53,611 bases of DNA from Treponema sp. (GTDB lineage: Bacteria > Spirochaetota > Spirochaetia > Treponematales > Breznakiellaceae). The notes under the pieces are model-generated. The model was not told the DNA's origin, made no database searches, and saw only the letters and a program-made list of their open reading frames with translations. This document shows, piece after piece, positions 1 through 53,611 of this stretch; positions within the stretch are counted from its first letter, which is position 1; every line of letters starts with the position of its first letter. The position numbers and the translations under genes are program-made. The stretch covers positions 1 through 53,611 of the forward strand of contig JAITIX010000012.1 in NCBI GenBank assembly GCA_031279205.1. Reading direction: 5' to 3'.

Positions 1-32
1 ACGAGCGCGGCTTTGAGGGCAATTTTTTTCAT
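1..32 (-). CDS. N-terminal stub of a possible exported protein (partial)
   Basis: The first 32 bases, read on the minus strand, start with ATG at 32 and give a Lys-Lys charged start followed by Ile-Ala-Leu-Lys-Ala-Ala-Leu, which looks like the beginning of a signal peptide. The gene runs off the left edge. No good ribosome binding site is visible before the ATG, so this is only a suggestion. Confidence 0.3.
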   Translation of the reverse strand, partial: MKKIALKAAL

Positions 33-243
33 ACTTATAAAATATCGACATGTATGACTGGAGTATGAATTGTTGTGGCCTAACACTCCTCTTCAGGTTT
101 TGACACGGGTGCCAGAGACGTGGTGTCTGAGACGAGTGCCAGAGACGTAGAAAGCCTTGACGCTAAAAACAGGGCGATTTCTGAAGAACTTCTGGAGCGG
201 ATGCGACAGTTAGTCGCTGTTCAAAACCGGCAATTAGGGTTAA

Positions 244-391
244 CTTAGTTTCCACCTTTGGCAAATTTTGTGTTCCCGCGCTTAGTTTCCACCTTTCCTG
301 CCGGAAAGCATCATAACTCTATGTATTATATAGAGAGTTATATACCAACTTCCCACCTTTTGGGATTGCCTAGCTTTCTGTTCCCACCTTT
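244..391. repeat. Four spaced copies of a TTCCCACCTTT motif
   Basis: CTTAGTTTCCACCTTT occurs at 244-259 and again at 281-296. Shorter versions (TTCCCACCTTT) lie at 350-360 and 381-391. All copies point the same way, in otherwise AT-rich non-coding DNA. Function unknown; they may be binding sites or the remains of a duplicated element. Confidence 0.6.
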
Positions 392-550
392 GAGAGAAAT
401 CAAGGGCTTTCCAGTTATCTATGTTTGGCTAAGTCTATATAATACATATATTTGAATGGTCTTAAAGGCTTAGGTGATTTTCGCAGTTTTGTGGCAGTTT
501 GTGTGGGTTTTTCGCACTTTTTCGCTTTGACTTTAACTCTATATAATACA
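320..550. repeat. AT-rich inverted/direct repeat CTATATAATACA
   Basis: TATGTATTATATAG at 320-333 is the exact reverse complement of CTATATAATACATA at 435-448. A third copy, CTATATAATACA, lies at 539-550 in the same direction as the second. The first copy is also the centre of a local hairpin (AACTCTAT with ATAGAGAGTT, 315-340). These could be -10-like elements or an AT-rich folding region; nothing shows transcription. Confidence 0.55.
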
Positions 551-704
551 GAGACTTAACTTGCCGTGCAATTCCCGATTTCCATGACACCCCACAGTAA
601 GGGTAAGCCCTCAGTGCAAATGTGGCTGCCAGTTGTTATTCGGGGAGAATGGAGTCATCGCTGCCCTAGCAACGCCCACAACTTCTTGTTATTGTGTTAT
701 TGGT

Positions 705-3059
705 TCACGACTGAGGTTCCGGCGCCGCGTCCTTTGTGCGCTGAGTCTTGAGCCGCGTAATCCAGACTCGCAGAATATGAGCTGACCAGTGGACGATGAG
801 GAGTCGGAGGCGATCAAAGGACGTAAGCTCAGTATCAAGCACAAGTTCCGCCATGATGCACTGAACTATGGGATCGGTGAGCTTGCAGGGCAGTTCCAGT
901 ATCCAGCGGGACAGAGGCGCGCCATTGCCGGTCTGTATCCACGCTGATACCGCGTTCTGCAAGGCCTTTGCTACCTCGCCGCACTGGGCCAGTTCTGGCC
1001 GGCGTTTCTGGAACCACGAATGGTGGGTGCTGCAATAAAAGCCATGAGCGGACTCAGCTTCATCTAACATCAGCATTGAGGCTAGGCTCTCATTATCAAG
1101 AAAGCGTACTAGAAGTGGGTAAAACTGATTCTCAATGTCAAGGATGCTCGCCATTGCCATGACTACCTCGTCGCGCAAATAGGGAGGCGGGTCTGCGCCG
1201 CGCAGGAGGTCTACGAGTATAGGCAGCGAATCGGGCGAAGCGTATATGCCAAAAGCAGCTACGCCCATCAGTTCCAGACGCGGATTCTTCGTATTGGCAA
1301 TGAGGCGCTCAATTTCAGGGCGGAAATCTGTGTCTCCAAGCCTGGCAAGCGCCACTACCGCCTCTCCAGCCAGCATATAGTCATCGGCAAACGCCTTCTG
1401 CCGTAACAATGGTATGGCTGAAACTACGTGATGGGTTCCCAGTATGCGGGCTGCGAGATACGCCGTGGTATAAGGGTGGTTCACAATATCGGCTATGAGC
1501 GCCTGTTCCGCATTCTGGTTGAGCGTTTCCAGCGCCTCTATTGCCAGCAATGATTCCAGCCGTATTGCTAGCCGGGGAGACTTTGCTCGTTCCAGTAGTT
1601 CCTTGATGGCAAGGCATGATGGTGTATCGCGCAATGCCTCCAGTATCTCTTCCTCTTCCTCGCTATCCTTTGTTTTATGCAGGCGGTCTAAGAGAGAAAT
1701 TGCCCGCAGGTCTCGAAACGAGAAGATCACCTCAATCGCGTTCTTGAACGGTAAGGCTCCAAGAGACACCAGTTTGCGTTGCAGAAGCACCACCACTACT
1801 GTCAGCGCGATCAGGATGATGTATAGAGCCTTGAACGCGATGAACTTGCTGAAACCAAGGACGACAAGCAGGTCCAGAAACAAACCTGCAAGGAAAGAGC
1901 CAAGTACGCCGGCAACGCCGAAGATGAAAAAGTACAGAATACCCATATCAAGCATCAGCTCCGCCGGCACAAGGTTCAGAAAATAGGTCTGAGCGATGCC
2001 TTCCGCGCCCAGAAAGCCAAAGTTCAGGATAAAGAAAAGGAAAGAAAGCAGGAGTACCACTTTCACTCCTGGATTCTCTGCGCCTAGGGTCAGTCTGGCT
2101 GGAATAAACACGACCAGCAGCATACCTACCAAGCCAATAATGGAACACACGATAAAGATGGGCTTTGCCCCGATACGGTCGATGAGGAACTTTATCAGCA
2201 GTTGGATCACAAGGACGCCCAGTCCACCAAACACTGAATAGAGCGATACCATGCCTGCGCCTTGCTGGAACACCAATGGGTCTTTGCTATATACGATGAT
2301 GAAGGCGCGGGAGACGCCCGACACCAGCGCCACAATGAACAGAATGACGATGAAGTAACGCATGGAGGCGTCGGTCAGCGCGTTTTTCATCAGCGTTAGC
2401 AAGTCAGCGCCTTTGCCGTGTGGTTCAGACGGTGGTTCAGGCAGTCCCTGCATCTGTATCCCACTTGCTATGCCGGTTCCAATGCCAATCGCCATTAGTG
2501 CGGCATAGACCCAGGGAGAAGGTTCGTCGCCAAGTACCAACGCAATGGCAAAGCCGCAGAACATGCCCACGGCGCTGTTAACGGCCTGAATCTGGGTCAT
2601 GTAGCTTCCCCGATCCGGCCCGGTTGCCATAGCGCTCAATACTGGATTGTTACCAACCATGCCAATGCCTCGTGCGGCGTGAAACAGCAGCACCCCAATC
2701 AGCAAAAGGTACTTAACAAAGCTGTGATAGCCTGCGTCAAACAGCATGGGGATAAAGAGCAAGGGAATCATGCCAATAGCCCGACCAATCCAGGCTACAC
2801 TGAAGATACGAATGATGGAAAAGCGTTTAGTCAGCACCTTGCCAAGGGGCAGGAAGAAAAACGCCACATACGTTAGCGCGTTGAGTATGCCCAGCTCAGT
2901 AGCCGAGAAGTCGAGGTGCATGGCGAAAAGTGTAATTACGTTCCCGATAAGGAAGGACCATGACAGCGCATTAAACACATTGAACAGCGTGTACTGTTCC
3001 CGCGCTTTACTCAGATGATACGGCGACAGGGGCGCGGTCTGCATGACAGAAGAAGCCAT
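705..3059 (-). CDS. MFS transporter with C-terminal HEAT-repeat domain
   Basis: The protein has 784 residues, far longer than a usual 400-450 residue MFS carrier. Residues about 15-440 are a series of hydrophobic segments separated by short charged loops, consistent with 12 membrane spans of the major facilitator superfamily. From about 455 to 740 the sequence becomes soluble and helical, with repeated A-I-L/L-L helix pairs typical of HEAT repeats (for example around SAIPLLRQKAF and DSLPILVDLLRG). The substrate cannot be told from sequence. Such a cytosolic HEAT extension may sense or dock a partner (inference). The ATG at 3059 is chosen; it lacks a strong Shine-Dalgarno, and the Met at codon 6 is an alternative. 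It is transcribed alone, divergently from the DUF4116 gene. Confidence 0.8.
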   Translation of the reverse strand: MASSVMQTAPLSPYHLSKAREQYTLFNVFNALSWSFLIGNVITLFAMHLDFSATELGILNALTYVAFFFLPLGKVLTKRFSIIRIFSVAWIGRAIGMIPLLFIPMLFDAGYHSFVKYLLLIGVLLFHAARGIGMVGNNPVLSAMATGPDRGSYMTQIQAVNSAVGMFCGFAIALVLGDEPSPWVYAALMAIGIGTGIASGIQMQGLPEPPSEPHGKGADLLTLMKNALTDASMRYFIVILFIVALVSGVSRAFIIVYSKDPLVFQQGAGMVSLYSVFGGLGVLVIQLLIKFLIDRIGAKPIFIVCSIIGLVGMLLVVFIPARLTLGAENPGVKVVLLLSFLFFILNFGFLGAEGIAQTYFLNLVPAELMLDMGILYFFIFGVAGVLGSFLAGLFLDLLVVLGFSKFIAFKALYIILIALTVVVVLLQRKLVSLGALPFKNAIEVIFSFRDLRAISLLDRLHKTKDSEEEEEILEALRDTPSCLAIKELLERAKSPRLAIRLESLLAIEALETLNQNAEQALIADIVNHPYTTAYLAARILGTHHVVSAIPLLRQKAFADDYMLAGEAVVALARLGDTDFRPEIERLIANTKNPRLELMGVAAFGIYASPDSLPILVDLLRGADPPPYLRDEVVMAMASILDIENQFYPLLVRFLDNESLASMLMLDEAESAHGFYCSTHHSWFQKRRPELAQCGEVAKALQNAVSAWIQTGNGAPLSRWILELPCKLTDPIVQCIMAELVLDTELTSFDRLRLLIVHWSAHILRVWITRLKTQRTKDAAPEPQS

Positions 3060-3181
3060 AGCTCTAATATAAGGGAGGAAACATGGAATGGTAAGGGGTG
3101 CGCTTCAGGGACTTGCCTATAGCGCTATTTATTTGCTAAAACCACATCAAGGTATCTAGGTATCTTATTTTTTTCATTGTT

Positions 3182-3191
3182 GTGGTATTAT
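3182..3191 (+). promoter_or_regulatory. Extended -10 promoter candidate for the DUF4116-lysA unit
   Basis: TGGTATTAT matches an extended -10 (TGn before TATTAT at 3186-3191). No good -35 hexamer is seen 17 bases upstream, as is common for extended -10 promoters. Start of transcription would fall near 3198, just before the ribosome binding site AGGAGG at 3208-3213. Confidence 0.45.
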
Positions 3192-3224
3192 ACCAAAAAA
3201 ATAAATCAGGAGGACCTTCGATTT

Positions 3225-4286
3225 ATGAATAAAGATGCTATGTATTTAGCTAATTTGGAAGCGGTAAAGCGGGATGGCCTCGCACTTGAGCGGGTGCAGA
3301 CACAAACTGCAGAACTCTGCCTTGCGGCTGTGAGACAAAACGGCGAGGCTATCGAGTTTGTTGATGAGCAAGAGCCGGATATCTGTCTGGCGGCAGTTAA
3401 GCAAAATGGGCTGGCCATACGTTTTATTGACGAAGATGCGCTCACCCAGAAGATTTGTCTGGCTGCGGTGAAGCAAAACGGTCTGGCGCTGGAGTATGTA
3501 CCAGTCTTTCTCCGGACGCCTGAGCTACGGCTTGCGGCGGTGCGGCAGAACGGCTTGGTTCTGGAACAATTGCAAAACATCCAGAAGCGGATGCCGGAAC
3601 TGGCGCTTGCTGCGGTCCAACAGAACGGGAACGCCCTTAAGTTCGTGAAAAAGCAGACGCCAGAGATTTGTTTGGCGGCGGTTGAGTACGATGGCCTTTT
3701 ACTAGAGTTCGTGAAGAAACAAACCCCAGAGATTTGTCTTGCTGCTGTTAAGCAGAATGGTATGGCGCTTGAATTCGTGAAGAAGCAGGCGCTGGCGATC
3801 AATCTTGCGGCTGTTGCGCAGAAAGGCAACGCCCTGCAATTCGTGAAGAAACTCAATCCTGATATTATCCGCGTAGCACTTAAACAGAACGGCCTTGCCC
3901 TGCGCTATCTGACGCGGAAGACGCGGGAATTTTGCCTGCTGGCAGTTTCAGAAAACGGCATGGCTCTGCAATACGTCGAGAAGCAGTCGGCTGATATCTG
4001 TCTTCAAGCGGTTAAGCAGAACGGGCTTGCGCTCCAGTTCGTCCAGAAACAGAAGCCGAGCCTTTGTCTTGAGGTGCTTAAACAGAACGGCCTGGCGCTC
4101 CAGTTCGTGCAAAAGCAAAGCGTAGACATCTGCCTCAATGCGGTAGCACAGAACGGCCTGGCGCTTCAGTTCATCAACAAGCAGAGCGAAGCGATTTGCA
4201 TCGCGGCGGTCAGACAGAACCCAGAAGCGCTCTCCTTTGTGAGACGCAAAACCAACGCCATACTCCGTGCCGCTCACACAAGGTAG
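3225..4286 (+). CDS. DUF4116-type repeat protein (about 15 repeats)
   Basis: The 353-residue protein is built almost entirely of about 15 tandem repeats of 22-25 residues with the pattern AVKQNGLALxFVxxQ-x-x-ICLA. This is the signature of DUF4116, a family of unknown function found in bacteria and large viruses. There is no signal peptide or membrane segment, so it should be cytosolic. An open frame reaches back to an ATG at 3177, but the strong AGGAGG at 3208-3213 sits correctly before the ATG at 3225, so that start is chosen. Repeats 6-8 and 11-14 are most alike, which suggests recent internal duplication. It ends 9 bases before lysA and is probably co-transcribed with it. A scaffold role is only a guess. 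Confidence 0.85.
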   Translation: MNKDAMYLANLEAVKRDGLALERVQTQTAELCLAAVRQNGEAIEFVDEQEPDICLAAVKQNGLAIRFIDEDALTQKICLAAVKQNGLALEYVPVFLRTPELRLAAVRQNGLVLEQLQNIQKRMPELALAAVQQNGNALKFVKKQTPEICLAAVEYDGLLLEFVKKQTPEICLAAVKQNGMALEFVKKQALAINLAAVAQKGNALQFVKKLNPDIIRVALKQNGLALRYLTRKTREFCLLAVSENGMALQYVEKQSADICLQAVKQNGLALQFVQKQKPSLCLEVLKQNGLALQFVQKQSVDICLNAVAQNGLALQFINKQSEAICIAAVRQNPEALSFVRRKTNAILRAAHTR

Positions 4287-4295
4287 CTAAACGCC

Positions 4296-5498
4296 ATGCC
4301 GGAGCACCTTACGCCTGAGCAGTCATACGCATTGGTCTCAAAGTATGGCTCGCCCCTCTATGTGTATGACGAAACGCTTATCCGTGAACGTTGCCGAGAA
4401 ATCAGCGGCCTCGTGTCCTTGCCGTTTTTTGCCGCCAACTATTCGGCAAAGGCAAACACAAACATCGAGCTGCTGAAAATCATCCGCAACGAGGGTCTCC
4501 GCGTTGACGCCATGTCGCCCGGAGAGATTCTGGCTGAAGCAGCGGCCGGCTTTCAGCCAGACGAAATCTTTTTCATACCTAACAATGTGTCAATCGAGGA
4601 ACTACGTTTTGCTGCCGAGCGAGGCGTTATGACGAGCCTTGATTCGCTCTCCCAGCTTGAGCAGTACGGTTCAGCCGGACTCCCACGCCGCGTGGCGTTC
4701 CGGCTGAACCCGGGCGTAGGCGCGGGACACAGCGCCAAGGTGGTAACTGGCGGCAAGAGCAAGTTCGGCATAGAAACAAAGGATGTTTGCCGTGTTCAGG
4801 AACTCGCCGCCCGCTACGGTCTCAGCATAGCCGGTATCAATCAGCACATTGGATCGCTCTTTCTGCAAAGCGACGAGTATCTTCAAGCCACCGCTACCCT
4901 GTTTGATATCGCGGCTGGCTTTCCTGAACTCGCGTTTCTTGACCTGGGCGGAGGATTCGGCATTCCCTACCACGGCGAAGCACGACTCGATCTAGCGGAG
5001 CTTGGACAAAAACTTACCCGCATGATACAGAACTTTATCTCAAAGTACGGGCGTGAAATCACCATCATGGTTGAGCCGGGACGCTATATCTGCGCGGAAT
5101 CAGGAACCCTGTTGGGTACGGTTCACAGCGTCAAGGAAACCTACGGCGAAACCTACGTCGGAACAGACATCGGTTTTAACACGCTGATGCGTCCGGTTCT
5201 CTACGACTCTTGGCATGATATTCGGTTCCTTACGGCCAGTACCGAAAGATGCAGGCTCACGATTACCGGCAACATCTGCGAAAGCGGCGACATTCTGGCG
5301 CGGAACCGCGAACTGCCCCTACCTGCACCAGGCGATCTGGTCTGCGTAGCAAATGCCGGCGCTTATGGCTACAGCATGGCGTCCAACTACAACCTGCGGC
5401 TCCGCCCCGCCGAAGTCCTCATCGACCTCAACGGTCAGGATCGCCTCATTCGTCGCCGCGATACCTATCAGGCGCTGGTACAGAATATGCTGGATTAG
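4296..5498 (+). CDS. lysA: Diaminopimelate decarboxylase (PLP, fold type III)
   Basis: This 400-residue protein belongs to the alanine-racemase-fold PLP decarboxylases and most resembles diaminopimelate decarboxylase, which makes L-lysine and CO2 from meso-diaminopimelate as the last step of lysine synthesis. The PLP-binding lysine is Lys52 in the motif NYSAKAN. The glycine-rich phosphate-binding loop is LDLGGGFGIPY (about 225-235), EPGRY follows at about 265, and the substrate-binding cysteine lies in CESGD (about 328-332). AGAYGYSMASNYN near the C terminus is also typical. No strong Shine-Dalgarno precedes the ATG, so translational coupling to the DUF4116 gene is likely. Some relatives act on ornithine or other basic amino acids, so substrate is probable rather than proven. 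Confidence 0.88.
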   Translation: MPEHLTPEQSYALVSKYGSPLYVYDETLIRERCREISGLVSLPFFAANYSAKANTNIELLKIIRNEGLRVDAMSPGEILAEAAAGFQPDEIFFIPNNVSIEELRFAAERGVMTSLDSLSQLEQYGSAGLPRRVAFRLNPGVGAGHSAKVVTGGKSKFGIETKDVCRVQELAARYGLSIAGINQHIGSLFLQSDEYLQATATLFDIAAGFPELAFLDLGGGFGIPYHGEARLDLAELGQKLTRMIQNFISKYGREITIMVEPGRYICAESGTLLGTVHSVKETYGETYVGTDIGFNTLMRPVLYDSWHDIRFLTASTERCRLTITGNICESGDILARNRELPLPAPGDLVCVANAGAYGYSMASNYNLRLRPAEVLIDLNGQDRLIRRRDTYQALVQNMLD

Positions 5499-5598
5499 GC
5501 CTTATACCTTATAAGGTTCCGAAGGAAATGCACAACATTTCCTTATCCGCTAAGTTCTGGCCTAAAAATGGTGCGTAGTGAAATAACCTAACCAAAAC

Positions 5599-5631
5599 GT
5601 ATGCTTCACCACCTTTGGCGGCGAAGCATAC
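5599..5631. terminator. Stem-loop between convergent genes
   Basis: GTATGCTTC (5599-5607) pairs with GAAGCATAC (5623-5631) around a 15-base loop that adds two or three more pairs. It lies between lysA (+) and the vor operon (-), the place for a bidirectional terminator, but there is no clear T-run on either side. A second small hairpin, CCTTATA/TATAAGG at 5500-5516, follows the lysA stop directly. Confidence 0.45.
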
Positions 5632-5670
5632 AGTCCTTTATGTGTGGGGTGCTTTTACAATTTACTTATA

Positions 5671-5719
5671 GGAGAGCAACGTCTGTGGACACGGTATCGG
5701 CTTATCGTCCTGCCGCTTA
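5671..5719 (+). pseudogene. Possible tiny remnant of an IS200/IS605 tnpB 3' region
   Basis: Fifteen bases (5677-5691, CAACGTCTGTGGACA) are identical to 13740-13754 inside the decayed tnpB. In the same relative frame both encode a Thr-Ser-Val-Asp stretch; here the frame reads ATSVDTV and stops at 5717-5719. The match is short and may be chance. Confidence 0.25.
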
Positions 5720-5779
5720 AGCACGCCCGCGTTTGCCGGGGGAGTATTACAGACCCCGCCCGGCCTGTGTTGTTAGCAA

Positions 5780-6316
5780 CTACGACACCGCGTCGTAGCC
5801 AGCTTTCATTGCCTGAACGTTCATAGGCACAAACTTGTGCTTCTCAGGCTGGAAAAACTTTTTCAAAATCAGCTCAATGTCGCTCAACGACAACGCACCG
5901 GTGAGTCGCGCCATCGCGCCCAGAGCAACCATGTTGGCGAATCGGACATTGCCAATACGCTCGGCAACACCGGTAATGTCCAGCATGTGTACGCGGATGT
6001 CGTCGCGTTCAGGCTTGTCCTTAACAAGCGACGTATTAATAAGCATGACACCGCCTTGCTTCAAAAGCCCTTCACAGAGCGGTAACGAATCGGCGTTCAT
6101 AACCAGACATGAGTCGGGCGTGGTAACAAGCGGGCTGTCGATCTCCTCGTCTGACACCACTACGCCGGCACGGGCAATGCCGCCGCGCTTCTCCGCTCCA
6201 TAGAAGGGAAAAAACGTAACGTTCTTCCCCTCGTTCATGGCACAGTATACCCAGATTTGACCCAGAGAGATGATCCCCTGACCGCCAAAACCAGCGAAGA
6301 ATGATTTTTCTGTCAT
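5780..6316 (-). CDS. 2-oxoacid:ferredoxin oxidoreductase, gamma subunit
   Basis: The 178-residue protein has the gamma-subunit start FAGFGGQGIISLGQ and the FYGAEKRGG motif typical of pyruvate/2-oxoacid ferredoxin oxidoreductase gamma chains. These chains complete the enzyme that oxidises a 2-oxoacid with CoA to an acyl-CoA, CO2 and reduced ferredoxin. It is the last gene of a four-gene operon (ferredoxin, alpha, beta, gamma) in which each gene overlaps the next by four bases. It overlaps the beta gene at 6313-6316. The substrate (branched-chain 2-oxoacids or 2-oxoglutarate) cannot be settled from this subunit. Confidence 0.9.
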   Translation of the reverse strand: MTEKSFFAGFGGQGIISLGQIWVYCAMNEGKNVTFFPFYGAEKRGGIARAGVVVSDEEIDSPLVTTPDSCLVMNADSLPLCEGLLKQGGVMLINTSLVKDKPERDDIRVHMLDITGVAERIGNVRFANMVALGAMARLTGALSLSDIELILKKFFQPEKHKFVPMNVQAMKAGYDAVS

Positions 6317-7071
6317 TTGTTTTCTCCATCAAGCGTGTTCTTGATTTCCCCCAGCCGGAAGACCGGAACCATGTTTTGTTCAAGCCATTCGACTGAGCGG
6401 ACTGGTTCCAGACCCCAGTTAGTGGGGCATTGGGACAGCACCTCAACCATAGTAAAACCCTTGCCACTCATCTGCGCCTCAAGCGCTCTCTTTATGTACT
6501 GCTTGGTTTTACGGGCGTTTACCGCGTTATTAACCGCGCCCCTCGCTATGTAGCGACTGCCTTCAAGCGTAGCAAGCAGCTCACAGACGCGGATGGGATA
6601 GCCCATGCCAGCCGCATCCGGATCGCGTCCGTGGGGCGCGGTCGTGGCCTTTTGACCAACAAGCGTGGTTGGCGCCATCTGACCGCCAGTCATGCCGTAG
6701 ATGGCGTTGTTCACGAAAATAGTGGTGAACTTCTCTCCACGGTTTGCCGCGTGTATCATTTCCGCCGTGCCAATAGCAGCCATGTCGCCATCGCCTTGAT
6801 AGCAGATCACCAGATGGTCGGGAAGAACGCGCTTGATGCCGGTTGCTGCGGCTGGCGTGCGTCCGTGGGGCGGCTGTACTGAGTCAAAATCAAAGTACAG
6901 ATCAGCCCAGATCGCGCAACCCACCGGGTTAGTGATGACCGCTCTTTCCCGTAAGCCCATCTCGTCAATCAGTTCAGTGATGATTCGGTGTATGACACCA
7001 TGCCCACAGCCCGCGCAATACTTTGTCGGCACGTCGTAAAGGCTTTTCGGGTATTTTTTTAATAGCTTCAT
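6313..7071 (-). CDS. 2-oxoacid:ferredoxin oxidoreductase, beta (thiamine-PP) subunit
   Basis: At 252 residues this matches the short beta subunits of four-subunit 2-oxoacid:ferredoxin oxidoreductases. It has the N-terminal CAGCGHG motif (about 18-24), the thiamine-diphosphate/Mg2+ motif GDGD at about 93 followed by NNAIYGMTGGQ, and HGRDPDAAG in the active-site region. It binds thiamine diphosphate and carries out decarboxylation of the 2-oxoacid. It overlaps the alpha gene upstream and the gamma gene downstream by four bases each, which points to strict co-translation. Confidence 0.9.
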   Translation of the reverse strand: MKLLKKYPKSLYDVPTKYCAGCGHGVIHRIITELIDEMGLRERAVITNPVGCAIWADLYFDFDSVQPPHGRTPAAATGIKRVLPDHLVICYQGDGDMAAIGTAEMIHAANRGEKFTTIFVNNAIYGMTGGQMAPTTLVGQKATTAPHGRDPDAAGMGYPIRVCELLATLEGSRYIARGAVNNAVNARKTKQYIKRALEAQMSGKGFTMVEVLSQCPTNWGLEPVRSVEWLEQNMVPVFRLGEIKNTLDGENK

Positions 7072-8198
7072 GCTTTTACCCCCAGAATTTCTTTCACTTT
7101 GGCGAAGACCTCTTCCTCAGTGGGAATAACCCCGCCGGAATGTCCCAGCAGATGCACCGGCGCACTGCCCAGAACAGCCAGCTTCACGTCTTCCACAAGC
7201 TGACCAAGGCTCATCTCCACAGTTAAAAAAGGCCTGCCGGTTTTGGCAATACTGGCAAGCGCTTTATACGGGAATGGCCAGAGCGTGATGGGTCTGAACA
7301 GCGCCACATGTAAGCCAGCCTGTTCCGCCAGCTTCTTCGCGCCCTGCGCCACCCGCGCCGCCGTGCCATAGGCAACCAGTGTGATGTCCGTGTTAGCCGC
7401 CTCAAGAGCGGCAACATCGTCAAAGCTCTCATCGCGCCCCCGGCATTGCAGACATGTTGTTGTGATTCCCCGATATTCAAAGGCAGTTTCATTCACCTTA
7501 ATGTCTTCATATCGCTGAAAGCGTGCGCGCGTCTTTGCCTCAAGCTCTTCCGGAACCAGAGCAAGCGAGGTAATGTGTCTGCTTGCACGGCCATGCATCT
7601 TACCCACAGCCCAGTCCCGTTTGGGAAGCAAGGACAGGTCGCGCTCAGGAGGCAGTACCACGCCTTCCATCATCTGCCCAATCATGCCGTCAGCAAGCAC
7701 AATGACCGGCACACAGTATTGGTCAGCAAGGTCAAAGGCGAGGGTGGTGAAGTCAGCGCACTCCTGCACACTTTTAGGCGCAAGTACAATACAACGGTAG
7801 TCGCCATGACCGCCGCCACGGGTTGACTGAAAGTAATCGCTCTGCGCCGGGGCAATGGAACCCAGCCCCGGACCGCCGCGCACCACATTCACCAGCACCA
7901 GCGGTATATCCGCACCCGCCGCGTATGACACACCCTCCTGCTTGAGGCTGATACCCGGACTTGACGAACTCGTCATAGACCGCGCCCCAGCAGCCGATGC
8001 CCCATACACCATATTGATCGCCGCAACCTCGCTCTCAGCCTGAATAAACACACGCCCCATGTCGAGCATGTGTAAAGCCATATACGCCGCAATCTCATTC
8101 TGCGGCGTGATGGGATAGCCAAAGTAAGCCCTACAGCCCGCCCTTATAGCCGCTTCCGCAATGGCCTCATTCCCCTTCATCAATACCTTTTCGCTCAC
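7068..8198 (-). CDS. vorB: 2-oxoacid:ferredoxin oxidoreductase, alpha subunit (VorB-like)
   Basis: The 376-residue protein opens with KGNEAIAEAAIRAGCRAYFGYPITPQNE-type sequence, characteristic of the VorB/KorA alpha chain, followed by the pyrimidine-binding Glu region QAESEVAAINMVYGASAAG. GGPGLGS and the long middle region also fit. It forms the core alpha-beta unit of the ferredoxin-dependent 2-oxoacid dehydrogenase. NCBI-style naming for this type is 3-methyl-2-oxobutanoate dehydrogenase VorB, but 2-oxoglutarate is also possible. The ATG overlaps the ferredoxin gene stop (8195-8198). Confidence 0.9.
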   Translation of the reverse strand: MSEKVLMKGNEAIAEAAIRAGCRAYFGYPITPQNEIAAYMALHMLDMGRVFIQAESEVAAINMVYGASAAGARSMTSSSSPGISLKQEGVSYAAGADIPLVLVNVVRGGPGLGSIAPAQSDYFQSTRGGGHGDYRCIVLAPKSVQECADFTTLAFDLADQYCVPVIVLADGMIGQMMEGVVLPPERDLSLLPKRDWAVGKMHGRASRHITSLALVPEELEAKTRARFQRYEDIKVNETAFEYRGITTTCLQCRGRDESFDDVAALEAANTDITLVAYGTAARVAQGAKKLAEQAGLHVALFRPITLWPFPYKALASIAKTGRPFLTVEMSLGQLVEDVKLAVLGSAPVHLLGHSGGVIPTEEEVFAKVKEILGVKA

Positions 8199-8425
8199 GC
8201 TTCCCCCTCCTCCAACTCATACACCTCAATACACACATCGGGGCATACCTCAAAACAGTTCCCACAGGCAATACACTTTTCTCCATACGCCACTTTGGTC
8301 GGATAACTGCCGCCATCATTTGCTTCAGTATCCACGGTCAACACCTTCATTGGACAGGCGCGCACACACAACAGACACCCCTTACACCGCTCGCGGTCAA
8401 TAAGGACTTTTCCTCTCTTTGCCAT
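8195..8425 (-). CDS. 2x[4Fe-4S] ferredoxin-type delta subunit
   Basis: This 76-residue protein carries two CxxCxxCxxxCP motifs (Cys14/17/20/24 and Cys51/54/57/61), so it should hold two [4Fe-4S] clusters and pass electrons from the 2-oxoacid oxidoreductase to free ferredoxin. It is the first gene of the operon. A good Shine-Dalgarno (AGAGGAAG on the minus strand, about 8432-8439) precedes the ATG. Promoter and leader lie at 8453-8500. Confidence 0.92.
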   Translation of the reverse strand: MAKRGKVLIDRERCKGCLLCVRACPMKVLTVDTEANDGGSYPTKVAYGEKCIACGNCFEVCPDVCIEVYELEEGEA

Positions 8426-8452
8426 CTTGCTTCCTCTCTGGATAGTTAGTTT

Positions 8453-8494
8453 ACTTGTTCAGACTGACCGAACAAGTCCATAATGGATTTGTTC
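8453..8494 (-). promoter_or_regulatory. Leader of the vor operon with two mutually exclusive hairpins
   Basis: On the minus strand the leader reads GAACAAATCCA-TTA-TGGACTTGTTC (8494 down to 8470; 11-base arms with one A-C mismatch) and then ACTTGTTC-GGTCAGTCT-GAACAAGT (8477 down to 8453; perfect 8-base arms). Both hairpins need the same central ACTTGTTC, so only one can form. This is the geometry of an attenuator or antiterminator, although no T-run follows. The sites could instead be DNA operators. Confidence 0.5.
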
Positions 8495-8503
8495 ATTATA
8501 CCA
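8495..8503 (-). promoter_or_regulatory. Extended -10 promoter for the vor operon
   Basis: The minus strand carries TGGTATAAT, a perfect TATAAT (8495-8500) with an extended TGn. A -35 is weak. Transcription would begin near 8488 and run through the paired hairpins at 8453-8494. Confidence 0.6.
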
Positions 8504-8521
8504 ATTCATCACGTTTTGTTT

Positions 8522-8611
8522 TCATCTTTTCTTCTTGTCCAAGATAAAACCAGCCATTTCTTCCAGCGAGATGCCTCGCTTGACAATGAGTTCCCTGTTC
8601 TTTTCCTTGTC
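8522..8611 (-). pseudogene. Fragment resembling a BrnT-like/small toxin protein
   Basis: A 29-codon stretch on the minus strand reads DKEKNRELIVKRGISLEEMA and ends with a stop at 8522-8524. This resembles the N-terminal (E)KNRxLIxxRGISFEE motif of small BrnT-like toxin proteins. A stop codon lies directly before it in the same frame and no start is present, so it can only be a degraded piece. The family match is from memory. Confidence 0.35.
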
Positions 8612-9033
8612 TCACAGCATTTGCGCTGAGTAAATATGCGTCATGGTATATTATTTGTCAATAATAGAAATTCATCTTCCTCCTGTAGTCTCCGACAAAT
8701 CCGGAGCCAGTAAGCTGTTCTACTCCCAGCCACCCGCAGACCTGGCTATCGCGCCATCCAGCAGGTCAATGACACGAACAGTAAACTGTTTATACCCGAC
8801 GCTCACCATGAGATTGGTCGGCGCGGCAATGATTTCATTGACCGCGTGGCTATAGCCCGCCGTCGCGCGCCACGCTCTAATCCACACGTGGCAGCACATC
8901 CCATTAGAGGATGGCATTGTTATGGCGCCACGTACATTCACACAGCGGGCGGCTGATTACGCCCATGAGAAGCGTGAGAACGATTAAGACGAATAGGAGA
9001 AAGCACTATGAATCCAGGTACACCTGTATGACA
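8612..9033. other. Non-coding stretch between the vor operon and the minisatellite
   Basis: No gene can be supported here. A 73-codon frame on the minus strand (8720-8941) has no ribosome binding site and no recognised motif, though its composition (NEIIAAPTNLMVSVGYKQF) is not random-looking and might be a relic. Confidence 0.4.
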
Positions 9034-9403
9034 AATAGATGTACCTGCACGGCGAATAGATACACCTGCACGGCGAATAGATACACCTGCACGGCGAATA
9101 GATATACCTGTAGGGTGAAATAGATACACCTGCACGACGAATAGATGTACCTGCACGACGAATAGATGTACCTGCACGGCGAATAGATACACCTGTACGG
9201 CGAATAGATATACCTGTAGGGTGAAATAGATGTACCTGCACGGCGAATAGATACACCTGTACGGCGAATAGATACACCTGCACGGCGAATAGATATACCT
9301 GTAGGATGAAATAGATACACCTGCACGACGAATAGATGTACCTGCACGACGAATAGATACACCTGTAGGGTGAATAGATACACCTGTAGGGTGAATAGAT
9401 ACA
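9034..9403. repeat. Minisatellite of 21/22-bp units (17 full units plus a partial; a degenerate unit precedes)
   Basis: The unit is AATAGATACACCTGCACGG plus two bases. By hand there are 17 clean units, one degenerate unit before them (9011-9033) and a partial one after (9394-9403). Three units (those beginning 9097 and two later ones, ending TAGGGTGA or TAGGATGA) are 22 bp, so the array has a higher-order pattern of four or five 21-mers closed by a 22-mer. The 21-bp period keeps several frames open, which explains long repetitive frames on both strands (for example 9006-9506 on minus). I do not regard these as genes. Confidence 0.9.
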
Positions 9404-9429
9404 AAACACCGGAAGAGAAGAATCCCTGA

Positions 9430-9860
9430 GCCTTGGATGAGACGTATCGCATCATCAAAAAGACCATTGTTGAGAGAAAACTCAAGCCGAATGACAAGCT
9501 GGGCAAGTGAGCAATGGCAACGTTATGTGGAACAGTATCCTTCCAGTTATTGACGCGCTGGATGCGCTGAACCGGCTTGAGAGAGAAGGGTTGGTTGAGT
9601 CAATCCTCTATACAGGTTCCCGCGTGGTTGATATTGATAAGGGGAAACAAGCTGTTATCTCCATTTTGTGGGAAGCAATAGCGTGGATTGTGCGGATACT
9701 CTATTTCACCAGCTATGATGAGAGGCACTATCAGTTTCATTTGAATCTTGTCCAGTTGACCAGTGGCAAGACTTTGAAGGCATCATCACCGCGATAGAGA
9801 AACGCTTGTTCGGAACCTTTGCCAGCGACTCAGCGTTAGCGCGATTTCCGAACAAGGCTA
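9430..9860 (+). pseudogene. Frameshifted remnant of an unknown gene
   Basis: Three protein-like pieces follow each other in different frames: ALDETYRIIKKTIVERK (9430-9510), then a frame from GTG 9507 to 9797 containing LNRLEREGLVESILYTGSR and DERHYQFHLNLVQ, then WQDFEGIITAIEKRLFG from about 9764, which continues past the stop of the previous frame. The last switch looks like a simple frameshift near 9770. I do not recognise the family. No ribosome binding site is visible. It borders the minisatellite and converges on oadB. Confidence 0.4.
9805..9856. terminator. Long inverted repeat downstream of oadB
   Basis: CTTGTTCGGAA (9805-9815) is the exact reverse complement of TTCCGAACAAG (9846-9856), separated by 30 bases. 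It lies just beyond the oadB stop on the minus strand and could end that transcript, although no T-run follows. Its CTTGTTCGG core is also found in the vor leader. Confidence 0.45.
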
Positions 9861-9869
9861 TTTTAGCGA

Positions 9870-11300
9870 TCAGCCATAGACGGCAATCATCACGCCCGCC
9901 GCGATGGCAGTGCCAATGACGCCCGCCACATTTGGTCCCATGGCGTGCATAAGGACAAAGTTACCGGGGTCTTCTTCAAGGCCGACCTTGTTGGAAACCC
10001 GTGCGGCCATGGGAACCGCCGAAACTCCGGCGGAACCGATGAGGGGATTGATCTTCTCTTTCAGGAAGAGGTTCATGAGCTTGGCTACCAGCACGCCCGT
10101 GGCAGTGGCGATACAAAAGGCTCCCAGACCCATCACCACGATGATGAGGGACGAGGGGTTCAGGAATTTTTCAGGGGTCATCTGACTACCGACCCCCAGA
10201 GAGAGGAACAGGGACACGATGTTCAAGAGTTCGTTCTGAGCCGTGTTGGACAGCCGGTCTACCACGCCGATTACCCTGATAAAGTTACCGAACATGAGGC
10301 AGCCGATCAGAGGCGCGGCCGAGGGGATCAAAAGGAGGCTCAGGGAGAAGACCACCATGGGAAAGACGATCTTCTCGGTTTTGGAAACTGGCCTGAGCTG
10401 CCGCATCCTGATAAGCCGTTCTTTTTTCGAGGTCAATGCCCGCATAATGGGCGGCTGGATCAGAGGTACCAGAGCCATGTAGGAATAGGCCGCCACCGCC
10501 ACTGTTGCCAGGAGGTGGGGCGCCAGCTTTGCGGCGATGTAGATCGTGGTTGGGCCGTCGGCGCCTCCAATGATAGCCACTGTGCAGGCTTCCTTCAGGT
10601 TAAAGGCCACCCCCGGCAGGAAGTTGGCGATGCTGATGAAGAATAGAGTGGCGAACACGCCGAACTGGGCAGCTGCGCCCAAGAGGGCGGTCTTGGGATT
10701 GGCGATCAGGGGGCCGAAGTCAGTCATGGCTCCAATGCCCATGAAGATAATGAGGGGAAAGAATTCGTTCCCCACTCCGGCGTTGTAAATGACGCTGAGG
10801 AAGCCCTGATGCTCAAAGAGATTCAGTTCCTCGTTCCAGACGCCCGCATCCCCCATCCCCGCGCCGGGAATGTTCACGAAGACAATGCCGAACCCGATTG
10901 GCACTAAAAGCAGAGGCTCAAAGCCCTTGACCGCGCCCAGATACACCACCACGAAGCCCACAATAACCATGAGGAGTTCCTGCCAGCCAAAGATGGTGAT
11001 GGGCGTGCCTGCCGGGGTTACACCAGTGGTCATATTGTTAATAAAAGCATAGATACCGGTGGTTCTGGCAATGTTTCCGATGAAACTCAGGAAATTTACC
11101 TGAGGCAGATTCTCGCTGTTGGGGATAATGCCGCTCATATTCCTGAAAGACGGCAGTTCATCAGTGGAAACGGACGGAGAACTTTGCGCCATAACTCTGG
11201 GAGCGAAAGAAGCGCTGAACGCGGAGAACGCAAAGGCGACAATGGCCATGATTATGCACCCTTTCAACACCCAGATAGGATCAACTTTCCTATTCAACAT
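9870..11300 (-). CDS. oadB: Na+-translocating decarboxylase beta subunit
   Basis: The 476-residue membrane protein matches the beta subunit of oxaloacetate/methylmalonyl-CoA-type Na+ pumps, which couples decarboxylation of the carboxybiotin carrier to Na+ export. The region [17 protein letters not shown] (about 245-261) is the conserved Na+-site loop. Many hydrophobic spans and the C-terminal [18 protein letters not shown] are also typical. It is longer than the usual roughly 430 residues or fewer because of an N-terminal hydrophobic segment (about 12-38) that ends in Ala-Gln and looks like a signal peptide, then a soluble linker. AGGAG precedes the ATG, which supports this start. It lies 9 bases after oadA in the operon oadG-oadA-oadB. 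Confidence 0.92.
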
Positions 11301-11309
11301 ATCGTTCTC

Positions 11310-13082
11310 CTAGTTTATTTCCGCGATGGGTTGCTGGGAAGCGATCTGCGTGCCAGCGGGGACGAGGAAACGCACCTTACCAGCGGCAGTAGCTTTGATT
11401 TCCAGTTCCATCTTCATTGATTCGATGATGATGATGGTATCGCCTGACGCGACCTGTGTGCCTTCGCTGACATGATGCTTGAGCAGAGTGCCGGCGACAG
11501 GTGCGACAACGACTGTGCCGCCTGCGGGCGCGGCGGGTGCAGGCGCGGCAGCGGCTGGTGCGGCGGGTGCAGACGCGGCGGGTGCGGCTGATACCGAGAA
11601 CTCGCCGGTGGTGGGTTTCACGATAACGTTATAGTCAGCGCCATTCACGTTTACCACATACTTTGCCGGTTCATTAGACGCGGGCTTGGGAGCTGGGGTC
11701 GGCGCGGGGGGCTTGACCGCGAATGAGGCGGAATCCACTGGTCCCTTTGCGCGATCCCTGAAGAAGTTCGGCGCGACCTTGGGGAACATTGCATAGGTAA
11801 GGACATCCTCGACGCTATTCGCGCCGACCGCCTTTGCCTCAGCCTCGATTTTGGCGAACTCGTTGGGGATTAAGTCAGCCGGACGCGCCGTAAGTACCTC
11901 GTCGTACTTGTTCTGGATAAGCGCCTTCTTGACCAGTTCTGGATTCGCGGGCGCGGCAAGCGCTCCGTAACGGCCGGTTACCAGGTCTGCGGTTTCAGAC
12001 GTGAGTTTCTCGTAGCGCCCGAACAGCACGTTAAACACGGCCTGAGTGCCTACGATTTGGCTGGTCGGGGTAACAAGGGGGATGTAGCCACAGTCTTTCT
12101 GGACGATCTGAATCTCTTTGAGTACCGCGTCGATCTTGTTAGCCGCGCCCTGTTCTTTGAGCTGGTTTTCGAGGTTTGACAGCATACCGCCGGGTACCTG
12201 CGACGCGAGAATACGGGTATCAGCGCCGAGGAAGCTGGACTCGAACTTTGCATAGTTCTTGCGGACATCGCGAAAGTAGGCGGCGATTTCGAGCAGAGCG
12301 ATAATGTCAAGGCCGGTATCGTATTCTGTGCCTTTGAAGGCCTCGACGATGGTTTCGGTGGGGCTGTGGCTGGTTCCCATTGACATTGACGAGATGGTGG
12401 TATCCAGCAGTTCGGCCCCGGCCTCAGCCGCCTTCACGAGGCTCGCGACTGAGAGGCCGGTGGTGGCGTGGGTATGAATCTCCACAGGAATATTAACCTT
12501 CGCCTTGATCGCTTTGACCAGGGTATAGGCGTCATAGGGCTTGAGCAGGCCGGACATATCCTTGATGCAGATGGAGTCTGCGCCAAAGTCGGCGTAGGAC
12601 TTGGCGAGGTTCGCGTAGATTTCTTTGGTGTGGTATGGCGTGGTCGCGTAGGAGATAGCCATCTGGACGTGCTTGCCGGTTTTCTTGGCAGCGTCAGCGG
12701 CGCGCTTGAGGTTACGCGGGTCGTTACAGGCGTCGAAGATGCGGAAAACGCCCACGCCATTTTCCGCTGCTTTTTCGACGAACTTGTCTACGACATCGTC
12801 GGCATAGTGGCGATAGCCCAGCAGGTTCTGCCCCCGCAGCAACATCATGATCGGGGTTTTGGGCAGAGCAGCCTTGAGCTTCCGCAGGCGCTCCCAGGGG
12901 TCTTCGTTGAGGAAGCGGATACAGGAGTCGAAGGTTGCCCCGCCCCATGCTTCCAGCGCCCAGTACCCGATTTTGTCGAGCTTGTCGGCAATCGGCAGCA
13001 TATCTGCCGTAACCATACGAGTAGCGAATAGTGATTGGTGCGCGTCCCGCAACACCAGATCGGTAAGTTGAACTTTAGCCAT
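11310..13082 (-). CDS. oadA: Oxaloacetate decarboxylase alpha subunit (carboxyltransferase + biotin carrier)
   Basis: The 590-residue protein begins with the carboxyltransferase TIM barrel (LRDAHQSLFATR at about 10-21, CIKDMSGLL with the catalytic lysine near 178, EIHTHATTG near 206). A middle conserved carboxylase region follows, then an Ala-Pro-rich flexible linker at about 500-520. It ends in a biotinyl domain with ESMKME; Lys557, 33 residues from the C terminus, is the biotin site. It transfers CO2 from oxaloacetate to biotin, and the beta subunit then releases it with Na+ export. Methylmalonyl-CoA or pyruvate-carboxylase use of this module is less likely given the adjacent oadG and oadB. 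AAGGAG precedes the ATG. Confidence 0.93.
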   Translation of the reverse strand: MAKVQLTDLVLRDAHQSLFATRMVTADMLPIADKLDKIGYWALEAWGGATFDSCIRFLNEDPWERLRKLKAALPKTPIMMLLRGQNLLGYRHYADDVVDKFVEKAAENGVGVFRIFDACNDPRNLKRAADAAKKTGKHVQMAISYATTPYHTKEIYANLAKSYADFGADSICIKDMSGLLKPYDAYTLVKAIKAKVNIPVEIHTHATTGLSVASLVKAAEAGAELLDTTISSMSMGTSHSPTETIVEAFKGTEYDTGLDIIALLEIAAYFRDVRKNYAKFESSFLGADTRILASQVPGGMLSNLENQLKEQGAANKIDAVLKEIQIVQKDCGYIPLVTPTSQIVGTQAVFNVLFGRYEKLTSETADLVTGRYGALAAPANPELVKKALIQNKYDEVLTARPADLIPNEFAKIEAEAKAVGANSVEDVLTYAMFPKVAPNFFRDRAKGPVDSASFAVKPPAPTPAPKPASNEPAKYVVNVNGADYNVIVKPTTGEFSVSAAPAASAPAAPAAAAPAPAAPAGGTVVVAPVAGTLLKHHVSEGTQVASGDTIIIIESMKMELEIKATAAGKVRFLVPAGTQIASQQPIAEIN

Positions 13083-13099
13083 GTTTATCTCCTTAAACT

Positions 13100-13375
13100 T
13101 TAATTATGGGTTTTTCGGTAAGTGCTAACTGCGGCGCTGATAGCGGCAGTTATTGCAGAATCTTGGTTAGCGGCGACGCTCGCCGCTACGACAGCGGGTG
13201 TGGGCAGCGACGCTTTCGGCTTTGCCGCTTCCGGTACTTTATCCCAGCCTATGGCGTGAGCAATCTTTCCCATACAAATGATTGCCACAACAAGAATGAG
13301 CAGAAACCCGAACACCACGCCCATTCCCAGTAGGGTGAGTACCGCGCTCTGTTCAAACATCTCAATAATGGTCAT
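13100..13375 (-). CDS. oadG: Oxaloacetate decarboxylase gamma-like subunit
   Basis: This 91-residue protein has one membrane span near the N terminus (ALLTLLGMGVVFGFLLILVV-like region, residues 12-35) followed by a soluble Ala/Pro-rich tail, as expected of OadG, which assembles the alpha and beta subunits at the membrane. GMGVVFGFL is the family hallmark. It is first in the operon; a GGGGGA ribosome binding site lies 5-10 bases before the ATG. The last residues lack the His-rich metal-binding end seen in some enterobacterial forms. Confidence 0.82.
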   Translation of the reverse strand: MTIIEMFEQSAVLTLLGMGVVFGFLLILVVAIICMGKIAHAIGWDKVPEAAKPKASLPTPAVVAASVAANQDSAITAAISAAVSTYRKTHN

Positions 13376-13404
13376 ATATCCCCCTAGATTAAGTAATTAA
13401 AGGG

Positions 13405-13434
13405 AGTATGCTGAATAGATGATTTTTTATCAAG
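13405..13434 (-). promoter_or_regulatory. Promoter of oadGAB
   Basis: On the minus strand TTGATA (13429-13434) and CATACT (13405-13410) are separated by 18 bases. The start of transcription would be near 13398, about 20 bases before the oadG start codon. Confidence 0.5.
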
Positions 13435-13438
13435 CGCC

Positions 13439-13879
13439 ATGTTGAACAGGGCCAAGGCTTTGTTACGGTTGATTTGGGCGTTCCGCCCTGTTGAAAGGAG
13501 ATTGCATAACTTGTATTATCAAACACGCTGTAAAACCCCTGAAATGGGAAGGTGGCATGGCAAGAGGTGGTTTGGATCGAGCAAGACGTGTCATGTATGT
13601 GGATACGTCGAGAAGGATTTGTTGCTACAAGATTGGTGGAGGGAGTGTCCGCGATGTGGGACTAATCATAACTGCGATACGAATGTGGCAATAAATCTGC
13701 AAAAATTAGGTGTAGGCATACCCGTGCAGCGCGGGAAATCAACGTCTGTGGACATGGGGGCGCTGGCTTTTGGTAACAACAAGAGTGAAACCGCTGTGGG
13801 AATTCCGGTAACGGAAAGAAGCAGAAACCTTGTAGAGCAAGCCGAGCAATCAGCCCAAGCTACAAGCCCCTGCCTTTAG
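13439..13879 (+). pseudogene. Truncated IS200/IS605-family tnpB (C-terminal zinc-finger/RuvC part)
   Basis: From about codon 30 onward this frame matches the C terminus of TnpB: RWFGSSKTCHVCG, then ECPRCGTNHNCDTN, which holds the two CxxC pairs of the zinc ribbon and the last RuvC aspartate (the D of CDTN). The usual H-D-R-D is degenerate, the first 300 residues of TnpB are missing, and the part before codon 30 is unrelated. The natural stop seems lost: the equivalent relic at 44.6 kb has TGA where this one has CAA, so the frame runs on into the right end. It cannot be an active nuclease. Confidence 0.85.
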
Positions 13880-13894
13880 GCATGGAGTTGCTGA
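13805..13894 (+). mobile_element. IS200/IS605 right end / omega-RNA-like 3' region (decayed)
   Basis: These 90 bases align without gaps to 44565-44654 with 74 identities by hand count. They hold the end of tnpB and the right-end hairpin region, here with a damaged stem (CAAGCCCCTGC against GCATGGAGTTG). In intact elements this region encodes the 3' part of the guide (omega) RNA. It ends 31 bases before the gltB start codon, so the element was inserted directly in front of gltB. Confidence 0.7.
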
Positions 13895-13925
13895 CAACAA
13901 GAATACTTTTATAAGGAGCTTATTC

Positions 13926-16900
13926 ATGGAACATGCGGAGGGGGTTGACCAGCGCGCCCTGCGGGGCTTATATCGAGCGGCTGATGAGCATGATGCCTGC
14001 GGCATTGGGTTTGTCGCGGACATCAAGGGACGGGCTTCCCATGACATTCTTCGGCGGGGACTTGAGGTTCTGGAACGAATGGAACATCGGGGCGCGGAAA
14101 GCGCGGATAACAAAACCGGTGATGGGTCAGGGGTTCTTTTGCAGATACCCCATGACTTTTATAAAAAGCAGTGTCCGCAGGTTCCTGAACCTGGAATGTA
14201 TGGAACTGGGTTGCTCTTTTTCCCTAAAGCAGAGGAACAACAGGCGTTAATCACGGACAAAATCGCGGCGCTGGCAAAAGACAGCGACTTCATCCCGCTT
14301 TGGCGCGACGTACCCACCAATCGAGAAGCGCTCGGTGCTATTGCCGCCAGTGTGGAGCCGGTGATACGGCAGCTTTTCTTGATGTCAGACGCTCCAGAAA
14401 AGGTGGAGGGGACTGGGCTTGAGTTCCGGCTTTACGTGTTCAGAAAGAAGTTTGAGCGCTTTGTTATGGAGCATGAGGCGCTAAAAGTGGCGCGTGTGTA
14501 CTTCCCCTCGCTTTCGTCGCGGACCATTGTGTATAAGGGAATGTTGATGCCGGCGCAGTTGCGGCTGTTTTACCCGGAACTGGAAGACGAGGCGCTTAAA
14601 ACAGCGGTGGCGCTGATTCACTCGCGCTTCTCAACCAACACGTTCCCGAACTGGCCGCTTGCCCAGCCCTTCCGCATGATTGCCCACAATGGCGAGATAA
14701 ACACGATCAAGGGGAACCGTTTCTGGATGACGGCGCGGTCGGCGCTGTTTCCGGCTGAATGGCAGGAACTCCTTCCCATCATTGAACCGGAGAAGAGCGA
14801 TTCAGCCAGCTTTGATAACGCGCTGGAACTGCTGGTGATGGCCGGACGAAGCCTCCCTCACGCGCTGATGATGCTGATTCCAGAGTCGTGGAACGAGAAG
14901 AACAACATTCCGGCTGAACTCAAGGAGTTTTACCAGTACCACGCCTGCATGATGGAGCCGTGGGACGGCCCTGCGTCTATGGTGTTCTGCGATGGTCGCT
15001 ATGTGGGCGGCACCCTCGACCGTAACGGACTGAGGCCGTCGCGCTATACCATCACCAAGGACAACCTGATTGTGATGGCGTCTGAAACCGGCGTACAGGA
15101 CTTTAAGCCGGAGGAAGTGGTTTACAAGGGACGCCTCCTTCCCGGAAAGCTCCTTCTTGTGGATATGCTTGAAGGCCGTATCATCCCAGACGTTGAGGTG
15201 AAGCGCTCGGTGTGCCAAAGTAAGCCCTTCGCCGAATGGACCAAGCGCGTGATCACGCTGCCGCAGGAGCTTGACGCCACTGGCGAGGCAATCGTAACGC
15301 CGGATTCCCCGCTGCCAGCGCCGGCGACACTGTTCATGGAACGCGCCGCCGGCTATACGCGGGAAGACCGCGAGCGGCTTCTGATACCCATGATCGAGAC
15401 CGGTCAGGAACCAATCAGTTCTATGGGAACCGATACCCCGCTTGCCGTGTTTTCCGACAAGAGCCAGCGGGTCTACGCGTACTTCAAGCAGGTGTTCGCT
15501 CAGGTTACGAATCCACCGATTGACTCAATCCGCGAAGACTTGGTTATGACGCTGACGAGTTTTGTAGGTCCCCAGGGCGATCTGCTGGAGGAAACGCCGG
15601 AACACTGTCGTAGAATAAAGGTTTTGTACCCGATTATGACGCGGGAAGACCTCCTAACCCTGCGAAACATCGCGCCACAGGAATTTAAGTCCCATACGCT
15701 GGACACCACGTTCTATGTGCCACTGGTGAGAGTCGCGGATACTGCCGCTGCGTCCGCGCTTGAGCTGGCGCTCAACCGCTTGCTCACCGAGGCGAAGAAG
15801 GCGATTAACAACGGCGCGTCGCTGCTCACGCTGTCTGACCGCGCGTGCCTAGCGCCAGAGGCCGGGCGCTGCGCGGTTCCGGCGCTGATGGCTGTGGGCG
15901 CGGTTCACCACGGGCTGATTAAGGCGGGGCTGCGGATGAAGGCGTCGCTCATCGTGGAATCAGCCGAGCCTCGTGAGATTATGCACTTCGCCCTGCTCTT
16001 CGGTTATGGCGCTGATCTGGTTGTGCCGTATGGAGCGCTGGCTTCCATTAGAGCAGTCTGTCAAGGACCAGACGCCGGACGGATTGGAGACTTTGCCCAC
16101 GCGCGAAAGTCCTATCTTAAGGGGCTTGCTAAGGCAATGCTCAAGGTTATGTCTAAGATGGGGACAAGTACGCTCCGCTCGTACCGGGGGGCGCAGGTGT
16201 TTGAGGCCATTGGCTTGGATCAAGCGGTTATAGACAAATGTTTCACCGGAACCCTGAGTCGTATTGGAGGCGCAGGTTTCGCGGAGCTTGAGGCAGAGGC
16301 GCTTGCTGATTACCGCGCCGCCAGGGACGCATGGGCGCGTATGAGCGAGACACCGAGCGCGCCAGACTTCCTGCTCCCCAGTGTGGGCCAGTACCGCTGG
16401 CGCACACTGGGTGAAAAGCACGCATGGAACCCGGAAACCATACACCTGCTTCAATGGGCAACCCGCGACGGCAACTATGCGCGCTTCAAGCAGTTCTCTG
16501 CCGCAGTCAACAGTCTTAACCAAAGCCCTCATGTCATTCGCGGCTTGCTGGACTTTGCCGCCGCCGCCGCAGTTCCTATTGAAGAAGTGGAGCCGGTTGA
16601 GGAAATCATGAAACGCTTCACCACCGGCGCAATGTCCTTTGGCTCCATCTCACGGGAAGCACATGAAACCATTGCTGCGGCAATGAACTCCATCAAAGGC
16701 CGCTCCAATTCCGGCGAGGGCGGCGAGAACCCAGAGCGGTTCCAGCCGCGAGCCGACGGAACTTGGGCACGGAGCGCCATCAAGCAGGTGGCGTCGGGGC
16801 GTTTTGGCGTAACCAGTGAATATCTGGCTAACGCCATTGAGTTACAGATAAAGATTGCTCAGGGCGCAAAGCCTGGCGAGGGTGGTCAGTTGCCTGGACA

Positions 16901-18551
16901 TAAGGTTGATGTAAACATTGCCCGCACACGCTATTCAACACCTGGGGTAACGCTCATCAGCCCGCCGCCGCACCACGACATCTATTCTATAGAAGACTTG
17001 GCTGAGCTTATCTTCGACCTCAAGAACGCCAACCCGCAGGCGCGTATCAGCGTGAAGCTGGTGTCAGAGAGCGGCGTGGGAACAGTGGCTGCCGGCGTGG
17101 CAAAGGCTCATGCCGACAACATCCTCATCTCCGGCTATGACGGCGGCACAGGCGCAAGTCCCCAGTCGAGCATACGACACGCGGGACTGCCGTGGGAAAT
17201 CGGCCTTGCCGAGACCCACCAGGTGCTGGTGCAAAACGGACTGCGAGGCCGCGTCCGCCTTATGACAGACGGCCAACTAAAAACAGGCCGCGACATCGTG
17301 ATAGCCGGTATGCTCGGCGCTGAGGAGTTTGGCTTCGGCACCTCAACGCTCATCGTGCTTGGCTGTGTGATGATGCGAAAATGCCACGAAAACACCTGCC
17401 CCATGGGTGTCGCTACTCAAGACCCCACGCTCCGAACTCGCTTCACCGGCAAAAGTGAGTACCTGATCAACTTCTTCAGGTTTATAGCTCAAGAAACGCG
17501 GGAAATCATGGCGTCCCTTGGGTTCCGCCATTTCGATGAACTCATCGGCAGGACAGATATGCTGGTTCAGCGCAAAAGCAATAAGCCAAAGTCAGCCCCT
17601 ATCGACCTGAGTTCCCTACTCTTCAAGGCGGAATATTCGTCGGACATCCCCAATGGACAAGACCTGCACTGTACCCATGATCAGATTCACAAGATCGACC
17701 ATGTGCTTGATCGCGCGCTCATCGACAAGTGTCTGCCTGCTATGGATAAAAAGATTCCGCTGGCGCTCCGCTTCCCCATTCACAACACCGACCGCGCTGT
17801 CGGCGCAATGCTCTCCTACGAGGTGAGCAAGCGCTATGCTAGTCAGGGCTTGCCGGAAAACTTCATCACCGTTGACTTCACCGGCTCCGCAGGCCAGAGC
17901 TTCGGCGCGTTCCTTGCGAAAGGCATTACCTTCCGCCTTGCCGGAGATACCAACGACTATCTGGGTAAGGGACTTTCCGGTGGGCGCATCGTGGTTTCAC
18001 CGCCCCTCGGTTCCAAGTTCAAGAGCAATGAGAACATCATTGTAGGTAACACCGTACTGTACGGCGCCACCTCCGGCGAACTGTATGCCGCAGGCATTGC
18101 CGGCGAGCGCTTCTGTGTACGGAACTCCGGCGCGACTGCGGTTGTTGAAGGCGCCGGCGATCACTGCGCCGAATACATGACCGGCGGCAGGCTCATTGTA
18201 CTGGGTAAGGTTGGTCGCAACTTCGCCGCTGGCATGTCCGGCGGCATCGCGTACACCCTTGACCTCGACGGTAACTTCACGTTCTTCCTTAATAAAGGCA
18301 TGGTAGAGCTATCCAGCCTCGACAACGAGGAAGACGCGAACTTTGTTAAAAACACGCTGGCGCGACACCTGTACTGGACAGGCTCGGCGTATGCTCAAGC
18401 CATCTACGACGCTTGGGACACCTACCGACCCAAGTTTATTAAGGTCCTGCCAGTGGAATACAAACGGGCGCTTCAGCAGATGAAGCTGGCGGAACTAGAC
18501 CGGAAGCTCTTTGAGATCCGGGAAAAACAAGAACTAACGGAGAAAAACTAA
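13926..18551 (+). CDS. gltB: Glutamate synthase, large (alpha) subunit
   Basis: At 1541 residues this is a full-length GltB, which makes two glutamates from glutamine and 2-oxoglutarate. A 24-residue propeptide precedes the catalytic Cys25 (HDACGIGF) of the N-terminal glutamine amidotransferase domain. The central and FMN domains follow (RSNSGEGGENP near 920, GYDGGTGASP near 1070). Cys1147, Cys1153 and Cys1158 (CVMMRKCHENTCP) bind the [3Fe-4S] cluster, and a Gly-rich beta-helix domain ends the protein (about 1300-1480). AAGGAG at 13912-13917 supports the start. It overlaps gltD by one base. The transposon relic immediately upstream means the promoter is close or lies within it. Confidence 0.97.
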   Translation: MEHAEGVDQRALRGLYRAADEHDACGIGFVADIKGRASHDILRRGLEVLERMEHRGAESADNKTGDGSGVLLQIPHDFYKKQCPQVPEPGMYGTGLLFFPKAEEQQALITDKIAALAKDSDFIPLWRDVPTNREALGAIAASVEPVIRQLFLMSDAPEKVEGTGLEFRLYVFRKKFERFVMEHEALKVARVYFPSLSSRTIVYKGMLMPAQLRLFYPELEDEALKTAVALIHSRFSTNTFPNWPLAQPFRMIAHNGEINTIKGNRFWMTARSALFPAEWQELLPIIEPEKSDSASFDNALELLVMAGRSLPHALMMLIPESWNEKNNIPAELKEFYQYHACMMEPWDGPASMVFCDGRYVGGTLDRNGLRPSRYTITKDNLIVMASETGVQDFKPEEVVYKGRLLPGKLLLVDMLEGRIIPDVEVKRSVCQSKPFAEWTKRVITLPQELDATGEAIVTPDSPLPAPATLFMERAAGYTREDRERLLIPMIETGQEPISSMGTDTPLAVFSDKSQRVYAYFKQVFAQVTNPPIDSIREDLVMTLTSFVGPQGDLLEETPEHCRRIKVLYPIMTREDLLTLRNIAPQEFKSHTLDTTFYVPLVRVADTAAASALELALNRLLTEAKKAINNGASLLTLSDRACLAPEAGRCAVPALMAVGAVHHGLIKAGLRMKASLIVESAEPREIMHFALLFGYGADLVVPYGALASIRAVCQGPDAGRIGDFAHARKSYLKGLAKAMLKVMSKMGTSTLRSYRGAQVFEAIGLDQAVIDKCFTGTLSRIGGAGFAELEAEALADYRAARDAWARMSETPSAPDFLLPSVGQYRWRTLGEKHAWNPETIHLLQWATRDGNYARFKQFSAAVNSLNQSPHVIRGLLDFAAAAAVPIEEVEPVEEIMKRFTTGAMSFGSISREAHETIAAAMNSIKGRSNSGEGGENPERFQPRADGTWARSAIKQVASGRFGVTSEYLANAIELQIKIAQGAKPGEGGQLPGHKVDVNIARTRYSTPGVTLISPPPHHDIYSIEDLAELIFDLKNANPQARISVKLVSESGVGTVAAGVAKAHADNILISGYDGGTGASPQSSIRHAGLPWEIGLAETHQVLVQNGLRGRVRLMTDGQLKTGRDIVIAGMLGAEEFGFGTSTLIVLGCVMMRKCHENTCPMGVATQDPTLRTRFTGKSEYLINFFRFIAQETREIMASLGFRHFDELIGRTDMLVQRKSNKPKSAPIDLSSLLFKAEYSSDIPNGQDLHCTHDQIHKIDHVLDRALIDKCLPAMDKKIPLALRFPIHNTDRAVGAMLSYEVSKRYASQGLPENFITVDFTGSAGQSFGAFLAKGITFRLAGDTNDYLGKGLSGGRIVVSPPLGSKFKSNENIIVGNTVLYGATSGELYAAGIAGERFCVRNSGATAVVEGAGDHCAEYMTGGRLIVLGKVGRNFAAGMSGGIAYTLDLDGNFTFFLNKGMVELSSLDNEEDANFVKNTLARHLYWTGSAYAQAIYDAWDTYRPKFIKVLPVEYKRALQQMKLAELDRKLFEIREKQELTEKN

Positions 18552-20008
18552 TGGGTTCGCCAAGAGGATTTCTGGAAATACCACGGCAACTTGCGGATTA
18601 CCGCCCCGTGGAAGAACGGCTTAATGATTACAGTGAGGTAGAACTCACGCTGACTGACGAAGAGCGTCGCTCTCAGGCCGCGCGGTGCATGGACTGCGGC
18701 GTACCTTTCTGCCACTGGGCCTGCCCCATCTCAAACACCATGCCAGAATGGCAGGATCGGGTCTATCGGGGCGACTGGACAGGCGCATGGGCGCTTCTTG
18801 AGGAACGCAACCCGTTCCCAGAGTTCACCGGGCGGGTCTGCCCCGCACTCTGCGAGGCGTCCTGCGTACTCGGCGTGAACGACGAGCCTGTTACCATCAG
18901 GCAAAACGAGCTTGCGGTCATTGAAAAGGCGTTTGCACTGGGCATTGTAAAACCATGCCCGCCCAAAATGCGCAACGGAAAGAACGTCGCCATCGTAGGC
19001 GCAGGACCTGCCGGCCTTGCAGCCGCCTACTTCCTCAACCGCGCAGGCTTTTCGGTAACAGTCTATGAGGCAGACCGCAAACTCGGCGGTTACCTTCGCT
19101 ACGGCATCCCAGACTTCAAGTTTGACAAAAGCTTTTTAGACCGCCGTATTGCGCTCATGGGCGAAGAAGGCGTCATCTTCAAGGCCAACACCCGCATCGG
19201 CTCGGCACGCTACGGTTTCGGTATAGTAGATAATACTGATGCAGAATGTATCGACGCCAAACACCTAGAGTCAGCATTTGACCTCGTGTTAGTAACAATT
19301 GGCGCGCGCGAACCCCGCGATATCAGCATTCCAGGACGCGAGAACGCCGGCATCGTACAGGCGCTTGATTACCTTGCCCGACAGAACCGCGTCCTTGCCG
19401 GTGAAACCCATCGTTCCGCCGAAGGCGGCATCACCGCCTTCGGCAAGCGCGTAGTAGTCATCGGCGGCGGCGATACCGGCTCAGACTGCGTCGGCACCGC
19501 CAATCGACAAGGCGCTCTGCGGGTGTCGCAAATCGAGGTCTTACCCAAACCACCACTCCACCGCCCACCGGAAGAACCCTGGCCTCTCTGGCCTAAGGTC
19601 TTAAAGACCTCAAGTTCACACCTCGAAGGCGGCGAGCGCTTCTGGTCTATCAATACCAAAGACTTTATTGGCCGAAACGGAAACGTAGAAGCCATCCATG
19701 CCTGCCGTGTTGAGTGGATGCAGAAAGACGGCCGCTGGGTAATGAGCGAAGTTCCTGGGTCTGATTTCGAGATCGGCGCAGACCTCGTACTGCTGGCAAT
19801 GGGCTTCACCCACGTTGTGCAGAACGGCATTGTCGCCGACCTCATGCTTGAAACCGACGAGCGCGGCAACATCCGCACACGCGGCAGTTTCCACACCTCG
19901 AACCCCAAAGTCTGGACTGCCGGCGACTCCCGCAATGGTGCAAGTCTGGTAGTCCGCGCCATTGCCGACGGACGCGCCGCCGCGGAAGCGATCATCAAAA
20001 CACTGTAA
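18551..20008 (+). CDS. gltD: Glutamate synthase, small (beta) subunit
   Basis: The 485-residue protein has the N-terminal iron-sulphur region with RCMDCGVPFCHWACP (about 47-61), the FAD-binding GAGPAGLAAAY motif near 152 and a second nucleotide-binding GGGDTGSDC near 306, with the C-terminal AGDSRNGASLVV. It takes electrons from NAD(P)H and passes them to the large subunit. Its start codon shares the last base of the gltB stop, so translation is coupled. Confidence 0.96.
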   Translation: MGSPRGFLEIPRQLADYRPVEERLNDYSEVELTLTDEERRSQAARCMDCGVPFCHWACPISNTMPEWQDRVYRGDWTGAWALLEERNPFPEFTGRVCPALCEASCVLGVNDEPVTIRQNELAVIEKAFALGIVKPCPPKMRNGKNVAIVGAGPAGLAAAYFLNRAGFSVTVYEADRKLGGYLRYGIPDFKFDKSFLDRRIALMGEEGVIFKANTRIGSARYGFGIVDNTDAECIDAKHLESAFDLVLVTIGAREPRDISIPGRENAGIVQALDYLARQNRVLAGETHRSAEGGITAFGKRVVVIGGGDTGSDCVGTANRQGALRVSQIEVLPKPPLHRPPEEPWPLWPKVLKTSSSHLEGGERFWSINTKDFIGRNGNVEAIHACRVEWMQKDGRWVMSEVPGSDFEIGADLVLLAMGFTHVVQNGIVADLMLETDERGNIRTRGSFHTSNPKVWTAGDSRNGASLVVRAIADGRAAAEAIIKTL

Positions 20009-20021
20009 CTGAATGGTACAT

Positions 20022-20099
20022 TAAGGAGGGGGAAGTCTCCCCCTCGCTTCAAAGCCTCTGGCTTTTCCGCTTCCCCCCTCTGCGGGGCTGTCGCCCCGC
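20022..20099. repeat. Dispersed intergenic element, copy A
   Basis: The segment GAGGGGG-AAGTCT-CCCCCTC forms a hairpin at 20025-20044. It is followed by CGCTTCAAAGCCTCTGGCTT, with AAAGCC-TCT-GGCTTTT looking like a small terminator, and then GCGGGGC-TGTC-GCCCCGC (20082-20099). About 55 bases recur nearly unchanged at 34432-34487. It sits after gltD and may end its transcript. Confidence 0.7.
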
Positions 20100-20169
20100 C
20101 CGCCGTGTAACAACTCTGTTTGAAGTATCAGACACCCTCCACAAAGCGCGTGTCCCGCACAAGGGTATT

Positions 20170-20296
20170 GGAACCAAACAGTTCCCAATACTGGAACCAA
20201 ACAGTTCCCAATACTGGAACCAAACAGTTCCTAATACTGGAACCAAACAGTTCCTAATACTGGAACCAAACGGTTCCTAATACTGGAACCGGTCAG
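20170..20296. repeat. Tandem array of a 23-bp unit with a GGAAC/GTTCC dyad (5.5 copies)
   Basis: Five full 23-bp units start at 20170, 20193, 20216, 20239 and 20262, with a partial sixth at 20285. Each contains GGAACCAAACAGTTCC, an inverted repeat GGAAC/GTTCC with a 6-base spacer. The changes between copies are C to T at one position and A to G at another. It lies between convergent genes. Confidence 0.9.
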
Positions 20297-20311
20297 TGAA
20301 GTCTTAATTTT

Positions 20312-20752
20312 TTACCGCTTGCTTTGCCGCCAGTTCTCAATGCGGTCGTAGGCGGCGTTTATGCGGGCTGACTTCGCGGTTGCTTTACGCATATTCTCCG
20401 CGTGGCCGGCATGACGGTCAGGGTGGTGTATCTTGAGCAGTTTCTTGTAGGCTGCCTTACATTCATCGGCGCTAGCGCCAAAGGGAAGCCCTAGTTCCGT
20501 GAAGTCCTGGCGCAGTTCTTCAGGAATGTTGGCGCTATGATTACTGGCATAGGCGTGGGAGTTTTGGCTACGCGCCTCATCAAACGAAGATCGAGACCGC
20601 GTACTCGCACCGTCGTTTAGGTACTCGTTAAGTTCCTTATACGCCGCTTCATAATCGGGATCGTTACGCCGTTGGGTCTTGCCCAAGGGCGCTCCATCTT
20701 CATCATTAAGATAACTTTTGATTACATCCTCAATCCGCTCAAAAATACCCAT
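20312..20752 (-). CDS. J-domain (DnaJ-like) protein
   Basis: The 146-residue protein has a C-terminal J domain (about 78-146) with the essential HPD tripeptide in IHHPDRHAG, so it should stimulate an Hsp70 ATPase. There is no G/F region, zinc finger or DnaJ C-terminal domain, so it is a type III J protein. The N-terminal part (MGIFERIEDVIKSYLND) resembles spirochaete J proteins and supports the ATG at 20752; a GTG ten codons upstream is possible but has no ribosome binding site. It is divergent from rplM. Confidence 0.85.
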   Translation of the reverse strand: MGIFERIEDVIKSYLNDEDGAPLGKTQRRNDPDYEAAYKELNEYLNDGASTRSRSSFDEARSQNSHAYASNHSANIPEELRQDFTELGLPFGASADECKAAYKKLLKIHHPDRHAGHAENMRKATAKSARINAAYDRIENWRQSKR

Positions 20753-20805
20753 GCCTTTACTGTATCGGAGTATCAGATTCACGGCTATAGCCGCGCTGTA
20801 CCTAG

Positions 20806-20834
20806 TTGACAGGAATCCCTTATCATGGCAAGAT
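20806..20834 (+). promoter_or_regulatory. Promoter of rplM-rpsI-recX
   Basis: TTGACA at 20806-20811 is a perfect -35. With a 17-base spacer the -10 is CAAGAT (20829-20834), a weak match. The rplM ribosome binding site GGAGAAGG follows at 20852-20859. Confidence 0.5.
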
Positions 20835-20870
20835 TCATTTCTGAAATTATTGGAGAAGGTTGTTTATATT

Positions 20871-21299
20871 ATGAAAACGCTATTCGTAAAACCCGCTCAA
20901 GTAGAGCGGAAATGGTTTGTAATTGATGCGGATGGTAAGCCTATGGGCAGGCTGGCGGCGCGCGTCGCATCAATTGTACGTGGCAAGGAAAAGGCGGTTT
21001 ATACCCCTCATCAGGCCGTGGGGGACTTTGTGGTGGTGATCAACGCGGGCAAAATAACGCTGTCTGGACGAAAGCCCCAGCAGAAGCTGTACTATCGCCA
21101 TTCCGGTTATGTTGGCGGCTTGAAGGCCACTTCCTTTGAGAAGGCGTTTGTCCGCCATCCCACGTTTCCGCTGGAGCAGGCGATCAAGGGTATGCTTCCC
21201 AAGGGACCTCTGGGCCGGGAGCTGCTAAAGAATGTCAAAGTCTATGCGGGGTCTGAGCATCCTCATGCAGCACAGAATCCACAGGCTATTGAGTTATAA
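20871..21299 (+). CDS. rplM: 50S ribosomal protein L13
   Basis: The 142-residue protein has standard L13 features: RKWFVIDADGKPMGRLA at the N terminus, VYTPHQAVGDFVVVINA, and MLPKGPLGRELLKNVKVYAG near the end. The frame stays open upstream to 20718, but the ATG at 20871 follows GGAGAAGG at the right distance and matches the family start. It is followed after 10 bases by rpsI, the usual L13-S9 pair. Confidence 0.97.
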   Translation: MKTLFVKPAQVERKWFVIDADGKPMGRLAARVASIVRGKEKAVYTPHQAVGDFVVVINAGKITLSGRKPQQKLYYRHSGYVGGLKATSFEKAFVRHPTFPLEQAIKGMLPKGPLGRELLKNVKVYAGSEHPHAAQNPQAIEL

Positions 21300-21309
21300 G
21301 GGGTGATAA

Positions 21310-21702
21310 GTGATTAAGAATCTTGGTATTGGAACAGGCCGGAGAAAAACTTCTGTAGCGCGGGTGTTTGTGCGCGAGGGAATCGGCAAAGTAACGGTGA
21401 ACGGGAAAGAATTGACTCGATATTTCCCGCAGGAAGAGTATGTACTCATAGTACGTCAGCCACTTATGGTTACGGCTTGTGAGAACAAGTTTGATGTGCT
21501 TATCAATGTGTATGGCGGCGGGTCTAATGGTCAGGCCAGTGCGTGCAGACATGGACTGGCCCGCGCGCTCTGTCAGCTTGATCAGGAGAACTACACCAGT
21601 CTACGGAGCAACGGTTACCTTACCCGCGATTCCCGTATGGTGGAACGTAAGAAGTACGGACAGGCCGGAGCGCGCCGGCGCTTCCAGTTCTCTAAACGTT
21701 AG
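21310..21702 (+). CDS. rpsI: 30S ribosomal protein S9
   Basis: The 130-residue protein starts with GTG (21310), preceded by AAGGGG at 21298-21303. It has the S9 hallmarks GTGRRKTSVARVFVREGIGKVTVNG and ends in the basic QAGARRRFQFSKR tail that reaches the P-site tRNA. It is the second gene of the rplM-rpsI-recX unit. Confidence 0.97.
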   Translation: MIKNLGIGTGRRKTSVARVFVREGIGKVTVNGKELTRYFPQEEYVLIVRQPLMVTACENKFDVLINVYGGGSNGQASACRHGLARALCQLDQENYTSLRSNGYLTRDSRMVERKKYGQAGARRRFQFSKR

Positions 21703-21714
21703 GCTGAGGCGTCT

Positions 21715-22176
21715 GTGATTGCGCTCCAGCAAGCGCGTGAATTGAAAGGCTGTGAACAGGCCGCATTGCGCCTTGTAGCCCGTGCGGAACAGACTGTTTA
21801 CGGCCTTTCGCGTAAACTTGAGCAAAAGGGATACAGTGCCTCTTGTGTACAGGCTGTTGTTTCCCGCTTAAGCGAACTGGGAATCGTGAGCGACAGCCGT
21901 TACGCGGAACTGTGGCTCAATTCCCGTCTTACATTGGGCGGTAACAGCCCCCGCCGGCTCAATGCGGCGCTCTGTAGCAAGGGTATTGACCGCGATGTGG
22001 TGAGCGCAGCGCTGAAAGCAGCCCTAAACCTTGAAAAAGAAACGTTTTTAATCAGGCGGTTTCTGGAAAAGAAGCGCCTTTTGCCTGAATCGGACGCGGC
22101 GCGGCGCTCCCTGAGACAAACATTGCGCGACGAGGGGTTCTCTCTCAAGGCGCTGGACGTGTGGGAAGGGGATTAA
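21715..22176 (+). CDS. recX: RecX-type regulatory protein
   Basis: This 153-residue protein starts with GTG and is made of three-helix repeats of the RecX type (LSRKLEQKGYSASCVQAVVSRL, DSRYAELWLNSRL, IDRDVVSAAL). RecX proteins bind RecA filaments and reduce recombination. Position after rpsI rather than next to recA is unusual. The TAA stop (22174-22176) overlaps the stop of the convergent glycerate kinase gene. There is no strong ribosome binding site. Confidence 0.75.
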   Translation: MIALQQARELKGCEQAALRLVARAEQTVYGLSRKLEQKGYSASCVQAVVSRLSELGIVSDSRYAELWLNSRLTLGGNSPRRLNAALCSKGIDRDVVSAALKAALNLEKETFLIRRFLEKKRLLPESDAARRSLRQTLRDEGFSLKALDVWEGD

Positions 22177-23318
22177 GCGGAGGCTGCGCCTGCAAACATT
22201 CGCGTGGCGCGGATAAGATTTTCAGCGGCAAATGAAAGGTCAGCGCGGCTGTCGCGGATCATGGCGTCAAGGCTGGTCTGGCCACGGGCAATAGAAGCCG
22301 CGTAGTCAAAGGTGTTGAGCAGAGTGGCGGGATTCGCGCCTAATGCGCCGGAAAGCAGGGCAACCGGAACACCGGCTTTGCGGCTTTCCCGCGCCACTAC
22401 AGAACAGAGCTTGCCATCAGCAGTCTGGGCGTCGCTCATGCCTTCGCCCGTAATCACCAGGTCAGCATGGGCAAGCGCGTCAAAAAACCCCGCGTATTTC
22501 ATCACCAGCAGAGCGCCAGATTCCATGCGCGCATCTAAGCAGATACGCAGAGCAGCCCCAACGCCGCCCGCGGCTCCATCCCCATTCTGCGTTACATCAG
22601 CGGCAAGGCCTGCCTGAATCCACGCGACAGCCAGCTTCGCGAGACCAGCATCCAGCGCCGCAACTTGTTCCGGCGTCGCGCCTTTCTGTGGGCCGAATAC
22701 AGCGGAGGCTCCGGTCGGGCCAAGCAATGGGTTGCTTACATCACAGGCAACCCTGATCCGCGTCTGCTTGAGCCGTAGGTCAGCCCTGCTTACATCAATA
22801 GAAGCAATGGCAGCTAAGGCTTCCCCACCCTGAACAAGTGGTTTTCCCTGCTTGTCCAGCAGCCTGAAACCCAGGGCGGAAAGCATCCCAATACCACCGT
22901 CATTGGTGGCGCTCCCGCCAATGCCGATGATAATCTCCCTCGCCCCGCTATCAAGCGCGGCTGCAATGAGCTGACCAGTTCCATAAGACGTGGTTTTCAT
23001 AGGGTTAAGCTCTTCGCGTCTGAGCAGTTCGATGCCGGACGCGCTTGCCATATCAAGCGCCGCAACACGGCCATTGTCGATAAGGCCAAACACAGCATCA
23101 ACAGGCTTCCCCAGCGGACCGCTGACCCGCGTACTGACAAAACGTCCGCCAGTCGCGCTCGTTATAGCCCACGCGGTTCCCTCGCCGCCATCCGCCAGAG
23201 GGACTTTACGCACCGCAGCGCCCGTGTCAACCCACAAAACACCTTCCGCAATAGCGTCGCAGACCTCCGGCGCACTCATGTTACCCTTAAATGAATCCGG
23301 TGCAATCAACACTTCCAT
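22173..23318 (-). CDS. glxK: Glycerate kinase (type II, GarK/GlxK family)
   Basis: The 381-residue protein starts with the family signature VLIAPDSFKGNMSA and contains PLADGGEGT, IIGIGGSATNDGG and DLVITGEG, as in glycerate 2-kinases. It makes phosphoglycerate from glycerate and ATP, which links glyoxylate/tartronate or serine-derived glycerate to glycolysis. The frame extends 27 codons upstream, but homology places the start at ATG 23318. It diverges from the serine dehydratase genes, so the two functions may be co-regulated around serine/glycerate use (inference). Confidence 0.92.
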   Translation of the reverse strand: MEVLIAPDSFKGNMSAPEVCDAIAEGVLWVDTGAAVRKVPLADGGEGTAWAITSATGGRFVSTRVSGPLGKPVDAVFGLIDNGRVAALDMASASGIELLRREELNPMKTTSYGTGQLIAAALDSGAREIIIGIGGSATNDGGIGMLSALGFRLLDKQGKPLVQGGEALAAIASIDVSRADLRLKQTRIRVACDVSNPLLGPTGASAVFGPQKGATPEQVAALDAGLAKLAVAWIQAGLAADVTQNGDGAAGGVGAALRICLDARMESGALLVMKYAGFFDALAHADLVITGEGMSDAQTADGKLCSVVARESRKAGVPVALLSGALGANPATLLNTFDYAASIARGQTSLDAMIRDSRADLSFAAENLIRATRMFAGAASA

Positions 23319-23370
23319 GATAGCTACTTTATCACCTACCTCTGAATTGAGAAAGCGCCCAATGTTTTCT

Positions 23371-23399
23371 TTGGGGAACACTTGCGACTTTTGTATCAT
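23371..23399 (+). promoter_or_regulatory. Promoter of sdaAB-sdaAA
   Basis: TTGGGG (23371-23376) and TATCAT (23394-23399) are 17 bases apart. Transcription would begin near 23406, leaving only about 10 bases before the ATG at 23417 and no Shine-Dalgarno, so the message may be nearly leaderless. Confidence 0.45.
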
Positions 23400-23416
23400 A
23401 ATAATAAACTTGTGTT

Positions 23417-24097
23417 ATGAATGTTTTTGATATTATCGGGCCGGTGATGATTGGACCATCCAGCTCACACACGGCTGGCGCGGCGCGAATCGGCAGGGTA
23501 AGCTGGAAAATACTGGGGGAAGACGTGGCTAAGGCTGAGATAGGGCTTGTCGGTTCCTTTGCCCAGACCTACCGGGGACACGGCACGGACAAGGCGCTCG
23601 TGGCCGGCCTGCTGGGTATGCTCCCCGATGATGAGCGTATCCGCGACAGTTTCACCATTGCCAGAGATGCGGGAATGGCGTTTTCGTTTAACGAAGTAAA
23701 GATACCTCACGCGCACCCCAACACAGCCCGACTCCATCTCATTGGTAGGAGCGGCAAAGAATGTATGGCTCAGGGTGCCTCTGTGGGGGGCGGGAACATT
23801 CTCATCACAAGCGTTAATGAGATGGAAACCGCGTTTACCGGTAATTCAGACACGTTCATCATTGCCCATAAGGATATACCCGGCGTTATCGCCGAGGTAA
23901 CGTCGCTTATGAGCTGGTATGACATTAACATCGGGAACTTCAAACTCAATCGTCCGCATAAGGGGTTTGAGGCAGTTATGACACTGGAAGTTGACGGCGC
24001 TATTGAAAGAAAATTTGTGGATAAACTGCGCGAACTTCCCCGTATTAACAGTGTCGTGTTCCTACGGGCAAATCAGAACGAGAGCCTCAATGCTTGA
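23417..24097 (+). CDS. sdaAB: L-serine ammonia-lyase, Fe-S type, beta subunit
   Basis: The 226-residue protein has the serine dehydratase beta signature GPVMIGPSSSHTAGAARIGR at the N terminus (residues about 8-27) and a C-terminal ACT domain (about 150-220, IAHKDIPGVIAEVTSLMS). With the alpha chain it converts L-serine to pyruvate and ammonia using a [4Fe-4S] cluster. It overlaps the alpha gene by eight bases. This route feeds pyruvate to fermentation. Confidence 0.95.
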   Translation: MNVFDIIGPVMIGPSSSHTAGAARIGRVSWKILGEDVAKAEIGLVGSFAQTYRGHGTDKALVAGLLGMLPDDERIRDSFTIARDAGMAFSFNEVKIPHAHPNTARLHLIGRSGKECMAQGASVGGGNILITSVNEMETAFTGNSDTFIIAHKDIPGVIAEVTSLMSWYDINIGNFKLNRPHKGFEAVMTLEVDGAIERKFVDKLRELPRINSVVFLRANQNESLNA

Positions 24098-24965
24098 GTA
24101 TCATTCAATCGCGTTACTGGTAAAACAGGCGATAGAACAGGGCGTGGCAATTTCCACGCTGATTATTGCTGACCAGGCGGAGTTTATGGGCAAGAGTCAG
24201 GAAGAGCTTTTTGGCATAATGAAAAAAAACCTTGACATCATGCGAGAAGCAGCGAAAAAAGGTGTGGCGCAAGACCTTCGTTCCATGAGCGGACTCACAG
24301 GCGGCGATGGCTGGCGTATGAATGAGTACGCGCGGAAAGGCGCGACGCTCAGCGGCGCGTTCTGTGTCAGCGCCATTACGCAGGCTATCGCCATAGCCGA
24401 ATACAACGCGGCAATGGGAAAGATTGTAGCTGCGCCCACCGCTGGTTCCTGCGGCATATTACCCGCCGCGATTCTCACGATGATAGAACACGGAGCAAGT
24501 GAAAAGAACGCAGTGATGGCGTTGTTTACAGCAGGCGCGTTTGGCATGGTGATTATGAACGAGGCGAGTGTTCTGGGAGCCGAAGGTGGCTGTCAGGCTG
24601 AGTGCGGGAGCGCCGCCGCGCTTGCCGCCGCTGCACTGGTTGAAATGGCTGGCGGCGCTCCTGATATAGCAGCGCACGCCGCGGCAATCGCGCTGAAAAA
24701 CCAACTCGGTCTGGTCTGTGATCCAGTTGCCGGCCTTGTCGAGATCCCCTGCGTTAAACGCAATGCCGCCGCCATCATGTGCGCCATCACTTCGGCGGAT
24801 ATGGCGCTTGCCGGCATCAAAAGTGTGATCCCCATTGACGAGGTCATTTCCGCTATGCAAGAGGTAGGCCAGACCATACCTCAAACCCTGCGCGAAACCG
24901 GCACAGGCGGACTCGCTGTAACGCCAACCGGCATGGCGCTCCGGCAAAAAATCTTTGGCGCGTAA
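24090..24965 (+). CDS. sdaAA: L-serine ammonia-lyase, Fe-S type, alpha subunit
   Basis: The 291-residue protein is the catalytic alpha chain. It carries AAPTAGSCGILPA, GGCQAECGSA and LVCDPVAGLVEIPCVKRN, which supply the cysteines for the [4Fe-4S] cluster that activates serine. The frame opens earlier (23991), but the ATG at 24090 inside the last codons of sdaAB fits the family start and implies translational coupling. Confidence 0.95.
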   Translation: MLEYHSIALLVKQAIEQGVAISTLIIADQAEFMGKSQEELFGIMKKNLDIMREAAKKGVAQDLRSMSGLTGGDGWRMNEYARKGATLSGAFCVSAITQAIAIAEYNAAMGKIVAAPTAGSCGILPAAILTMIEHGASEKNAVMALFTAGAFGMVIMNEASVLGAEGGCQAECGSAAALAAAALVEMAGGAPDIAAHAAAIALKNQLGLVCDPVAGLVEIPCVKRNAAAIMCAITSADMALAGIKSVIPIDEVISAMQEVGQTIPQTLRETGTGGLAVTPTGMALRQKIFGA

Positions 24966-25263
24966 GACATGCGGGATTATAGCAGAGCGCTTATTGGCCC
25001 CTGGCTGTCAAGCAAAGCTATGCCGGCTGGCGCGTGGGCTTGCCTGCAAATCATACAAGTTATAGGTGTTTGTCCTGACGGCACTTACCTTTTCCCAGCT
25101 TAAGTTTGCGTTTAGCACCCGCCTCATAACAGCGCCTGCCAGCTTTGAACTGCGTCTCACACACAGCACTCAGGCGGAAATCTTGCCGTTGAACGGAAAG
25201 CATCTGCCCCTAGACCGACAAGTCTCGGACATGGGTAAGACGAGGCGCGTATGGAGGTAGAAA
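24966..25263. other. Gap after sdaAA without a supported gene
   Basis: A 64-codon frame at 25066-25260 has no ribosome binding site and no recognised motif. I see no strong repeat. It may carry the end of the sdaA transcript. Confidence 0.4.
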
Positions 25264-25301
25264 AAATCAAACGTCCGTAAGAAAAAATCTTACAGACGTA
25301 G
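25264..25301 (-). terminator. Intrinsic terminator of the chemoreceptor gene
   Basis: On the minus strand ACGTCTGTAAG pairs with CTTACGGACGT (11 pairs including one G-U) and is followed by TTGATTTTTTC. The stem lies at 25271-25301, about 118 bases after the chemoreceptor stop. The plus strand has no T-run, so it works in one direction. Confidence 0.75.
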
Positions 25302-25418
25302 AAGTGTGTATATCATTCCAAAATATATGGCTGCTTTCAGTTTTCTGCCATGGCGCTGCGGACGCCCGTCTTCTGATCCGTTACGGCGTCGTAAAGCGGG
25401 CGACCGCTCCTCTCCCGC

Positions 25419-27611
25419 TTAGCCTACCTTGAACCGCGCCACCTCATCCATAAGCGTATCTATCTTGTGCTTGTTCTCCTCGCTTATGTCATTCACATGG
25501 TTCACCGCGGTGTCGATCTGCTCCGCGCCGGTAGCTATTTCCTGCACACCATCGCTTATCTCCCCGCTTATCTGGCCTAGCTTACGGCTTTCCTGCAACA
25601 CCTTACGGCTCTCTTCCCACATCTCATGGGCGCTCCTTTGCACTTCACCGCTTATCTCCTTCAGTCCGTTTATGGATTCAAGAATATAGGCGCTTCCTGT
25701 CCCCTGCTCTTCCATAGCGCTGCGGACATTGCTTTCTTGATCGCTTACCTGCTGCACCCCATCGCTTATGGCCTCGAAGTTCTTCAGCGTCTTTTCGGTG
25801 GACATTGTTATATGCTCAATAGAGTCCCGTATCTTTTTCAGCACCCCGCTTATGGTCTTGGACTGCTTTGAAGAGGACTCCGCCAGTTTCCGTATCTCGC
25901 CAGCCACTACCGCGAAGCCCTTCCCGGCCTCGCCCGCGTGCGCCGCCTCTATCGCGGCGTTCATACTCAAGAGGTTCGTCTGGCTGGCAATGTTTTCCAT
26001 CACCGCGTTTATCTCCAAGATACCAGTGGATTCCCTGGCTATCTCCTGAATATTCGTAGAAACTTCCCCCAAACCAGCACGTCCTCTTGAGGAGGCTTCG
26101 GAGAGGCGCTTCATGCTTTCCTCGCTGGCGATAAGGGACTCTGTTACACTGCGGATATTCGCCAGCATCTGTTCCACCGCCGATGAGGATTGGCCTACGC
26201 GATCACCCTGCTTTTCAATCTGCTCGTTTAAAAGCTCGATGTTCTTCAGCACATGCCCGATCACCACATCGGTACTTTTGACGCTCTCCATTTGCTTCCC
26301 AGTCTGGGAACGGATGTTTTGAATGGTTGAGGCGATCTGATCGACGGAAACTGCTGTTTGGGTCATATTCACCGAAAGCTCTGTGCCAGTTTGGGAAAGG
26401 TTTGTCGCATTTTCCTTAATTGAGGTAATCAATCCCTGTATCTGGTCTACGGTGAAGTTTACATAGCGGGCAAGGTCCCCCAATTCATCCTTGGAGGTAA
26501 CATTCACGTGCTGGGTGAGGTCGCCTCCGGCTATGTTTTTGAGAACCTCCATGATATAGGCAATAGGGCGGCTCATGGAGCGAGCCATCAGAAAGGCCCC
26601 GATGAATACCAGAACCAGCATGGCCGCGCAAATGATGGAGCTCACCAAAAGACTTCGGTAGAGGGGAGCAGTGATAACCGAGGTGGGAATCCCCACCATA
26701 AGAGACCAGGGCGCAATATCATCCCCCACCGAGAAGGGGACACAGATAAACTGCATCTCTTTTTTAAGGTTGGGATCATAGTTGGTAAACTCGAACTCCT
26801 CACCCTGTTGAATGGCGCTTATAAAGGCTGGCAAATAGGAACCTGCGAAGCTCGCTTCGGTGTCTTGGATGCGCTTACCGAGTCGGCTCGTATCAAAATG
26901 CCCACATATAATGCCGCTGTTGCTGTACACCGCAGCCACAGAGCCAGGGTAGGGCTGTATCTTCTCGACCTGCTCTTGAATAACATCAACCCCAATATCA
27001 CGGGTAAGCACGCCTGCAAAGCGCCCTTGCACAATGATAGGCGTACTCACTGTGGCCATAAACATCTCCACCCCGTCAATGGGGTACAAAAAAGGCCCGG
27101 TGAGGAGTTCTTCCCCAGTTTGTTTGGGGATAAGGTAATACTCACCATCTCCGGGAGTGTCATAGCCGACAAGAGGTTCCACCTGCAACCCCTGCCTTGT
27201 CTTTGACCAGTAAGGGGTGAAGCGGCCAGTATGGTCAGCACCGGGCGTATCCGCCATTTCCGCGTCAAGGCCGTCCAAGGCATTAGGTTCCCAGATCATA
27301 GCCGCACCAATGACCTCGGCCTCAGCCTCAACGGTAGACGTAACCATAAGGGAGAAGAACTCCCGCCGCTCTGCCAGGGGGATCTGATCGGCATGATGCA
27401 TAACCTGTCCCAAGGCACTGACCGCAGAAAGGTGGCCATCCATCCAGTTTTTAATTATGAGGGCATGTTCAGCGCTCAGATTACTGATCTCATTACGCAC
27501 CAGTTCCGTGGTACGTTTATGGTTCAGATTAATAATGATTCCCAGCGGTACAACGGTTCCTACCAAAGTCAGCCCAGCAATCATAAGAAAGAATTTTACG
27601 CCTATTTTCAT
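25419..27611 (-). CDS. Methyl-accepting chemotaxis protein (dCache sensor)
   Basis: The 730-residue protein has an N-terminal membrane span (about 5-30), a long periplasmic sensor domain (about 30-310) of dCache type with [19 protein letters not shown] and [19 protein letters not shown]-like strands, a second span (about 318-345), a HAMP domain (about 345-400) and a cytoplasmic signalling domain. The hairpin tip [25 protein letters not shown] is clear. It should sense a small molecule outside the cell and control the CheA kinase. The ATG at 27611 is chosen because AAGGAG lies 8 bases before it; a GTG three codons earlier would overlap that site. It is monocistronic with its own terminator. 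Confidence 0.93.
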
Positions 27612-27647
27612 GAGAAACACTCCTTACTATTAACGCTTGTCGACGGT

Positions 27648-27679
27648 AGTATACTGTTGATTTTCAACTTGAATGTCAA
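27648..27679 (-). promoter_or_regulatory. Promoter candidate for the chemoreceptor gene
   Basis: On the minus strand TTGACA (27674-27679) is followed after 20 bases by TATACT (27648-27653). Both hexamers are good but the spacing is long. No flagellar sigma-28 type sequence is seen. Confidence 0.4.
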
Positions 27680-27886
27680 GAGATGGTAAAGCTCGCTAAA
27701 AGAACGATACCCACGATAAGGACTTCCTGCCTTTCGATGCGAAAGCCAATGAAAGAGAAGCAGTGCATGAGGCTTAGGCCATCTTAAACCAGAAAACCTC
27801 ACGGCTGCTATTTAGACCAAATGCGCTCCGGCTCAGCACAAAACTGATGGTAAAAACTGTCCTTGGCGATAAGCCGCGTAAGGATT

Positions 27887-29830
27887 TCAGACACGGTTTC
27901 GGGCTGTTTCCAGTTCAGCGGTTTTCACTTCCCACTCAGCGGTTTTTGCTTCGAGGCGCGCGGTGGTTTCGTCAAGCTGCGTCTTCACCGCTCTGGCCTT
28001 TTCCCCGCTTGAGTATACGTCTGGCCTTGCAAGCTCGGCCTCAAGCCGCGCCTTTTGGGTTTCCAGTTCCTCAATGTGGGCGAGGATTTCCGCCTCATGG
28101 CGTTCAAGCCGCTTGAGCAAGGTCTGCCGCTGTTTCCCAGCTTCCCGTTCCACCACGACATTCCGTGCGGTTTGAGCGTCAGGACTGGCGGCGTCCTGTC
28201 TTTTGTCATTCAGCGCAGTTGCGCTTGACGTTGCCACGCGATCCAGATAATAGGCGTAGTTGCCGTAAAAAAGACGCGCACCGCGCGAGGAAAGCTCCAG
28301 CGTTTTGGTGGAAAGCGCCTCCATGAAGGCACGGTCGTGAGACACGAAGACGATGGTTCCGGTATAGGCGCGGAGGGTGTCAAGCAAGATGTCTTTGGAT
28401 TGAAGGTCGAGATGGTTGGTGGGTTCGTCGAGGATAAGGAGGTTCATGGGTTTGAGGAGCATTTTCAAAAGGGCAAGGCGGCTTTTCTCCCCACCTGAAA
28501 GCACGGACAGGCTCTTGTACACATCGTCGCCCCGAAAAAGGAACGCACCCAGCATATCTCGTATGCGGGGCATCAGCGCGCTTGGGGCGTCGCTTTCCAT
28601 GAAACCCAGCACTGATTCTGTCCCGGTAAGCGTCTCTGCCACGTCCTGCGAAAAGTAGCCGACTGCAATGCCAGCGCCATAGCGCACGCTGCCCTCATGA
28701 TTGCGATCGATATTAGCAAGTATGCGCAGGAGCGTGGTTTTACCCGCGCCATTTTTGCCCACCACTACCAGCTTTTCGCCGCTTTCAAGTGTGAGGTCAA
28801 GGCCTGACAGTACCCGGTGATCGCCGTAGCTTTTCCCGACTTTATCCAGCGTAAGGGCGATTCGGCCTGCGTGGGGCGGCGGCGGGAAGCGGATGCTGAT
28901 CTTCTTGAGCGATTCAGGTATCTCAATGCGCTCAATCTTCTCAAGGCGTTTTATGCGTTCCTGCACCATAGCGGCCTTGCTTGCCTTATACCTGAAGCGG
29001 CGAATCAGGTTTTCGGCTTTGGCGATCTCTTCCTGCTGTTCAGCGTAACGCTTCATCAGGCTTTCGATTTCGATCTGACGCACCTGCTGATACGTGGTGT
29101 AGTTTCCGGCGTAGCGTTTGAGGTTTCCCTGAAAAAGCTCGTAGACTTCGTTCACGCAGATGTCAAGGAAGTAACGGTCGTGGGACACGAGTAGATAGCC
29201 GCCGTTGAAGGAGCGGAGCCAGTCTTCAAGCCAAGCTCTTGCCTCGATATCAAGGTAGTTGGTTGGCTCATCAAGCAGAAGTATGTCAGGTTTTTCAAGC
29301 AGTATTTTGGCAAGGGCGATCCGCATCTGCCAGCCACCGGAAAACTCCTCAGTAGGCCGCTTGAAGTCATGGCGTGAAAAGCCCAGTCCAGTAAACACCA
29401 TGTTGACGCTTGCCTCCCGCGTGTAAAAGCCTGAATTTGCCACGCGCTCTTCAAGCCGGTGGTATTCATCAAGCAGAGGCGCGGCGCGGCGCTCATCAGC
29501 GCTTTGCAGTTGTCCGCCTATATTTTCAAGCCGGACAAGCAGGGCGTGTATCTCGGCATAGGCGGTCTCTGCCTCGTCGCGCAGGGTTTTGCCCTGGTGA
29601 ACAATACCGGACTGTGGGAGATAGGACACGCGGCAACCCTTTTCAACAGCCCGCTCGCCAGAATCAGCGACGCGTTTGCCGGCGATAACCTGCATGAGCG
29701 TTGTTTTCCCTGAGCCATTCGCGCCGGTTAGGGCTGCTCTGGAGCCAGCGGCAAGGTTGAGGCTCACCTCTTTGAGTAAGTCTCTGTCCCCAAACGCGAG
29801 GGATACTTTGGTAAATTGAACAAACGCCAT
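27887..29830 (-). CDS. ABC-F family ATPase (ribosome-associated type)
   Basis: The 647-residue protein has two ABC ATPase domains in one chain and no membrane segments. Walker A motifs are GANGSGKTT (about 36) and GKNGAGKTT (about 355); signature motifs are FSGGWQMR and LSGGEKSR; Walker B regions are ILLLDEPTNYLD and LLILDEPTNHLD. The linker between them (about 230-310) is the P-site-tRNA-interacting region. A charged coiled coil (about 560-647) ends the protein, as in Uup/YfmR-like members. These proteins act on the ribosome rather than in transport. The ATG follows a weak GAGAG. It sits 14 bases after the SH3 lipoprotein gene and is probably in one operon with it. Confidence 0.92.
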   Translation of the reverse strand: MAFVQFTKVSLAFGDRDLLKEVSLNLAAGSRAALTGANGSGKTTLMQVIAGKRVADSGERAVEKGCRVSYLPQSGIVHQGKTLRDEAETAYAEIHALLVRLENIGGQLQSADERRAAPLLDEYHRLEERVANSGFYTREASVNMVFTGLGFSRHDFKRPTEEFSGGWQMRIALAKILLEKPDILLLDEPTNYLDIEARAWLEDWLRSFNGGYLLVSHDRYFLDICVNEVYELFQGNLKRYAGNYTTYQQVRQIEIESLMKRYAEQQEEIAKAENLIRRFRYKASKAAMVQERIKRLEKIERIEIPESLKKISIRFPPPPHAGRIALTLDKVGKSYGDHRVLSGLDLTLESGEKLVVVGKNGAGKTTLLRILANIDRNHEGSVRYGAGIAVGYFSQDVAETLTGTESVLGFMESDAPSALMPRIRDMLGAFLFRGDDVYKSLSVLSGGEKSRLALLKMLLKPMNLLILDEPTNHLDLQSKDILLDTLRAYTGTIVFVSHDRAFMEALSTKTLELSSRGARLFYGNYAYYLDRVATSSATALNDKRQDAASPDAQTARNVVVEREAGKQRQTLLKRLERHEAEILAHIEELETQKARLEAELARPDVYSSGEKARAVKTQLDETTARLEAKTAEWEVKTAELETARNRV

Positions 29831-29844
29831 AGTTTAACAATCTC

Positions 29845-31461
29845 TCAAAAGTCAAAGAGGAAATCATTTGGCAGCGTATCCTCCGGCGTCAAGGCGCGGG
29901 GATTGAAGTCAAATGGCACAGGCTCATTAAGCGGCTGTTCATCAAGCCACGACTCATCAAGCGGCTGCTCATCAAACTGCGGCTCAGGCGCTGGTAAGTT
30001 CAGCGATGGCACATCGATTGACGGTGGCGGCAGCTCGTAAAACAGTGTCGTATCAGTGGACGGCGTTTGTCCATAAGGCAGGTCTGATGACGGCAAGTCT
30101 ACCGAGGGCTGTTCGAGCGTGGCTGTCTTGAAGAAGTAGATCACTGTAGGCGCGCTAGCCCGCCGCGCAACAAGAAGCCCATCCATACTACTTGGCGGCA
30201 CATACTCGATGCGCATACCCTGGCTTTCAAGCGTATACATGAAGTACACTGCTCTGGTTCTGTCTCCGGTTTCCTCAAAGTTAAGAGCAAAAGCGCCATC
30301 GTACAAACTCGACACAGCCGATCCCAGAAACACGCCCATATCGATAGTACCGGTTCCCAAAGCCAGGGCGCTGATCACCTGTGGCACGAGAAGCCGGTAG
30401 CCTGACCAAATGAAACGCCCATCCTCGGAGAATGCAAGTCGGCCATAGTTGGTGCTGCTGAAGATTGGTCCAGTGTTGTATAGGTTATAAAACAGCTCGT
30501 CCCGACGGGCGAGTTCCTGCATAATAAGGTCGTCTATATCCGATGCAAGGGCTACAAACAGTTCGGTTTTCAATGCCCCACCTTCATCGTAGTATTGTAC
30601 CGCGAGTGTGGTATCCGAGCGCAGGCTCATGCGGAGGCGGCTGCCCTCAAAACGCCATGTGCGCGCGCCCTCAGCGCGAATACCAGTGTAAGAGAAACTC
30701 TTATCCACATGGGACAGGTATATACGGGCAATCCCGGTATCGATTCCCGGCATAAACTCCCAATGCTTCGCAAGCTCATCAATGTCTATCCGCTTTGAAT
30801 TCACCATGATTGAGTAAGACTCTGGCGACCATGTACGCAGGAGCAGGCGGTCAAGGTCAGGGTCGTCTTCGTCATTTTCATTTTTTGCTACTGAAAGCGG
30901 TCCGCCAGTATGCTCAAAAAGCCGCAGACGGAGTGAAAAACAATAGCCAGTGGTTCCATCCTCGGTCATCACCTGATACCACTCGCCGGAGAGCGATTCT
31001 CCAGTAGCGCCGACGGGCGCTTGCCCCTCAACTTTGGCCATGAGCTTGACGATTTCACCCATTTTGAGCCGGTATACCCGCCGTGCCACATTGTCAGGAC
31101 TCTGCCTGACCGGAAGTCCGTCCTGCAATGTTTCGGCATAGACTCGTGCCATGCTTGCGAACTCATCAGCGCGTTTCTCAGCGGCTGTTCGCGATCCTAC
31201 CAGTTCCAGCAGTGGCAGTGGAATTTCAAACTTGTCCATGTCAGATTCGGCGTTGCGATACTGTTCAGGGATACCAGCGACCCACATTTTGTTGAGGTTA
31301 GACTTAATATACACCGGCAGTACGGTTCCCGAAGGAATCGCTGGTTCTTCCGATGCCCATAAGAGAACGCCCCAGCCCAGAAGTTTGGAGCAGGAGTTAA
31401 GCAGGATAAGCGTAATCGCTAAGATGAGAAAAAGACCGGTCTTTTTTAACAGCGGAGCCAT
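29845..31461 (-). CDS. SH3-domain lipoprotein with acidic/Pro-rich tail
   Basis: The 538-residue protein begins with a signal peptide that ends in a lipobox (ILLNSCSK), so it should be lipid-anchored after cleavage before Cys. Residues about 105-185 form a bacterial SH3-like domain (GLPVRQSPD, GEWYQVMTEDGTTGYCFS). The centre (about 190-420) is unrecognised. The last 100 residues are low complexity, rich in Asp, Leu, Pro and Glu, with repeated PSxDLPS and LDEQPL motifs. The ATG at 31461 is chosen because TCAGG precedes it; an ATG five codons upstream has no site. Bacterial SH3 domains often bind peptidoglycan, but the role here is unknown. Confidence 0.75.
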   Translation of the reverse strand: MAPLLKKTGLFLILAITLILLNSCSKLLGWGVLLWASEEPAIPSGTVLPVYIKSNLNKMWVAGIPEQYRNAESDMDKFEIPLPLLELVGSRTAAEKRADEFASMARVYAETLQDGLPVRQSPDNVARRVYRLKMGEIVKLMAKVEGQAPVGATGESLSGEWYQVMTEDGTTGYCFSLRLRLFEHTGGPLSVAKNENDEDDPDLDRLLLRTWSPESYSIMVNSKRIDIDELAKHWEFMPGIDTGIARIYLSHVDKSFSYTGIRAEGARTWRFEGSRLRMSLRSDTTLAVQYYDEGGALKTELFVALASDIDDLIMQELARRDELFYNLYNTGPIFSSTNYGRLAFSEDGRFIWSGYRLLVPQVISALALGTGTIDMGVFLGSAVSSLYDGAFALNFEETGDRTRAVYFMYTLESQGMRIEYVPPSSMDGLLVARRASAPTVIYFFKTATLEQPSVDLPSSDLPYGQTPSTDTTLFYELPPPSIDVPSLNLPAPEPQFDEQPLDESWLDEQPLNEPVPFDFNPRALTPEDTLPNDFLFDF

Positions 31462-31563
31462 AACGCCTGATAGCATACCTGGAACCGTTCTTAAAAACTA
31501 GGCGCGAAGAATACTGTGGCGCCGCCCACACACCCGTCAGACCTGGGTGCCAGACACGCGCCC

Positions 31564-31647
31564 GCGGCTCTGGCTCCGGGTATGTCGAGTGTGCGCGCGG
31601 CTCTGGCTCCGGTGTGTGTCTGAGTGTGCGCGCGGCTCTGGCTCCGG
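31564..31647. repeat. Three GC-rich near-tandem repeats
   Basis: GCGGCTCTGGCTCCGG occurs at 31564-31579, 31597-31612 and 31632-31647, with spacings of 33 and 35 bases and a shared GTGTGCGC lead in the last two. A GTGCCAGACAC motif lies just before, at 31547-31557. Confidence 0.7.
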
Positions 31648-31654
31648 TCTGCCC

Positions 31655-31929
31655 TTTGAGCGCTTCCACATCCGCCTCAACAGTGCATGTATCCGGTTCT
31701 TGATCTCTGGGTATTCTGCTTCTGGTACAGCCGGCAGGTTGAGAAAAGCGCCGAAGGTCTTGTATCTCTTTCGGCTGGATAGTTACCGGCGATACCAACT
31801 GTTCCCCCTAAAGTCATTGAGGTCGAATGTCTCAATCCGTTTGTCCCTGGAATTAGCTACCGAAGACCGCTCGTTCCGGTAACAACAGGTGAACCGGTTG
31901 GTATGCAGGTCGATGCCGATAAAGTTCAT
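31655..31929 (-). pseudogene. Degraded IS110-family transposase
   Basis: The ATG at 31929 follows a perfect AAAGGAGG and starts MNFIGIDLHTNRFTCCY, the N terminus of an IS110 DEDD transposase with its first catalytic Asp. After IETFDLND the frame breaks. Later parts of the same family appear in other frames: VTIQPKEIQDLR, then STCRLYQKQNTQ, then IKNRIHALL. About 60 or more codons between the two parts are missing, including the other acidic residues, and at least three frameshifts are present, so the gene is dead. The serine-containing C-terminal domain is absent. Confidence 0.8.
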
Positions 31930-32038
31930 AGGAACCTCCTTTGGAAATATTGTCTGTATACTGGACATGACCAGCGGACTTACCCAAAGCATCGCGTTGC
32001 GCCATACTCAAGCCATGAATACAATACCAAAACACCCG

Positions 32039-32060
32039 CTCACAACTCGCCATTGTGAGC
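32039..32060. promoter_or_regulatory. Inverted repeat directly before the sialidase ribosome binding site
   Basis: GCTCACAA (32039-32046) and TTGTGAGC (32053-32060) form a perfect 8-base inverted repeat with a 6-base centre, three bases before the AAGGAG. It could be an operator for a LacI-type repressor (the half-sites equal those of the lac operator, in everted order) or an RNA hairpin that controls translation. Confidence 0.45.
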
Positions 32061-32075
32061 ATGAAGGAGACCGCT

Positions 32076-33206
32076 ATGGAACTACTTGAGCGAAAGACAA
32101 TCTATTGCGATGGGGAATATGTGTCTTTCCCCAACCTCGCGTGGCTGGATAATGACACGCTTGCCTGCTTCTTCAGACACGCCAAAGACCGGCAGAAAGA
32201 CGGCGGCGCGCTTACGCATATCGACCCTACGGCAAAGAACGTGTTCATCGTGTCAAAAGACAGCGGCGCAACTTTCTCGACCAAGCCATATACAGTGCTG
32301 GATGACAACATGAGCGAACAAGACCCCTGTGTAACAGTGCTGGCCAGCGGGCGGACCCTGATGACCTGCTTCCGTTGGCAGTTCGCGCCAAAGGGCGAGG
32401 GCGCCAGAGTCTGGGGTCAGGCGCTGTTCAAGCGCTACGGCAGGAGTCGTGCCAGTACCGGCGATCTTCCCGCCGCTGACACCTTTAATATCGGTTTCAG
32501 TGTCAGCGTATCCGACGACAAGGGCAAAACATGGCGACACCTGCCAGTGATTCAGCCAGAAGGCTATGTGCCGGGTTCAGCAGTGCGCGGCAACATAGTG
32601 GAACTGCCAGACAGCAGATTGCTCCTCCCATTCTACGGGGTAAAGAAAATCGGCTGGCTAGCAAGCTGCGGCCTTATGGAATCACTGGATCAGGGAGAAA
32701 GCTGGCGCTTCCTGAGCGAAACAGCCTTTAACCGTGAAAAAAACTTCCTAGAACCCGCGCTGTTCCGCACCCAAAGCGGACGGCTCATCAGCCTCTTTCG
32801 CACCCAAAGCGATTTCTTAAAACCTGGCGTTAACTTCGAGTCAAGCTACCTCAACCTGCACATTTCAGTTTCCATTGACAATGGCAATACCTTCAGTCCA
32901 GCCCGTGAAATCCCCAGCGTCTTCGGCAGTAACCCTTTCCACGCGCTCCAGCTCCGTAATGGCAAAGTCTTTGTAAGCTACGGTTATCGCCGTACCCCTT
33001 TCGGCATACGCGCCAAGCTCTGCGACACCGAGTTGAGCAACCTTGACAGCGCGCCAGAATTTGTCGTCGTTGCTGACGCCCCCAACAGCGATCTCGGCTA
33101 TACCCACGCGGTTCAACTCAAAGACAACCGTGTTTTGCTCGCCTACTATATCGCCGCCAGCAACGGTACACGCTGCATTGAGGGCGCTTTTCTAAACGTT
33201 GATTAG
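32076..33206 (+). CDS. Sialidase/BNR-repeat family protein
   Basis: The 376-residue protein contains several Asp-box-like motifs (SKDSGATFS near 70, SDDKGKTWRHL near 150, SLDQGESWRF near 210, SIDNGNTFSP near 275), the six-bladed propeller signature of sialidases and related glycosidases. No signal peptide is seen, so it should be cytosolic or act on imported glycans. A catalytic Glu/Tyr/Arg-triad cannot be assigned by eye. AAGGAG at 32064-32069 places the start at 32076 rather than at the earlier frame opening (32055). It converges with the mannonate dehydratase gene and the two stop regions overlap by 15 bases. Confidence 0.8.
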   Translation: MELLERKTIYCDGEYVSFPNLAWLDNDTLACFFRHAKDRQKDGGALTHIDPTAKNVFIVSKDSGATFSTKPYTVLDDNMSEQDPCVTVLASGRTLMTCFRWQFAPKGEGARVWGQALFKRYGRSRASTGDLPAADTFNIGFSVSVSDDKGKTWRHLPVIQPEGYVPGSAVRGNIVELPDSRLLLPFYGVKKIGWLASCGLMESLDQGESWRFLSETAFNREKNFLEPALFRTQSGRLISLFRTQSDFLKPGVNFESSYLNLHISVSIDNGNTFSPAREIPSVFGSNPFHALQLRNGKVFVSYGYRRTPFGIRAKLCDTELSNLDSAPEFVVVADAPNSDLGYTHAVQLKDNRVLLAYYIAASNGTRCIEGAFLNVD

Positions 33207-34274
33207 CTCATTAGCCTGCCACGCAATGGCTTCCCACAGACCGGAGAGATAGGACGCGCCCAGAGCGCGGTCGTAAAGACCATAGCCCGGCATGGAAACC
33301 TCACCCCAAATGGCGCGGCCATGGTCAGGGCGAATGGGGCCGTCAAAGCCAATGTCGTAGAGCGCCTTCATGATTGCGCAAATGTCCAGCGATCCATCAG
33401 CGGAAAGATGAGCGCATTCCTCAAAGTCGCCCGGAGCGTTATGACGCAGGTTCCGCACATGGGCAAAGTGTATCCGGCCCTTGAGCGAGGCGATAATGTC
33501 AAGAATGTCGTTCTTGGGGTTTGTGCCAAGACTGCCTGTACAGAGCGTAACGCCGTTCAGGGGATTATCCACCATCGTGATAACGCGCTGGAGGTCTGCC
33601 TTATTCTTCACGATACGGGGAAGGCCAAAGACCGACCACGCCGGATCATCGGGGTGAATCGCCATCCTGATGCCGTACTTCTCGCAGGTGGGCATGATGC
33701 GTTCAAGGAAATAGCTTAAATTAGCAAAAAGCGCTTCCTCAGTGATGCCTTCATACAAGGTGAAAAGCTCTTTCAGGTGGGCAAGGCGCTCCGGCTCCCA
33801 GCCAGCAAGGGCAAAGCCGTTTGACTTGACGCTCATGGCGTCAAACATGGACTCAGGGTTGATCTGGTCGATGAGCGCCTGATTGTAGCTCATCACAGTA
33901 CTGCCGTCGCTGCGGACTTTGGCAAGGTCAGAGCGGGTCCAGTCAAAGATAATCATGAAGTTGTAACAGACCAGGCGGAAACCCGCCTCACCCAAACGCT
34001 CAAGGGTCGTGATGTAATTATCAATGTACCTGTCCCGCTCAGGCACCCCAACCTTGATGGAATCATGGATATTCACGCTTTCAACGCCCGCAATGGAAAG
34101 TCCAGCCCTTTCCACCTCGTTTTTCATCGCAAGAATCGCGTCCTTTTCCCAGACATCTCCAGGACGAGTTCCGTACAGGGTAGTGATAACCCCGCTTACG
34201 CACGGAATCTGCCGAATCTGGGCTAGAGTAACAGAGTCATAGCCGGTTCCAAACCAGCGCATCGTCATCTGCAT
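33192..34274 (-). CDS. uxuA: Mannonate dehydratase
   Basis: The 360-residue protein matches UxuA, which dehydrates D-mannonate to 2-keto-3-deoxygluconate in glucuronate breakdown. Seen are MRWFGTGYDSVTLAQIRQ at the N terminus, GIRMAIHPDDPAWSVFGLPR (about 200-220), LCTGSLGTNP and HFAHVRNLR with metal-binding Cys/His, and DGPIRPDHGRAIWGE near the end. GAGGAG with a 6-base spacer places the ATG at 34274, 23 codons inside the open frame. Together with the xylanase it points to use of glucuronoxylan. Confidence 0.95.
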   Translation of the reverse strand: MQMTMRWFGTGYDSVTLAQIRQIPCVSGVITTLYGTRPGDVWEKDAILAMKNEVERAGLSIAGVESVNIHDSIKVGVPERDRYIDNYITTLERLGEAGFRLVCYNFMIIFDWTRSDLAKVRSDGSTVMSYNQALIDQINPESMFDAMSVKSNGFALAGWEPERLAHLKELFTLYEGITEEALFANLSYFLERIMPTCEKYGIRMAIHPDDPAWSVFGLPRIVKNKADLQRVITMVDNPLNGVTLCTGSLGTNPKNDILDIIASLKGRIHFAHVRNLRHNAPGDFEECAHLSADGSLDICAIMKALYDIGFDGPIRPDHGRAIWGEVSMPGYGLYDRALGASYLSGLWEAIAWQANELINV

Positions 34275-34753
34275 TCTTTTCTCCTCATTAGCTTTCTCCA
34301 CGCTCACATGGAGCGCGCCCCCTTCTTCACAGGGTTTATACACGCCTACGCTATGATTTCAAAGAGCAATCGTCAATATCCCGCGTCTGCTGCTCAACCT
34401 ATCCCTCGATCGCGCGCAATAGAGTCAATACAGGAGGGAAAAGTCTCCCCCACGCTTCAAAGCCTCCGGCTTTTCCGCTTCCGCCCCGAAGTTATGATAA
34501 AGACATGCGGTTATCTGGGATGGTACAGGTATTCGGAAGAACAGATGCCGGTTGTGTCAGCGTTTTTATTGCCACGGCCATCATCGCGGATAGTATTGAG
34601 GTGAACAGATTTCTGGTATGACCGGTTGTCAGCAGACAAGAGAGCCGGACTGATGAGGACGAGAAAAAATGAGGGAAATTTGAAAAAACCTGCTTGACAT
34701 TTATCATAGACGCAACGCCCCGCTGGTTCGCCCATCCCCAAACCCTTCCTCCC
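34275..34753. other. Gap upstream of uxuA
   Basis: No gene is supported. The stretch contains copy B of the dispersed element (34432-34487). A 76-codon frame at 34511-34741 on minus has no ribosome binding site. TTGACA at 34693-34698 on plus may be a -35 but no matching -10 or gene follows. Confidence 0.4.
34432..34487. repeat. Dispersed intergenic element, copy B
   Basis: AGGAGGGAAAAGTCTCCCCC, then CGCTTCAAAGCCTCCGGCTT and TTCCGCTTCC, matches copy A at 20022-20075 with few changes. Both copies lie in gaps between genes and both contain AAAGCC-TC(T/C)-GGCTTTT. Confidence 0.7.
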
Positions 34754-34963
34754 GATTTCCCAACCGGTCGGCAGAACTTCCCGACACGTAGGCAGAACTT
34801 CCCGACACGTCGGGGGAATGCGCCGACGTGTCAGGAAAACGCGCCTACATGTCGGCAGAACTTCCCGACGTGTCGGGGAAATGCGCCTACATGTAGGGAA
34901 AACGCGCCGACATGTAGGGAAAACGCGCCGACATGTCGGGAAAATGCGCCTACGTGTCGGGTG
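34754..34963. repeat. Tandem array of ten 21-bp units with a palindromic core
   Basis: Ten units of exactly 21 bp start at 34754, 34775, 34796, 34817, 34838, 34859, 34880, 34901, 34922 and 34943. Each has a 12-base core of the type CCGACATGTCGG or CCTACATGTAGG (both perfect palindromes) or a hybrid of the two, joined by AACTT or AACGCG/AATGCG. One core per 21 bp puts every dyad on the same helix face. The frame from 34694 to 35122 that runs through it is a by-product. Confidence 0.9.
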
Positions 34964-34988
34964 TCAGACACTTCAGCGGGTAGCCGCA

Positions 34989-35080
34989 GTACGTACGAAC
35001 GCCCGACCGCGGCACGTGCGAATGCATTGCCGCAGCACTTACGAACGCTCATTTGCAGCACGTGCGAACGCCCGACCGCA
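34989..35080. repeat. Second tandem array, four 23-bp units
   Basis: Units of 23 bp start at 34989, 35012, 35035 and 35058. Two contain GCACGTGCGAA, which includes the palindrome GCACGTGC; the others have GTACGTACGAA (palindrome GTACGTAC) and GCACTTACGAA. It follows the first array after 25 bases that carry GTGTCAGACAC (34961-34971). Confidence 0.8.
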
Positions 35081-35118
35081 ATGTTGTCGTGGCTTCTCCT
35101 TCTTAACATGGGGTTTGT

Positions 35119-35556
35119 TTAGCAGTTCTCTTGAACAATGCGCTCATTTGCCTGCGCCTGTAATGAATCGGGCGGCAGTTCCATAATCTCAATGCTGTTA
35201 CCATCTGGATCGTGAGTCCAGAACTGGATACAGCGGGAATACCCGCGCTTGAGTTCAGTGTCAATGGGCGCGCCCCGGCTGCGAATCTCCTCAAGAAAGG
35301 CTGCCGCGTTATCGACCTCGAAGCATATATGGGCGTGGCCGATGGTTTTGTTCGAGCGCGGCGCTTCCTCGACGCCGTCTGGAAAGAGTTCGATAAACTG
35401 ACTGGGCGCGACGTACATATAAATACACCCTAGCTTATTACCCGTGGGATTTTGCATACGAAACGCTTCTTTCATGCCTAAAGTTTCCCTATAAAAACGG
35501 ACGCTGGCTTCAATATCCCGCGTCCGAATTGCGGTGTGAGCAATTCTTGTAATCAT
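35119..35556 (-). CDS. VOC (glyoxalase/bleomycin-resistance fold) protein
   Basis: The 145-residue protein has the vicinal-oxygen-chelate fold: HTAIRTRDIEASVRFYRETLG at the N terminus, ELFPDG, then GHAHICFEVDN and HDPDGNSIEIMELPP. His7, the His of HICFEV and the Glu of IEIMEL are candidates for the metal site. Lactoylglutathione-lyase activity is possible but glutathione use in this organism is unproven. GGAGGC precedes the ATG. Confidence 0.88.
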   Translation of the reverse strand: MITRIAHTAIRTRDIEASVRFYRETLGMKEAFRMQNPTGNKLGCIYMYVAPSQFIELFPDGVEEAPRSNKTIGHAHICFEVDNAAAFLEEIRSRGAPIDTELKRGYSRCIQFWTHDPDGNSIEIMELPPDSLQAQANERIVQENC

Positions 35557-35595
35557 GGAGCCTCCAATTGCCTCAGTATGCTTTTTTGCAGCGTT

Positions 35596-36975
35596 CTATT
35601 CCAGTCCAAGCTTTGTCAGCGTGGTCTTTGCCTTGCGCGAGAGTCCGCTATTTTTCGCATCGCCAGCAGTGGTGCGTATGAGTTCGGCAAGGGAAGTAAA
35701 GTTGTTGTTCACGGCTATGTCCAGGGCGTAAGACTTTTCGAGAACGCTGCCTGAATTGAGGAAGCGGCGGGTGGTTTCTTCTATCTTTGGAGTCTTTGCC
35801 ATGCCAAGCACACGCAGGAAACCGTTGTAGAGGGAGGTGTAGTGCAGTCTATTCGCCTCTTCCATCTCGGTGATGAGTTGTTCAGCGTAAGCGTCGGCGT
35901 CATTCTTAATCAGCATCTCAGCGGAGAGTAGCCGCGTCCGCTCGGCGGTTTTGCGGTTTAAGAAAAAGTCGCCGAGTACGCCCATTGCTTCGCTGTTTCC
36001 AACAGCGCCGAGCGCGCGAATTGCCTCATCTTTGACTGTCGCCACATCGTCTCGTTCGGCGCGGAAGCGCAGGTAGGGAACCGCGCTGGCGAGCTTGCGT
36101 TCACCGGCGGCTTTGGCCGCGCCAATGCGGGTGCGGTAGTAGGAATCGCGGAATCCCTCAAGAATGGCGTCCTCAACCTGAGCGCCGGAAAAGGGACCAA
36201 GGGCTGCTATGGCTGAAGCGCGGACATTGGTGTCAGAGGCGCCGGTTGCGCTCAGGATCGCGTCCAATGCCGAGTCGTCCTTGAGCTTGGCAAGAGCGTC
36301 CAGTGCGGCCATGCGTACAGCCGGGCGTTCCGCATCGTTTTCGACAATACTGATTAAGAGAGGCAAAGCTGTTTTGGAACCAGTCTCGCCTATAGCCACG
36401 ACAATTTCACGGCGGCTTTCATCCGTAGGGTCCTGGTATTCATAATAATCAACAAGGTACTCAGTTGCGTCATCCCCGGTTGTGCCGCCATCGCTTGCGG
36501 CGCGTCCCAGAGCGCGGATAGCCGAATTGGTGAAACGCGCCTCTCCCGCGTCAAGAATCGCCTTGAGCGTGGGTATGGCAGATGCGGCCTTAATCTTGCC
36601 CAGGTAATCAAGCGCGGCAATCACTGTGGCGTTGGCCTCCTCATCACGTTCCTCAATGGCGCGGACAGCCCGTTCCTCAAGTCCCTGCTTACCCCGTTCG
36701 CCAAAAAACGAGAGAACGCCGGAGAGAATGTTCTGATTGCGGGTGTTCTGGGTTACGGCGATAAGCGCGTCATCAAGAACGCCGCCAATATCAGCGTTAG
36801 TTTCGCTCTTCAGGGTCTGGATCAGGGTGGCAATCTCCGCCTCAGTGCCATAGCGTATGGTATCAAGCCGCTGCGCTTCCTCAGCCTGTGCGGTATCCGC
36901 CGCAGATGACTCCGACTCAGCCGCATAAACCACGCTGGCGCACAGTAGGATTGCCCAATACAAGAACTTTTTCAC
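35596..36975 (-). CDS. Exported HEAT-repeat protein
   Basis: The 459-residue protein starts with a signal peptide (KKFLYWAILLCASVVYAAES; cleavage near Ala-Glu). The rest is a chain of about eight to ten HEAT/PBS-lyase-type repeats (ASAIPTLKAILD, TALPLLISIVEND, ASAIAALGPFSG, SAVPYLRFRAERDD). Such a solenoid is expected to bind partner proteins in the periplasm; no enzyme site is visible. It lies two bases after tgt and belongs to the ymdB-like-tgt-HEAT operon. A similar gene follows tgt in several treponemes as far as I recall. Confidence 0.82.
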   Translation of the reverse strand: MKKFLYWAILLCASVVYAAESESSAADTAQAEEAQRLDTIRYGTEAEIATLIQTLKSETNADIGGVLDDALIAVTQNTRNQNILSGVLSFFGERGKQGLEERAVRAIEERDEEANATVIAALDYLGKIKAASAIPTLKAILDAGEARFTNSAIRALGRAASDGGTTGDDATEYLVDYYEYQDPTDESRREIVVAIGETGSKTALPLLISIVENDAERPAVRMAALDALAKLKDDSALDAILSATGASDTNVRASAIAALGPFSGAQVEDAILEGFRDSYYRTRIGAAKAAGERKLASAVPYLRFRAERDDVATVKDEAIRALGAVGNSEAMGVLGDFFLNRKTAERTRLLSAEMLIKNDADAYAEQLITEMEEANRLHYTSLYNGFLRVLGMAKTPKIEETTRRFLNSGSVLEKSYALDIAVNNNFTSLAELIRTTAGDAKNSGLSRKAKTTLTKLGLE

Positions 36976-36977
36976 GT

Positions 36978-38111
36978 TTAGTCTCCTTTACCTTCAAAGC
37001 GCCGCAGAAACTCAGTCTTGAAGGACACAAACCGGTCTTCCTCAATGGCTTTGCGAGCGTCTTTAACCAGCTTATGCAGGAAATAGAGGTTATGGTAACT
37101 GCACAGCATGGAACACAGAATCTCCTGAGCCTTAAAAAGATGCCGTAGATAGGCACGGGTATAGTTTTGGCAGACTTTGCAGCCGCACATTTCATCTATC
37201 GGCGTAAGACTCAGTTCATGTTCGCTCTTTTTGAGCGTGAGCAGGCCGTTTCGGGTAAACACATGGCCGATTCTACCGCTTCTTGTGGGAAGCACACAGT
37301 CGAACATATCGATACCGCATTCAATGGCCGTGAGAATGTATCGCGGTGTCCCGATGCCCATAACATAGCGGGGTTTTTCCGCAGGCAGCAGGGCTGTTGT
37401 GTACGCGAGGTATTCGGTAAACACGTCCGCTGGCTCTCCCACTGAAAGTCCGCCTATGGCAATGCCGGGCGTATTGGCGTTGACGCAGGAAGCGGCGCTT
37501 TGTTCCCGCAGGTCTTTGTAGAAGTTGCCCTGTACAATAGCAAAGAGTTTGCCTGAATAGCCTGCGGCGGCCTTTTCGTCCCAAGTCTGCTTTGCCCGTT
37601 CCAGCCAGCCGGTGGTTACCTTCAAGTCTTTGACAGCCTTTTTGTATTCAGCGCCCCACGGCGTACAGACATCGAGCTGCATCTGGATATCGCTGTTGAG
37701 TATCGCCTGAATCTCCACAACCTTTTCCGGGGTTAGCACATGGTACGAGCCGTCGATGTGGGAGCGGAACTTCACGCCCTCATCGCTAATCTTCCTGAAG
37801 GGCGCCAGAGAGAAGACCTGAAACCCGCCGGAGTCGGTGAGAATGTTGTGGTTCCAGTGCATGAACTCGTGCAGACCACCTGCGCCCGCGATTACGCTGG
37901 TTCCCGGACGCAGGTAGAGGTGATAAGTGTTTGACAAGATGATCTCAAAGCCTATTTCGCTGAGATCATCAACGGTGAGCGCCTTAACCGTAGCGTTAGT
38001 ACCCACCGGCATAAACACCGGCGTTGATACCAGCCCGTGCGGAAGCGCCATAACGCCGCTTCGCGCTCCGCATGAGATGTCCTTGTGCTGAATCGTGAAA
38101 AACGCGCTCAT
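36978..38111 (-). CDS. tgt: tRNA-guanine transglycosylase
   Basis: The 377-residue protein exchanges guanine 34 of tRNAs with GU(N) anticodons for preQ1, in queuosine synthesis. It contains SNTYHLYLRPG, LTDSGGFQVFSL (Asp acting as general base), GGLSVGEP, MGIGTPRYI and DCVLPTRSGR with the nucleophilic Asp. The zinc site is CGCKVC plus a downstream Cys/His. Its ATG overlaps the stop of the upstream phosphodiesterase gene by four bases. Confidence 0.97.
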   Translation of the reverse strand: MSAFFTIQHKDISCGARSGVMALPHGLVSTPVFMPVGTNATVKALTVDDLSEIGFEIILSNTYHLYLRPGTSVIAGAGGLHEFMHWNHNILTDSGGFQVFSLAPFRKISDEGVKFRSHIDGSYHVLTPEKVVEIQAILNSDIQMQLDVCTPWGAEYKKAVKDLKVTTGWLERAKQTWDEKAAAGYSGKLFAIVQGNFYKDLREQSAASCVNANTPGIAIGGLSVGEPADVFTEYLAYTTALLPAEKPRYVMGIGTPRYILTAIECGIDMFDCVLPTRSGRIGHVFTRNGLLTLKKSEHELSLTPIDEMCGCKVCQNYTRAYLRHLFKAQEILCSMLCSYHNLYFLHKLVKDARKAIEEDRFVSFKTEFLRRFEGKGD

Positions 38112-38893
38112 GCTTTTTGGCTCAATCGTTGTATGGCGAGGGTCTTGCCAGTTTCGGGGTCAATGCCAGCGACAATGCCCTGCACCGCGCCAATGCCTTG
38201 GGCGCACTCCATGCGAAAAAGTATCTGAGTACGGGCGCGGTCAAGGCAGATTTGCTTGTCCATGCCAATCACGCTTTCCATGACGCCGGTCATGCCCAAG
38301 TCAGTGATGCAGCCGGTGCCTTTGCTGAGGATGCGCTCGTCAGCGGTCTGCACATGAGTATGAGTTCCCACCACAAGACTTGCCCTGCCGTCAAGGTAAC
38401 GGGCCAGCGCTTCTTTTTCTTTGGCGACTTCAGCGTGAAAGTCAACGAGGATAAGCGGGGTCTGGGCTGTTTGTTTGATGGCGTCAAACGTTTTAAAGGG
38501 GCAGTCAATGGGCGTCATCAGTTCACGGCCTTGAAGATTCACCACGAGCCAGTTCAGACCAGCTTTCTCAATCATAACTGAGCCATGACCAGCGTTTCCC
38601 GCTGGATAGTTGGCAGGCCGCAGTATCCGGGACTCGGCATCCAGCGTAGGGTAAAACTCGCGCTTCTCCCAGATATGGTTGCCAGAGGTAACAACGTCTG
38701 CGCCAGCGCCCAGAATACGGTTCAGGGTAACCGCGGTTATGCCGAATCCTTCGGCGACATTTTCTCCGTTAACCACCACAAAAGTGGCCTTGTGTTCCTC
38801 GATAAGCGGTGGCAATAGTGCCTCAAGCGCCAGAAGTCCCGGTTCACCCACCACATCACCAATCATGATTACGATTTGCTTCTTATAACTCAT
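38108..38893 (-). CDS. YmdB-family metallophosphoesterase
   Basis: The 261-residue protein has the YmdB motifs: MIGDVVGEPG (about 10-19), VVNGENVAEGFG, TSGNHIWEKRE, LRPANYP, LVDFHAE and VVGTHTHVQTAD, which together form the two-metal site. YmdB proteins hydrolyse 2',3'-cyclic nucleotides and in Bacillus are linked to rny. Here rny lies about 250 bases upstream on the same strand. AGGAG before the ATG at 38893 sets the start; the frame opens nine codons earlier. Confidence 0.92.
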   Translation of the reverse strand: MSYKKQIVIMIGDVVGEPGLLALEALLPPLIEEHKATFVVVNGENVAEGFGITAVTLNRILGAGADVVTSGNHIWEKREFYPTLDAESRILRPANYPAGNAGHGSVMIEKAGLNWLVVNLQGRELMTPIDCPFKTFDAIKQTAQTPLILVDFHAEVAKEKEALARYLDGRASLVVGTHTHVQTADERILSKGTGCITDLGMTGVMESVIGMDKQICLDRARTQILFRMECAQGIGAVQGIVAGIDPETGKTLAIQRLSQKA

Positions 38894-39037
38894 ATTATAC
38901 GCTCCTAAGAATGTATCCACAGATTACACGTATCTTCATAGATGTGAAAGTTCTTTCTCTGCCTCACGTCTCTCAGATGAAAGATATTCTCACCGGTGCG
39001 CGTGTGAGCTTCTCCCACCTATGCGGTGTGTCTCCCT

Positions 39038-39083
39038 CATACTATGTGGTGGAGCGTCTCCATACTATGTGGTGGAGCGTCTC
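39038..39083. repeat. Exact 23-bp tandem duplication
   Basis: CATACTATGTGGTGGAGCG plus four bases occurs twice back to back (39038-39060, 39061-39083). A diverged third copy may precede it (39011-39035). Confidence 0.75.
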
Positions 39084-39107
39084 TAAGCACTGGGTTAGAG
39101 AGACTCT

Positions 39108-39132
39108 AAAGGATAAGGGAGATTTATCCTTT
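39108..39132. terminator. Hairpin downstream of rny
   Basis: AAAGGATAA (39108-39116) pairs with TTATCCTTT (39124-39132) around a 7-base loop, 14 bases after the rny stop on the minus strand. The arms are AT-rich and the T-run is part of the stem only, so termination is plausible but not certain. Confidence 0.5.
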
Positions 39133-39145
39133 ATCCTTTAGCCCT

Positions 39146-40675
39146 CTATCGCGCGTACTCGACAACCCGCAGTTCGCGGATAATCGTTACCCTGATCCTT
39201 CCCGGATAGCGCAAGTCGCTTTCGATCTTCTTGGCGATCTGCTTGGCAAGGTCGCGTGCCTGATCGTCATTGACCACCTCGCTGTTTGCCATGATTCGCA
39301 GTTCACGACCAGCCTGTATCGCGTAAGCCTTTTCCACACCCTGAAACCCTTCGGCTACGTTTTCCAAGTTTTCAAGCCGCTTGATGTAGTTGTCGATGGT
39401 TTCCCGTCGTGCGCCGGGGCGGGCGGCGGAAATGGCGTCGGCGATCTGCACGAGTACCGACTCAATGCAGGTTGGAGGAATATCGTTATGATGACTCCCA
39501 ATGGCGTTGATGACGCGTGGGTCTTCCCCCATCTTCCGCGCCATGTCCATACCGATCTCGGCGTGGTTCAGTTCGGAATCAGACTCAACGCCTTTGCCAA
39601 TGTCATGGAGCAGAGCCGCGCGTTTAGCGATCTCGCGGTTTGCGCCTATCTCAGCGGCCAGTATGCCAGCGATAATCGCCACTTCTTTGGAATGGTAAAG
39701 CACGTTCTGGCCATAACTCGTACGGAAGTAGAGTCGGCCAAGAGCGCGGATTGTGTCCTGCTTGATGTTATGAACGCCCAGGTCAAAGAGTACCTTTTCT
39801 CCTTCCTCAAAGATTTTCTGGGAAATGTCTTTGGTTACTTTTGAAACGATTTCCTCGATGCGAGCCGGATGGATCCGTCCGTCAACGATGAGCCGTTCCA
39901 TAGCTAGTTTGGCGATTTCCCTGCGTACCGGGTCGAAACAGGAGATAACCACTGAGTCAGGCGTATCGTCAATGATGATATCTACGCCGGTAAGCGTTTC
40001 GAGTGTGCGAATGTTTCGCCCCTCACGGCCTATGATCCGTCCCTTCATTTCATCATTCGGCAATGAAACCGAAGTTACGGTGATCTCGCTCGTTACCTCT
40101 GTCGATATCCGCTGAATCGTGGCAAGCAGTATGTTCCGCGCTTTTTTTTCAGCAGTAACATTGGCTTCCTGCTCGATCTTGTTGATCAAGGACTGGGCGT
40201 CATGCTTTGCCTCATTCTCTAGGCTCTGAATGATAAGCCCCTTGGCCTGCTCACTGCTCAGACCGGAGATGCGTTCCAGTTCTTCGCGGTATCGTTCTTC
40301 TTCCTTTGACAGCGCTTCTTCCCGTTCCAGAGCCCGCCGTTCCTTTTCGGCAAGCATCTGTTCCGTTCTCTCGATCTGGCTTGTCTTTTTCTCAATTCCC
40401 TCCTCTTTTTGCACGATACGACGCTCGTATCGTTGCAGTTCTGCCCTACGCTCCCGGGTCTCTTTCTCCTGCTGGTTTTTATCGCGAATAATTTGTTCTT
40501 TTGCTTCAAGAAGTAACTCTTTCTTTTTGGCTTCAGCTTCTTTTATCGCGTCCTGTTCGATGCGTTTGGCCTGTTGTTCAGACGCGCTTACTTGAAATCT
40601 GGCATACAGCCATCGAATAATCCAGCCTAAGGCGAGCCCAGCAAGAGGAAGGATTATATACAGAATCCAACTCAT
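39146..40675 (-). CDS. rny: Ribonuclease Y
   Basis: The 509-residue endonuclease of mRNA decay has an N-terminal membrane anchor (about 3-25), a long charged coiled coil (about 30-190), a KH RNA-binding domain (about 200-265, with GRIIGREGRNIR) and an HD domain with LLHDIGKG (about 345-352) holding the metal-binding His-Asp. AAGGGG precedes the ATG by eight bases. It is transcribed alone from the promoter at 40730-40757 toward the ymdB-like-tgt operon. Confidence 0.96.
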   Translation of the reverse strand: MSWILYIILPLAGLALGWIIRWLYARFQVSASEQQAKRIEQDAIKEAEAKKKELLLEAKEQIIRDKNQQEKETRERRAELQRYERRIVQKEEGIEKKTSQIERTEQMLAEKERRALEREEALSKEEERYREELERISGLSSEQAKGLIIQSLENEAKHDAQSLINKIEQEANVTAEKKARNILLATIQRISTEVTSEITVTSVSLPNDEMKGRIIGREGRNIRTLETLTGVDIIIDDTPDSVVISCFDPVRREIAKLAMERLIVDGRIHPARIEEIVSKVTKDISQKIFEEGEKVLFDLGVHNIKQDTIRALGRLYFRTSYGQNVLYHSKEVAIIAGILAAEIGANREIAKRAALLHDIGKGVESDSELNHAEIGMDMARKMGEDPRVINAIGSHHNDIPPTCIESVLVQIADAISAARPGARRETIDNYIKRLENLENVAEGFQGVEKAYAIQAGRELRIMANSEVVNDDQARDLAKQIAKKIESDLRYPGRIRVTIIRELRVVEYAR

Positions 40676-40729
40676 TTGTTACCCCTTACCGTCGGACTTT
40701 GTTACCAAGTCCGCTTAAATTTGAATAAG

Positions 40730-40757
40730 CGTATAATATAAGAAAGCTATATGTCAA
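40730..40757 (-). promoter_or_regulatory. Promoter of rny
   Basis: On the minus strand TTGACA (40752-40757) is followed after 16 bases by TATACG (40730-40735). The start of transcription would be about 50 bases before the rny ATG. Confidence 0.6.
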
Positions 40758-40788
40758 TTACTGGAACCAGAAGCTGTAAGATTGATAT

Positions 40789-40818
40789 TTGACAAAGTAA
40801 GAAAAAGACTGATAGAGT
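40789..40818 (+). promoter_or_regulatory. Promoter of the xylanase gene
   Basis: TTGACA at 40789-40794 and TAGAGT at 40813-40818 are 18 bases apart. The ribosome binding site GGAGG at 40850-40854 and the ATG at 40860 follow. Confidence 0.55.
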
Positions 40819-40859
40819 ATTCTTATATTCATCTTTAGAGGTTAGGTTTGGAGGTAAAT

Positions 40860-42536
40860 ATGAATCTTAAACTAGTGATTTCTCGTGCCTGTGGCGGAGT
40901 TTTCCTGCTACTCTTTTTGGCAGTGTATGTACCAAGTAGGGATGTAGCCTGTCGCGCGCTTTATGAGACGTGGGGAAAAGGCATAGCCACTGGAAGCGCC
41001 ACGCCGGTGTCTGAGACTGACGCACTAGAAACCGCTATTCCAGCCGCACTTATCGAGGCTCCAACAGGGAGTAGCGCGCTGTTTGCGGCGGACTTTGAGG
41101 CCTCTGCCAATGGCTTTGTTGGCAGAAGCGGGAACGAAGTTTTAACCGTAAGTGATGAAGCGGCGCAGTCCGGCGCTCACGCACTCAAGGTCCAAGGACG
41201 AACTTCGTCATGGCACGGGCCGTCGCTGGACATTACCCAGAAGATCAGCGCGGGAAAAGAATACACCGTATCAGTATGGGTAAAACTCATTGAGCCGGAG
41301 CAGGCGCAGATCACCCTGTCAACCCAAATCGGCAGTGGAAGCGGCGCGTCGTATAACAACCTGCAAAGCAAGCAAGTCTCGCAAGGCAACTACTGGATCG
41401 AACTGCGGGGAACCTATCGCTACCTCTCCACGGACTTCGTGAGCGTCTATGTGGAAAGCGCTGTTGCCACCGCGTCGTTCTACATTGATAACGTCAATAT
41501 AATAGAAGAAGAAAATAGCCAGCCGGCTGTTGTGGAGGACATAACGCCACTCAAAGATGCTTACACCGATTTTTTCCCCATCGGGAGCATCGCATCTGGC
41601 AAGGACTTAAGTGGTCTGCGCCTTGAGTTGCTGACCAGGCATTTCAATATCGTTACTGCTGAAAATGCCATGAAGCCTGGGGAGTTGCAGCCGCGTAAAG
41701 GGGAGTTTAACTTCAGCGCCGCCGACGCCATTGTCAACACAATGCTGGAAAACGGCCTGGCTATGCACGGCCATACGCTGGCGTGGCATCAGCAGACTGG
41801 CGCGTGGATGTATACTGGCTCGGACAGTCTGCCACTGTCTCGCGAGGAGGCGCTTGAAAACCTCGCCACGCACGCGAAAACCGTGGTCGAGCATTTCAAG
41901 GACAGGGTTGTTTCGTGGGATGTACTCAATGAGGCGATAAATGACGGGCTTACGACTGAAGTAGCTACTGACTGGCGGGCGTCTCTGCGGAGCAGTCCCT
42001 GGTTACAGGCCATTGGCGATGACTATATCGAGGCGGTGTTCCTCGCGGCGCAGGAGGCTGACCCGGACGCGAAGCTCTATTACAACGATTACAACCTTAA
42101 CAACCAGAACAAGGCGACTGCTGTCTATAACATGGTGAAAGAGCTTAACGAGAAATACCCAGGACTTATTGATGGCATTGGTATGCAGGGGCATTACGAT
42201 CTCAATACCAATCCCGCTGATGTTGAGCGGTCTATACAGCAATTTATTTCGCTTGGCGTTGAGGTCAGCATTACTGAATTGGATATAAGCGCCGGCACAG
42301 ACGGACGTTTAAGCAACGATGCCAGTCTCCAGCAGGCGCTCTTGTACGCACGCTTGTTCAGCATTTTCAGGCAATATAAAGAAAACATCGGGCGTGTAAC
42401 TATTTGGGGGCTTGATGACGGTTCAAGCTGGCGGGCTGACCGGAGTCCAACGCTCTTTGACCGCTCGTTCAGGGCAAAACCAGCATTTTACGCAACGATT
42501 GATCCTGACGCCTTTATTGCCGAGCATCAGCAGTAA
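40860..42536 (+). CDS. Secreted endo-1,4-beta-xylanase, GH10 with N-terminal CBM
   Basis: The 558-residue protein has an N-terminal hydrophobic export segment (about 10-30), a Ser/Thr/Ala-rich linker, a carbohydrate-binding module of the CBM4/9 jelly-roll type (about 74-217, LFAADFE to FYIDNVNI) and a GH10 catalytic domain (about 230-555). Glu358 in WDVLNEAIND is the acid/base and Glu473 in ITELDIS is the nucleophile; HGHTLAWHQQ is also typical. It cleaves xylan backbone outside the cell. GGAGG at 40850-40854 supports the ATG at 40860 rather than the TTG at 40848. It is monocistronic. A GTGTCTGAGAC motif lies inside the linker at 41008-41018. Confidence 0.95.
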   Translation: MNLKLVISRACGGVFLLLFLAVYVPSRDVACRALYETWGKGIATGSATPVSETDALETAIPAALIEAPTGSSALFAADFEASANGFVGRSGNEVLTVSDEAAQSGAHALKVQGRTSSWHGPSLDITQKISAGKEYTVSVWVKLIEPEQAQITLSTQIGSGSGASYNNLQSKQVSQGNYWIELRGTYRYLSTDFVSVYVESAVATASFYIDNVNIIEEENSQPAVVEDITPLKDAYTDFFPIGSIASGKDLSGLRLELLTRHFNIVTAENAMKPGELQPRKGEFNFSAADAIVNTMLENGLAMHGHTLAWHQQTGAWMYTGSDSLPLSREEALENLATHAKTVVEHFKDRVVSWDVLNEAINDGLTTEVATDWRASLRSSPWLQAIGDDYIEAVFLAAQEADPDAKLYYNDYNLNNQNKATAVYNMVKELNEKYPGLIDGIGMQGHYDLNTNPADVERSIQQFISLGVEVSITELDISAGTDGRLSNDASLQQALLYARLFSIFRQYKENIGRVTIWGLDDGSSWRADRSPTLFDRSFRAKPAFYATIDPDAFIAEHQQ

Positions 42537-42544
42537 TATCACGC

Positions 42545-42575
42545 CACAGAATGTGCGGAATACGCACGCTCTGTG
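42545..42575. terminator. Stem-loop between xylanase and ogt
   Basis: CACAGA-AT-GTGCG-GAATA-CGCAC-GC-TCTGTG (42545-42575) forms a stem of 5 plus 6 pairs with a 2x2 internal loop. It lies between convergent genes, 8 bases after the xylanase stop, and has no clear T-run. Confidence 0.5.
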
Positions 42576-42603
42576 CATTCTTGCTTAAATAAGACCTGTT
42601 CCT

Positions 42604-43101
42604 TTAGGTGTCTGATAAGCGAACCCTCTCCAGCGACAGTAATGCCCGCTTACGGTCAAGGCCACCGCCATAGCCGGTGAGATTGCCATCCGCGCCAATG
42701 ACGCGGTGGCAGGGAATGATGATGCTGATAGGGTTGTGTCCGACCGCGCCGCCTACAGCCCTCGCCGAGCAACCCTTGCTGCTGCCGAGTTTGTGGGCAA
42801 GCGCACCATAGCTTGTGGTTTCGCCATAGGGGATTTGCAGTAAAAGGTCCCACACGGCGTGCCTGAACGCGGTGCCGTGTGGATTGAGCGGTGGCGTTAT
42901 AGTAGGGGCTTTGCCTGAAAAGTAGGTCGCCAGCCACTCGTGGAGCCGCTCAAACACCGGCTCCTGTGGCGCGTCGCTCCAACCCGCCGTATCTGGTGCG
43001 AAACGCTGTTGCTCGGTAAAGTCGAGCCTGATGAGCGCATTGTGTTTTGCCGCCGCCCGCATAGCGCCAACAGGGGTATCAATGACGCAGGTATAGATCA
43101 T
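42604..43101 (-). CDS. ogt: Methylated-DNA--protein-cysteine methyltransferase
   Basis: The 165-residue protein repairs O6-methylguanine by transfer to its own Cys131 in IIIPCHRV. QIPYGETTSYGALA, the helix-turn-helix with SARAVGGAVGHNP and the DNA-binding Arg also fit. There is no Ada-type N-terminal regulatory domain. GGAGG just before the ATG at 43101 sets the start; the open frame reaches 17 codons further up. Confidence 0.95.
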   Translation of the reverse strand: MIYTCVIDTPVGAMRAAAKHNALIRLDFTEQQRFAPDTAGWSDAPQEPVFERLHEWLATYFSGKAPTITPPLNPHGTAFRHAVWDLLLQIPYGETTSYGALAHKLGSSKGCSARAVGGAVGHNPISIIIPCHRVIGADGNLTGYGGGLDRKRALLSLERVRLSDT

Positions 43102-43274
43102 GTTCCCTCCGGTCTGCTTCTTTTCAATCCACGCGCCCGCATGGAGCGCCACACAGCCCTTTCACGGCGAAATCTTCAGCACCCCACCGCTCTACGACTG
43201 GGATTCTTTATTACCAGCTTAACACGTCCAGCCGGGGTAATTCGCGGACTTTTTTCTTTGTTGTCGAACTCACG

Positions 43275-44351
43275 TTACTTTATGGCGACTAGTTCCATCT
43301 CAAACACCAGAAAGCTGTTTGCTGGAACCGGGCCCGTGGCTGTGGCGCCAAAGGCAAGCTCTGGCGGGATGACCACAAGGCGTTTCTCACCAACCTTCAT
43401 GTCCAGCAGGGTCTCCTCCCAGCCGGCTATACTCAAACGGCCCTGTCCAAGCGGAAAATCCTGGGGGCCGCCGTGCAGGTCTGAGTTATCGAGGGTCTGG
43501 CCTGAAAGCAACATCATCTTGTAATTGATCGACACGGTTTTACCAGCGACTGGCTTTGCACCGCGCCCTTCCCGTTGGATGATGAAATAGATGCCAGAAA
43601 CGCTGACCGTAGCGGTGGGGTACTTACGCTGAATCTCGGCGATAGTGGCTTCCCGCTGTACCCGAGCTCGCGCCGCTACTGCCATATTCACGTTCCGTAA
43701 CAGCGTGTCAAATGTAACCTGATCCGCCTTGAACGCCTGTGCCTCCGGGCCATTGCGGATAATCTCGACGTGGGTGATACGGTCGCCCTGCCTGATGGCG
43801 TTTACCACTGACTGCCCCTCGACTACCTTGCCGAACACTGTGTGCTGACCATCCAGCCAAGGGGTGGCAACGTGGGTGATGAAGAATTGACTCCCATTGG
43901 TGCCGGGACCAGCATTGGCCATGGACAAAACGCCCGGACTGTCGTGTTTAAGACTGGCATCGATCTCATCAGGGAAACGGTATCCAGGACCGCCTGTGCC
44001 ATTACCGAGTGGGTCGCCGCCCTGAATCATGAAGTCCGTGATGACGCGGTGAAAGGTAAGCCCATCGTAAAAAGGCTTGCCTGTGGTGTTGTTCATTTTA
44101 CCCTCGGCCAGTGCCACAAAGTTACACACCGTGAGTGGGGTTTTCTGGTACTCAAGCCGTACCACAATGTCTCCCCGACTGGTACTCATTCGGGCGAAAA
44201 GGCCATTTCCCAGCGCGGTATCCCCCGGCGCGGCAAACACGACGCTGTTGACCATAAACAGCAACACAGAGTTCCCAAGAACCATCATAGGTCTGAACCA
44301 ATCGTTAAAAATACGCATAAGAAACCATATCATAAACAGCGCTTGAAACAC
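43275..44351 (-). CDS. Dual-family immunophilin: cyclophilin plus FKBP peptidyl-prolyl isomerase
   Basis: The protein of up to 358 residues has a hydrophobic N-terminal export segment (about 20-41), a cyclophilin domain (about 50-205; [38 protein letters not shown]) and an FKBP domain (about 255-358; [47 protein letters not shown]). The cyclophilin-then-FKBP order is that of the CFBP class of dual immunophilins. It probably folds proteins in the periplasm or at the membrane. The GTG at 44351 follows AGGA and is used here; internal ATGs at 44318 or 44288 are possible starts. Confidence 0.9.
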
Positions 44352-44564
44352 AACGATCCTGCCCGATTAGACCAGCTATCATGACTCAGACGTTGCTCGT
44401 TTTCAAATCCGCCGTAAAACCCCGCCCTAGAGCCTACACTTACCCCACAGATTTCTTACCTCGAACCCTTTAGGCAAGCGTCATCCTATATCATGGCAGA
44501 GGCCATATCTTAACGAGGTGAACGCCCGCTCCTATGGCTGCTGCGTTTTCTGTTCGTGGACAGA

Positions 44565-44654
44565 CCAGTAACGGCAAGAAGCTGGAAGCTTGTAGAACAA
44601 GCCGAGTGAGCAGCTCAAGCAACAAGCCCCTGCTTTTAGGCAGGGGCTTGTTGA
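44565..44654 (+). mobile_element. Orphan IS200/IS605 right end with perfect palindrome (PATE-like)
   Basis: This 90-base segment aligns without gaps to the tnpB 3' end at 13805-13894 (74 identities). It keeps the last tnpB codons in frame (PVTARSWKLVEQAE then TGA at 44607-44609) and a perfect 14-base-pair hairpin, CAACAAGCCCCTGC (44620-44633) with GCAGGGGCTTGTTG (44640-44653), loop TTTTAG. The rest of tnpB is absent. Such palindromic gene-less relics of IS200/IS605 elements are known as PATEs. It could also be a solo omega-RNA end. Confidence 0.75.
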
Positions 44655-44665
44655 AGAAAAACCAG

Positions 44666-44695
44666 TTGACAGATATAGAATCTCTCTCTTATGTT
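44666..44695 (+). promoter_or_regulatory. Promoter of the acidic small protein
   Basis: TTGACA (44666-44671) and TATGTT (44690-44695) are 18 bases apart, 12 bases after the transposon palindrome ends. The start of transcription would be near 44702, some 30 bases before the ATG at 44734. Confidence 0.55.
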
Positions 44696-44733
44696 TCAAG
44701 AGAAATTAAATCCCTATCAATATGGAGAATTAT

Positions 44734-44997
44734 ATGATGATAAAAACCATGCGGTTTTCTAAAGACAGGCGGAACTCGTCCGATGAGCTTACCTTGTTGC
44801 CAAATGATGCGCGCAAGAGATGCGCAAGCGTCTTCCCCCACCCCTCGTTCGCCCTTGATGACGAAGATGATGACGAAGAAGAGTTTGACGACTATGAGGA
44901 TGACTATGATGATGAAGAGGATGACGATTACGAGGACTACGAGGACGACTTTGACGAGGACGACGAAGACGACCTCGACGACGAAGACGACTTGTAA
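44734..44997 (+). CDS. Small, extremely acidic protein
   Basis: The 87-residue protein has a mildly basic first half (MMIKTMRFSKDRRNSSDE) and a C-terminal half (from about residue 42) made almost only of Asp, Glu and a few Tyr/Phe. The frame opens at an ATG at 44722, but GGAGA at 44725-44729 sits correctly before the ATG at 44734, so that start is chosen. I do not recognise a family; acidic tails of this type occur in small nucleic-acid- or ribosome-interacting proteins. Its last 61 bases are antisense to the 3' end of rsfS. Confidence 0.65.
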   Translation: MMIKTMRFSKDRRNSSDELTLLPNDARKRCASVFPHPSFALDDEDDDEEEFDDYEDDYDDEEDDDYEDYEDDFDEDDEDDLDDEDDL

Positions 44998-45374
44998 ACA
45001 ACGTCGGCGGCTCCCCATAGACGCTCCAGCTCATAAAAAGAGCGGGCTTTTTCTGTCATAAGGTGGATAACAATGGCGCCCAAATCAATGAGGCGCCATT
45101 CGTCATCCATGATAAGGCGTTCAGCGCCGCGCCGTTGCTCACGGGGTCGGGGCGAGACGCGCAGGATATCAATGCCCTTTTCATAGCAAAAATCTTTGAT
45201 ATGCCGTTCAAGCCCTTGCTGGTGGGTGTTGCTATTTACAGTGGCTATCACGAAGAAGTCTGTCCATGCGTTAAGCCCGCGCAGGTCTAGCCCTACCACG
45301 TCCATACCGCGATGTTCTTCAAGAAGCGCGCATAAAGCCCTACTTAGGTCAATTTGAGATAACGTATCGTCCAT
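44937..45374 (-). CDS. rsfS: Ribosome silencing factor RsfS with poly-Ser tail
   Basis: The core (residues 1-125) matches RsfS, which binds L14 and keeps 50S subunits from joining 30S: GLDLRGLNAWTDFFVIAT, HIKDFCYEKG, EWRLIDLGAIVIHLM and FYELERLWG. Family members normally end just after this LERLWG motif. Here about 20 further residues follow, nearly all Ser with a few Lys and Arg, and they are encoded antisense to the Asp/Glu tail gene. AGGAAG with an 8-base spacer sets the ATG at 45374; the GTG three codons upstream is too close to it. It overlaps the LCP gene by 26 bases and is the last gene of the rplU operon. Confidence 0.9.
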   Translation of the reverse strand: MDDTLSQIDLSRALCALLEEHRGMDVVGLDLRGLNAWTDFFVIATVNSNTHQQGLERHIKDFCYEKGIDILRVSPRPREQRRGAERLIMDDEWRLIDLGAIVIHLMTEKARSFYELERLWGAADVVYKSSSSSRSSSSSSSKSSS

Positions 45375-46587
45375 TAAAATCACTTCCTAGAATAAGAGTA
45401 AAATCAGTTCTCTGCTCAAACGTGGGTATAAGCAGTTCCAGTCCAAGGGTGTCCTCGCTTACAGTCGCTTCAAATTCGATATTGTTGCATTGAATCACAC
45501 TTCCAAAGATACGCGCCATGTTTTCGTTACCAGAATAATCAATGATAACAGTGTCCCGCCGTTTCTGTTCCGAGTTCTTGATCTCGGTAACGTCATAGCC
45601 AAAGCCACGCAACAGCTCGGCGGTTCTGGCGGCAAGGCCATTGACATCGGTTCCGTTCAGCACTTCCACCGTGAAGACGCGGTCAGTGGCAGCACCTTCA
45701 GCAGGTCGAGTCAATCCTTGCTGGGTCTGGCGCACGATGTCTTTAATCAAGCTCCCGTCGTAATAGGGAAGAAGAAGGGTTTGACCAGAAACTTGGCGGG
45801 CTGTACCGCCGACAGACTGAATGCTCACCCGATCTATGTTGATGCCAGCATATTCGTCAAAAAGCCGTTCCCGTAGGCGCAGGTTCATGTTGGTGCGGAT
45901 CATAGACTGGTAGATACGGGTAACTTCCGGGTTCTTGAGGAAATCGTGCCGTTCTCCCAGGCGTTTAATCAAGCCAAGGAAGAAGCGCTGTCTGCGGAAG
46001 CTGATGAGTTCGCCATCTTCTTCCGGCAGTTCATACGAGACGTAGAGCCGCGCTTTGTCCCCATCAAGCCGTGTTTTGCCGGAAGGGAAGAGAATCGGTG
46101 GCTCTTCATTGTAGATTTCCACCCGCGTTGGGATAAGAATCTCCACGCCTTCAATGAGATCAACCACATTACCAAGACTTGTGGTATCCAGCACAAACGA
46201 ATACGTTATGGGAACCCCCAGAAGCCGCGCCACCTCGGTCTCAAAGGCAGCTATTTTCTGCGGATCATACACTGTGTCAATGCGATCAACCCGATTTACC
46301 TTCTGCAGGATGAGACCAAGCTCACCCGGTATGTCGAATATCGAAGCCCGTCTTGTTGCTGGATAGTACATGAGTACATACGTCCCCAGGGGCTTACCAT
46401 CATTACCCTCAAGCACAAACAGCGTGTTGATAGCCCGCTCTCCAGCAATAATCCCCTCAAGCGGGTCAGAGCGCAGGGTCTGAACCGTAACAAAAACACC
46501 AGCTCCCAAAAACACGATAATAGCGACAAGTAGCACCATGCTTGCGTCAAAGCGGGTGTTGTTCGGTGTTAGCGTTTTCTTCCTCAT
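45349..46587 (-). CDS. LytR-CpsA-Psr (LCP) family protein with LytR_C domain
   Basis: The 412-residue protein has an N-terminal membrane span (about 17-38), an LCP-type catalytic domain (about 50-225; TYVLMYYPATRRASIFDIPGE, DLIEGVEILIP, RLDGDKARLYVSYE, RRQRFFLGLIKRL) and a C-terminal LytR_C domain (about 300-390; VEVLNGTDVNGLAARTAELLRGFGYDV). LCP proteins join glycopolymers to the cell wall or lipid carriers in Gram-positives; in spirochaetes the acceptor is unclear. It lies between nadD-yqeK and rsfS, a conserved order in spirochaetes. Confidence 0.88.
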   Translation of the reverse strand: MRKKTLTPNNTRFDASMVLLVAIIVFLGAGVFVTVQTLRSDPLEGIIAGERAINTLFVLEGNDGKPLGTYVLMYYPATRRASIFDIPGELGLILQKVNRVDRIDTVYDPQKIAAFETEVARLLGVPITYSFVLDTTSLGNVVDLIEGVEILIPTRVEIYNEEPPILFPSGKTRLDGDKARLYVSYELPEEDGELISFRRQRFFLGLIKRLGERHDFLKNPEVTRIYQSMIRTNMNLRLRERLFDEYAGINIDRVSIQSVGGTARQVSGQTLLLPYYDGSLIKDIVRQTQQGLTRPAEGAATDRVFTVEVLNGTDVNGLAARTAELLRGFGYDVTEIKNSEQKRRDTVIIDYSGNENMARIFGSVIQCNNIEFEATVSEDTLGLELLIPTFEQRTDFTLILGSDFNGRYVISN

Positions 46588-46589
46588 TG

Positions 46590-47774
46590 TTAAAACGAAT
46601 CCCTCTTATGCATCGCGTCAAGGAGACGCAACGTACCTTCTGAAATATCGACTTGGCATGAACGAAGGTAAGCCACATTGTTATCAAGCACAGCAGTGAA
46701 AAGCTGGTCAAGGCTACCGGTTTCGCTCAAGTCCCTCAACGCTGGATTAATCTCTTCCCGCGTTACTTCGATCTTATCGGCAATGAAAAGTATCTTCGCA
46801 AGACCGCCCATGCCCATACCGCCGCCAATATGCAGACGAACAGCCTCCAGTACATCCTCTGGAAACGCTACTGGCAACGCGCCAAAGCGTTCCACGAGCA
46901 GCACCGCCGCGGCGCGGGCGTGGAGTAGGCTGGGTTTCTTCTGTTCCAGCTTGCTTATCCCGTTGCCATCGCGTTTAGCCATGGCTATCAGCGCCTGCTC
47001 AGGCAATGATTTGCACATATCATGGCTAATGCCGGCAAGATAACCCTTGCGGGGATCAAGCCCAAAGCGGCGGCAAAGGTCGGAACAGAGAAGCGCCACG
47101 GCGCGACTGTGAGTGAAACGGGACTGGCTTGTCAGAGAACGCGCCGCCTCTTCAACACGCACGAGAAGCGCCAGCGAGGGCGAATCCTCAAAGGCGCGTA
47201 GTGGGAACCGGTAGAGGCCACGATCTTCTATGATCACACGCGCCCCGTGTGGCACAAGGTAGCGCCAGTTACCGTTGTTGTGAATGCGTTCCCGTACCTC
47301 GGCTGAGGAGATGTTTATAACCTCGTTATGCAGTTGGGTGTATGGGTAAGGAAACGGCATATCTGTTGAAAGGTGGCGTTGCGCTATGATGATGTCGGCG
47401 CTTTTAACAATATCATCGGCGCGTCGCCATTTGTGGAAGTCCTGCGCAAGGTCGTCGCCCAGCACCAGTGCAGGTTTGCCGGTAGGACGGTAGCGCCGCA
47501 CGATGTCGGCGATGGTATCAGCCGTATACGAGATGCCTTTGCGCCTAAGCTCGCAGTCGTCAATGACAAGGCGCGAATCACCCGCTATTGAGGCGACAAG
47601 CATATCCATGCGCTCGGCAGGACTAGCGCCCTCAGCGCACAGCTTAAACGGTGATTGATACGTCGGCACCAGAATCACGCGGTCATAATCATACGCCGCA
47701 AGTACCGTGTCTGCGAGGTACAGATGACCCACATGCACTGGATTAAAACTTCCGCCCAGTATCGCAAGCTTCAT
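46590..47774 (-). CDS. nadD: Nicotinate-nucleotide adenylyltransferase fused to YqeK-type HD hydrolase
   Basis: Residues 1-195 are NadD, which makes NaAD from NaMN and ATP: GGSFNPVHVGHL (7-18) is the nucleotidyltransferase motif and ISSAEVRERI the C-terminal substrate motif. Residues about 200-394 are an HD domain of the YqeK type, with FTHSRAVALL and GISHDMCK (metal-binding His-Asp) and a further His in VRLHIGGG. YqeK enzymes cleave diadenosine tetraphosphate. In many bacteria nadD and yqeK are neighbouring genes; here they are one chain of 394 residues. It follows obgE after 12 bases and precedes the LCP gene by 2. Confidence 0.92.
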   Translation of the reverse strand: MKLAILGGSFNPVHVGHLYLADTVLAAYDYDRVILVPTYQSPFKLCAEGASPAERMDMLVASIAGDSRLVIDDCELRRKGISYTADTIADIVRRYRPTGKPALVLGDDLAQDFHKWRRADDIVKSADIIIAQRHLSTDMPFPYPYTQLHNEVINISSAEVRERIHNNGNWRYLVPHGARVIIEDRGLYRFPLRAFEDSPSLALLVRVEEAARSLTSQSRFTHSRAVALLCSDLCRRFGLDPRKGYLAGISHDMCKSLPEQALIAMAKRDGNGISKLEQKKPSLLHARAAAVLLVERFGALPVAFPEDVLEAVRLHIGGGMGMGGLAKILFIADKIEVTREEINPALRDLSETGSLDQLFTAVLDNNVAYLRSCQVDISEGTLRLLDAMHKRDSF

Positions 47775-47786
47775 TTATGACTCCAC

Positions 47787-48791
47787 TTATTCCGCAACTT
47801 CGTCATGCCCGCTGTCAGCAAGCCGCGCAAGGCGTCCGCCAAGCGCCGCTATACCTTCCCCTGAAAAGACTGAGATGCCCAGTGTTTCTTCCGTAACGTA
47901 TTTTGCTTTAAGCCGCTCAAAACGCTCGGTTGTTCCCTCAATGTCCAACTTAGTCCCAATCAGCAGGCGCGGCTTTTGAACAAGCGCGTCTGAAAATGAG
48001 GCAAGTTCCCTGTACAGCACGTCAAAGGCGTCAAGATAATTGTCTTCAGACAAGTCAATAAGAAAGGCAAGCGCAGTAGTGCGGGAAATGTGCTTGAGAA
48101 AGTGGATACCCAGACCCTGCCCGCTCGACGCGCCTTCGATAAGACCCGGTATGTCAGCCAGAATAATGTCTTGATCATCAATGGTGAGTATTCCCAGGTT
48201 GGGAATTTTAGTGGTAAAGGGATACGACGCGATCTTGGGGCGGGCGTTAGTATAGCGGTTAAGGAGCGACGACTTGCCCGCGTTGGGGAAGCCCACCAAA
48301 CCAATGTCCGCCATGAGTTGAAGCTCCACCTTGAGCCGCGCCCCCGCGCCACTCTTACCGGGAAGGGCTTTGCGCGGCGCCTGATTCACCGACGACTTGA
48401 AGTGGATATTACCCCAACCGCCATTCCCGCCCTTGAGAAACACGAACTGTTCCCCGTGCTTACCAAAGTCCCGAACCAGTTCCCCAGTATCCGCGTCCCG
48501 TATCAGTGAGCCGGGCGGCAGGGGGATGATGATATCCGCGCCGTTCTTGCCGTAACGAGCCGCACTTTCACCGTCATGCCCATTTTCAGCCTTAAACAAC
48601 TGCTTATAGCGCAGGTGAGCCAGGGTTCGCAAGTTCCGGCGCACCACAAAGACCACATCCCCGCCGCGCCCCCCATCGCCACCAGATGGCCCTCCGCGCG
48701 GGACATACTTTTCCCGCCGGAATGCCACACACCCGTTCCCCCCTGAGCCAGAGACAACCTCAATCAACGCTTCATCGGCAAATTTCGTCAT
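47787..48791 (-). CDS. obgE: Obg-family GTPase
   Basis: The 334-residue protein has the glycine-rich Obg fold at the N terminus (about 1-158; FRREKYVPRGGPSGGDGGRGG, FLKGGNGGWGN) and a GTPase domain (about 159-330) with GFPNAGKSSLLN, DIPGLIEGAS and IGTKLD. It acts in 50S ribosome maturation. The optional C-terminal OCT domain is absent. Position after rpmA is the classic L21-L27-Obg order. Confidence 0.96.
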   Translation of the reverse strand: MTKFADEALIEVVSGSGGNGCVAFRREKYVPRGGPSGGDGGRGGDVVFVVRRNLRTLAHLRYKQLFKAENGHDGESAARYGKNGADIIIPLPPGSLIRDADTGELVRDFGKHGEQFVFLKGGNGGWGNIHFKSSVNQAPRKALPGKSGAGARLKVELQLMADIGLVGFPNAGKSSLLNRYTNARPKIASYPFTTKIPNLGILTIDDQDIILADIPGLIEGASSGQGLGIHFLKHISRTTALAFLIDLSEDNYLDAFDVLYRELASFSDALVQKPRLLIGTKLDIEGTTERFERLKAKYVTEETLGISVFSGEGIAALGGRLARLADSGHDEVAE

Positions 48792-48845
48792 GTTACGTTT
48801 ACCTGCGGCAAAGACTGGTCAAGACAGAACCCCACGACCATCTGT

Positions 48846-49112
48846 CTATTCCACCGCCACTGTAGCGGGAATCACCGTCGCCAGCTTCCGCCCCCGACGC
48901 TCGGTGAACGCAACTGTTCCATCAACCAGCGCAAAGAGCGTGTAATCACCACCGCACCCAACATGCGATCCCGGATGAATCTTCGTCCCACGCTGACGCG
49001 CGATGATTGTTCCAGCCTTTACCCGCTTCCCTTCTCCAGCCTTGATACCAAGGTACTGGGGATTAGAATCCCGTCCATTTTTAGCGCCGCTACCGCCTCG
49101 TTTTCGAGCCAT
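48846..49112 (-). CDS. rpmA: 50S ribosomal protein L27
   Basis: The 88-residue protein begins [16 protein letters not shown] and continues with the L27 core [21 protein letters not shown] and [17 protein letters not shown]. The N terminus is short and begins directly with the mature-like form; there is no extension of the kind removed by Prp in Firmicutes. It follows the prp gene after one base. Confidence 0.97.
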
Positions 49113-49113
49113 A

Positions 49114-49443
49114 TTAGTTCCTCCGTATAGTCATTGTGCAATAGTCAGGGTATTCCTCAGAAACCGAGTGAAGACCTTCGATCAAAAAAGCGCCCGCCAC
49201 AAAAAGCGTATCCTTTCCAGCCGCGGTATACTCAATTTCCATAAGAAAAACGCCCCGCTCAAACGGGCCGCCCCGAACAACGATCCCTTCCGCAAGGGAA
49301 AGGATTTGCAGGGCTGTTCTCGTCAGTATCGAGACAGCAGCGCAGACAACATCGCCGCCTTTAAGCCCCGCGTGGGCGTGTCCTGAAACTCGGCAGGATG
49401 TGAGTATCTCCGCTGAGTCCAAAACCACGTCAATCATGATCAT
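49114..49443 (-). CDS. prp: Ribosomal-processing cysteine protease Prp (YsxB)
   Basis: The 109-residue protein lies between rplU and rpmA, the standard place for Prp. It has the catalytic His22 in SGHAHAG and Cys34 in [10 protein letters not shown]. In Firmicutes Prp removes an N-terminal extension from L27; the L27 here has no such extension. GGGAG at the end of rplU may serve as its ribosome binding site. A start two codons later (49437) is equally possible. Confidence 0.88.
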
Positions 49444-49448
49444 TCAAG

Positions 49449-49760
49449 CTACGCTCCCTGAATATCATCGATCTTGATTACTGAATACCGCTGCCGGTGT
49501 CCCTGCTTCTTGCGATGATCCTTCTTGGGTATGTACTTGAAGACAATGATCTTCTTTGCCTTTTCGTGGGATTCCACTGTTGCAGACACCGAAACACCGG
49601 CCAGATACGGCGCACCTACCTGCACCGTATCCCCTGAAACCATGAGAACCGAATCAATGTTCAGAGCGGAACCAGGTTCCGCGTCAAGCAGATCAACCTT
49701 CAGGCGAGCGCCTTTCTCAGCCTTGTACTGTTTGCCTTTTAATTCCATTAGTGCGTACAT
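49449..49760 (-). CDS. rplU: 50S ribosomal protein L21
   Basis: The 103-residue protein has L21 features: YALMELKGKQYKAEKGARL at the N terminus, VGAPYLAGVSVSATV and FKYIPKKDHRKKQGHRQRY. AAGGAAAAAG precedes the ATG. It is the first gene of rplU-prp-rpmA-obgE-nadD/yqeK-LCP-rsfS. Confidence 0.97.
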   Translation of the reverse strand: MYALMELKGKQYKAEKGARLKVDLLDAEPGSALNIDSVLMVSGDTVQVGAPYLAGVSVSATVESHEKAKKIIVFKYIPKKDHRKKQGHRQRYSVIKIDDIQGA

Positions 49761-49795
49761 CTTTTTCCTTTTTCCTTTTATAAAAAACGTATCTT

Positions 49796-49825
49796 TTTAT
49801 ACTCCGCATCAGGGTCTCGCGTCAA
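49796..49825 (-). promoter_or_regulatory. Promoter of the rplU operon
   Basis: On the minus strand TTGACG (49820-49825) and TATAAA (49796-49801) are 18 bases apart, about 36 bases before the rplU ATG. Confidence 0.7.
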
Positions 49826-49926
49826 CCTGTCGCTCGTGCCGACCACTCAGCGGTGTGCCAGACACTTTGCGTGGCACGCGCCGCCGCCCTATCACCGCAT
49901 AGCGTTGAGCCCCTTGCCTTCATAGT

Positions 49927-49957
49927 GAAAAAAGCGGCTACCCATCTGGGTAGCCGC
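49927..49957 (-). terminator. Intrinsic terminator of the lipoprotein-OMP operon
   Basis: GCGGCTACCC (49934-49943) and GGGTAGCCGC (49948-49957) form a perfect 10-base stem with a 4-base loop. On the minus strand it is followed by TTTTTTCAC, a classic intrinsic terminator 30 bases after the outer membrane protein gene. Confidence 0.9.
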
Positions 49958-49986
49958 CGCCAATGACGCCGCGTTATGGGCGCACC

Positions 49987-51324
49987 TTAGAAGCCAAAAC
50001 GGAATCCAATGCCAATGCCAGCGCCACTCGTGTTAAAGCTGCTGTTGAAGTCGGTTGACTGGATCGAGGCTTCAGCCAAAATCTCAAGTATACGAAGGTT
50101 GATGCCAATGCCAGCGCGATGCTTCCAGACGCCTTGATTCAACCCAGTTCCCAGATGGAAAGACAGGAAAGAGAGCAGGTTCAAATCCGCCTGTATACCC
50201 CAGTTGAAGGTCGGCTCGTCCGAAGCCGTGATCACGGTGATGCCCAGGTTCGGCTTGAGGGTAAACTTCAGGAGGCTCATGTCAAGCAACTTCCACTTGG
50301 CGTATACATCAAACGTGAGAGGACGGATTACGGTCTTGTTCTCATTGTCAGAGTATTCTTGCTTAACCTCCGTAGTTGTCTCTATCGTAGGATTGGAGAG
50401 CGGGTCCTTTACCTCTATACCAAGATCGTCTCCCCTTATGCTCATCAAGTTATACAGCCTGGACGGGATAATAGGGATATGGTTTGCCGTGCCGCCAACG
50501 TAGAGCCAGTCGAAAAGTCCATACTCCGCGCCAACAGTGAGATCAAAGCCCATGTCGCCATTTATACTCGAGATAATATCCATCCCGTCGTCCATGGGAA
50601 AAGGGGTATACACCTTAATCTCACCATTAACACGGAAATTAAAGGTTTCACCGCTGGTGTTCAGGTAATAGGCCAGTGTTGATTTGGGGATGTAGATAAG
50701 AGGCATAAAAGTAGCGGGCGAAGCGGTGAATGTCCAGCGATCCAGATGCAGGAAGGCGTTCAAACCAGCCTCCATGAAGATGCCACCAGCTACACTAACC
50801 GCATCTCCGGCTAGGTCATGGCTGTTGATATTGCCGTCAGCGAGAAAATCCAGCAGGGCTGAACCCAAGGTAAACGTCAATTCTCCCTCAACCTTGGAAA
50901 ACACACCCACTCCGAAGAAATCCCCAATGTTGATGTTCAAGAAGGTATTCATTGAAGAGGGAGAAAGCGCCATGTTCATGCCGTTTGCCCCAACCTTTTT
51001 CCGTATTTTGGGAATGTCGAGAATGAGTTCCTCGCGGAACAATTCGTTGACGACAAGCGCGTTGTTCGCTATGCCGGTGTCAATGTCAGCACCAATTTCA
51101 AAGAAGCGTTTCGGCTTCTCAGACATGGGCATGACTTTTGTCGGCTGTTTCGGCTCAGCCGCAGGCGTTGTCGCCACTCCAGGAGACTGAGCCGCCGCCG
51201 CTTGAGCGCGCGCGTCCTCCGCAATCTGCTCCATCTCAGACTCCAGCGCGTCCTGAGCGAATAGCGGCGCTCCAGCCAGCGCTACACACAGAAGCGTTAT
51301 CAGTGTTCTTGCTCTTTTCATCAT
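49987..51324 (-). CDS. Predicted outer-membrane beta-barrel protein
   Basis: The 445-residue protein has a signal peptide (RARTLITLLCVALAGAPLFAQ, cleaved after about residue 24), an Ala/Glu-rich helical segment, then alternating hydrophobic strands rich in Gly and aromatic residues. It ends GIGIGFRFGF with the terminal Phe typical of barrel proteins recognised by BamA. I do not recognise a named family; it resembles uncharacterised Treponema surface proteins. AAGGAG is closer to ideal for the second ATG (51321). It follows the lipoprotein gene by 9 bases and ends at a strong terminator. Confidence 0.7.
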   Translation of the reverse strand: MMKRARTLITLLCVALAGAPLFAQDALESEMEQIAEDARAQAAAAQSPGVATTPAAEPKQPTKVMPMSEKPKRFFEIGADIDTGIANNALVVNELFREELILDIPKIRKKVGANGMNMALSPSSMNTFLNINIGDFFGVGVFSKVEGELTFTLGSALLDFLADGNINSHDLAGDAVSVAGGIFMEAGLNAFLHLDRWTFTASPATFMPLIYIPKSTLAYYLNTSGETFNFRVNGEIKVYTPFPMDDGMDIISSINGDMGFDLTVGAEYGLFDWLYVGGTANHIPIIPSRLYNLMSIRGDDLGIEVKDPLSNPTIETTTEVKQEYSDNENKTVIRPLTFDVYAKWKLLDMSLLKFTLKPNLGITVITASDEPTFNWGIQADLNLLSFLSFHLGTGLNQGVWKHRAGIGINLRILEILAEASIQSTDFNSSFNTSGAGIGIGFRFGF

Positions 51325-51333
51325 AAGCTCCTT

Positions 51334-52959
51334 TTAGAATTCGACCTGATAGTCCAGATCAGTCTTGACTTCCACCGCGATGGAAAGGTCAATGCCCTTC
51401 CCAGCCTCGTCTTTGAGAATCTTTAAGGTCTCCTCATTTTTAACGAGTAGTTCAAACTTGGGACTGAAAGGATAGGCTATGTCGTCCGCATCAAGGGTAA
51501 GTTTGCCATCGCCATCCTTCAGCCTTTCTTCTGTTAGGAGTTCATTTTCACCATCCTTGAGCAAAACTCCAAACGCTAAACCCTCAATCATGCCATTGGT
51601 ATAGTTAGAGAAGTAAATGGTTACCGACTCCAGGTTTTTGAACACATCATCTTCATCAGAGCCTGTTCTGCCGAATAAGTCTCCTCCGTCGCCGACTGAA
51701 TCTTGCAGCATTCCGAGTTCCAGCTTTTTGTACGGCGTATTGGTAGCATCCTTAAAATTCGAGGATACCAGCGTATCGTCCAGCGTGAACTCCAGCGGGA
51801 GCAGGATAACCATGTCAACGCTGATCTTTCCGGCTTTATTGTCCTCTTTCTTTATCGTTACCCGCGTCAGCTTCAACTCATAACTGAACTCCAGAGGATA
51901 CTTAAACAAATTGGTAAGGTCTATCTTATACGTATCAGCCGGGGCAGTAAAATTTTGTTTCCAGCCTGAAAGCGCCTCCTCAACTGGAGTAACGGCAACC
52001 TCTGTTTTTTCCGTCCCTTTATCCCATGTCAGCCTATATTCCGCCTCCGCTTTAAGGTCGTTGGTGTCTGGTGTCGCTAGATACATATACCCGCTAATTT
52101 CCTTAAACGAAACGCCGTTACCCATAAACTCCCCAAAGCCGGAGAAGTCAAGCTCATACATTCCTTCCTGCGTGTCCTCCGTGCCCTCCTCCTTCGCTTC
52201 ACCGAGACTAATGGCTGCTTGCTCCCAATCAAAACTAAGCTGCGGCGAGAACCATGTCCCCAGCGGCACCGTAACGCCTATGCTTACCTTGTCAGTTGCC
52301 GGTTGAAACTCGGCAATCTCCGGGCTGGTCCATTTGTTTCCTTCTGGCTCAGGATCGCCAGAATTATTGAATACCGCACCCTTGAACGTTACCTTAACAC
52401 CATTCGTCGGTACAACATCGTTTCCCTGTTCACCTTTAGGAGGAGGCTCCGTGGGCGTCGTGGGCGTGTAGAATTTCAGTGTTACGCTTATCTCCACCTC
52501 TGTAACATCATGGGCAAACGACATGGAGTCCAGCGGAAGAGGAATCTCAATTTCAGAACCAGTACCAGGTATCCATTGCCCCTCTGCATCTGATAAATTG
52601 GAAGCCACATCCATCTGCTCGACATACTCCGACAGGTTTATGTTAATGTCTGCGACTGGATAGCGTACACGGTACGCCTGCATTTTCTCATCAGAGGGAA
52701 CAATATACTCAATGATATCGAGGTTCTGCTTGTTCTCGCCGCCTAGTTGCTCCTTAAGTCCGTCTACAGACAGATACTGGTTGAGAGACATTCCCTCTCC
52801 TGCATCGAAAGGACTGCCCAGGGAGACGTATAAGCCCGGCGAACTCTTAATCCTCACCGAGCTTGGCACCTGTAGATTGCCCAGATCGCACGACACCATG
52901 ACAAAAACAAACAACGCGCTTACAAGGCTCGTTGTTATCCGGTTTAACTTCATTTTCAT
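51334..52959 (-). CDS. Predicted lipoprotein of unknown function
   Basis: The 541-residue protein starts with a signal peptide and lipobox (FVFVMVSCDL), so it should be acylated at the Cys. The rest is beta-rich and acidic, with no motif I recognise; phrases such as VEISVTLKFYTP and LEFSYELKLTRVTIKKED repeat a strand pattern that may reflect several similar sandwich domains. GGAG with a six-base spacer sets the ATG at 52959 (the frame opens at 52971). It is the first gene of a two-gene operon with the outer membrane protein, so the two may work together at the outer membrane. Confidence 0.7.
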   Translation of the reverse strand: MKMKLNRITTSLVSALFVFVMVSCDLGNLQVPSSVRIKSSPGLYVSLGSPFDAGEGMSLNQYLSVDGLKEQLGGENKQNLDIIEYIVPSDEKMQAYRVRYPVADININLSEYVEQMDVASNLSDAEGQWIPGTGSEIEIPLPLDSMSFAHDVTEVEISVTLKFYTPTTPTEPPPKGEQGNDVVPTNGVKVTFKGAVFNNSGDPEPEGNKWTSPEIAEFQPATDKVSIGVTVPLGTWFSPQLSFDWEQAAISLGEAKEEGTEDTQEGMYELDFSGFGEFMGNGVSFKEISGYMYLATPDTNDLKAEAEYRLTWDKGTEKTEVAVTPVEEALSGWKQNFTAPADTYKIDLTNLFKYPLEFSYELKLTRVTIKKEDNKAGKISVDMVILLPLEFTLDDTLVSSNFKDATNTPYKKLELGMLQDSVGDGGDLFGRTGSDEDDVFKNLESVTIYFSNYTNGMIEGLAFGVLLKDGENELLTEERLKDGDGKLTLDADDIAYPFSPKFELLVKNEETLKILKDEAGKGIDLSIAVEVKTDLDYQVEF

Positions 52960-53021
52960 AGTTTTCTCCAAACAGAACGTACTTATCTTAAATGCCCTTA
53001 TCAGGCATGTAGATATAAAAA

Positions 53022-53030
53022 CAGTATAGC
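53022..53030 (-). promoter_or_regulatory. Extended -10 promoter of the lipoprotein-OMP operon
   Basis: The minus strand reads TGCTATACT, an extended -10 with TATACT at 53022-53027. No clear -35 is seen. The distance to the ATG is about 60 bases. Confidence 0.45.
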
Positions 53031-53611
53031 ATAAACGACATGAAAAGACAGGAGTGTCTTATTCTGGATGTGCAGTGTCAGGTACTTGACATGCTGTTTT
53101 TTAGTAGAGTGGGTCGTGGGTATATTCTATCTTCTTACCTGCTGTTTTCAAAAGCATACAATTATTATAATTCCTCACGCTGAACATGTCAAATCGCCCT
53201 GCGGTACGCTTTACGAGAAACGCGAGTTCGACCGCGTCCTTCGCCAGACACGCAGCGGTACCAGACACCTTCAGTTTGGGGACACGGTTGCCCCGCAACC
53301 ATTGCGTTGGACATTGCTTCGCCGCGGCATAATTTCAAAGCGCCTATTGCGTATGACTTTCAGCGTCGAGGCTACTTCTACACGGACAAGTCCTTTCGTC
53401 TCTGAACCTTATGGGAAAAAGAGGCGCAGTCTGACGCCAGAGGCGTTTCCCAAGACTACGTTTATACCTGAGTGGCAGCGGAGAGGCTGCTTCCAGTGGA
53501 ACGGAATCCAGAGGAGGGCGCTGTCTCGATACTGCCCCATGTGCAGACAAGCAACAACAAAGACATAGAGTTCGTTGCCTCCATCGGCAACCGCGACATC
53601 ATTCTGATATA
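53031..53611. other. Right end with gene fragments only
   Basis: No complete gene is supported. A 65-codon minus frame (53101-53298) ends in a protein-like stretch (FSVRNYNNCMLLKTAGKKIE) but has no ribosome binding site. Two CCAGACAC motifs lie at 53244-53251 and 53261-53268. On plus, one frame from about 53327 reads IAYDFQRRGYFYTDKSF, stops, and after a second stop continues open from GTG 53472 off the edge. Confidence 0.4.
53472..53611 (+). pseudogene. Possible broken gene running off the right edge
   Basis: From 53472 a frame is open to the end of the window (VAAERLLPVERNPEEGAVSI, then NNKDIEFVASIGNRDIILI). The same frame upstream (53327-53471) looks protein-like too but has stops near 53397 and 53469-53471. 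No Shine-Dalgarno is seen before the GTG. It may be a gene damaged by two nonsense changes, or a real start near 53472. Family unknown. Confidence 0.3.

Follow-up and report, generated by a model that had tools for sequence, protein, structure and literature searches.

We found that arrays of 21-bp period lie directly upstream of the promoters of a paralogous gene family, and that a tandem array of ten palindromic sites in the window (the whole stretch of 53,611 nucleotides analysed here) is related to them. The reading that we prefer, at a probability of roughly one half, is that the window array is an orphan, a solo copy from a two-part system of array and gene, the protein of which probably binds its own array next to the promoter. 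Membership of the window array in this gene-linked family was overlooked in the original prediction. A common bacterial 'junk' repeat is tied here to a specific unnamed gene family, of which gut spirochaetes have as many as 44 copies per genome, and the purpose of such repeats becomes testable.

The window array and its surroundings

The array (34760–34960, unstranded) has the consensus CCKACRTGTMGG followed by a 9-bp spacer. Its dyads start at 34760, 34781 and so on to 34949, at a step of exactly 21 bp, which bears out the ten evenly spaced positions originally described. The 12-base dyads are confirmed as well: ten 12-bp positions are present, and units 7 (CCTACATGTAGG, 34886–34897) and 9 (CCGACATGTCGG, 34928–34939, the commonest dyad genome-wide) are perfect unstranded palindromes with six of six pairs; the other units have four or five of the six pairs and the terminal unit 1 (CCAACCGGTCGG, 34760–34771, unstranded) is degenerate. 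CCAACCGGTCGG is also unit 1 of the sister arrays L095 and L097, and the counterpart first units are TCAACCGGTCGG in L101 and CCAACCAGTCGG in L098. The arm types CCGAC and CCTAC and their mates are indeed shuffled between units; the centre, earlier given as an unchanging ACATGT/ACGTGT, reads AT, GT or AC. Two types of semi-conserved 9-bp spacer occur, CAGAACTTC and G(G/A)(G/A)AA(Y)GCG (GAAAAYGCG). The dyad pattern has 17 matches against 1.2 expected, a number equalled in none of 100 shuffles, and identity at lag 21 is 0.76 in the array against at most 0.40 anywhere in 30 simulated windows. Thus, the ten-unit array is not due to chance.

The array lies in an intergenic stretch (34290–35113, unstranded) flanked by a mannonate dehydratase gene, uxuA (33192–34343, minus strand), and a glyoxalase-family gene (35119–35556, minus strand). 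As originally stated, no replication or partition gene is adjacent. The reading that the sites are iterons or a partition site, which the regular two-turn spacing of the dyads favours, is almost certainly wrong: no rep or par gene adjoins, there are many copies within one genome, and the same dyad array recurs at no fewer than 15 unlinked places. We therefore rejected iterons, as UxuA and the glyoxalase flank the array in place of a replication initiator gene.

In a relative (L014, genome G004), this intergenic stretch is missing, and the uxuA and glyoxalase genes are 11 bp apart. We dropped the idea that L014 is a clean ancestral empty site, because L013, L015 and L071 carry other long intergenic DNA there. 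The array is preceded by a left flank module (34695–34759, plus strand, ending in CGCCCCGCTGGTTCGCCCATCCCCAAACCCTTCCTCCCGATTTC), which is similar at the sister arrays L095–L098 and L101, and is directly followed by GTGTCAGACAC at 34961. A recurrent module (AAGCCTCCGGCTTTTCCGCT..., CTCTGCGGGGCTCCGCCCCGCAACGCCCCGC) found left of several arrays (window 34440–34480, L095, L096, L097 and L101) resembles a separate dispersed repeat. Adjacent to the array is one of a different period class, with GCACGTGCG-type units repeated every 23 bp (34984–35080, unstranded). Two more arrays in the window repeat every 23 bp (20169–20290 and 39004–39083), as does one at the orthologous uxuA site in L071 (9343–9515). 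Some of the window's 23-bp arrays contain dyads, and they are possibly a second class. The window also holds a second solo 21-bp array (9019–9403, minus strand), the unit of which matches the array of a family gene (G000:C150, L156).

The window array lies inside an ORF of 142 amino acids, which exists because 21 is divisible by three. This ORF, together with a strong predicted folding (z −9.1), could point to a role at the RNA level, in which the array is transcribed and its RNA forms hairpins or is translated into heptapeptide repeats. We consider such a role highly improbable, as the position of many gene-linked arrays, ahead of the predicted −35 element, puts them outside that transcript. 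The right arm of one unit and the left arm of the next show no pairing-type covariation, on which ground RNA hairpins were rejected, and the coding idea was rejected in view of stops in every frame across the array set.

Sister arrays and solo copies

The genome that contains the window (G000) is a MAG assembly of 2.54 Mb in 150 contigs, 81% complete. The best matches of its UxuA are in termite-gut Treponema MAGs, the termite origin being read from the MAG names and the group. The genome-wide dyad search proposed with the original prediction showed that the dyad recurs, and does so as 21-bp arrays: an exact search of this assembly for two dyads with 9 bp between them gave 40 forward matches, and the control gave none. 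Dyad arrays at 21-bp spacing, mostly of 8–10 units, are found on at least 15 contigs. Among these sister arrays the dyad is conserved while the 9-bp spacers differ. A comparison of 115 units yielded 24 different dyads against 82 spacers, with an information content of 1.1–2.0 bits at dyad positions against 0.1–0.2 in mid-spacer, and no arm covariation within the dyad was seen in it. The pattern CCKACATGTMGG occurs 60 times in this genome and 1–13 times in its four congeners, while none of 15 further relatives has it more than once; its reversed control has 0–4 matches. Several MAG contigs begin or end in arrays (L107, L108 and G000 contigs C97, C121, C50 and C43). Since arrays break the assembly at contig ends, array counts are minima.

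Many array types also occur without a gene. When 15 gene-linked arrays were used as a concatenated query, the unit types of C116, C42, C58, C105, C55, C71 and C150 were found as solo copies elsewhere in the genome, in numbers that are again minima, with 40 of the 88 candidates scored. Solo copies of the C139 (MNRD) type were found by the dyad-pattern search. In all, at least eight array types exist as solo copies too, those of the window's two 21-bp arrays among them. No remnant of the family protein was found near solo arrays of the window's type, and we rejected the idea that these are decayed gene cassettes. No strong promoter was found to abut them either, the best score being 9.2 at L105; no regulon is therefore visible, and a promoter-linked regulon was rejected. 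The array region had no match in phages.

Two solo arrays lie in insertions. L100 is within an insert of ~775 bp that two congeners lack, flanked by a direct repeat of ~18 bp present as a single copy at the empty sites. L096 is within an insert of ~600 bp with an imperfect duplication of ~45 bp. In the L100 insert (4567–5341), apparent broken coding pieces lie on either side of the solo array.

These insertions, together with the absence of the window array's surrounding DNA from L014, the species-specific array sets and the many solo copies with no gene remnant nearby, agree with selfish repeats that spread through the family protein or other machinery, the gene being a helper and the window array a non-autonomous copy, much as in REP-RAYT systems. 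We regard this explanation as possible but doubtful. The flanking duplications are unequal in length, the inserts contain other sequence too, a catalytic domain is not recognised in the protein, and the placement of arrays upstream only, at the −35 element, would be left unexplained.

Arrays are linked to one gene family

Flank alignment showed that four arrays (L093 and L103 in G000, L109 in G001 and L110 in G004) end at or near the promoter of the same gene type. At these closest gene-linked copies the promoter is TTTACA-17-TATCAT (TATTAT in L110), followed by a gene whose product starts with MNRD. Window-type dyad copies linked to the gene are thus present in three species, just upstream of the promoter.

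We then gathered family members by protein similarity alone and examined 450 bp on each side, with the 99% level of shuffles as cut-off; given this way of finding them, the association test is not circular for the other members. A 21-bp-periodic stretch was found upstream of 54 of the 55 members (49 above 0.6 identity) and downstream of 4 of 58. Other genes at the same loci passed the 21-bp-period test in 39 of 239 cases, a background raised by the choice of loci for their arrays or family genes. In a replication set, drawn mostly from other, more distant genomes with some members re-fetched, such a stretch was found upstream of 31 of 34 members and downstream of 1 of 36. When lags of 12–47 were tried, the best was 21 or 42 in 51 of the 56 arrays. 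Dyad symmetry reached p<0.05 in 27 of these 56, so that about half lack a significant dyad in the test used. In 23 of 55 the promoter has statistical support. Outliers aside, these promoters tend to start close to where the array stops, and array ends cluster near their −35 element.

Neutral minisatellites generated by replication slippage in intergenic DNA would be tandem as well, and other tandem periods (23 and 35 bp) do occur in the window. However, the contrast between upstream and downstream makes this origin quite improbable, and the strict 21-bp period, a unit common to unlinked loci and a dyad much more conserved than the spacer also argue against it.

The family protein

The family proteins have ~215–225 residues (214 in the MNRD product), with an N-terminal helical bundle and a C-terminal FN3 domain. 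A confident AlphaFold2 model (pLDDT 94.9, pTM 0.63) has helices at residues 10–31, 35–56 and 62–88, followed by a beta sandwich, and residues 115–214 match FN3 domains at Z ~11. Modelled alone (pLDDT 92), the N-domain resembles generic helical bundles only, with matches of Z up to 9.9, below the meaningful level for bundles; absences from these lists exclude nothing. Basic residues are conserved at positions 68, 72 and 80 in helix 3 (84–89%), and the charge is otherwise near neutral. Sequence searches of Pfam, NCBIfam, PHROGs and the PDB gave no match for the MNRD product. Taken as a whole, the family corresponds to none of those in Pfam, NCBIfam, PHROGs or PADLOC, with only stray single-member matches to PADLOC and NCBIfam at E 0.0035–0.0095. 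No catalytic domain was recognised, and none of 57 members matched the Pfam family Y1_Tnp.

The family is paralogous, with 29 matches in G003, 19 in G000, 16 in G004 and 14 in G001. In a Spirochaetota sample, 3 of 296 genomes besides our own have it (four counting our own). Of 40 genomes selected by way of uxuA, most of them from gut spirochaetes, 25 have the family, at 1–44 matches each. A sample of Bacillota, the phylum to which the Ruminococcaceae genome G348 belongs, gave 0 of 299, an empty result that carries little weight. Similar unnamed proteins may exist in Bacteroidota. No match to a family protein was found in phages, plasmids or viral contigs.

Units change faster than the proteins

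Most of the dozens of sister genes are preceded by an array whose sequence is particular to them. Across all pairs, protein identity and unit identity are correlated (Mantel r 0.29, p 0.0002), but r is 0.04 below 60% protein identity; the overall correlation is thus due to close pairs alone. Even close pairs may differ: the units are unrelated in L145/L194, L145/L146, L178/L193 and L093/L161 despite proteins 78–81% identical. In the MSGKPY group (L145, L146, L181, L185 and L194), the best-scoring promoter stands at a fixed distance, with the −35 element at 60 and the −10 element at 37 bp before the start (some scores are individually not significant), while the arrays differ. The proteins themselves are under purifying selection, as indicated by dN/dS of 0.09–0.28 in 15 pairs.

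This rapid unit turnover, set against a conserved protein, is the main difficulty for the reading that the protein binds its own array. With wholly different units in front of some proteins 78–81% identical, a conserved sequence-specific binder looks odd. That reading is further weakened by the failure to recognise a known DNA-binding fold in a near-neutral protein made of a generic helical bundle and FN3 (although basic residues are conserved in helix 3), by solo arrays that adjoin no strong promoter, and by arms that do not covary within the dyad and the half or so of arrays that lack a significant dyad. The turnover would be compatible with a binder that evolves very readily, or with arrays that spread and take each other's place.

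A model for the array-gene system

In the two-part system that we favour, gene-linked arrays are placed directly upstream of the promoter of the bundle-FN3 gene. The family protein, as a dimer or higher oligomer, would bind its own dyads along one face of the helix, and the array-bound protein would control the promoter of its own gene. Solo copies such as the window array may have spread to other intergenic sites, where they would be extra binding or titration sites at most. The one-face cooperative array of the original prediction is partly supported: it fits the equal two-turn spacing and is strengthened by more than 50 other gene-linked 21-bp arrays, its protein binding being putative.

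More tentatively, each paralog might recognise its own 21-bp array, with pairs that diversify fast and orphan arrays that spread over the chromosome. If so, the system would be a bacterial equivalent of those protein-satellite pairs that turn over fast. The protein-array pairs, some of them with unrelated arrays at 78–81% protein identity, form a natural series for reading any recognition code.

Comparison with known systems

We found no description of the array-gene system in the literature searched, which covered few subscription journals, and no family that corresponds to it; the system appears to be new, although a prior description is possible.

Plasmid iterons are direct repeats with a spacing of about two helical turns, close to a promoter that Rep autoregulates. 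The repeats here share this spacing, at exactly 21 bp, but they come without Rep, in many chromosomal copies and with many paralogs that have different units. The operator arrays of autoregulators are also similar in that the array is directly upstream of the promoter of its own gene, which is true of the gene-linked arrays and not of the window copy. However, such operators have one to three sites against 8–15 or more here, and the present system differs in its lack of a recognised DNA-binding fold, its rapid unit turnover and its solo copies away from promoters. A transposable element or MITE would be expected to leave target-site duplications of constant length; the duplications observed here are ~18 bp at L100 and ~45 bp, imperfect, at L096.

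REP/REPIN sequences with their RAYT (TnpA-REP) genes are dispersed intergenic palindromic repeats with copies adjoining the cognate gene (PMC3733652, PMC3116915, PMC8266576). No 21-bp dyad array was found at the Y1 loci fetched from our own genome. Palindromes resembling GTGTCTGACAC surround Y1 transposase genes at L271, L273 and L275, perhaps as a separate REP-like family; the window array, too, has GTGTCAGACAC just behind it. Membership in REP/RAYT was rejected, as the cognate gene is not a Y1 (HUH) transposase. The arrays described here share with REP/RAYT a dispersed palindromic repeat that is also linked to a cognate gene; they differ from it in a family protein without a Y1/HUH domain and in 21-bp tandem arrays that stand upstream only.
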